From an uncultured Granulicella sp. (lineage in GTDB: Bacteria > Acidobacteriota > Terriglobia > Terriglobales > Acidobacteriaceae), in assembly GCA_937873145.1 (NCBI GenBank), contig CALMVK010000231.1, positions 1 through 34,318 on the forward strand: a stretch of DNA of 34,318 bases, written 5' to 3'. Both the position numbers and the translations under genes were made by a program. Within the stretch, counting starts at the first letter, position 1. Every line of letters starts with the position of its first letter. Shown one piece after another: positions 1 through 34,318 of this stretch. The notes under the pieces are model-generated. The model ran no database searches. It was not told the DNA's origin and saw only the letters and a list, made by a program, of their open reading frames with translations.

Positions 1-1509
1 GTGGTAGGCGTCGCCGCAGAGGATGGCGGTGAGGGTTCCGGCGAAGTCGCGTCCGGCGTCCGAGTCGTAGGGCAGGCCGAAGGCCATGAGGAGCGCGCCG
101 AGGTTGGCGTAGCCGAGGCCGAGCGGGCGGTAGTCGTGGGAGTTCTTGGCGATCATCTCGGTAGGGTAGCCGGCGGAGTCGACGATGATCTCCATGGCCG
201 TGGTGACGATGGCGATGGCGTGCCGGTAGGCAGGGATGTCGAACTGGCCGCCGGGGGAGACGAATTTGAGGAGGTTGAAGCTGGCGAGGTTGCAGGCGGA
301 GTCGTCGAGGAACATGTACTCCGAGCAGGGGTTCGAGGCGTTGATGCGGGCGCTGTTTTTCGAGGTGTGCCAGCGGTTGATGGTGGTGTCGTACTGCATG
401 CCGGGGTCGCCGCAGGCCCATGTGTTTTCCGCAAGCGTGTGCATGAGGTCGCGGGCGGGGAAGGTCGCGACGGGCTTGCGCTCTTTCACGGTGCGGGTCG
501 AGAACTCCTGGTCGCGCTCGACGGCCTGCATGAAGTCATCGGTGACGCGGACGGAGTTGTTGGCGTTCTGGAAGAAGATGGAGGAGTAGGCCTCGGAGTC
601 CGGGCCAGACCCGTCGTATCCGGCCGCGATCAGCGAGTAGGCCTTGGCTTCTTCCTTGCTCTTGCACTCGATGAAGTCGACTATGTCGGGGTGGTCGACG
701 TTGAGCACCACCATCTTTGCTGCCCGGCGGGTCTTGCCTCCGGACTTGATGACGCCGGCGAAGGCGTCGAAACCGCGCATGAAGCTGAGGGGGCCGGAGG
801 CGGTGCCGCCGCCGGAGAGGGTCTCCATGGAGCCGCGGATGGTGGAGAGATTGGAGCCAGCGCCGGAACCCCACTTGAAGAGCATGCCTTCGGTTTTGGC
901 GAGGGTGAGGATGGAGTCGAGGGAGTCCTGGACGGAGTTGATGAAGCAGGCGCTGCACTGGGGCTTGGAGTAGCCGGTGGTGGAGTAGATGACCTGGCGT
1001 GAGGTGGGGTCCCAATGCCAGTTCTGAGCGTCGGAGTTGGGCTCCAGGCGGTCGCAGCCGACGTTGAACCAGACGGGGGAGTTGAAGGCGACCTTCTGGT
1101 TCAGCAGCAGGTGGGTGAGCTCGGCGTAGAAGGTGGCGGCGTCTTCAGGGGAGGCGAAGTAGCCAGCGGCAATGCCCCAGTCTCGGATCGATTCGGCGAC
1201 GCGGGTGATGAGGGCGCGGATGCCGTTTTCGCGTTCTGGAGTGCCCACTAACCCGTGGAGGTACTTGGAGGCGACGATGTTGGTGGCGGTCATAGACCAG
1301 TCGACGGGGGACTCGACGTTTTTCTGCTCGAAGATGAGCCTGCCCTTCCAGTCCTGGATGACGGCGTCGCGAAGTTCCCAGGTGACCTGGTCATAGGGAC
1401 TGACGCCGGGGGTGGTGAAGACGCGTTCAAACGAGAGGCCGCGGGCAGCAGCAGCGGCGGCGGAGGTGCGGACGGCGGAGGTGAACGGCTGCTGGGCGGT
1501 TTCGTTCAT
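1..1509 (-). CDS. nrdJ: Adenosylcobalamin-dependent (class II) ribonucleotide reductase, partial
   Basis: This reading frame has no stop from its ATG to the left edge, giving 503 codons; the C-terminal part lies outside the window. It would reduce ribonucleotides to deoxyribonucleotides in the cytosol using vitamin B12. The translation contains WSMTATNIVASKY (residues 71-83) typical of NrdJ. It also has QCSAC (C185, the presumed partner of the redox pair), NPCSE (C395 as radical cysteine, E397 as catalytic acid) and ACNLASFNL (C406, second redox cysteine). The ATG follows AAGGAG with 8 nt spacing, which supports this start. It stands alone, divergent from the secreted-protein genes on its right. 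Family assignment is firm. The class II assignment rests on overall resemblance to NrdJ, since the end of the protein is not visible. Confidence 0.95.
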   Translation of the reverse strand, partial: MNETAQQPFTSAVRTSAAAAAARGLSFERVFTTPGVSPYDQVTWELRDAVIQDWKGRLIFEQKNVESPVDWSMTATNIVASKYLHGLVGTPERENGIRALITRVAESIRDWGIAAGYFASPEDAATFYAELTHLLLNQKVAFNSPVWFNVGCDRLEPNSDAQNWHWDPTSRQVIYSTTGYSKPQCSACFINSVQDSLDSILTLAKTEGMLFKWGSGAGSNLSTIRGSMETLSGGGTASGPLSFMRGFDAFAGVIKSGGKTRRAAKMVVLNVDHPDIVDFIECKSKEEAKAYSLIAAGYDGSGPDSEAYSSIFFQNANNSVRVTDDFMQAVERDQEFSTRTVKERKPVATFPARDLMHTLAENTWACGDPGMQYDTTINRWHTSKNSARINASNPCSEYMFLDDSACNLASFNLLKFVSPGGQFDIPAYRHAIAIVTTAMEIIVDSAGYPTEMIAKNSHDYRPLGLGYANLGALLMAFGLPYDSDAGRDFAGTLTAILCGDAYH

Positions 1510-1688
1510 GGGTGGAACTCCTTATACGAATGAGAATGGGTGTCGAGGGTGCTGACCGGCAAGGTTTGGTCGGTCGAAGAGGATGAGGAGCCTGGAAGGA
1601 GCGTTCGCTTGTGAGAAGAGTGGGCGGCTCTCTTCCGTGTGTCTTGCATGCGCCTCGCTGGTTGCGCCCGGATGGAACAGCAAGCGCG

Positions 1689-1741
1689 ACGTTAGTACCC
1701 CCTATAGGGTGTGTCAAGTATAAAACATCTACATCTTGTGT
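1689..1741 (-). promoter_or_regulatory. nrdJ promoter with two NrdR-box-like palindromes
   Basis: On the minus strand TTGACA (1712-1717) is a perfect -35. A weak -10 (TAACGT, 1689-1694) follows after 17 nt. Between them lies a palindrome centred at 1704.5 (plus strand ACCCCCTATAGGGTGT, 1697-1712), and a second box lies at 1726-1741 (CATCTACATCTTGTGT). Each matches the NrdR consensus ACACwATATATwGTGT at 11 of 16 positions by my count. The centres are 29 bp apart, near but not equal to the usual 31-32 bp. NrdR repression of an RNR gene is well established in general; its use here is inferred. Confidence 0.5.
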
Positions 1742-2218
1742 TGATCAGGAAGGTACACGTTCCACGCGGAGAACGAGCAACCGAGTGCCGAATCTGGGCG
1801 AACGTGCTGTGGGAGTCGCGCCAGAGTGCCATGGCTAGCGGGTTTTGTATGTTGCTGGCGCGTGAGTTGCTGCTGCCTTGACGGTACGTGCAGGGCGGGG
1901 GCAAGGGCAAGCGCGTAAAGCCGCGCTCGGAGTGGATTGCTTGCAAAAGTGGGAACGGATCTGCCGTCCGGGCTGCTGAGACAACCGTTGAGTATGAAAT
2001 TCAACAAAACTTCAACAAGCGCTCAAACAAAACGCCGAGGAAGTGTGATCTGGTTGGACTTGCTAAAGCAAATCTCCTCCTGCTGTGCCGCAGCCCAAAG
2101 ACGAACACGGGGATTCTGGCTGCGCCGGGATGACGATCATACCTTGAGTTGCATGGCGAACTGCATGGCAAAGACGGGATGCGCGTTAGCACATCACCCA
2201 GAACAGGATGGAAGCATA
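1742..2218. other. Intergenic region between divergent nrdJ and PEP-CTERM gene
   Basis: About 480 bp without a convincing gene. Open frames reach into it, for example an upstream extension of the PEP-CTERM frame to 1937, but they lack ribosome sites and their translations look random. The only structure I see is one copy of the dispersed hairpin repeat at 2101-2139. The promoter for the rightward genes should lie here, but I could not pick a clear -35/-10 pair. Confidence 0.6.
2101..2139 (+). repeat. Dispersed hairpin repeat, copy 1
   Basis: The stretch CGAACACGGGGATTCTGGC and what follows matches copy 3 (20470-20506) nearly base for base and copy 2 (6059-6090, opposite orientation) in part. 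The core ATTCTGGC-TGC-GCCGGGAT can pair over 8 positions if G-U pairs are allowed. Copy 3 pairs perfectly, so the fold is kept although the bases differ. Confidence 0.65.
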
Positions 2219-2920
2219 ATGATTGGAACTGCGGTGCCCTATCGTCTCTCCCGAAGCAAGGTGTTTTCCTGGTGTTTGGCCGCGGTGGCCACGGCCAGTC
2301 TGAGCGCTTCCGCGCGGGCGGCGTCAACCGTGACGGATGGCGGTTTCGAGTCCGCGAGCGCCAACGGAATTTATTTCGCTGGACAGAGCCTCGACGGCGG
2401 AGCGTGGAACGTGATCCAAGGCGAGGTCTACCTCGACACGCAAGACCCGTACGTGTACGCCGGCAACAATTCGCTGAACCTGACCTACTTGAATCTGTAC
2501 ACCCCGAACTCCGTCTCGCAGGCGCTGGCGACGGTGGTGGGGCAGACGTATGCGGTCAGCTTTTACGCGGATGCGGACGCGGCAAACACGTTTTCGTTGA
2601 CGGAAAATGGGCTTGCGGTGGCGGGTACGCCGTCCAGCATTGCGGCCAACGGCTTTCCGAACGCTGCCAACAGCGCGCTGTTTACCGACTACCTGGGTTC
2701 GTTCGTAGCGACCTCCGCGGCGACGACCTTGAATCTGACGGCGACCGCCAATCCGGGGATCGGGTCGCAGGATGGGTCGGTGATGATCGACAACGTGAGT
2801 GTGCAGGCGGCCGCGGCGGTGACGCCGGAGCCTGCATCGTTGGGGCTGGTGCTGACCGGGATCGCGGGTGTGGGTGCGATGGTTCGGCGCAAACGCCAGG
2901 CCGCCCGCAGCAGGTCCTAG
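2219..2920 (+). CDS. PEP-CTERM sorting-domain protein, DUF642/choice-of-anchor-like
   Basis: A 233-residue secreted protein. A signal peptide occupies about residues 1-33 and ends near ASARAAS. A central beta-rich domain follows (GGFES, NSLNLTYLN, SQALATVVGQTYAVSFY, MIDNVSV), which resembles DUF642/choice-of-anchor C domains. The C-terminus carries the exosortase tripartite tail: TPEPAS, a hydrophobic helix (LGLVLTGIAGVGAMV) and the basic RRKRQ. Such tails are processed by EpsH/XrtA-type exosortases and the proteins are usually linked to the cell surface or exopolysaccharide. The ATG at 2219 is chosen because the signal peptide starts there; the frame is open further upstream but that sequence does not look coding. 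No exosortase gene is in the window. It is followed 57 bp later by another secreted protein, possibly in the same transcript. Confidence 0.85.
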   Translation: MIGTAVPYRLSRSKVFSWCLAAVATASLSASARAASTVTDGGFESASANGIYFAGQSLDGGAWNVIQGEVYLDTQDPYVYAGNNSLNLTYLNLYTPNSVSQALATVVGQTYAVSFYADADAANTFSLTENGLAVAGTPSSIAANGFPNAANSALFTDYLGSFVATSAATTLNLTATANPGIGSQDGSVMIDNVSVQAAAAVTPEPASLGLVLTGIAGVGAMVRRKRQAARSRS

Positions 2921-2977
2921 GCGAAGTCCTGAGTCAAGTTGGTCAACAGAATTGCATATGAAGTGTAAGGAGTAAGT

Positions 2978-4663
2978 ATGAAGCGTTTTTCTCGGTCCGG
3001 TGCGCGGACGCAGTGTGTCCTGCGCATATCTCCCTTTCTTTTGTTGAGCGGCCTAGCGATGGAGGTGAGCGTATCCGCGCAGACGGTGATGACGCCGGGC
3101 AATCTGGTGGTCAGCCGGTCTGTGTACGCCGGCACGGCCAGCAGCGTGACCGTCGGCCAGGTTCTGCCTCCGGGATGCGTGCCGAACACCGCCAACAAGG
3201 TGACCTGCAGCAACGCGGTGGTGAACGGGGTGTACCCGTATGTGTTCAACAATATCTCTGCGGATGCGGCGTTCGGCATTACCTCGCCCTTGTACCTGGA
3301 CCAACTTACCCCCGGCGGCGTCCTGGTTGGTACGCTGCCAGTGCCGAACAACACGACTGGCTCGGGCGATGGGCTGGTGACCAGTTTCAGCTCGAAATCC
3401 GAGGGCGCGCTGCATCTTTCGACCGATGGTCAGACGCTCAGCTTCATGGACTATGTCGCTCCGGTGAACGCGATCGACGTGTCGAACTCGAACACGCCTG
3501 CGGCGATCGATCCGACCAATCCTGTTCCGGGAGCCTACTTTCGCGCCGCCGCCACGGTGAACGCACAGGGGCAGTTTACGTTTACCGAGACCAACGCCTA
3601 CAGCGGCAACAATGGGCGTGCGGCGATCTACGTGAATACCAACGGGAACAACTTCTTTTACAGTGTCGGCAATGCCGGCAACGGCGGCACCCCGGAGCCG
3701 CAGCAGGTGGTCGCGGGCGCCGGCTTGCAGCTGATCCCAGCTCTGAAGCAAAGTGAGGCTTCGCAGATGGTGCCGCTGCCGATGCCGGTGGGCAGCTTCA
3801 ACGTAACGCAACTAGGCGATGCCGCGGACAAGGTAGGCAAGGACGATAACTTTCGTGGCATGACGCTCTACAACAATGTGCTGTACGTGACCAAGGGCAG
3901 CGGCGGCAACGGCGTCAACACGGTCTACTTTGTGGATACGACAGGCACCGCCTGTCCGGCGACCGGGGTGGGTCTGCCGGTGGCCGGGGCTCCGCTGCCG
4001 ACGACGAATCTAGCGCCAAGCTATACCGCGGCGACCGGCCTGGCCAACAACATGTGCATCCTGGCCGGATTCCCGACCGTGAGCAACAAGGTCAGCTCTC
4101 CGGTGGCGTATCCATTCGGGCTGTTCTTCGCCAATGCGACCACGCTGTACGTGGCCGACGAAGGCGACGGCGTCAACACGTACAACGCGGCGAGCAACAC
4201 CTACCCCAACGCTTCGGCCGCAACGGCCACGGGAGGCTTGCAGAAGTGGCTGTTCAACGCGGCGACACAGACCTGGCAGCTGGCCTACACGCTGAAGGCC
4301 GGCCTGAACCTGGGAACACCCTACACTGTGCCGGGATACCCGACCGGGCTGAACAATGGTGTGGGAGGATCGGGCTTGCCGTTTGCGCCCGCGACTGACG
4401 GTCTGCGCAACATCATCGGCACCGTGGCCGGCAATCGTGTGCAGGGGTACAACGTGGTAATCTGGGCAACGTCTTCGACCGTCAGCGGCAGCGGCGATCA
4501 GGGCGCGGATCCGAACAAAATTTATGTGATTACGGATCGGTTGAGCAACACCTCGGCTGCCTTTGGAGTGCAAGAGACGTTCACTGATCTCCGCAATGCG
4601 AACTCAGGCGAGGTGCTGCGGGGTATCTCCTTCACACCGGGAACCCCAGTGACCTCCTACTAG
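2978..4663 (+). CDS. Large secreted beta-propeller-like protein, function unknown
   Basis: A 561-residue protein with an N-terminal signal peptide (about residues 1-35, ending near VSVSAQ). The mature part is rich in Gly, Asn, Thr and Val with repeated short strands such as NVLYVTKGSGGNGVNTVYFV and TTLYVADEGDGVNTY, which suggests a beta-propeller. It lacks a PEP-CTERM tail, a lipobox and membrane helices, so it is probably periplasmic or extracellular. The start is supported by TAAGGAG 5 nt upstream of the ATG. It follows the PEP-CTERM gene after 57 bp and ends at a strong terminator, so the two may form one surface-protein operon. I do not recognise an enzymatic motif. Confidence 0.8.
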   Translation: MKRFSRSGARTQCVLRISPFLLLSGLAMEVSVSAQTVMTPGNLVVSRSVYAGTASSVTVGQVLPPGCVPNTANKVTCSNAVVNGVYPYVFNNISADAAFGITSPLYLDQLTPGGVLVGTLPVPNNTTGSGDGLVTSFSSKSEGALHLSTDGQTLSFMDYVAPVNAIDVSNSNTPAAIDPTNPVPGAYFRAAATVNAQGQFTFTETNAYSGNNGRAAIYVNTNGNNFFYSVGNAGNGGTPEPQQVVAGAGLQLIPALKQSEASQMVPLPMPVGSFNVTQLGDAADKVGKDDNFRGMTLYNNVLYVTKGSGGNGVNTVYFVDTTGTACPATGVGLPVAGAPLPTTNLAPSYTAATGLANNMCILAGFPTVSNKVSSPVAYPFGLFFANATTLYVADEGDGVNTYNAASNTYPNASAATATGGLQKWLFNAATQTWQLAYTLKAGLNLGTPYTVPGYPTGLNNGVGGSGLPFAPATDGLRNIIGTVAGNRVQGYNVVIWATSSTVSGSGDQGADPNKIYVITDRLSNTSAAFGVQETFTDLRNANSGEVLRGISFTPGTPVTSY

Positions 4664-4690
4664 GCATGTAAGCGTGGCTGAAAAACATAG

Positions 4691-4723
4691 GGGCAGGCTG
4701 GAGATTCCGGCTTGCCCTTTTTT
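4691..4723 (+). terminator. Rho-independent terminator after the secreted-protein gene
   Basis: An 11 bp stem (GGGCAGGCTGG, 4691-4701, with CCGGCTTGCCC, 4707-4717, two G-U pairs), a 5 nt loop and six T residues (4718-4723). It lies 27 bp past the stop at 4663. Confidence 0.92.
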
Positions 4724-4840
4724 CGCAGCTATCGAGAAACGGTCAGTGCCGGGCGGACACAACCCTATTAAGCCGCCATCTCAGACGATTTTTCCTTCCT
4801 CCGCCGAAACCGGCACCTGCGTCCGGGCGTCTGATTTGCA

Positions 4841-6010
4841 GTGTCCTCCGTTCTTGAATCTCCGTCAGCAACCGAACCTTCCCTGCCCACACCGCCTTCT
4901 ACGGCGTCGGTGCGCAAGCCTGCCCTGCCTGCGTTGACAGGGCTGCGCACCATCCTTGCCGTCAACGTCATGTTCTTTCATTTCACTCCGCCGCATCCGG
5001 CCTTTCTGACGCCTGTAATCGGCAACGCGTATGTCTTTGTCGGTTTTTTCTTCCTTATCTCCGGCTTCGTACTGGCCTACAACTACGCGGATCGCCCCAA
5101 ACTTGAAAAGCGTCGCTTCTATGTGGCTCGGCTTGCTCGCGTATATCCCACCTATTTGTTGGTGCTGCTGCTCTCCTTGCCTTTTCTCGGGGTGGAGTGG
5201 CAGGCGCACACACATGGGGACTTTTTCCTTGGCTTACTCCTGACGCCGCTGGCTTTACAGGGCTGGGTTCCCGCCCTCGCCACCTTCTGGAACACGGTCG
5301 CCTGGACCTTGCCGGCGGAGCTTACCCTCTATCTCCTCTTTCCATTTCTCTTGGCCGCGATCGCCCGGCAGTCCAACCGGCTGGCCACACCGTTGCGCTT
5401 GGGCCTGGCCATTCTGGTTCTTTGGATGATCGGCATCACGCCGCATGTGCTCTACTTCTTTACCAACCCCGACCATCTACCCGCGCAGGCCAACCGGTTC
5501 ACCTATGCTTTCTGGCTACGCGCACTCAAATACAGCCCGGTCGCATATCTGTGCACCTTTACTTCCGGAGTTCTGCTGGAACGTCTGCATGCAAAACTTG
5601 ACCTGGCGGAAAAACGGCGCTTTTTGGCAGCGGCCGCTGCGCTTGCGGGATTGGCACTTTTTTTTGCGTTCGCGGCGGATAAGGTGCCCTACGTGTTGGT
5701 GCACGGGGCTCTGCTGCTGCCACTCTTCGCGCTGCTGCTGCTCGGGCTTGCTGGGCCAAATCCCATTACTTCCGTGCTGGCTTGGAAGCCACTTGTGCTG
5801 TTTGGAGAGACTACGTTTGCGCTTTATCTGCTGCACTTCAACGCTTTTCTGCTCATCCACTTCTACCATCTGCCAGAGAAGCTTCATGTAGTTCGCTTCG
5901 ATCCCTGGATCTCTTTCGCGTTTATTCTGCTGATGGCCTTGGCTGTCACCCGCTTCTTTGAGCAGCCTGCCCGGCGTTTCGTGCTGAGCCTGGCCGCCCC
6001 GAAAAGTTAG
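4841..6010 (+). CDS. Acyltransferase 3 family membrane protein (OafA/YrhL-like)
   Basis: A 389-residue integral membrane protein with about ten hydrophobic helices. The family signature is near the N-terminus: ALTGLRTILAVNVMFFHFTPP (residues about 29-49), with the conserved Arg and the His of the FFH motif. It is followed by FLISGFVLAYNY and YVARLARVYPTY. Members move acyl groups such as acetyl onto sugars of surface polysaccharides or lipids; the acceptor here is unknown. The start is uncertain: I used GTG at 4841, which has no good ribosome site, and a GTG near residue 24 would keep all the family motifs. It is a monocistronic plus-strand gene between two terminators. Confidence 0.9.
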   Translation: MSSVLESPSATEPSLPTPPSTASVRKPALPALTGLRTILAVNVMFFHFTPPHPAFLTPVIGNAYVFVGFFFLISGFVLAYNYADRPKLEKRRFYVARLARVYPTYLLVLLLSLPFLGVEWQAHTHGDFFLGLLLTPLALQGWVPALATFWNTVAWTLPAELTLYLLFPFLLAAIARQSNRLATPLRLGLAILVLWMIGITPHVLYFFTNPDHLPAQANRFTYAFWLRALKYSPVAYLCTFTSGVLLERLHAKLDLAEKRRFLAAAAALAGLALFFAFAADKVPYVLVHGALLLPLFALLLLGLAGPNPITSVLAWKPLVLFGETTFALYLLHFNAFLLIHFYHLPEKLHVVRFDPWISFAFILLMALAVTRFFEQPARRFVLSLAAPKS

Positions 6011-6058
6011 GGCAAATGATTTGGTGTGAAGCGGTCGTCTTTTGTGCTGCTCCCAAAG

Positions 6059-6090
6059 CCGTCATTCTGGCGGACCGAATCCCGTATTGG
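6059..6090 (-). repeat. Dispersed hairpin repeat, copy 2 (inverted)
   Basis: On the minus strand this reads AATACGGGATTCGGTCCGCC followed by AGAATGAC. It matches copies 1 and 3 apart from a few substitutions and a small length difference in the hairpin. It lies about 50 bp after the acyltransferase stop. Confidence 0.55.
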
Positions 6091-6243
6091 TTTTAGATCG
6101 AAATCCAGCAATTAGCATGACAGCTTAGCTGTTTAGTTACTCTTGCCGAAGGGAATCTCCCTCTAATTTTGTCGTTGGTTGGTTTCTGCACCGTCCCAAT
6201 CATCTTCTGGGCAGTAGGCTCCGCAAAGCATACAGAATCTCTA

Positions 6244-6276
6244 CTAAAAAGAGCCTCGCCGCAGCGAGGCTCTTCC
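6244..6276 (-). terminator. Rho-independent terminator of the lipoprotein gene
   Basis: A perfect 11 bp stem (AAGAGCCTCGC, 6249-6259, with GCGAGGCTCTT, 6264-6274) and a 4 nt loop. On the minus strand it is followed by TTTTT (6246-6250 on the opposite strand, overlapping the stem base). It lies just past the stop of the minus-strand gene that ends at 6291. Confidence 0.92.
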
Positions 6277-6290
6277 GGGTAGCCGAGGAT

Positions 6291-7532
6291 CTACTCGATA
6301 ATCTGTGTTGCGTGCGCGCCGTTCGTCACCGCAGCAGCGCAGGTCGGTTGTCCCTGTGACGTGAACGGCGTGTTCTGCACCGCGGTCAAGGCGCCAGTGT
6401 TGGGGTTGAGTTGCTGTGCCGTCACCGTGTTATCAGTATGGTTCGAGGTATAAAGGTAAATCCCAAGTGCAGGTTCGATTACGACGCACATCGGTCCCGT
6501 TCCGGTGTTTGCCGTACCACCCGCGCCAGAAAGCGCACCGGTAGCGGTATTGATCACGTAGGCACTAACCGTACTTGAAGTAAAGTTCGCAACGTAGACA
6601 AAGGTTCCACGCGGGTCGACCGTGACGCTCACTGGGAACGAGCCGGTCGTGAAGGGCGAGGAGATATTTGGCACGGGAAGGCCATTTGCCTGGATGTTGT
6701 AGGCGTACATCTGGTTGGTGAGTGAGTCGGTGACATACAGGAAGCGTCCTGTAGGGTCGACTGCGAGCGCACTGGGCTGCGTTCCGGCCGAGAAACCGCC
6801 GGAAACGGCTCCGCCCACCGGAGTCAACATGCCTGTAGACGTATTCTCATTGAAAGCTAGCAGCACTCCAAATTGCGAGGAGTTCAGGGGGCGTTCATCG
6901 TCTATTACGTACACATTGTTGCCCTTTTGCGTCGTAACGATGGCGGTCGGGTTATCTCCGATCGGGATGTAGGGAAGCGGGTTTGCCGGCGTTGTGCCTA
7001 TCGTCGTGTTGATGAGAGGCGCACCAAGCGTTCCATCGCTGTGGATGGGAAACGTGGCTACCCCTCCCGGCCCTGGGCTGAGAGTCGTAAAACCGTTCTG
7101 GTAGGTAAAGGCGACATAGAGATACGCCCCGGCCGCATCGATCGCCGCAGCCACTGGAAAGGTGCCGATAATGTTGTTTGCACCCTGAACTACATTGTAT
7201 GTGTTCGCGGCATAGATCTTGCCATCCGTGCCAATGGTGTACTCGACCACGGTTGAGTCATCGTGGTTCAAGACATAAAGATACTGACCATTGGGTGCGG
7301 CGACCAAGGTGACTGGATTTCTGCCAGCCGGGATGGGGGAGTCGGCAAGCTGAGAGAGTGCGCCAGACTGATAGTCGATGGCGTACGCCGTGATACTACC
7401 CGGGTTGTTCTTGGCATTAGTTACATACAGATAACCCTCGGTATAGTCGCGGCTGCACGCCGTCATCCCAACCCCGAGTGCCAGCGTTGCTGCGAGAGCC
7501 TTTACGACTCGGCTCGTTCCATTCCACGTCAT
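6291..7532 (-). CDS. YVTN/lactonase-type beta-propeller lipoprotein (paralog 2)
   Basis: A 413-residue predicted lipoprotein. The signal peptide (MTWNGTSRVVKALAATLALG) ends in a lipobox with the acylated cysteine at C26 (VGMTAC-SRD). The rest is a seven-bladed type beta-propeller built of repeats such as GYLYVTNAKNN, QYLYVLNHDD, RFLYVTDSLTNQ, TFVYVANFTSS and IYLYTSNHTDN, as in the YncE/6-phosphogluconolactonase-like family. In acidobacteria these are abundant envelope proteins with no assigned substrate. I start at the ATG at 7532, not at 7646: AAGGA lies 7 nt upstream, the signal peptide begins there, and the longer frame would overlap the preceding gene. It follows its paralog by 86 bp and ends at a strong terminator. 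Confidence 0.88.
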   Translation of the reverse strand: MTWNGTSRVVKALAATLALGVGMTACSRDYTEGYLYVTNAKNNPGSITAYAIDYQSGALSQLADSPIPAGRNPVTLVAAPNGQYLYVLNHDDSTVVEYTIGTDGKIYAANTYNVVQGANNIIGTFPVAAAIDAAGAYLYVAFTYQNGFTTLSPGPGGVATFPIHSDGTLGAPLINTTIGTTPANPLPYIPIGDNPTAIVTTQKGNNVYVIDDERPLNSSQFGVLLAFNENTSTGMLTPVGGAVSGGFSAGTQPSALAVDPTGRFLYVTDSLTNQMYAYNIQANGLPVPNISSPFTTGSFPVSVTVDPRGTFVYVANFTSSTVSAYVINTATGALSGAGGTANTGTGPMCVVIEPALGIYLYTSNHTDNTVTAQQLNPNTGALTAVQNTPFTSQGQPTCAAAVTNGAHATQIIE

Positions 7533-7618
7533 GCTCGTCCTTAATCCTCGGCCTTGCCGGCCTGCACTTTGTCCATCTGCTGAGTCACGCTTAAGAACTT
7601 GCAGCAAACCGCCCGACA

Positions 7619-8881
7619 TCAGAGATTGCCGCTGACCGCCATGCACGTCGGCGTCTGTGTTGATGGGAAAACCGTGCCACGCGTCAGATTCGACAGGAAT
7701 CCCTCATTTTGGTTTATCAGCTTTCCCGTCACCGTGTTGTCAAAGTGATTTGAGGTGTAAAGATATTGATTGGTCGGATCCTGAACCGCGCAAGTTGGAC
7801 CGGAACCTACCGCATAGGGATTGCTGGTCGGGTCGGGTACCGCCTGTAGCTGCCCCAACGTATTAATATTGAAGGCCGAAATAGAACTGTTTGCCGTTGA
7901 GATACTGCCGGTTTGGTTGTAGTTCATCACGTAAAGGTACTTACCGTTGTTGCTTGTGATCGAGTACATCGGATTTGAGGTACCCGCCAGATTGGTCATC
8001 TGACTGCCACTCACCTGAGTGAGAGAGCAACTAGAGCTTCCTGCCTGCTCGGTATAGATAAAGTTATTTGCGCTGTCCGTGATGTAAGTGAAAGCACTCG
8101 CTGAAGTATTGTTGCCGGTGTTAATAGAGGTGAAGTTCGGGGTGACACCGCCGGTAGGAGCTGAAACGACTAAAGAGCCGGTCGTGGCCACCGTAAGCTG
8201 GCCGTTTGAGCTATTGACGAGATAGGGATAAACAGAGTTCGCTGACAAGGTAAACAGACATCCGCCAGAACCAGTACGCGTCATGATGGGGCTTTGTCCA
8301 ACATCAAAATATGTCTGGGCAATGCCGCCAGTAAGGATGGCGTTGTTGGTCACCAGCGTAAGCCGGCCAGTGTTCGGGTCGACTGCGAAGGCGGTGATCG
8401 AGCCATTACCGGTCGTTGCATAATCCGGCGAGTATTTATCTAGAACGTAGAGGAAGTTTCCGCTCGAGTCGAAGGTCGCCCAAATAGGATTGACACCCTG
8501 GCTGAAGAAGGTCTGCTGAAAGGTCAGGATGCCTCCCGTCCCCACCGAGTACTCCGCGATGGAGGCCCCTGGCGAGGTAAAGGAGACGGTTCCCGGGGTA
8601 CCTGTTGCACCGGAGCCGCTATTGATGACGTAAACGTAGCGTCCGCCCGTCTTCACCACAATATCGACAGGGTTCGTCCCCCCGGAAGAGAAGGGAGAAT
8701 GAGCGATTGCAGTCAGATTGCCCGTGTAATCGTCGATCAGGAAGCCGGAGATCTGGTTGTAAAAAGTACCGAGAACCCACATGTACCCAATAGTGCCGCC
8801 GCCGCACGCCGTCATGCCAAGTCCAAGCGCTGCCGATGCTACCAGGGCCGTAAGCATCCGGCCAATCTTGCTGAACGTCAT
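7619..8881 (-). CDS. YVTN/lactonase-type beta-propeller lipoprotein (paralog 1)
   Basis: A 420-residue predicted lipoprotein with the same plan as the next gene. The signal peptide MTFSKIGRMLTALVASAALG leads to a lipobox with C26 (LGMTAC-GGG), followed by beta-propeller repeats (RYVYVINSGSG, NFLYVLDKYSP, KYLYVMNYNQ, QYLYTSNHFDN). Both proteins have the lipobox Cys at residue 26 and end in a similar blade, so they probably arose by tandem duplication, although internal sequence has diverged. The ATG at 8881 is preceded by AAGGA at about 6 nt; the longer frame to 8974 adds a stretch with no signal-peptide character. The substrate is unknown. Confidence 0.87.
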   Translation of the reverse strand: MTFSKIGRMLTALVASAALGLGMTACGGGTIGYMWVLGTFYNQISGFLIDDYTGNLTAIAHSPFSSGGTNPVDIVVKTGGRYVYVINSGSGATGTPGTVSFTSPGASIAEYSVGTGGILTFQQTFFSQGVNPIWATFDSSGNFLYVLDKYSPDYATTGNGSITAFAVDPNTGRLTLVTNNAILTGGIAQTYFDVGQSPIMTRTGSGGCLFTLSANSVYPYLVNSSNGQLTVATTGSLVVSAPTGGVTPNFTSINTGNNTSASAFTYITDSANNFIYTEQAGSSSCSLTQVSGSQMTNLAGTSNPMYSITSNNGKYLYVMNYNQTGSISTANSSISAFNINTLGQLQAVPDPTSNPYAVGSGPTCAVQDPTNQYLYTSNHFDNTVTGKLINQNEGFLSNLTRGTVFPSTQTPTCMAVSGNL

Positions 8882-9093
8882 CTGTTTCCTTACTCCACGC
8901 CCGCATGCCGGACGCCCGTCGTGAACTTTGATGAAAGGGGTTGTATAGCTCCCATTTATTGTAGAAGCACTCAAGAGATAAAGCCACTTTCCACGCTATG
9001 AATCAATATAGTCTTTGACGGGAGCGTGTTTTAGACGTGTACGATCCGGCGCGCGTTAGCACGACACTGACTACGTGAAAGAGCCATGCAGAG

Positions 9094-11196
9094 CTACCAG
9101 ACCCGGCACGACTTTTCAGGCATCATCGGCTGGCCGACCTTGCAACCGAAGGCTTTGCCGAACTCGTCAAAGTTTTGTACGCTGCCATCGGTACGCCATT
9201 TACCAGAGCTGTGCGGATCGGTCTTGGCCTGGTTACGCGCTGCTTGTTCCGTGCGGTTTTCACACCAGACCTGGCCGAAGCTAATAAAGAAGCGCTGCGC
9301 TGGAGTGTAGCCATCCCGTACATCTGTCTGCGCGTCGAGGTTGGTAATGCCTTTCGGGGCAAGGGTTTCCTGTAAGGCGCGGAAAGCGATTCGCAGTCCA
9401 CCGTTGTCCGCGGCGTTCTCGCCGAGCGTTAGCCGTCCATTCAGATTCTGGCCGTCGGCGACCGGAAATTGCGAGTACTCGTCCGCCAGACACTGCGTGC
9501 GCTGTTTGAACTTGGTGAGATCGTCCGGCGTAAACCAGCTTCCCATCGAGCCATCGGCGTTGTACTTGACGTTACCGGTAGGTCCGTAGTTTGCTCCTTG
9601 GTCGTCGAAGCCATGCGTCATCTCATGCCCGATCACCACGCCAATCCCGCCAAAGTTGATTGCTGGATCCTTGGTCACATCGTAGAAGGGAGGTTGAAGG
9701 ATACCGGCCGGGAAGTTGATGTCGTTCTGCGGCGGATTGTAGTAAGCGTTGACCGTGGGCGGCGTCATCCCCCATTCACTTTCGTCCACGGGCTTACCCA
9801 GCTTGGTGAGATTGCGATCGCGTTCAAAAACGGCGTTGTGAGAGAGGTCGGTAATGAAGTCGGTGCGACTTACTTCAAGCTTGCTGTAATCGCGCCAGTG
9901 GGCTGGGTAGCCGATCTTGTCGCGGAAGGCGGCAAGCTTCTTCTCGGCTTCGGCCTTGGTGGCGTCGCTCATCCAGGGAAGCGTCCGGATATCCTCGCCG
10001 AGCGCCTTCTCCAGCGCCGCGACCAGCTTCTCCATATTGTCCTTGGCGGCGGGAGGAAAGTTCTGCTTCACCCAGTCCTGGCCAACGGCCTCGCCAAGGG
10101 CTGCGTCGGTAAGGCGGGTGCAGCGTTTCCAGCGAGGCTGCTGCTCCTTTTGCCCGGTAAGTGTCGCAGCGAAGAAATCGAAGTTGCGATCGACAAAGTC
10201 CTTGGAGAGATAGGGCGCGGCGCGATGCAGGACTTGCCAACGCAGATAGGACTTCAGCACGGGCAGCGGCTCACTCTCCAACTGTTCGTTGACGGCGCGG
10301 ACAAAGCCGGGAAAGGACACATTCAACGTCCTGACCTGGCCAGCACCGGAGCCGTCCAGCAGGACATGCCAGTCAAAGTCTGGGCTGAGCTGCTGAACCT
10401 CCGCCACCGTCATCATGTGATAGACGTTCGCAGGATTGCGCATCTCCACGCGGGGCATGGAGCCTTGTGCCAGCGCAGTTTCAACTTTCAGCACACCCGC
10501 TGCCTCCGCTGCTGCCCGGTCCGGCGTGTCGCCAAGCAAGCTGAACATCGCCGTGACATGCGCGACATACTGCTCCCTCAATCTGACGCTGCGTGCGTCT
10601 TGATTCAAGTAGTAGTCGCGGTCGGGGAGCGTCAAGCCGCCCTGGCCGGTTTGAAGAATCTGCTGTGTTGCGTCCTTCTGGTCCTGGCCGACGCGCACGC
10701 TCACCAGGAAACCTTGACCGTACTTCGCTTCATATCGGCTATCGAGCTGTGCAACCATCTTGGTGCTGTCAAGCCCATCGACCATGGCGAGTTGTGAAGC
10801 GATCGCACGCGCGCCAAGTTTGTCCGCCTGGTCCACGTCCATGCAGGCTGCGTAGTAACTTCCGTATTTAGTCTGGAGCGGGCTTGAAGGATGCTTTGAA
10901 GCTGCGTCCAGATCCTTCCACAGCAGATAATTGTTCGTGTCCGCAAGCGTATTGAAGCTGCCCCAACGCGACTCCGTTGCAGGGATAGGATTGTTCTTCA
11001 TCCAGTTGCCGCAGGCGTACTGGTAAAAGTCGGTGCAGGGATTGGCCGTTTTATCGATCGAGGTCAGGTCGAACATGACCGGCTTCTTCGGAGGCTGGGC
11101 GGGACCTGTCTCTTCTGCGCTGTTCATGGCCTGTGCCGCAGCCCCAATCAGGCTGCCTGAAAGAAGAAGAGTCGGAATAGTTTTAGAGATGCGCAT
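9094..11196 (-). CDS. pepO: M13 family zinc metallopeptidase (neprilysin/PepO-like)
   Basis: A 700-residue secreted peptidase with a signal peptide (about residues 1-23, ending AAAQA). The N-terminal M13 domain has NPCTDFYQYACGNW (52-65). The catalytic domain has NAYYNPPQNDINFPAGILQP (483-502). The zinc site is HEMTH (H524, E525, H528) with the third ligand in GENAAD (E593, D597). The C-terminus is SCRVW, the usual CxxW end of the family. Length and domain order are complete. It would cleave oligopeptides in the periplasm or outside the cell. The ATG is preceded by AGGGAG. It starts 41 bp after the MCE-protein gene, so the two are probably co-transcribed, though no functional link is known. 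Confidence 0.96.
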   Translation of the reverse strand: MRISKTIPTLLLSGSLIGAAAQAMNSAEETGPAQPPKKPVMFDLTSIDKTANPCTDFYQYACGNWMKNNPIPATESRWGSFNTLADTNNYLLWKDLDAASKHPSSPLQTKYGSYYAACMDVDQADKLGARAIASQLAMVDGLDSTKMVAQLDSRYEAKYGQGFLVSVRVGQDQKDATQQILQTGQGGLTLPDRDYYLNQDARSVRLREQYVAHVTAMFSLLGDTPDRAAAEAAGVLKVETALAQGSMPRVEMRNPANVYHMMTVAEVQQLSPDFDWHVLLDGSGAGQVRTLNVSFPGFVRAVNEQLESEPLPVLKSYLRWQVLHRAAPYLSKDFVDRNFDFFAATLTGQKEQQPRWKRCTRLTDAALGEAVGQDWVKQNFPPAAKDNMEKLVAALEKALGEDIRTLPWMSDATKAEAEKKLAAFRDKIGYPAHWRDYSKLEVSRTDFITDLSHNAVFERDRNLTKLGKPVDESEWGMTPPTVNAYYNPPQNDINFPAGILQPPFYDVTKDPAINFGGIGVVIGHEMTHGFDDQGANYGPTGNVKYNADGSMGSWFTPDDLTKFKQRTQCLADEYSQFPVADGQNLNGRLTLGENAADNGGLRIAFRALQETLAPKGITNLDAQTDVRDGYTPAQRFFISFGQVWCENRTEQAARNQAKTDPHSSGKWRTDGSVQNFDEFGKAFGCKVGQPMMPEKSCRVW

Positions 11197-11237
11197 AAGA
11201 CTCCCTGCAAAAGGATGAGGCGAAGCTGAGTCACAAG

Positions 11238-12323
11238 TTAAAAGATCTTCAGGTGAATGGTCAGATACTTTTTCGGATCCTGGCGGATGGTATCCGTCAA
11301 CAAGGTGGCAGAGGTAAGCAGCTTGTTCAGGTTTGTATAGGCCTGATCGTCCGTCGCCAGCTTGCCGAGCGTACCCTTCCCTTGTGCCACGCCGGCAATC
11401 AGCATGTCCGTCTGGTCGATCGTATCCCGGAGCTTTTGGGCAAAGGCAGGATCATGGATCAGCATGCCCGCTGCACCCTGACCATTCTGTACGTCGTTCA
11501 GCAAGGAGTTTGTGCGGGTGAGCGTCTGGTTCAGATTGTTGTATAGCGTCTCGTCGGTCAGCAGCTTGCCTGCGGTGCCTTTGCCGCTCTGCAAGGAGGT
11601 CGCAATCTGGTCCAGCTTGCCTGCGGCTAGATTAAGCCGGTTGTACATGGTGTCGTCCGTCATCAGCTTGCCGATCGAGCCACGTCCATTGTTCAGGCCG
11701 ACCTCAAGCGTGTGGAGTTCATCGACAGTGGCGTCAGCCTTGTTGTAGAGATCAGGGTTGTTGATCAACTGGCCAACAGAGCCCTTACCCGTCTCGAGAT
11801 TGTCCACAATCGTGTTCATCTTGGCGAGAATAACGTTCAGCTGTTCAATCGTCCCCTGGCTTGCTTTGACCACGTCGGTGATGGTCGGCGTCTCAAGCGT
11901 ATGCAGCTCGTCGCCGTCTTTCAACTCCGGGCCGGTGGCGGTTTGGCTGTTGATATCGACCACGGTGTCACCGAGTACCCCTACGGTAGTCAGAGCCGCC
12001 TTGGAGTCCACATGCAGCCTGTTTTGGAACTTGCTGTCGATCTTCATCAGAACCCGTACCGGTGTCAGCTTGCGCGCCGGGTCGGCGGTCACGGTCACCG
12101 CCTTGACGGAGCCGATGGTGACCCCTTCGAGATTGACCGCGCCCCCCTCTTTCAATCCGGCGGCGTTCTCAAAGTAAGTGGTGACGGTAAGCTTCTTTGA
12201 AAAGACACCCAAGCCTGAAGAACTCGTCATGAGGAAGAGCAAGGTAATGAGGATGATCGATGCCACCAAAACAATTGCCCCAATCTTCAATTGCGACCAT
12301 CGAACCTCCTGCTGACTGGGCAT
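11238..12323 (-). CDS. MCE/MlaD-family lipid-transport protein with five 34-residue repeats
   Basis: A 361-residue protein with one N-terminal membrane helix (about residues 13-32). An MCE domain follows (about 44-128), recognisable by YFENAAGLKEGGAVNLEGVTIGSV and VDSKAALTTVGVLGDTVVDI. The rest is a helical region with a GxGxxGxL motif recurring exactly every 34 residues (starts at 179, 213, 247, 281 and 315). MCE proteins form hexameric tunnels for phospholipid transport between membranes with MlaE permease and MlaF ATPase partners, none of which is in the window. I use the ATG at 12323 because AGGAG lies 4 nt upstream; the GTG at 12338 adds only five residues and overlaps that site. The gene begins about 140 bp from the proposed inversion breakpoint. 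Confidence 0.92.
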   Translation of the reverse strand: MPSQQEVRWSQLKIGAIVLVASIILITLLFLMTSSSGLGVFSKKLTVTTYFENAAGLKEGGAVNLEGVTIGSVKAVTVTADPARKLTPVRVLMKIDSKFQNRLHVDSKAALTTVGVLGDTVVDINSQTATGPELKDGDELHTLETPTITDVVKASQGTIEQLNVILAKMNTIVDNLETGKGSVGQLINNPDLYNKADATVDELHTLEVGLNNGRGSIGKLMTDDTMYNRLNLAAGKLDQIATSLQSGKGTAGKLLTDETLYNNLNQTLTRTNSLLNDVQNGQGAAGMLIHDPAFAQKLRDTIDQTDMLIAGVAQGKGTLGKLATDDQAYTNLNKLLTSATLLTDTIRQDPKKYLTIHLKIF

Positions 12324-12463
12324 AGCTCTCCTGAACACCTGAAGCGACCGCTTACTTTTCTTATCGGCTCACTTCGAGAATACATGAGCGCCCCGACGCA
12401 AATACATGGTTCCCGGTCACCGGACTGCCTTGGATGGGTAAGCGCGCTCCCTCTTTCGTGGCA

Positions 12464-12471
12464 GAGCACGC
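12464..12471 (-). repeat. Inversion breakpoint, 8 bp microhomology (left)
   Basis: On the minus strand the octamer GCGTGCTC ends the alpha-galactosidase homology. The same octamer on the plus strand (27655-27662) begins the rest of the gene. The two copies are thus inverted repeats at the two proposed breakpoints. Confidence 0.7.
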
Positions 12472-13271
12472 CCAATGGCCCATGTGGACGCGGTCTTGAT
12501 CGAGCGTGAGCTTGCCATTACCGATCTCGAGCATGTCGGGATCATTCCAGTGTCCGGTCCGGCGTATTTGGCTAGGCCGGCCTGTGAGCGGCCGATGGAG
12601 CGAATGCGATCGAAGTTGGGTTGAATGTCGCCAGTGGTGCGCCACAGGTTTGCACCCACTTCGGGCGCCCATTGCCAGATCATGTCCCATCCGGACTGGC
12701 TCAAGCTGTATACCATGGGGCGGCCGGTGTTCAGAATAGCTTGGTGCATCTTGGCGAAAGCTGCCTGCATCCTTCGGTTCTGCCCGGCCAAGTCGCCGGG
12801 TGCATCCTTGGTCATGATGTCCTGAAAACCGCAGAGATCGTACTTTAAGTAGTCGATGCCCCAAGACGCATAGAGGTCGGCGTCCTGCTGCTCGTGGTTG
12901 TAGCTGCCTTCGTAGTGGCCACAGGTCTGGGGGCCGGGGGAGCTGTAGATGCCGAGCTTCAAGCCCTTGCTATGAACGTAGTCGGCAAGCGCCTTCATGT
13001 CAGGAAACTTCTCATTCGCATGGAGCACGCCGGCCTCATCGCGCTTGCCCTCTCAGGTGTCGTCGATGTTGACGTAGACGTAGCCTGCGTCGCGCATGCC
13101 GGAGGAGACGATCAGATCAGCGGCTTGGCGAATATCCCTGTCGGTGACCTTGCCGGAGAACCAGTTCCAGGAGTTCCAGCCCATAGGCGGAGTCAATGCG
13201 ATCTTATTTTGTGCATGGGAAAACAGATTAAACGAAAGCAAAACGAAGAAAGCAAGTCGCTTGAAACGCAT
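12464..13271 (-). pseudogene. GH27 alpha-galactosidase, N-terminal fragment (broken)
   Basis: Read on the minus strand from the ATG at 13271, this encodes a signal peptide (MRFKRLAFFVLLSFNLFSHAQ) and then a GH27 barrel: LTPPMGWNSWN, YVNIDDT, ASWGIDYLKYDLC with the nucleophile Asp, and LWRTTGDIQ with the probable acid/base Asp. Three lesions are visible. A TGA at 13053-13055 replaces the Trp codon of the conserved DDTWEG motif. One G is missing in AGP-GHWNDPDM (near 12563), and reading must change frame to continue as GHWNDPDMLEIGNG. The homology then stops after VHMGHWA, at the GCGTGCTC near 12464-12471, where unrelated sequence begins. The missing C-terminal third lies at 27651-28034 on the other strand. 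No functional enzyme can be made. Confidence 0.93.
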
Positions 13272-13297
13272 GGAGAGGGGTTTACCTTGCAGAGCTG

Positions 13298-13360
13298 GGA
13301 TGTAGTGTCGAGCCAGATGGTACATGCGCCTGCGCCGGGAAGACAAACCACACTACATCC
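13298..13360. promoter_or_regulatory. 11 bp perfect inverted repeat upstream of the alpha-galactosidase remnant
   Basis: GGATGTAGTGT (13298-13308) and ACACTACATCC (13350-13360) are exact reverse complements with 41 bp between them. They lie in the 170 bp region between the divergent alpha-galactosidase remnant (start 13271) and the DUF1440-like gene (start 13442). A paired operator for a sugar-responsive regulator is a reasonable guess; no regulator gene is nearby. Confidence 0.4.
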
Positions 13361-13441
13361 TCCTGGGATCGATCAGGCTTTCTGTGCAGCGGGTTGACCT
13401 TGAGGATAAGTTTCCTCATCTGAAGCGGAAGAGGTGAAGCA

Positions 13442-13960
13442 ATGGGACGATCGGCTTGGAAAGGGTTTGCTGCGGGAGCGATCGGCGGCGCGTTGGGCAC
13501 GCTGGTCCTCAACGTGTTTCAGAAAGGTTCGCTGGCAGGGACCAGGAGCATCGAGGACACGCTGGAGAATGGGCATACTTATACGCAACAACAGGAAGCG
13601 TTGCTGCAGGGCTTCAGCAAAGCACATTTGCAAACAGGCTTGGCGGTAGCCGGAGCCGTAGGCGTTCAGCTATCGTCTGCTCAAAAAGAAAACCTGGCAC
13701 CGGTCGTTGAGTACGCTTTCGGTATCCTGTGCGGCGGCGTCTACGGTCTTGTTGCGGAGTACCTTCCCGCGGCAACGGCCGGTTTCGGCACGACCTACGG
13801 CGCGGTCCTCTTTACTGGAGCGAGTGAGGTCGTTCTCCCGGCGCTGGGCATGGTGGACATGCCACTGGATCGGACGCCGATTCAACATTTAGGTGGCTTA
13901 TCTGGAAATGTCGTCTACGGCGCAGTCACAGAAGGGGTCCGACGGTTGCTTCGCGCTTAG
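13442..13960 (+). CDS. DUF1440-like (YagU-type) membrane protein
   Basis: A 172-residue protein with several Gly/Ala-rich hydrophobic segments: FAAGAIGGALGTLVLNVF near the N-terminus, VVEYAFGILCGGVYGLVAEY in the middle, and HLGGLSGNVVYGAVTEGVRRLL at the C-terminus. The last resembles the HLVYG-type ending of the DUF1440 family of inner-membrane proteins. Function is unknown; YagU of E. coli has been linked to acid resistance, but I cannot transfer that here. GAGGTG lies upstream of the ATG. It is a single gene ending at a bidirectional terminator. Confidence 0.75.
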   Translation: MGRSAWKGFAAGAIGGALGTLVLNVFQKGSLAGTRSIEDTLENGHTYTQQQEALLQGFSKAHLQTGLAVAGAVGVQLSSAQKENLAPVVEYAFGILCGGVYGLVAEYLPAATAGFGTTYGAVLFTGASEVVLPALGMVDMPLDRTPIQHLGGLSGNVVYGAVTEGVRRLLRA

Positions 13961-13984
13961 CTGAAAGCTTTCACGAAATTATAA

Positions 13985-14012
13985 AAGGCCCGGTACAGTG
14001 CCGGGCCTTCTT
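13985..14012. terminator. Bidirectional terminator between convergent genes
   Basis: A perfect 9 bp stem (AAGGCCCGG, 13985-13993, with CCGGGCCTT, 14001-14009) and a 7 nt loop. On the plus strand TTCTTC follows; on the minus strand TTTTATAATTT follows. It separates the DUF1440-like gene from the converging oxidoreductase gene. Confidence 0.85.
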
Positions 14013-14073
14013 CAATCCCTAATGTGAATATACCTTGACTGTGCACCAGCAGTATCTTTATCTGCAAAATCGA

Positions 14074-15069
14074 TCAGAGTTTGACCAGCATTTTGCCCAC
14101 GTTCCCGCCATGGAACAGCTTCAGAAACGCGTCCACCGCGTGCTCGATGCCCTGATCGACTGTCTGTGCCGATTTGATCTTTCCCGACCCGATCCATGGC
14201 ACCATCTCTCCTAGGAAGCGCGGTATCTGGTCGAATCGATCGCTTGTGATGAATCCTTCCAGCCGTAGCCGTTTTCTCACGATGGAAACGAGTCCGTGCA
14301 CAGCAGACGCGCTATCGTTGGCCCCGTCGATCATTCCGCACAAGGCAAATCGTGCGAAGGGTTTGGCTACGGCAAGCGCCGCCTCCAGATGTGCGCCGCC
14401 AACGTTATCGAAGTAGACACTGATGCCCTGGGGGGCCGCTCTCTGCAGCGCTGCCGTTAGGTCCGGCTCTGCCTTGTAGTCGATGACTGTATCTACGCCC
14501 AGCGAGCGCACAAACTCAACCTTTTCCGCCCCGCCCGCCGATCCGATGACCGTAGCACCCTGGATTTTTGCAATTTGGCAGGCCACTGAACCGACCGCTC
14601 CGGCCGCAGCCGAAATAAAGACCACATCGCCTTGCTTCACGTTGGCGACCTCCTGCACTCCCAAGTATGCCGTCAAGCCAGTCAGCCCGGCAACCCCCAG
14701 ATACATCTCCGGTGCCAGCGCCGTTGTGTCCACCTTCATCAGTCCGGGCGCGTCCGCCGGCGCGTTGAAGGCCTCACGCCAGCCGAACATGGAAACGACC
14801 GTATCCCCTTCCTTCAGGCGTGGATCGTTCGATGTCATCACCGTGCCGACCGCTCCCCCCTGCATGACTTCTCCAAGGGCAAACGGCGGCAGGTAACTTT
14901 TTACGTCCCGCATTCTTCCACGCATATAAGGATCGACGCTCATCCACTGATTACGCACCTGCACCGCGCCTGGTTCGGGCTTCGGCAAGGTCACGGTAGC
15001 CTGCTCAAAGTCGTCCGCCACGGGCATGCCCTTCGGCCGCCTCACCAATCGCACCTCGCGAGATTCCAT
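14074..15069 (-). CDS. Zinc-free MDR NADP-dependent oxidoreductase (CurA/leukotriene B4 dehydrogenase-like)
   Basis: A 331-residue medium-chain dehydrogenase/reductase. The N-terminal catalytic domain includes SVDPYMRGRM, the hallmark of the prostaglandin reductase/CurA subgroup. The Rossmann domain contains VFISAAAGAVGSVACQIAK (about residues 150-168) as the nucleotide-binding loop, and YFDNVGG further on. No catalytic or structural zinc ligands are present. The family reduces alpha,beta-unsaturated carbonyls with NADPH; the true substrate is not evident. I start at the ATG at 15069 with GGGGG upstream, not at the TTG at 15081. It is divergent from dapD with about 70 bp between them, so the two promoters lie very close together. 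Confidence 0.92.
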   Translation of the reverse strand: MESREVRLVRRPKGMPVADDFEQATVTLPKPEPGAVQVRNQWMSVDPYMRGRMRDVKSYLPPFALGEVMQGGAVGTVMTSNDPRLKEGDTVVSMFGWREAFNAPADAPGLMKVDTTALAPEMYLGVAGLTGLTAYLGVQEVANVKQGDVVFISAAAGAVGSVACQIAKIQGATVIGSAGGAEKVEFVRSLGVDTVIDYKAEPDLTAALQRAAPQGISVYFDNVGGAHLEAALAVAKPFARFALCGMIDGANDSASAVHGLVSIVRKRLRLEGFITSDRFDQIPRFLGEMVPWIGSGKIKSAQTVDQGIEHAVDAFLKLFHGGNVGKMLVKL

Positions 15070-15140
15070 GCCTACCCCCAACCGCTATCGTATCTTCTTC
15101 GGATGCTTTGTCTTTGCGCCGAACCAGTAAGCTAGCCTCT

Positions 15141-16007
15141 ATGACTTCCGCAGAAACGACTACACTCCAGACTTCGATTGAACACCACTTCGCTCAAGGA
15201 CCCGCCGTCCTCGACGCCTCCGGCAGACCCGATCCCGAAGCCCTTGCTGCCTTCCACGCTCTTCGCGCCGCTCTTGAAGCCGGCTCTCTCCGCGCCGCAT
15301 CCCCCGACTCGGACTCCTCTGTTGGTTGGACGGTCAATGCCTGGGTCAAGCGCGGCATTCTTCTCGGCTTCCGTCTTGGCCACCTGGAAAGTCACGCCGA
15401 GGGTGCGTATATCGACAAAGATACCTATCCCGCCCGGCGTTTCTCTCCGGAGCAGAACATTCGTGTCGTTCCTGGAGGCTCGTCTGTGCGCGCCGGTGCG
15501 TTCGTTGCTTCTGGCGTCGTGGTCATGCCGCCCGCATATCTCAACGTCGGCGCATATGTCGGCGAAGGCACCATGGTCGACTCGCACGCGCTTGTCGGCT
15601 CCTGCGCACAGGTCGGCTGCCGCGTGCATTTGAGCGCCGCTGCACAGATCGGAGGCGTTTTGGAGCCGGTCAATGCCTCCCCGGTTATCGTCGAAGACGA
15701 CTGCTTAATCGGCGGCAATACCGGCGTCTATGAGGGAACCATCGTACGCAACCGCGCCGTGCTGGCCGCCGGCACCGTCCTCACCCGCGGCACTCCCGTC
15801 TACGACCTCGTTCACAATCAGATCCATCGCGCAACCGCCGACACGCCACTCATCATCCCCTCTGGGGCTGTTGTCGTTCCGGGCTCGCGAGCCATCTCGC
15901 ATGGACCGGGAAAGGAGTGGGGCCTGTCCGTCGCGACCCCGGTCATCGTCAAATATCGCGACCAGAAGACCGAGCTCTCGCTTACCCTGGAAGACCTGCT
16001 GCGGTAA
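15141..16007 (+). CDS. dapD: Tetrahydrodipicolinate N-succinyltransferase
   Basis: A 288-residue enzyme of the lysine/diaminopimelate pathway that transfers succinyl from succinyl-CoA to tetrahydrodipicolinate. An N-terminal helical domain (WTVNAWVKRGILLGFRLGH) precedes a left-handed beta-helix of hexapeptide repeats: RAGAFVASGVVVMPPAYLNV, AYVGEGTMVDSHALVGSCAQ and DCLIGGNTGVYEGTIVRNRA. PGGSSVRAG and GTMVDSHA are typical DapD sequences. The ATG at 15141 is chosen because the upstream TTG extension (to 15108) has no ribosome site and a non-family sequence. It is monocistronic and far from other dap genes. Confidence 0.95.
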   Translation: MTSAETTTLQTSIEHHFAQGPAVLDASGRPDPEALAAFHALRAALEAGSLRAASPDSDSSVGWTVNAWVKRGILLGFRLGHLESHAEGAYIDKDTYPARRFSPEQNIRVVPGGSSVRAGAFVASGVVVMPPAYLNVGAYVGEGTMVDSHALVGSCAQVGCRVHLSAAAQIGGVLEPVNASPVIVEDDCLIGGNTGVYEGTIVRNRAVLAAGTVLTRGTPVYDLVHNQIHRATADTPLIIPSGAVVVPGSRAISHGPGKEWGLSVATPVIVKYRDQKTELSLTLEDLLR

Positions 16008-16031
16008 GCAGGAGGTCCTCCAGGCTACTTT

Positions 16032-16067
16032 TAATCTTTGGGGGAGAGAATCTGCCCCCAAAGATTA
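16032..16067 (+). terminator. Long hairpin between convergent dapD and TonB-receptor genes
   Basis: A perfect 13 bp stem (TAATCTTTGGGGG, 16032-16044, with CCCCCAAAGATTA, 16055-16067) and a 10 nt loop. It has no T-tract on either strand. The TAA stop of the minus-strand receptor gene (16065-16067) forms the base of the stem. It could stop or stabilise both transcripts. Confidence 0.6.
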
Positions 16068-19000
16068 GAAGATGATCTTGCCCGCGATCTGCATATTGAA
16101 CGGCTCGCCCGGTCCGATTCCGGGAGCTCCGAAGAACGCCCCGATCGTGGACCCAATGGTCGTTCCTTGCTCCCCCGTCTGCGGAGCACCGATCGGCGCA
16201 AGATTGATACGGTTGAACACGTTGAACATCTCCACTCGCAGTTGCAGCGTGGCCCGCTCGGTCAGCTTCGTGTTTTTGAATACCGATACATCCATGTCTT
16301 CAAAGCCCGGATTGAAGAACTGGTTTCGCCGCGTCGTCGCAAACGTTCCTGCTGCCGGATCAACGAAGGCCGTTGGGCTGAACCACTGCACATACCCTGG
16401 ATTGCCCGGAGAGGTCACCAGGCTATGCGATACACCGGCAAATGGATTCACCCCTGGTAACAGGTTTGCCCGATCGGAGTAGTCTCCGTTCCCGCTTGCA
16501 TTCGAGCTTGCTACGACCGAGAACGGCTGTCCGCCATGCAGCGAGATACCGCTGTTTACCTCCCAGCCGCGGCTGAGTCGCTCCGGCCCCTTGAACTTCG
16601 GTATCTGGTAGTTTACGAAGGCTGTGAAGGTGTTTCTTGTGTCAAAGTCGCTGTTCCCATACTCCGACTTCACGTTCAAGCTGTTCGGCGGCAGATACGG
16701 CACGATCCCCGTCTCGTAATCCAGCGCATGCGACCACGTATAGGTAGCCTGTGCCGTCAACCCATGATAATTCGAGCTCCGGATCAGCATTTGCAGCGAG
16801 TTATAGTTGGAGTTCAAATTACTTTCTAACTGGTTTACCGTACCGATATTCGGGAATCGGCCAAAATAAGGTCGCGTTGCCTGTGCGCCGCCACTGCTTA
16901 CAGCTGCGGCGTTGATGTCCAGCACTTCCGTCAGCGCCCGTGACAATGTTCCTACATAACCGATTTGAAACAGTGCGCTGCTGCCGATGCTCTGCTGCAG
17001 ATTGATATTGTAACTGTAGGTATAGGAAGGACGGTAATGTGGATTGACAGAGTAGGCATTGACCACACCTGCTCCTGCGAGCGCAGGCGCCAGCGGCTGA
17101 AAGACAGCTACACCTTTTTGAATTACGTAATCGTTGGCCGCATTATCGACGACCGGGTTATTGCCGCTCGGATTGTTCCCCAGCCCTAGCGCTCCACTGT
17201 CCGTAGTGCCTCGAAGATTCAAGAGCGGTAAGATGTAGATCGAGTCGAAGTACATGCCGAAACCTCCGCGGACGACCGTCTTCGGCGCTGCCGCATAGGC
17301 AAAGCCTGCCCGCGGACCAATCGACCCCTTGTACGGCGTATACAGAGTATTCACATTCATGCCTTGCACATCGAAGCCCGAAGCCTGAGATGGATCGAAA
17401 CTGGCTAGATTCTTGTCCCCGTTGTGCAGCGACTGCGCATAGTCATATCTAAGCCCATAGTTCAAATTCAACTTAGACGTAAGCTGCCATGCATCCTGTG
17501 CAAATAGGTTCCAGGTATTTTCATAGACGATACGTTTCTGATTTCCTTCGACAATAGACGAAGTCGACACGCAGCCCGCTAAAAAATCTGCTAGCAGCAA
17601 TACGTTTCCATCCGTCACCCCGGGTGCTGCCAAACCCACGTTCTTGGTCGCGAGCGCATCGCATGCCGCCGAGCCGGCACCTACATTCCATGGTCCCTGC
17701 GAGCCATCGAAGGAGAACGTTCCGCGTGCGCCCGTCTGATAAAAGTCGTATACCTGGGCCTTGCGGAACTCACCGCCAAACCGGAACTCATGCTTGCCTA
17801 CGGTATAGGAGAGGGCATCGTCTACGTGCCCGGTAATATCCTGCCTGCCTGCTGGAGCTGTTGCTCCCACCAGGTCGAAGCCACTCGCGCCTCCCGTCAA
17901 GCCCGAGCCCGCAGCTGGAGGTGCAATGCTGATATGTGGAGACCCCAGCAAGGTTGGATCCGTCACTCCTGTATTCAATCCAAGTGCCGCCGGGTTGTAC
18001 GAGTGGTTCGCGTCAGAGAATATCTGATCGAAGTAACTCACTCCAAAGAAAATCTGGTTTGCAATGTGCGGGGAAAAGATACGGTTGTACACCACTGAGT
18101 AGTTTTCGACGTGGATCGGTGCCACTTCAAAGTAGGGACTTAGTTCCGAGCCACTAGGTGCCGTCTGGTTTCCTGTCCCGAGATAGCCTTTTACGGAAAA
18201 TGTATTCTTTGTATTCAGGTTGTAGTCCAGCTTTACTAGCCCGTTGAAGCTATGTCCATTTTCCGTGCCAGGATTGAAGTAGTTATCTCTTTGCGCCGCA
18301 CCGGTCAGCGCCGCAGCTGGCCACAACGTATTCAGCAGTGCTGTCGATACTGGGTTGACCGGGACACCATAGAACCCTAGAACGTTGGTGGCAAGTGTCT
18401 GGTAGGCTGCCGAGGGCTCCGTCGCCGCACTGGCCGCGCCGATAACGAAGTTTTGGTGTTCGTAGTTTCCAAATAAAAACAGCTTATCTTTAATCAGCGG
18501 ACCACCCAGCGATCCGCCATAGACGATGTTTCGCGTCTCATTCTTTTTCGTTCCCGGAATCGCAAACGGCGAGTTTGCCGCGAGCGCCTCGTTACGATTG
18601 AAGTAGTATCCTGTTCCATGCACGGTGTTGGTTCCGGACTTGATCGAGAGATTTACCGTTCCACCCGCATTGCGTCCACTTTCCGGAGTTCCGCTGGTAA
18701 CAAACGAGAACTCCTCAATCGAGTCAAGCGGCAGCACGATGCCCGCGATACCAGACACGCCACCCTGGTTCACCGCTGGAATATTCCACCAGAGATCGTT
18801 GTTGTCCGTGCCTTCGATCTGCCAATTGACCTGGTTGGACCTCGTTCCATTGACCGATGCTGCGCCTGCTCCGCCACCGATGGAGTAGCCTCCAAAGCCC
18901 GGCGTATATTGCAGCATTTGCGTAAAATCACGTCCATTTGCTGGAAGGTCGTTGACAACGATGGATGGTAAGTCCGTCGTCTGCGTAATGGAAGTGGCAT

Positions 19001-19394
19001 CGAGCGCAACGCCTGCCGCATTGACCTCCACCTCCGTAGAGGTACTGGTCACGCCCATCTTGACGGGAAGCGTGTAGGTCGTGCCTGCCGAGACGGCCAC
19101 GCCGTCGATCTTGGTGGTGGCAAAGCCCGTTGAGGTTACCGTGATGGTGTAGTTGCCGAGCGGCAGATCTTGAAACACGAACTCGCCGCCCGAGGAGCTC
19201 TCGGTCGTGCGTACGGCTTGCGTGTCCACGTTCGTAGCTACCACGGAGGCGTTTGCGATCACCGCGCCAGTTGCGTCGGTCACCGAGCCATTGATGCCGC
19301 CACGAAAGTTTTGCGCATTTGCCCCCGCGCTGACTGCTACACACGCCACGGCAATTTTCCCAAGAAATCCCAGCCGCCCACTTGTCTTCGTCAT
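16065..19394 (-). CDS. TonB-dependent receptor with carboxypeptidase regulatory-like domain (Oar-type)
   Basis: An outer-membrane protein of 1109 residues. It has a signal peptide (about residues 1-28, ending AGANAQ) and an N-terminal CarboxypepD_reg-like domain (about 33-110: GGINGSVTDATGAVIANASV, GNYTITVTSTGF). A plug domain follows (about 120-235: VNDLPANGRDFTQMLQYTPG, VNWQIEGTDNNDLWWN, GGTVNLSIKSGTN), then a large beta-barrel with a C-terminal aromatic end (MQIAGKIIF). Such receptors are numerous in Terriglobia and are thought to import glycans or other polymers, but the substrate cannot be told. I start at the ATG at 19394, preceded by an AGGGGG-like site; the frame continues 12 codons further to 19430. 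No SusD-like or TonB gene is adjacent. Confidence 0.95.
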   Translation of the reverse strand: MTKTSGRLGFLGKIAVACVAVSAGANAQNFRGGINGSVTDATGAVIANASVVATNVDTQAVRTTESSSGGEFVFQDLPLGNYTITVTSTGFATTKIDGVAVSAGTTYTLPVKMGVTSTSTEVEVNAAGVALDATSITQTTDLPSIVVNDLPANGRDFTQMLQYTPGFGGYSIGGGAGAASVNGTRSNQVNWQIEGTDNNDLWWNIPAVNQGGVSGIAGIVLPLDSIEEFSFVTSGTPESGRNAGGTVNLSIKSGTNTVHGTGYYFNRNEALAANSPFAIPGTKKNETRNIVYGGSLGGPLIKDKLFLFGNYEHQNFVIGAASAATEPSAAYQTLATNVLGFYGVPVNPVSTALLNTLWPAAALTGAAQRDNYFNPGTENGHSFNGLVKLDYNLNTKNTFSVKGYLGTGNQTAPSGSELSPYFEVAPIHVENYSVVYNRIFSPHIANQIFFGVSYFDQIFSDANHSYNPAALGLNTGVTDPTLLGSPHISIAPPAAGSGLTGGASGFDLVGATAPAGRQDITGHVDDALSYTVGKHEFRFGGEFRKAQVYDFYQTGARGTFSFDGSQGPWNVGAGSAACDALATKNVGLAAPGVTDGNVLLLADFLAGCVSTSSIVEGNQKRIVYENTWNLFAQDAWQLTSKLNLNYGLRYDYAQSLHNGDKNLASFDPSQASGFDVQGMNVNTLYTPYKGSIGPRAGFAYAAAPKTVVRGGFGMYFDSIYILPLLNLRGTTDSGALGLGNNPSGNNPVVDNAANDYVIQKGVAVFQPLAPALAGAGVVNAYSVNPHYRPSYTYSYNINLQQSIGSSALFQIGYVGTLSRALTEVLDINAAAVSSGGAQATRPYFGRFPNIGTVNQLESNLNSNYNSLQMLIRSSNYHGLTAQATYTWSHALDYETGIVPYLPPNSLNVKSEYGNSDFDTRNTFTAFVNYQIPKFKGPERLSRGWEVNSGISLHGGQPFSVVASSNASGNGDYSDRANLLPGVNPFAGVSHSLVTSPGNPGYVQWFSPTAFVDPAAGTFATTRRNQFFNPGFEDMDVSVFKNTKLTERATLQLRVEMFNVFNRINLAPIGAPQTGEQGTTIGSTIGAFFGAPGIGPGEPFNMQIAGKIIF

Positions 19395-19731
19395 CCAGCC
19401 CCCTTTTACAACATGGATAAATCCCTTCAAAGCAAGGCAATCAAAGCATGTCGAACGGATCGCTCCGTTACACGGAAGACTTCATTCGTGCTTCTGAGCA
19501 ATTTTGACTGGCAAAGTTTTCATGAAGCTAATCCCCGCGCCTCCCTGAAGCAATCGCCATCGTCCACGCTTATGCATCGCATCACGCTTTCCGCATAGTG
19601 TCTTCATTGATTGACTTGGAAATACGACAGCTCCGTTCGCCAATGGGCCGAGAGGTAGTTCAGGGCTTGCTTTGGATTCTCCGCCGGACGTGGGCATACC
19701 TCCGCCCTGGCCCATGCGATACTAGGCTGAC
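19395..19731. promoter_or_regulatory. Divergent promoter region between TonB receptor and pyrH, with a 6-4-6 palindrome
   Basis: This 337 bp stretch contains no credible gene. AACGGA-TCGC-TCCGTT (19454-19469) is a perfect inverted repeat about 60 bp upstream of the receptor start and could be an operator. Further right, TTGACT near 19612 could be part of a pyrH promoter, but I see no good -10 partner. Confidence 0.35.
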
Positions 19732-20436
19732 ATGTACAAACGAGTCCTGCTCAAGATCTCAGGCGAAGCTCTCGCCGCCGGCTCCGGCTTCGGCATCGAT
19801 GCCATCTTCATCCACAAAGTCGCCGCGGAGATTGCCGACGTTCATGCACTCGGTTGCGAGATTGCGATCGTCGTCGGTGGTGGAAACTTCTTTCGCGGAG
19901 TCGCTCAGCAGGCCATCGATATGGACCGGGTGGCCGCCGATCATATGGGCATGCTCTCCACCGTCATCAACGCCATCGCTCTCCAGGATGCGATCGAGAA
20001 ATGCGGGCTCTTCTGCAGGGTCATGTCGGCGATCGAGATGCACCAAGTGGCCGAGCCCTACATCCGTCGCCGCGCCATGCGCCACCTTGAAAAAGGCCGC
20101 ATCATCATCTTTGCCGCCGGTACCGGCAACCCCTACTTCTCAACCGACACCGCCGCCGCTCTGCGCGCCATGGAGATCAAGGCCGACATCCTGCTCAAAG
20201 CCACCTCGGTCGACGGCATCTACTCCGCCGACCCCAAACGCGACCCTCATGCCACGCGCTACGAAACCGTCTCCTATACCGAGATTCTGCAGAAAAACCT
20301 CAAGGTCATGGACACGTCGGCCGTCTCACTCTGCCGCGATAACCACATGCCCATGATGGTCTTTTCCATGCGCGAACAAGGCAACATCACTCGCGTTGTT
20401 TCTGGTGAGCCTCTCGGCACGTTGGTTACACCGTAG
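19732..20436 (+). CDS. pyrH: UMP kinase
   Basis: A 234-residue amino-acid-kinase-fold enzyme that converts UMP to UDP with [16 protein letters not shown] at the N-terminus and [13 protein letters not shown] (about 44-56) form the phosphate-binding region. [18 protein letters not shown] is the UMP/allosteric signature. [19 protein letters not shown] and [15 protein letters not shown] complete the nucleotide-binding site. Length is normal. AGG lies shortly upstream of the ATG. The gene is not next to tsf or frr, which flank it in many bacteria. Confidence 0.97.
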
Positions 20437-20469
20437 CGCACATCCGTGCTGTGCAGTGAGGGGCGAAGG

Positions 20470-20506
20470 CGAATACGGGGTTCTGGCTGCGCCAGAATGA
20501 CGACCA
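20470..20506 (+). repeat. Dispersed hairpin repeat, copy 3
   Basis: CGAATACGGGG is followed by TTCTGGC-TGC-GCCAGAA (20481-20497), a perfect 7 bp hairpin with a 3 nt loop, then TGACGACCA. It lies 34 bp after the pyrH stop and matches copy 1 (2101-2139) closely. It has no T-tract. Confidence 0.65.
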
Positions 20507-20575
20507 AAGGCAGGTTCTCAGTAATTTAGGTTTGCTCTCACTTCAGAGGTAGCGACCGGATTCTAGCAAGGCGGC

Positions 20576-22111
20576 CTACTGCCTTAACGGTGATCCTCGT
20601 TCTTGAAATCTTGCCGCGAGCGGATCGAGCTGCAATCCGTGTAGATCGACCTCCAGTCGCACTTTGCCCTGTGCCTTGGCTTCGCTGAAGGCAAGCGGGG
20701 TTCCAGGACAGAGCGGATGCGGGGCCGGCCCGGCTCCACGGGACGCCGGAAAGCTAAGCGGTACCGTCACCACTGGGTCAAAGTCAAGTGTGGATGAACC
20801 CGCTACGAGATTCATCTGATGAGGCGTACGCGTGGATTCAGGATCGCCGCAACTGCTTGCGGGCAGACGGGCGGAGACGAAGTCCGGCTGTGGAGCTGCG
20901 AACGGAAACCGGCAGATTGGCGCAGCTTCCGGATTGTCGGCGGCCCACGAGCAGCGGCCATGCCCCGGAACGGAAAATGGCTCAGCGGAAGCACGCCAGG
21001 TCGTGGGTGAATCCAGCTTCAGATGGTCCGCCGCGAGCGACAGGTGCACGTCTACGGGAGTGGATTTGAACTGATTGAAGACATCCAGAGGCAGCGCGAC
21101 GGGCACCAGCACGCCTGGCTGGTAGGCGTTGATCTCCGTCCCAAGCTCATTCAGGTAGGGCGAGACCCAATGCTGCCCCGGCGCATCGAGGGTCACCGCA
21201 TAGCCCTTGACTGTATAGTTTGACTGCTCATCGATCCCGGAGGTCGCTACCGGTATGCCGACCTCAACCATGTTGTTAAGCACTTGCAAGGCGCCAGTTG
21301 GAGCTGTCTTCGGCAAAAGCTGTGCCGGCACGGGTGCCAGCTTGGGATCGGACGCCGCTCCCGCTACCGGGTAGGCCCGCCGGATGAGCGCAGTCGCCGG
21401 CACTATGACCAGCAGCAGTGCTATCAGCAGCGGCGTTCCCAGCAGCAGTATCCGGGTGATGGGTGTGCGACGGGTCGCATACTGGTAGATCAGTGCGGCA
21501 AGAGGAAGCAGCACGATCAGCGTCAGCACCAGAGGCTCAAAACCGGGAGGAGGCATGCGCCGAAAGATCAAGTAGAGCAATCCCAACCCAACGATGAGTA
21601 GATAAATCATGGCGCCGATTGTCGAAAGCAACATACGCGCAAACGTCGCTGTAACCGCCGCGATCGCAGTCAAAGGCACCACGAGAATCGCAGTCAGCAG
21701 AAGCAGATTGTGCAGCAACGCGGGAACGACCGTGGTGGGATAAAGCCCGGCGCGCTTGAGCAGAAAGATCTGCATCAATAAAAACGGCACATACAAGAAC
21801 ACACCCAGGTAGATCGCCTTTGCCGCCAGCAGCTTGGCCCAGTGATAGGGCCGCGAGGTCCAGAACTGGCGATCGCCCACCAAAGGCTCATCGTGGATAA
21901 GCCGCGAGATCAGGACCAGCCACGAGATCGGCATCAGGAAGCCTTTGAGAAAGGCAGCCAGCAACGTAGCTACCCCGGCATACTGGCTTCCTGACCACCC
22001 CGAAGGCGCAGCCCAGCAGAACGCAGCGAACAGAAGCAGGACCACCAGGGTTTCGGGCCAGAGATGGAGCAGGTCTTTGCGGGCGATGTGCAGCGGCTGA
22101 GGCAATGCCAT
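20576..22111 (-). CDS. ABC transporter permease-like membrane protein with large C-terminal domain
   Basis: About 511 residues. The first half has roughly six to seven hydrophobic helices (for example TLVVLLLFAAFCWAAP, AIYLGVFLYVPFLLMQIFLL, LLLLTAILVVPLTAIAAVTA, ILLLGTPLLIALLLVIVPATAL). The last 260 or so residues are soluble, proline-rich and contain no helices, so they probably lie outside the cytoplasmic membrane. The gene follows an ABC ATPase gene on the same strand after about 110 bp, which makes it the likely membrane partner. I cannot name a substrate. The start is uncertain: ATG at 22111 fits the beginning of the first helical region; a TTG at 22129 is also in frame and neither has a clear ribosome site. 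Confidence 0.75.
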   Translation of the reverse strand: MALPQPLHIARKDLLHLWPETLVVLLLFAAFCWAAPSGWSGSQYAGVATLLAAFLKGFLMPISWLVLISRLIHDEPLVGDRQFWTSRPYHWAKLLAAKAIYLGVFLYVPFLLMQIFLLKRAGLYPTTVVPALLHNLLLLTAILVVPLTAIAAVTATFARMLLSTIGAMIYLLIVGLGLLYLIFRRMPPPGFEPLVLTLIVLLPLAALIYQYATRRTPITRILLLGTPLLIALLLVIVPATALIRRAYPVAGAASDPKLAPVPAQLLPKTAPTGALQVLNNMVEVGIPVATSGIDEQSNYTVKGYAVTLDAPGQHWVSPYLNELGTEINAYQPGVLVPVALPLDVFNQFKSTPVDVHLSLAADHLKLDSPTTWRASAEPFSVPGHGRCSWAADNPEAAPICRFPFAAPQPDFVSARLPASSCGDPESTRTPHQMNLVAGSSTLDFDPVVTVPLSFPASRGAGPAPHPLCPGTPLAFSEAKAQGKVRLEVDLHGLQLDPLAARFQERGSPLRQ

Positions 22112-22219
22112 GGCTAGAGGGTATCCCAAGGAAAGGTGAAGGTGAGGTTCAGCGGCCGGCTCCGGCGTGCACCGGTCTTTCGTGTCTTCCAGGCGGGCTG
22201 GACGGTTAGGGATTGAGCG

Positions 22220-23206
22220 TCAGACGCTGGGCGCGGCAGGTGCGCGGCCTGACTTTGCGAGTGCTAAAAAGATGGCCCGCAACGTCATCGGCGCGATCTG
22301 GACTGAGGGTGTGTCTGTAGCTGTAAATACGGTTGCCAATTGATCGTTTACCGGCTCGGAGTCTGCATGGATATGCACAAAGCGGGCCGCTGCCGGGGTC
22401 TGCTCTAAAAGCAGCCAGGACTCCGGCAGTGGCGCCGAGGTACGTGTAAGCGTAGCGGGAGCGAGGCCGGCGGCAGATGGCGGCAAGGTTAAGGTCACCT
22501 CGCGGAACCGGGCTGTCAGTGTGGTCAGTTCTTCGGCAAACAGCAGCTTGCCCTGATGCAGAAAGCCGATGTGCGTAGCGAAGGATTCAACTTCAGCTAG
22601 ATCGTGCGAGGAGATCAGGATAGTCGGACGAGAGGCTGGATCGAACGCCGCCTGGTCGGCCAGCGAGCGCGGGTTGACGCGGGACATCAACGCCTCGATC
22701 AACTCATCGCGCACAAGCGGATCCAGCCCCGAGAAGGGTTCATCGAGGAGAATGATCTCGGGGGAAAAGGCCAGAATGGAGGCCAAAGCCGCCTTCATCA
22801 GCATGCCGCGCGAGAGATGCTTGAGCTTGCGGTTGAGGGGGAGTTCAAGCTGCCGGACCAGCGCGGCGTGATCCCACCGCGGATAAAAACCGCGCAGGTA
22901 GTCCAGAAACTGCCCGACGGTCATCCAGTCCGGTAGTTCCTGGTTTTCGCTGGCGTACGCGATGCGTGTGAAATCCTCACCGGTAAGGTGCGTAATGTCT
23001 CGTCCCAGCAGGGTGGCCGTGCCGGAAGAGGGATGGATCATGTTCATCAGCAGCTTGATGAGCGTTGTCTTGCCGGCGCCATTATGTCCAACCAGCGCAA
23101 AAACCGCCCCTCGAGGAACACTCAAGGTCAAAGGGGCGAGCGCCTCGGTGTGCCGATAAGATTTCTGAAGACCATGCGTTTCAATGGCGTAGCCAGTTCC
23201 GGTCAT
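22220..23206 (-). CDS. ABC transporter ATP-binding protein (YtrB-like)
   Basis: A 328-residue ATPase subunit. Walker A is GHNGAGKT (40-47), the Q-loop lies near ENQELPDW (88-94), the signature is LSRGM (131-135), Walker B is IILLDEP (151-157) and the switch histidine is H201 (ISSHDLAEVE). The LSRGMLMK form of the signature and the PDWMTVGQFLDYLRGFYPRWD stretch are typical of the YtrB/GntR-cluster exporters. The C-terminal 100 residues form an additional domain. AGGAAAG precedes the ATG. It would power the permease encoded just downstream. No GntR regulator gene is present here. Confidence 0.93.
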   Translation of the reverse strand: MTGTGYAIETHGLQKSYRHTEALAPLTLSVPRGAVFALVGHNGAGKTTLIKLLMNMIHPSSGTATLLGRDITHLTGEDFTRIAYASENQELPDWMTVGQFLDYLRGFYPRWDHAALVRQLELPLNRKLKHLSRGMLMKAALASILAFSPEIILLDEPFSGLDPLVRDELIEALMSRVNPRSLADQAAFDPASRPTILISSHDLAEVESFATHIGFLHQGKLLFAEELTTLTARFREVTLTLPPSAAGLAPATLTRTSAPLPESWLLLEQTPAAARFVHIHADSEPVNDQLATVFTATDTPSVQIAPMTLRAIFLALAKSGRAPAAPSV

Positions 23207-23318
23207 GCGCTTTCCTCAACCTGTAAGTTCTTTTTGAGGCTAGCACGATCAAAGCGTGAGGTTTCCTCGTAGCTCGATGCGTTTGAGCGGTGATTGTGTC
23301 TCGGGCCTGATCCGTGCT

Positions 23319-23687
23319 TCAACGGGTGACGGTATTCAGCGAGAACTCCCCACAACGATGCAGCGCTTGGGCCTTCTCAAGCGTGGGCGCATGGGTGTCC
23401 GGACGAATAATCTGGCAACAGTTGGAACAGATCGACTCCTGTTTGGAGCCGAGACGAGGAACAAACTCTTTAAGAGTTGGCACAGGCGAAGACGCCTCCC
23501 GAGAAGGATAGACTGGCAGCGTGGAGCACTCCAATGATGCACCGGCTATGCCGGATTCGGCTACAAGATTGTCTGTAGCTGCATATTTTCGCCCAAAGTC
23601 AGAACGTTTGAGGTATGGAGTGTTGTCGGCTAAGACAAGCGAGATAGCATGAAGAAGCAGCGCGAGGCAAAGAGTTCGATGGCGCAT
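23319..23687 (-). CDS. Possible small secreted Cys-containing protein
   Basis: From the ATG at 23687 this frame encodes 122 residues starting with a good signal peptide (MRHRTLCLALLLHAISLVLA). A polar mature part follows with CSNCC (87-91) and LHRCGEF (109-115), which might bind metal. It fills a gap that otherwise has no gene, and its 5' end overlaps the divergent lipocalin gene by 39 bp. Against it: no ribosome site is visible, and the frame is open well upstream as an antisense shadow of the lipocalin and HNH region. I do not recognise a family. Confidence 0.35.
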   Translation of the reverse strand: MRHRTLCLALLLHAISLVLADNTPYLKRSDFGRKYAATDNLVAESGIAGASLECSTLPVYPSREASSPVPTLKEFVPRLGSKQESICSNCCQIIRPDTHAPTLEKAQALHRCGEFSLNTVTR

Positions 23688-24308
23688 TGGTCGAAGAAAC
23701 GAAGACAAAATTATGTGTCCAGAGGACTGGCCGTCGCCGCAATGCTGGCTATGTCTGGCGTAATGCTGGCGCAGGGAAGTGCTGCCGCGATTCCGCAACT
23801 GGTCCCGAAGCAATTTGTCGGATCGTGGTTTGAGCTTGCGCACCTTCCCGACAAGAAGGAGAAGGCCTGCATCGCCGATGCGCTCACACTGTTTACCTTG
23901 GTGGATAAGCCCTTCCGTTTCGCGCAGGTCGACTCCTGCCGCTTGAAGGACGGCACCACCGATGCCCGCAACTACACTGGTACTACCAGGATCAAGAAGA
24001 CCTGGACCGGCCAACTCAAGGTCTGGACTGTCTGGCCGCTCTCCCGAAAACTCTGGGTGCTGGCCGCTGGACCGGACTACGAGTGGTTGCTGGTAGGCGC
24101 GCCCAACCACAAGACGCTGGCCGTACTCTCGCGCACAACCAAGCTCGATTCCGACGTGATGGCGCAGATTACAACGCAGGCCGCGACGCAGGGGTTTGCC
24201 GTTGCCAAGCTGATTACGGTTCCACAAACCTCTCGTACGGCACCCGCGCCCGCGCCGACCGCACCTGCTCAGACGCCGCCCGCAAACGCACCCGCAACTC
24301 CCGAGTGA
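23649..24308 (+). CDS. Lipocalin-family secreted protein (Blc-like)
   Basis: A 219-residue protein with a long N-terminal basic and hydrophobic export signal (residues about 1-45, ending near AQGSAAA). A lipocalin domain follows: FVGSWFELAHLPDKKEKAC (the GxW motif, W60), GTTRIKKTWTGQLKVW, LWVLAAGPDYEWLLVGAPN and LAVLSRTTKLD. The final 30 residues are an Ala/Pro/Thr-rich tail. Bacterial lipocalins bind lipids or fatty acids at the envelope. There is no lipobox, so it is probably periplasmic. The start could also be the ATG at 23679. Its last 95 bases overlap the 3' end of the converging HNH gene. Confidence 0.87.
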   Translation: MKKQREAKSSMAHWSKKRRQNYVSRGLAVAAMLAMSGVMLAQGSAAAIPQLVPKQFVGSWFELAHLPDKKEKACIADALTLFTLVDKPFRFAQVDSCRLKDGTTDARNYTGTTRIKKTWTGQLKVWTVWPLSRKLWVLAAGPDYEWLLVGAPNHKTLAVLSRTTKLDSDVMAQITTQAATQGFAVAKLITVPQTSRTAPAPAPTAPAQTPPANAPATPE

Positions 24309-24753
24309 CCTCGCGAAGGCACGGAAGGCAGAGCGTACGCAGGTTCTCGAGATCGCACTGGCCGCCGCCCTCCGCCACGGGCCGGATGTGGTCCGCATCC
24401 CATAACGACCGCCGCGCGGAGATCGTTGCCATCCCGTAGAGCGAGAGCCCTGCGGCGCGTGCCTGTCCCCGCGCCCGCTTGAGCGCCGCGTAAATCGCAA
24501 CGGTATCGGCCTGACAAAGCGCGCAGAGACCGCGGTCCCGCGCAAACACCTGTTCGCGCAGGTAGCCCGGGTCGGTCCGCAGACGCCATTGATGGACGCA
24601 AAAGTCGGAGCAGAACGTCCGCCGACGCCGCGCCAGGATCTCCAACTCGCACCAGCGGCACAGGGGAAGCCCGTGCGGGCCGGTCGGAAGCAGCCTACGT
24701 TCGGTGCGGCCACCGGCAAGAGTGCGAGGAACCATCATGGGTGCGTTCAGCAT
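24214..24753 (-). CDS. HNH endonuclease domain protein
   Basis: A 179-residue protein. An N-terminal four-Cys zinc knuckle (LCRWC, C32 and C35, with FCSDFC, C48 and C52) is followed by an HNH domain. The domain has CALC (C77, C80), the DADHIRPVAEGG core (D121, H122), DLENLRTLC (N137) and CLPC (C142, C145). This is the usual layout of a ββα-metal HNH nuclease with structural zinc. The biological role is not known: such solitary genes may act in repair, restriction or be domesticated. It converges on and overlaps the lipocalin gene; the C-terminal tail RARVPYERFVEP is what lies in the overlap. Confidence 0.88.
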   Translation of the reverse strand: MLNAPMMVPRTLAGGRTERRLLPTGPHGLPLCRWCELEILARRRRTFCSDFCVHQWRLRTDPGYLREQVFARDRGLCALCQADTVAIYAALKRARGQARAAGLSLYGMATISARRSLWDADHIRPVAEGGGQCDLENLRTLCLPCLREVTRELRVRLRAASEQVRSARARVPYERFVEP

Positions 24754-24842
24754 AATCCCAAATCCCTGCCGGCAAAAGGAATCTCAAGAGGCAACCAAGG
24801 CCTGCGGGCACTCTATGATGAGAGAAGGAAGAGGAGAGCGCC

Positions 24843-25484
24843 ATGTCCAGAACCCAGTCGCAGATGGTCGAGCTAGACACGGTGGCACCGCCGTTTGAGC
24901 TGATGGATGTGGTTAGCGGGCGAGCGCTGAGCCGCGACGACGTTCTCGCCTCGGCTTGGGAGGAGGACGCCTCCGACCAAGCCAACTTGACCTCCGGCGA
25001 GGGCACCTCCAGGCACGGACGCCACGGTCTGCTCATCATGTTTGTGTGTGTACATTGCCCCTACGTAAAACATGTGGAAGAGCAGCTCGCTCGCATCGGA
25101 ATCGATTATGGGGGCCGCATCGCTATTGCGGCCATTAACTCGAACGATACAGACGCCTATCCTGAGGATGGTCCCGTCGAAATGAAGCTTCAGGCTCAGC
25201 GTCTTGGGTGGCGCTTTCCTTATCTCTTGGATCCGACCCAAGAGGTTGCGCGCAGCTATGGCGCCGCCTGCACTCCTGACTTCTTCCTCTTCGACGCGCA
25301 AAGCAGACTGGTGTATCGCGGCCAGCTCGATAGCAGCCGTCCACGCCGCGGCGACTTTGGGAATGACGTGCCGGTAACCGGGGCTGACCTGCGTCGGGCC
25401 ATGGACGACGTAGTCGCCGGCCGGCCGCCCAGCCTTGATCAGCACACCAGCCTCGGCTGCAATATCAAGTGGCGAGAGGCCTAG
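24843..25484 (+). CDS. Thioredoxin-fold (AhpC/TSA-type) protein
   Basis: A 213-residue cytosolic redox protein with no signal peptide. The active site is FVCVHCPYVKHVEE, a CxxC pair at C69 and C72. It is followed by AINSNDTDAYPEDGP, GWRFPYLLDPTQEVARSYGA, CTPDFFLFD with the cis-Pro, and YRGQLDSSRP; the end is LGCNIKW. This matches a widespread thioredoxin-family group annotated as peroxiredoxin-like. Between the first strand and the CxxC there is a roughly 25-residue hydrophilic stretch (WEEDASDQANLTSGEGTSRH) that looks like an insertion. GGAAGAGGAGAG precedes the ATG. It is followed 25 bp later by the carbonic anhydrase gene, so they are probably co-transcribed. Confidence 0.9.
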   Translation: MSRTQSQMVELDTVAPPFELMDVVSGRALSRDDVLASAWEEDASDQANLTSGEGTSRHGRHGLLIMFVCVHCPYVKHVEEQLARIGIDYGGRIAIAAINSNDTDAYPEDGPVEMKLQAQRLGWRFPYLLDPTQEVARSYGAACTPDFFLFDAQSRLVYRGQLDSSRPRRGDFGNDVPVTGADLRRAMDDVVAGRPPSLDQHTSLGCNIKWREA

Positions 25485-25509
25485 CCTCGATACGCCGAAG
25501 GAGATCCCG

Positions 25510-26130
25510 TTGGACGAAGTTTTGCATCGCCTGAAGCAGGGCATCCGGCGCTTTCAGACCGAGATCTATCCGGCTCGGGCTGAGCAGTACGAGCGTGTGA
25601 TGAACGAGCCACAGCGGCCGCACACCCTCATCATCACCTGTGCCGACTCCCGCCTCCAGCCTGACATTCTTACCCAGGCGGATCCCGGCGAGATCTTCGT
25701 CTCGCGCAATATCGGCAACATGGTCCCAACTTACGGAGAGACCTCCGGTGGCGTCGACGCCGTGCTTGAGTACGCCGTGGCTGCTCTTGGAGTGCAGCAC
25801 ATTGCGATCTGCGGGCACACAAACTGTGGCGCGATGAAAGCCTTACTGGAACCTGGATCGGCCGAGGCGATGCCCAGCGTCAGCGCCTGGCTCGGTCATG
25901 CTCAGGCTGCCCTGGCGGCTGCACACGCACTAGCAAGCCCAGAGGACAATTTGCTGCGTGTGATTACCGAGCAGAACGTTTTACTGCAGATGAGCCATCT
26001 TCGGACCTATCCGGTCGTCGCGGATGCACTTGCCAAAGGCAAAGTGCATCTTTCCGGTTGGGTGTACGACATTTCGGCGGGTCAAGTCAGCCTATGCTAT
26101 GACGGCTCGACAGCATTCCATGGAGTATAG
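25510..26130 (+). CDS. Beta-class carbonic anhydrase
   Basis: A 206-residue zinc enzyme for CO2/bicarbonate interconversion. The zinc ligands are C44 (ITCADSRL), H103 and C106 (CGHTNCGAM), with the catalytic dyad D46 and R48. SRNIGNMVP and SGGVDAVLEYAV are also typical. I choose the TTG at 25510 because AAGGAGAT lies 6 nt upstream and the family homology starts there. The longer frame from 25435 would overlap the thioredoxin-fold gene by 50 bp and adds a non-family sequence. It is the second gene of a probable two-gene operon. Confidence 0.94.
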   Translation: MDEVLHRLKQGIRRFQTEIYPARAEQYERVMNEPQRPHTLIITCADSRLQPDILTQADPGEIFVSRNIGNMVPTYGETSGGVDAVLEYAVAALGVQHIAICGHTNCGAMKALLEPGSAEAMPSVSAWLGHAQAALAAAHALASPEDNLLRVITEQNVLLQMSHLRTYPVVADALAKGKVHLSGWVYDISAGQVSLCYDGSTAFHGV

Positions 26131-26167
26131 CTTGCTATTTGCGGCAGACATTAACGTAGAGAGACAC

Positions 26168-26203
26168 ATGGCAGCTTACCGGTTTCAGCCGTCAAGCTGC
26201 CAT
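26168..26203. other. Stem-loop in the gap after the carbonic anhydrase gene
   Basis: ATGGCAGCTT (26168-26177) and AAGCTGCCAT (26194-26203) pair perfectly, and an inner CGG/CCG can extend the stem after a 2x2 internal loop. There is no T-tract on either strand. A short open frame (24 codons) starts at the ATG of the stem, but I do not think it is a gene. Confidence 0.4.
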
Positions 26204-26250
26204 GCAGCGTCCTCTACTTTGAAACGTCTTCGTTGTCTTTGACTTGGTAC

Positions 26251-26511
26251 TTAGCCTTTGAAAGTCGCGTCCGAGCCGTGCTGTTTAACCATCTTGTTGT
26301 ACAGCCCTAGAATGAGGAAGGGAGCAACCCATTGTCCGACAAACAATGCCTCATGCTTCTTCCCGGCGGCCTGGAAGGACACGGAGGCAAGAATGGAAGC
26401 GATTGCAGCACCAAGATAGATGCTGGATGGCACCTTGCTGGTGAACTTCTCAATGGCGGCGGTAACTTGATCTTCTTGTGCCTCGCCGGGCGCTACGCGG
26501 TAGTCGGTCAT
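26251..26511 (-). CDS. Small two-helix membrane protein, unknown function
   Basis: An 86-residue protein with two hydrophobic segments (IYLGAAIASILASVSF and LFVGQWVAPFLILGLYN) and a hydrophilic N-terminus (TDYRVAPGEAQEDQVTAAIE). I start at the ATG at 26511, where AAGGAG lies 9 nt upstream; an in-frame TTG two codons earlier is too close to that site. A small GCGGC-TTT-GCCGC hairpin (26530-26542) lies directly upstream of the ribosome site. It is a plausible acidobacterial conserved hypothetical. No function can be inferred. Confidence 0.75.
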   Translation of the reverse strand: MTDYRVAPGEAQEDQVTAAIEKFTSKVPSSIYLGAAIASILASVSFQAAGKKHEALFVGQWVAPFLILGLYNKMVKQHGSDATFKG

Positions 26512-26701
26512 GAACAACGTCTCCTTAAGGCGGCTTTGCCGCTATATGTGGAGAGATGCTGGAAAGCGCTTGGACGACAAAGAAAATAATCGGTCAGCAC
26601 CTCATGGGCTCTTGATTTCTGTCTTCGCACATGCCGGAAGCGTTTGTGCCCGCCGGCCTGGGTCTCTAGTCCCGCATTCCAGGCGCGATGCATTTCTTTT
26701 G

Positions 26702-27088
26702 TCATGCTGCCGCCGAGCCTGTCGCCAGCAGCATGGGAAGAGTGAACTGCTCGCGAAAGTGCAGCAACAGGCGCAATACCACGGTTCCGCCCACCGTATT
26801 CAGGTGCTTGGCATTTCTCCTGCACGTGCATAGATCGGTCAGCATTGCGTGGGCGTTGCACGTCAACTCGATGCCTGTACCCATAAGCGACCCGTACAGG
26901 TCCAAAACGTTCTCCCGCCGCAGTTCGATGCGGAACTCCATCGCGGTCGCCGAGTTGGCCCTCCGCTCCACAACCCAGCCGCCGCAATCGTCCAGACACG
27001 TGTTCAGCTCGGGTAGTACGCCTCGGCGATGGTCATCGGTAAAGGCTTCTAACTCAACTGTAGGAACTTCTCTCATATTCTCCATCAT
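26702..27088 (-). CDS. Conserved-looking hypothetical protein
   Basis: A 128-residue soluble protein with no signal peptide or membrane helix. It has a stretch of acidic and aromatic residues at the start (VPTVELEAFTDDHRRG), a Cys-containing middle (LNTCLDDCGGW) and the segment HAMLTDLCTCRRNAKHLNTVGG. Codon use and residue balance look like a real gene. The ATG at 27088 has a weak purine-rich site upstream; an ATG four codons later has GGAG upstream and may be used instead. I do not recognise the family. It is divergent from acpS. Confidence 0.65.
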   Translation of the reverse strand: MMENMREVPTVELEAFTDDHRRGVLPELNTCLDDCGGWVVERRANSATAMEFRIELRRENVLDLYGSLMGTGIELTCNAHAMLTDLCTCRRNAKHLNTVGGTVVLRLLLHFREQFTLPMLLATGSAAA

Positions 27089-27245
27089 GTGACTCTTTCC
27101 CGCTAAGATTTAGGTACGGCACTTGCGCCTTCCAAGTCCTCATCGGTCAATTGCGCGGTATCATGACCGGTTTGCGAAGTTTTTGTGCACGAAGGTCACG
27201 TGACGATTAGGCAAAGAAGCGCGGCAGGATCCGAGGAGGGTGGCG

Positions 27246-27644
27246 GTGATCGTAGGAGTAGGAACCGACCTGACCGAGATTGCGCGAGTCAGACGCAGCG
27301 TTGAGCGCTTCGGCAGCCGCTTTCTGGAGCGTATTTATACACCAGGAGAGATCGCGTACTGTTTCCGCAAGAAAGATGCGGCGGAGAGCCTAGCGGCCCG
27401 ATTCGCCGCCAAAGAAGCTGGTGCCAAAGCCCTTGGTACGGGCATTAGCCGAGGTGTCACTTGGCACGAATTTGAGGTGCGGAGGGAACCCGGAGACAGG
27501 CCGGTGCTTTGGCTTAGCGGGCGCGCCGCCGAACTCGCTGCTAATCTTGGCATTGATCGCCTTTCACTCAGCCTGACGCACACCCGAGATCTTGCCATGG
27601 CGTTCGTGGTCGCAGAACATCTGGGCAGCGAACTGGCCCGTTAA
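27246..27644 (+). CDS. acpS: Holo-[acyl-carrier-protein] synthase
   Basis: A 132-residue phosphopantetheinyl transferase that attaches 4'-phosphopantetheine from CoA to apo-ACP. The magnesium-binding residues are D8 (VGVGTDLTEIARV) and E57 (ARFAAKEAGAKALG); SLSLTHTRDLAMAFVVAE closes the family pattern. I use the GTG at 27246 (protein MIVGVGTD...), which has GAGGAGG at proper spacing; the GTG at 27240 overlaps that site. Only 6 bases separate the stop from the proposed inversion junction, so its downstream neighbour has changed. Confidence 0.94.
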   Translation: MIVGVGTDLTEIARVRRSVERFGSRFLERIYTPGEIAYCFRKKDAAESLAARFAAKEAGAKALGTGISRGVTWHEFEVRREPGDRPVLWLSGRAAELAANLGIDRLSLSLTHTRDLAMAFVVAEHLGSELAR

Positions 27645-27650
27645 ATCAAG

Positions 27651-28034
27651 CCGTGCGTGCTCGCCGCGCCTTTGCTGGCCGGCAACAACCTGAGCCAGCT
27701 CACTCCCGAGATCACCGCCATTCTTACCAATCGCGAGGTCATCGCGATCGATCAGGATCCTCTCGGACACCAGGCGGAGCGCATCTTTGCTGAGGGTCCG
27801 ATCGAGATCTGGTCACGGCCGCTCGCCTGCGGCGCGATGGCTCTTGAAGTGATCAACTACAGTGAAGGTGACACATTTCTTCATGATGTGTCTCTCCAAC
27901 TGAAGGAAGCCGGCGCAGCGCCAGGATGGAAGGCCTGCGACGTATGGGCCGGGAAAGACCTTGGTGCTCTTCAAGACGATTTCCAATTTATGCTGAAGCG
28001 GCAATCGGCATTGCTGCTCCGCCTGACGAAGTGA
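27651..28034 (+). pseudogene. GH27 alpha-galactosidase, C-terminal fragment (broken)
   Basis: An open frame of about 125 codons that begins abruptly at VLAAPLLAGNNLSQL and continues TAILTNREVIAIDQDPLGHQ, then a beta-sandwich domain ending LLLRLTK. In GH27 enzymes this directly follows a WA-[IV]-x-AAPL junction, and the N-terminal fragment at 12464-13271 stops at HWA. The two sum to about 390 residues, a normal length. The nominal start (GTG at 27657) is not a real start: the fragment lacks a promoter, ribosome site and both catalytic aspartates. Its stop is 35 bp from the converging rho gene. Confidence 0.92.
27655..27662 (+). repeat. Inversion breakpoint, 8 bp microhomology (right)
   Basis: GCGTGCTC here matches the octamer at 12464-12471 on the opposite strand. 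The alpha-galactosidase C-terminal homology begins within it; the bases to the left belong to the acpS side. Confidence 0.7.
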
Positions 28035-28069
28035 TCGCAGGTACGCGTCAACTATCGTGAGACGAGCAG

Positions 28070-29320
<1,251 letters not shown>

Positions 29321-29353
29321 GGAGGTGTGTTCTTTTCTTAAGGGATGAGCTTT

Positions 29354-29402
29354 GAAGCGAGGAGAGAAAGGAGGAAGGTACGGAGAGAGGAGAGTGCGGA
29401 GG
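29354..29402 (-). promoter_or_regulatory. C-rich, G-poor rho leader (candidate rut site)
   Basis: In the minus-strand transcript these 49 nt contain 26 C, 18 T, 3 G and 2 A by my count, with many YC dinucleotides. Such a C-over-G bubble is the classic feature of a Rho utilisation site. It lies 34 nt before the rho start codon. A hairpin (AGAGAGC with GCTCTCT, about 29425-29456) lies just upstream. E. coli rho is autoregulated by Rho-dependent termination in its leader; the same here is inferred. Confidence 0.5.
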
Positions 29403-29551
29403 CGAAACTTGGTTTTGAACCAGAGAGAGCACGCTGCCGACTCAAGCGGCTCTCTGAACCTGAGATGTGTGCGGGGTTACTGCAGGAATACTAACGTAAA
29501 TGCGGACATTCTGAATACAACTTAAGTGGCAATGGTGAAACTGCCACGCGA

Positions 29552-29782
29552 CTAAGCCGCGCGGCGTTCCCGATGGTCCGTCACGGAAATCTTTTCCACC
29601 TTCGACTCCGATCCATCATCCATCGGAACCGTGTCCTTGAAACGATCCAGCACTTCGTTGGTCGTGTCCTGCAGACGAGTGTTTGGTTTGTGCAACTTAC
29701 GAGTAGCTTTCGCAGCCAGCTGACACAACTGATACCGGTTTGTAACGTGCGTAAGTGCTCCAAAGATCAGATCTGAGCGCAT
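29552..29782 (-). CDS. rpoZ: RNA polymerase omega subunit (acidobacterial form)
   Basis: A 76-residue protein. THVTNRYQLCQLAAKATRKL and the following NTRLQDTTNEVLDRF resemble the omega-subunit core (xxNRYELVxxAAKRARQL). Omega helps assemble beta-prime into RNA polymerase. The N-terminal MRSDLIFGAL replaces the usual MARVT start, which I believe is the form seen in Acidobacteria. GAGGAGG lies 7 nt before the ATG. It precedes rho on the same strand; a weak hairpin with GTGGCA/TGCCAC (29526-29547) follows the stop. The usual neighbour gmk is not seen. Confidence 0.8.
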   Translation of the reverse strand: MRSDLIFGALTHVTNRYQLCQLAAKATRKLHKPNTRLQDTTNEVLDRFKDTVPMDDGSESKVEKISVTDHRERRAA

Positions 29783-30251
29783 AGTGTTTCCTCCTCGTTA
29801 TTCTTTAAGTGGACGCTTGCGACGGGCTAGGCGAGGCCCCTCGTAGCTCCAGATTCGTGCAGGCTTGCAATTTTCGAATGGATACGTAAACGTGACCGTT
29901 CTTGCCCGACCGCCCCTTTGCGGTCCAACCAGTAGTGACGATGAATCTTTAGACGCGAATGCAATGCTCAGGATGCCATCCAGCCTACATTTCGTTTTGA
30001 ATCGGTGTGCGGAGAGCTTGTTACGGGATCGATGGATCGAGCTTACAGCCAACTTCTCGCCGCTGGTACGCTGGGTTCAACCAAATACGAACGATCCTTT
30101 TGCACAATAAACGCTGCTTAGCATTCCGTCAATTCTTTTTTTGGAAGCATTGGTTTTTAGCCCTACAGGAAAGTGGAGGTTTTCTTGCGCAGCTAGCGTC
30201 TTCCATGACTCTCCAACAGCTCACCTTGGAACCACGCGTTAGCAGCACACA
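29783..30251. other. Intergenic region between comM and rpoZ
   Basis: About 470 bp with no convincing gene. An 84-codon minus-strand frame (29798-30052, TTG start) ends 15 bp before rpoZ and could be a small upstream gene, but its sequence is unfamiliar and its ribosome site is poor. An 81-codon plus-strand frame (29865-30110) overlaps it. A short hairpin (GACCGC-CCCTTT-GCGGTC) lies near 29907. The rpoZ promoter must be here. Confidence 0.5.
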
Positions 30252-31850
30252 TTAGGACCAGTAGCTTCGATCCAGGGTCCTGTACTGGATCGCCTCGGCA
30301 ATGTGTTTCACTACGATCTGCGGCGCGCCTTCCAGGTCCGCAATTGTTCGCGCCACCTTCAGAATGCGGTCGTGGGCTCGCGCGCTCAGGCCTTGCTGCT
30401 GCATCGCTCGCTCCAGAAGGCGCTCCGCATCGCTCGCCAACTCGCAGAAAAGACGAATCTGCTGGGTGGTCATCTGGGCGTTCGCATACACGGTCTGCGA
30501 TGCGCTTCGTCCGGAAGGCCGCGTACGTGTCTCACTGCCTGCCTCCAGAAAACGCGCGTGCTGTCGCTCCCGTGCAGCCAGGACTCGTGCCCGGATCTCC
30601 GCCGAGCCCTCTGCCGAAGCCCCGCCCCGCAGCTCCTTGTACTGCACGGCAGGCACCTCAATATGAATGTCGATCCGGTCGAGCAGCGGCCCCGAAACCT
30701 TCGAAACGTAGCGCTGGATCATCGGCGGCGTGCACATGCACTCACGGCTCTTATCGTTGAAGTACCCGCACGGACAAGGATTCATCGCGGCCGCCAGCAT
30801 GAAGCGCGCCGGAAAACTGAGGCTCATCGCCGCCCGTGCAATGGTCACATGGCCATCCTCAAGCGGTTGCCGAAGCACCTCCAGCACGTTGCGCGGAAAC
30901 TCCGGCAGTTCATCCAAAAACAACATTCCGTTGTGCGCCAGCGACACCTCTCCCGGCCGCGGAACCGCGCCTCCGCCGATCAGCCCGGCATCCGAGATCG
31001 TATGGTGCGGCGCGCGAAACGGACGATGCATCACCAGTCCGTCATCGGCGTTCAGCACCCCCGCCACGGAGTGGATCTTGGTCGTCTCGAGCGCCTCCTC
31101 AAAGCGCAGGGGAGCCAAGATGGACGGCAGCCGCTTCGCCAACATCGTCTTGCCGGACCCCGGCGGCCCGATCATCAGGATGTTGTGCCCGCCCGCAGCC
31201 GCCACCTCGAGCGCACGCTTGGCTACCTGCTGTCCACGCACATCCTTAAAGTCATGCGGAAAGTGCTGCAGCTCCTGCAGCAGTTCTTCTGTGTGCGATT
31301 CAAGCGGCTGCACCAGCAGGCTGCCCTTCGCCACCGCGTTCAGCAGATCCCTGACCTCCAGCAGCGTCCGTACCGGATACACCTTCACGCCTTGGACCAC
31401 GGCGGCCTCTCGCGCGTTCTCCGCCGGAATAATCAGGTTCCGGATTCCTCGGGCGCGAGCCGCAATCGCGATCGGCAGCATGCCATGCACCGAGCGCAGC
31501 GCGCCATCGAGCCCCAGCTCGCCGATCAGCAGAAAGTCCGAGAGTTCCTTGATGTGCAGCGCGCCATACGCTCCCAGAATTCCGATCGCAATGGGCAGGT
31601 CAAAGCCCGAGCCCTCTTTCTTCAGATCCGCCGGAGCCAGGTTGATCGTGATGCGCGTGGGAGGAATGTCAAAGCCGCAGTTACGAATCGCCGAGCGTAC
31701 CCGGTCCCGGCTCTCGCGTACCGCCGCGTCCGGCAGACCGACCGTGTTGAACTCCGGCCGCTCGAGAATCACGCCCGAAAAGTCAATCTCTACATCGATA
31801 ATGTGTGCGTCGATCCCGTACACCGCCGCGCTGAAGGCCTTGAAGAGCAT
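30252..31850 (-). CDS. comM: YifB/ComM-family Mg-chelatase-like AAA+ ATPase
   Basis: A 532-residue protein. The N-terminal Lon-protease-like domain has [10 protein letters not shown] and [22 protein letters not shown]. The central AAA+ domain has Walker A GPPGSGKT (228-235) and Walker B MLFLDE (309-314), with [20 protein letters not shown] between. The C-terminal part has the Cys cluster [10 protein letters not shown]...ECMC and a helical lid. ComM acts as a hexameric helicase in branch migration during natural transformation; many non-competent bacteria also carry it. The start at 31850 ([16 protein letters not shown]) fits the family; the frame extends 23 codons further but that part does not. 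The first bases of the longer form would overlap sdaA upstream sequence; the two genes are divergent with 123 bp between them. Confidence 0.94.
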
Positions 31851-31973
31851 GCTCGCCTGAGCCCTCGATCCCATAGATTGCCCGCAGTCTAGCATCGGCA
31901 CCGCGCGCATCCTATGCAACTTTCAGGGGTTGCCACGCCTACAATCAAAGCTGCAGGCTCGAACGCAATCTCT

Positions 31974-33479
31974 ATGAATACCAGCCTCTTCGAACTCTTT
32001 AAGATTGGCATCGGCCCCTCAAGCTCCCACACCGTGGGTCCGATGCGCGCTGCTTTGCGCTTCGTGCGAACCCTGACCGCGGACCCGCGGCGCGCCTCTG
32101 TCACGCATGTGTCCGCCGAGCTTTACGGTTCGCTCGCCCTCACCGGAATCGGTCACGGAACCGACCGGGCTGTCCTGTTAGGGCTCAGCGGCGAGGCACC
32201 GGACACCGTCGATCCCGCTGCCGTGCAGGATCTGCTCACCCGGATCCGGGTCTCCGGCAAGCTTCTCCTCGGCGGCGTCACCCAAATCGAGTTTCACGAA
32301 GAGACGGACCTCGTCTTCCGTCACGCCGAGATGTATCCTCCGGGCGCCCACGCCGCCACCTCCCATCCCAACGGAATGCGCTTCCGCGCCTTCGACGCCG
32401 CAAACACTCTCTTGCGCGAAGAGATCTTCTACTCCGTCGGCGGCGGCTTTATCCTTACCGCGGCCGAGCTCGCACCGGATCCGCTCGAGAAAGAGCTCTC
32501 CCCGCGCCTGGTCCCGTATCCGTTTTCGAGTGCCGCCGAACTGCTCGTATCCGGCGCGCAAACCGGCCTCTCGATCGCCGAACGGGTTCTGGCCAACGAA
32601 GCAGCGCTGCTCAACGCAGAGCGCAACAACCCGCTTGCGCCCACCCTGCTACGGCCTGCCCTCCCTGAAGACGATCTATCGTTTCAGGCAGCGCCCGAGG
32701 CCATCATTCGTAGCGGCATCCTCGCCCTTTGGCAGGCGATGCGCAGTTGTATGGAACGTGGCCTGGTCACTGGCGGCATTCTTCCCGGAGGCCTGAACGT
32801 GCATCGCCGCGCGCCTCGTCTCTACCAACGTATCCAGGAGCTCGAACGCTCCGGCAAGCCGCGCGATCCGCTCGCCCCGCTGGACTGGGTCTCGCTCTTC
32901 GCCATCGCTGTCAATGAAGAGAACGCCGCCGGAGGACGCGTCGTTACTGCGCCCACCAACGGTGCCGCCGGCGTCATTCCTGCCATCGCCCAGTATTATC
33001 TCCAGTTCATCGACACCGATCAGTCCTCGCAAGCCAAAGAGGATGGCCTCCTGCGTTTCTTCCTTACCGCCGCCGCGATCGGCATCCTCTACAAGGAGAA
33101 CGCCTCAATCTCAGGTGCCGAGGTCGGTTGCCAAGGTGAGGTCGGCGTGGCTTGCTCGATGGCCGCCGGCGGCCTGGTCGCCGCACTCGGAGGCACCGAC
33201 GCCCAGGTCGAGCACGCCGCCGAGATCGCCATGGAACATAACCTGGGCATGACCTGCGACCCCATCGGCGGCCTCGTCCAGATTCCCTGCATCGAGCGCA
33301 ACGCGATGGGCGCCATCAAAGCCGTCAACGCCTGCCGCATGGCCATGCACGAGACCGAAGGCCACAAGCTCTCGCTCGACCAGGTGATCGAAACCATGTA
33401 CCGCACCGGCATGGACATGCAAAGCCGCTACAAAGAGACCAGCTTGGCTGGCCTGGCGTTGAACATTATCGAGTGCTGA
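31974..33479 (+). CDS. sdaA: L-serine ammonia-lyase (iron-sulfur dependent)
   Basis: A 501-residue single-chain L-serine dehydratase that converts L-serine to pyruvate and ammonia. The N-terminal beta domain starts [24 protein letters not shown]. The catalytic alpha domain carries the [4Fe-4S] cysteines C386 ([11 protein letters not shown]), C428 (LGMTCDP) and C439 (VQIPCIERN). The very last residue is Cys (LALNIIEC), which in the Legionella enzyme folds back to cap the cluster. Length fits the fused alpha-beta type. The ATG at 31974 is chosen because the family sequence begins there; the upstream frame to 31914 lacks homology. No ribosome site is obvious. Confidence 0.96.
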
Positions 33480-33552
33480 AGTTCTCTGAAGCTTTGCCGA
33501 AAAGTTTTCAGATTGTAAGCTGGCCGCAATCTTTGCGTGACACAGTCGCTCC

Positions 33553-34317
33553 ATGCGCCTCAGCTTTGTGGTTCCCGCCTACAACGAAGAAGCCTACCTG
33601 ACCGCTTGTCTTGACTCTATCTTTGCGCAGACGAGCGTTGTCGGCGTTCCGGCTGAGGTCATCGTAGTCAACAATGCCAGCACGGATCGAACCCGCGAGA
33701 TCGCTTTGGCCTATCGCGGCGTCATCCTGGTCGATGAACCACGCAAAGGCCTCACCTTCGCGCGGCAAGCCGGCTTCCACGCCTGCACCGGCGAGCTGAT
33801 CGCCAATATCGATGCGGACTCCCGCCTTCCCGACGGCTGGCTTGCGCAAGTCCTTGCCGCTTTTACCGCCAGACCTGCCATGCTCGCGCTGAGCGGGCCT
33901 CTCGTCTACTACGATCTGACCCCGAGACAATGCCGGCTCGTCCGAATCTTCTACGCTACGGCCTTTCTGACCTATGCGTTTAACCGCTTTGTGTTGCACG
34001 TCGGATCGATGGTTCAGGGAGGCAACTTTGTCGTACAGCGTCATGCGCTTGAGAGGATCGGAGGCTTCAATCTTGCCATCTCGTTTTATGGAGAAGACAC
34101 CGACCTGGCCCGGCGGCTCAACGAGATCGGCGAAGTACGCTTCACCTTCCGTTTGAAGATGCTCTCCTCCGGTCGACGGCTTAATCAGGAGGGCATCTTC
34201 ACCATGGCACTGCGTTACTCGCTCAACTATCTGTGGACCACGTTTCGAGAGCGTCCTTTTTCAAACGAGCACCTCGACATCCGTGAACCGATGCAACCGG
34301 AAGACCTCCGTCCCTAA
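33553..34317 (+). CDS. Glycosyltransferase family 2 protein
   Basis: A complete 254-residue GT-A enzyme whose stop codon lies at the right edge. SFVVPAYNEEAYLTACLDSI opens the nucleotide-sugar domain. VNNASTDRTREIA follows, then NIDADSRLPDGW with the DxD-like metal site (87-89), QGGNFVVQRHALERIGGF, and YGEDTDLARRLNEIG with the acidic ED pair. Members add sugars to lipids or growing polysaccharides; donor and acceptor are unknown. It has no strong membrane helix, apart from a moderately hydrophobic stretch near IFYATAFLTYAFNRFVL. It follows sdaA by 73 bp with no clear ribosome site. Confidence 0.92.
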   Translation: MRLSFVVPAYNEEAYLTACLDSIFAQTSVVGVPAEVIVVNNASTDRTREIALAYRGVILVDEPRKGLTFARQAGFHACTGELIANIDADSRLPDGWLAQVLAAFTARPAMLALSGPLVYYDLTPRQCRLVRIFYATAFLTYAFNRFVLHVGSMVQGGNFVVQRHALERIGGFNLAISFYGEDTDLARRLNEIGEVRFTFRLKMLSSGRRLNQEGIFTMALRYSLNYLWTTFRERPFSNEHLDIREPMQPEDLRP

Positions 34318-34318
34318 G

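Follow-up and report, generated by a model that had tools for sequence, protein, structure and literature searches.

In Escherichia coli, synthesis of the transcription termination factor Rho is under autogenous control through the leader of rho. Autogenous regulation of rho in Bacillus subtilis was reportedly described by Ingham in 1999, as cited in PMC12350095. An excerpt of the citing paper likewise reports autogenous rho attenuation in B. subtilis, and in its H-SELEX of the rho region B. subtilis Rho gave no peak and E. coli Rho two peaks (PMC12350095). In Salmonella, the rho leader is subject to premature termination or attenuation, and the small RNA SraL pairs with it, as stated in an excerpt of PMC6582626. 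For Acidobacteria, the earlier note had held that no such site is known to have been described; this is uncontradicted among the matches listed from the open-licence PMC literature, which contain no description of an acidobacterial rho leader or of its autoregulation.

The window, that is, the whole stretch of 34,318 bases analysed here, comes from a soil bacterium and carries rho on its minus strand downstream of a short omega-like ORF. The rho leader between them is probably a rut (Rho-loading) site for autogenous attenuation of rho; we infer Rho binding, termination and feedback from the properties described below. The locus comprises the following features.

28070..29320, minus strand: rho, transcription termination factor, 416 aa (TIGR00767, 720 bits)
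29321..29430, minus strand: probable Rho-loading (rut) region, the last 110 nt of the rho leader (MFE -0.054 kcal/mol/nt)
29354..29402, minus strand: C-rich, G-poor core of the rho leader, 49 nt, CCTCCGCACTCTCC... (C26 T18 G3 A2)
29395..29400, minus strand: TCCGCA copy at -80 from the ATG, near the position seen in relatives (-78/-79 in many of them)
29526-29547, minus strand: upstream hairpin, GUGGCAGU/AUUGCCAC, in the MFE fold, overlapping the stop-codon hairpin
29543-29565, minus strand: G+C hairpin GCCGCGCG/CGCGUGGC with the rpoZ-like stop codon in its loop, read by eye
29552..29782, minus strand: omega-like (rpoZ-like) ORF, 76 aa, adjoining rho in the family relatives examined, below curated cut-offs

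The leader occupies the same position directly before rho as the E. coli rhoL-rho attenuator, and rut loading is expected. The C>G bias is, however, stronger here (0.22 vs 0.08 per 150 nt), a TCYGCA block is found here, no rhoL-like peptide is evident, and the upstream gene is rpoZ-like, whereas in E. coli it is trxA. As here, the candidate rut site of B. subtilis, a member of another phylum, is placed in the 5′UTR of rho in the excerpt of PMC12350095. Termination in the leader is the candidate mechanism as in Salmonella, but the Salmonella leader pairs with its sRNA, while a small-RNA candidate described below pairs poorly with the leaders studied here.

The gap before rho is 231 nt long (29321-29551, with the rho ATG at 29320), just as the earlier note had given it, but the naming of its upstream gene as rpoZ is a weak assignment: the ORF of the window scores 15.6 bits against the omega family (cut-off 23.6) and 12.6 bits against Pfam Rpb6 (cut-off 26), and Rpb6 is matched by five of ten members with E values up to 1 (best 0.034). 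An omega-like ORF is present in 60 of the 62 genomes of the genus; its N-terminal ~50 residues are highly conserved among ten aligned members, yet these stay under the Pfam and NCBIfam omega cut-offs. The encoded Rho aligns over residues 1-415 to solved Rho, the chains of which we take to be E. coli Rho. Its RNA-binding domain resembles that of solved Rho, and it retains R66 within GYGFLR (GFGFLR in solved Rho), the residue whose R66S change disrupts the primary RNA site of E. coli Rho according to an excerpt of PMC7815308. In L109, L113, L142, L148 and other loci, an in-frame ATG lies 21 nt upstream (ATGGAAACYACYCAGGTACTC), and rho may start earlier there, which would make the AGGT ribosome-site-like sequence coding. 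Many genomes of Acidobacteriota outside the family have two or three matches to the N-terminal half of Rho, and extra rho copies may be common in them.

The 49-nt core starts with CCTCCGCAC, likely the counterpart of a conserved TCCGCAC, and ends 33 nt 5′ of the rho ATG. Base counting on the minus strand agrees with the 26 C against 3 G of the earlier note, and the tract does lie just before the rho start, as claimed. Its C-G of +23 is the highest for any 49-mer of the window on both strands; three other places reach +20 or more, each at +20. Controls were 105 gaps of 100-400 nt from twenty 20-kb stretches of three genus genomes, including the window's own, with genes and starts assigned by a simple, rough script; because of a 4-kb overlap between two of the 20 stretches, a few gaps may count twice. 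None of the 105 control gaps reaches +23 in 49 nt (maximum 17), and none reaches the (C-G)/150 of the window leader, which is 0.22 (controls: mean -0.011, sd 0.081, 95th percentile 0.119, maximum 0.180). The first criterion of RhoTermPredict is a 78-nt stretch with C>G, and further rut criteria are C residues regularly spaced every 11-13 nt and a pause site downstream (PMC6407284, as excerpted). The best 78-nt C/G ratio of the window is 5.83, well above 1; genus rho leaders have a median of 4.12 and a minimum of 2.92, and controls a median of 1.43, a 95th percentile of 2.46 and a maximum of 4.83. Within the fold of the full gap, the 49-mer is 0.48 unpaired (0.47 for the remaining gap), and shuffled versions of the entire 231-nt gap fold slightly less than the gap itself (z -1.61). 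An Rfam search of the window gave no match, and one of three rho loci (L019, L028 and L004) gave only two matches, of 20.9 and 20.8 bits against cut-offs of 70 and 75.

The earlier note had proposed looking for the C-rich bias in relatives, and it is present there. All 59 distinct genus leaders exceed a (C-G)/150 of 0.12 (mean 0.249, minimum 0.153), a threshold set at about the 95th percentile of the 105 control gaps, and the window leader lies slightly under the genus mean. Among 49 further distinct leaders of relatives, some of which may come from the same genus, 45 exceed it (mean 0.209, minimum 0.071), and the value is positive in all 108 leaders. Left out of these sets were two identical genus gaps, 38 duplicate gaps and two loci without rho, and one duplicate among ten family loci. 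Rho loci outside the family show no bias, with 3 of 29 above 0.12, although start sites there are uncertain (30 were taken, and one without a usable start was left out). On the 49-nt measure, genus leaders range from +13 to +25 and overlap the controls with their maximum of +17; in genome G018, the rho leader is matched or surpassed by 1 of that genome's 31 controls. The E. coli rho leader, taken without an E. coli background, reaches only +9 on the 49-nt measure and 0.08 on the 150-nt one. Since this leader is known to be attenuated and nevertheless scores low, the C-G measure cannot count as a validated test for autoregulation.

Besides composition, many genus leaders have in common a block of ~93 nt, with the consensus GGCCTTCCGCACGACCCCCTCGTCAAGCAGATCCCGCCTCAGTTCCAAACAATCCCTCCTAA...CCAGGTAAAACATG. 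A sequence-only model of this block, built from 24 of the 59 genus leaders, gave 48 matches with E<0.002 in 47 of the 62 genomes, all of them at rho and no more than 377 nt away from the omega-like ORF; of the weaker matches among those listed (E from 0.006 up), some lie at rho and others elsewhere, at the level expected by chance for 62 genomes. Of 200 family genomes sampled, 13 have a match at E<=0.01; nine of these belong to the same genus, and the matches of the other four are weak (0.0019-0.007); that in G068 is on contig C56 and its rho on C26. In pairwise comparisons of 57 leaders, core identity is 0.71, compared with 0.47 for the 4-fold degenerate positions of rho and 32% for the upstream gap, which points to purifying selection on the conserved core; a value of 0.90 applies to 30 leaders picked for a recognisable core, and 0.71 is that of the unpicked set. 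The TCCGCAcgACCCC...GCAGATCCCGCC block, which many genus members have, shows that selection acts on sequence as well as on composition. The earlier note had described a site of composition only; the bias stands, but the block held by many relatives is unexplained by composition. It is also more specific than a generic rut site requires, which counts against the rut reading.

It is to be considered whether the leader is mainly a sequence-specific RNA-level site, made of TCYGCA and C-runs, for another protein or RNA controlling rho translation or stability, its C-richness following from the repeated motif. The restriction of the 48 strong block matches to rho fits such a site, and so does the motif itself: 82 non-redundant leaders (19 of 101 having been removed as near-duplicates) hold 120 copies of TCYGCA against 16.1 after shuffling, with one to four copies in 68 of the 82, and the density is 6.98 per kb in rho leaders, whereas control gaps have 0.77 per kb. 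As a general feature of leaders the motif was rejected, the control gaps having 26 copies against 20.0 expected. It occurs, moreover, in 39 of 40 copies of the conserved small-RNA candidate. On the other hand, the window and several relatives without the block still keep the C>G bias. The block model R1 finds no match at the rho leader of the window species, whose core identity to relatives, 0.42, is at the level of neutral sites (0.43); most of the block has been lost there, while the strong C>G bias and the TCCGCA at -80 have been kept, and composition thus outliving sequence is an argument for a rut-like role. The RNAalifold structure of the block has seven weak pairs, none with compensatory change, and is unproven. 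In a search of either strand, the 13-mer YCCGCACGACCCC occurs only at rho in G007, G008, G009 and G013, so these four genomes contain no perfectly complementary RNA at the 13-mer level (shorter seeds are possible), and the longer TCYGCANNAYCCC is found in just 6 of the 40 small-RNA copies. A site mainly for another partner is unlikely on this balance, and it would be compatible with a rut site, not exclusive of it.

The rho leaders L017 (in G030) and L036 (in G001) have extra inserts in the block that resemble small hairpins. They lie between the CGACCCC-like part and GTC, at the loop tip, hinting at a tolerated loop position. As a short pattern specific to rho, TCYGCANNAYCCC was rejected, with 244 places in 13 genomes against 78 for the reversed control; 30 contexts among the places listed were 26 coding and four intergenic by a crude gene finder, one of the four being the rho leader L340.

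Genus rho leaders are also open. The MFE of their last 110 nt averages -0.109 kcal/mol/nt in the 59 leaders, against -0.257 in the controls, and none of the 105 control gaps is as open as the genus mean. The leader might be kept unfolded simply for translation, without Rho feedback, as it is more open than every control mean examined. This is quite improbable, however, considering the leaders of other genes in the genus (29 for rpsT, 29 for groES and 30 for rpsB; one of 30 was dropped each for rpsT and groES, and the rpsB start used is apparently ~5 codons inside the gene). Their folding is close to that of random gaps (mean MFE of -0.28 to -0.31), and on average they lack the C bias: mean (C-G)/110 is -0.034 for rpsT, 0.011 for groES and 0.042 for rpsB, with maxima of 0.145, 0.100 and 0.109, respectively. 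Rut-like composition thus sits at the rho leader and is absent, on average, from control gaps and these three leader sets. Furthermore, A and U could provide openness, yet the last 110 nt of the 59 genus rho leaders contain 0.39 C and 0.14 G (A 0.25, T 0.22), and no Shine-Dalgarno sequence is evident by eye in the window.

Start codons are scarce in the same 110 nt of the genus leaders as far as ATG (4 of 59) and GTG (5 of 59) are concerned. TTG, an alternative start codon, is present in 21 of 59, and given this number translation of a short ORF in the leader is possible. A rhoL-like leader peptide was not supported, as an ATG/GTG ORF of 9 or more codons exists in just 12 of the 59 genus leaders. 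The upstream part of the window gap has two short ORFs within 29477-29547 on the minus strand.

29491-29547, minus strand: short ORF of 18 codons from GTG
29477-29509, minus strand: short ORF of 10 codons from ATG

The small-RNA candidate that shares TCYGCA with the rho leaders is intergenic and ~110-130 nt long, and was met via the contexts of the short motif in two genomes.

G000:C3:12269-12398, minus strand: small-RNA candidate in the window's own genome (L390), a model match
L360-L389, L390 and L391-L399: copies of the small-RNA candidate

A model from two copies has at least one full-length match in 58 of the 62 genus genomes, two in G021 and G027, and three additional weak matches within the 62; beyond the genus, one match was obtained, in another genus of the family, among 149 genomes drawn from the phylum. 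In 30 aligned copies (28 distinct), 5 of 25 pairs have compensatory changes and 97.4% of the cells are paired, against 29-56% when slid, figures counted on an alignment that had been fitted to the structure; the pair types are unremarkable, 62 of 500 shuffles reaching their number. The 40 copies have CAACT and GCGTC boxes upstream, presumably an ECF-like promoter, and two hairpins with TCYGCA between them in 39 of 40; the motif is exposed, and the 3′ hairpin is terminator-like. The gene upstream in L390 and L392 is, we assume, DUF1501-like. No Rfam match near the cut-off was found at the five loci searched. The link of this RNA to rho is weak: the hexamer TCYGCA is the only thing shared, and the chance of one copy in a 110-nt RNA at 0.77 per kb is about one in twelve. 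Pairing of the small RNA with the rho leader was rejected, as it is predicted to be weaker than for 105 of 105, 93 of 101 and 106 of 106 control leaders. That the rho leader is a node of a small-RNA circuit, in which a partner, possibly Rho, recognises UCYGCA beside C-runs and the small RNA is a decoy, is accordingly a doubtful idea with little probability. If it were true, the small RNA, once induced by stress, would draw the partner away from the rho leader, and the Rho level would change.

Finally, the 44 pyrimidines in the 49-nt tract of the window might suggest a polypurine/polypyrimidine structure formed by the DNA itself (a triplex or a G-rich strand), or else an accident of base composition in this species. 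Either is highly improbable, because relatives keep C>G without the pyrimidine tract and background gaps are without such bias.

Returning to the rut site, transcription could reach the leader from within the gap or from upstream. Three elements of the gap could belong to a promoter.

29510-29515, minus strand: candidate -35 TTCAGA, with a spacer of 16 to TAGTAT, by eye
29488..29493, minus strand: candidate -10 TAGTAT of a rho promoter, by eye
29481..29486, minus strand: CCTGCA directly 3′ of the -10-like TAGTAT, from the sequence

The A at 29481 is a possible transcription start. A sigma-70 scan of the window did not return the candidate TTCAGA-N16-TAGTAT. Among 99 gaps, 28 contain the extended -10 TGnTAnnnT and 8 contain TATAAT, compared with 4 of 99 and 2 for the reversed patterns, while the plain TAnnWT is about equally frequent both ways (51 vs 50). 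A promoter inside the gap is thus likely in part of the group, and the candidate of the window is a weak one. As to transcription from upstream, the hairpin that the earlier note had seen in the gap is present in the MFE fold at 29526-29547, and it and the hairpin around the stop codon (29543-29565) are mutually exclusive. The latter has a counterpart in most of the leaders printed, and GCGCGG is found 52 times in the gaps against 2.8 expected; this stop-codon hairpin of the omega-like gene may end or slow transcription arriving from upstream.

The computed support for autogenous attenuation is that the leader is biased in composition, open, poor in ATG and GTG, conserved in relatives and unlike the control leaders, and that the RNA-binding domain of Rho resembles that of solved Rho. 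The candidate rut site of the earlier note gains support from the bias in relatives, the openness, the few ATG and GTG codons and the retained R66, but whereas the 49 nt are C-rich and G-poor as described, the site is larger: it takes in ~110 nt at the 3′ end of the leader, or 150 nt if the excess of C over G is the measure. As the composition and openness of the leader are what Rho likes, the simplest reading is that Rho would load on its own leader. A transcript from the gap promoter, or one reading through from the rpoZ-like gene, would carry the rho leader, an RNA of ~110-150 nt that is C-rich, G-poor, largely unfolded and probably ribosome-free. When free Rho is plentiful, it would load on this leader, translocate 5′ to 3′, catch RNA polymerase in the leader or the early coding region and end the transcript, lowering Rho synthesis; with Rho occupied elsewhere, polymerase would read through into rho. 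This kind of mechanism is known; what appears to be new is the lineage, together with the conserved block and how strong the bias is.

Rho sets termination genome-wide, and the steadiness of its level is therefore basic. If an independent lineage has kept a rut-like rho leader in which a core can be recognised, self-attenuation would gain weight as a design that has recurred. Dozens of aligned leaders would then form a natural set for finding what Rho needs from a rut site, and the recurrent TCYGCA motif is a concrete target for mutation.
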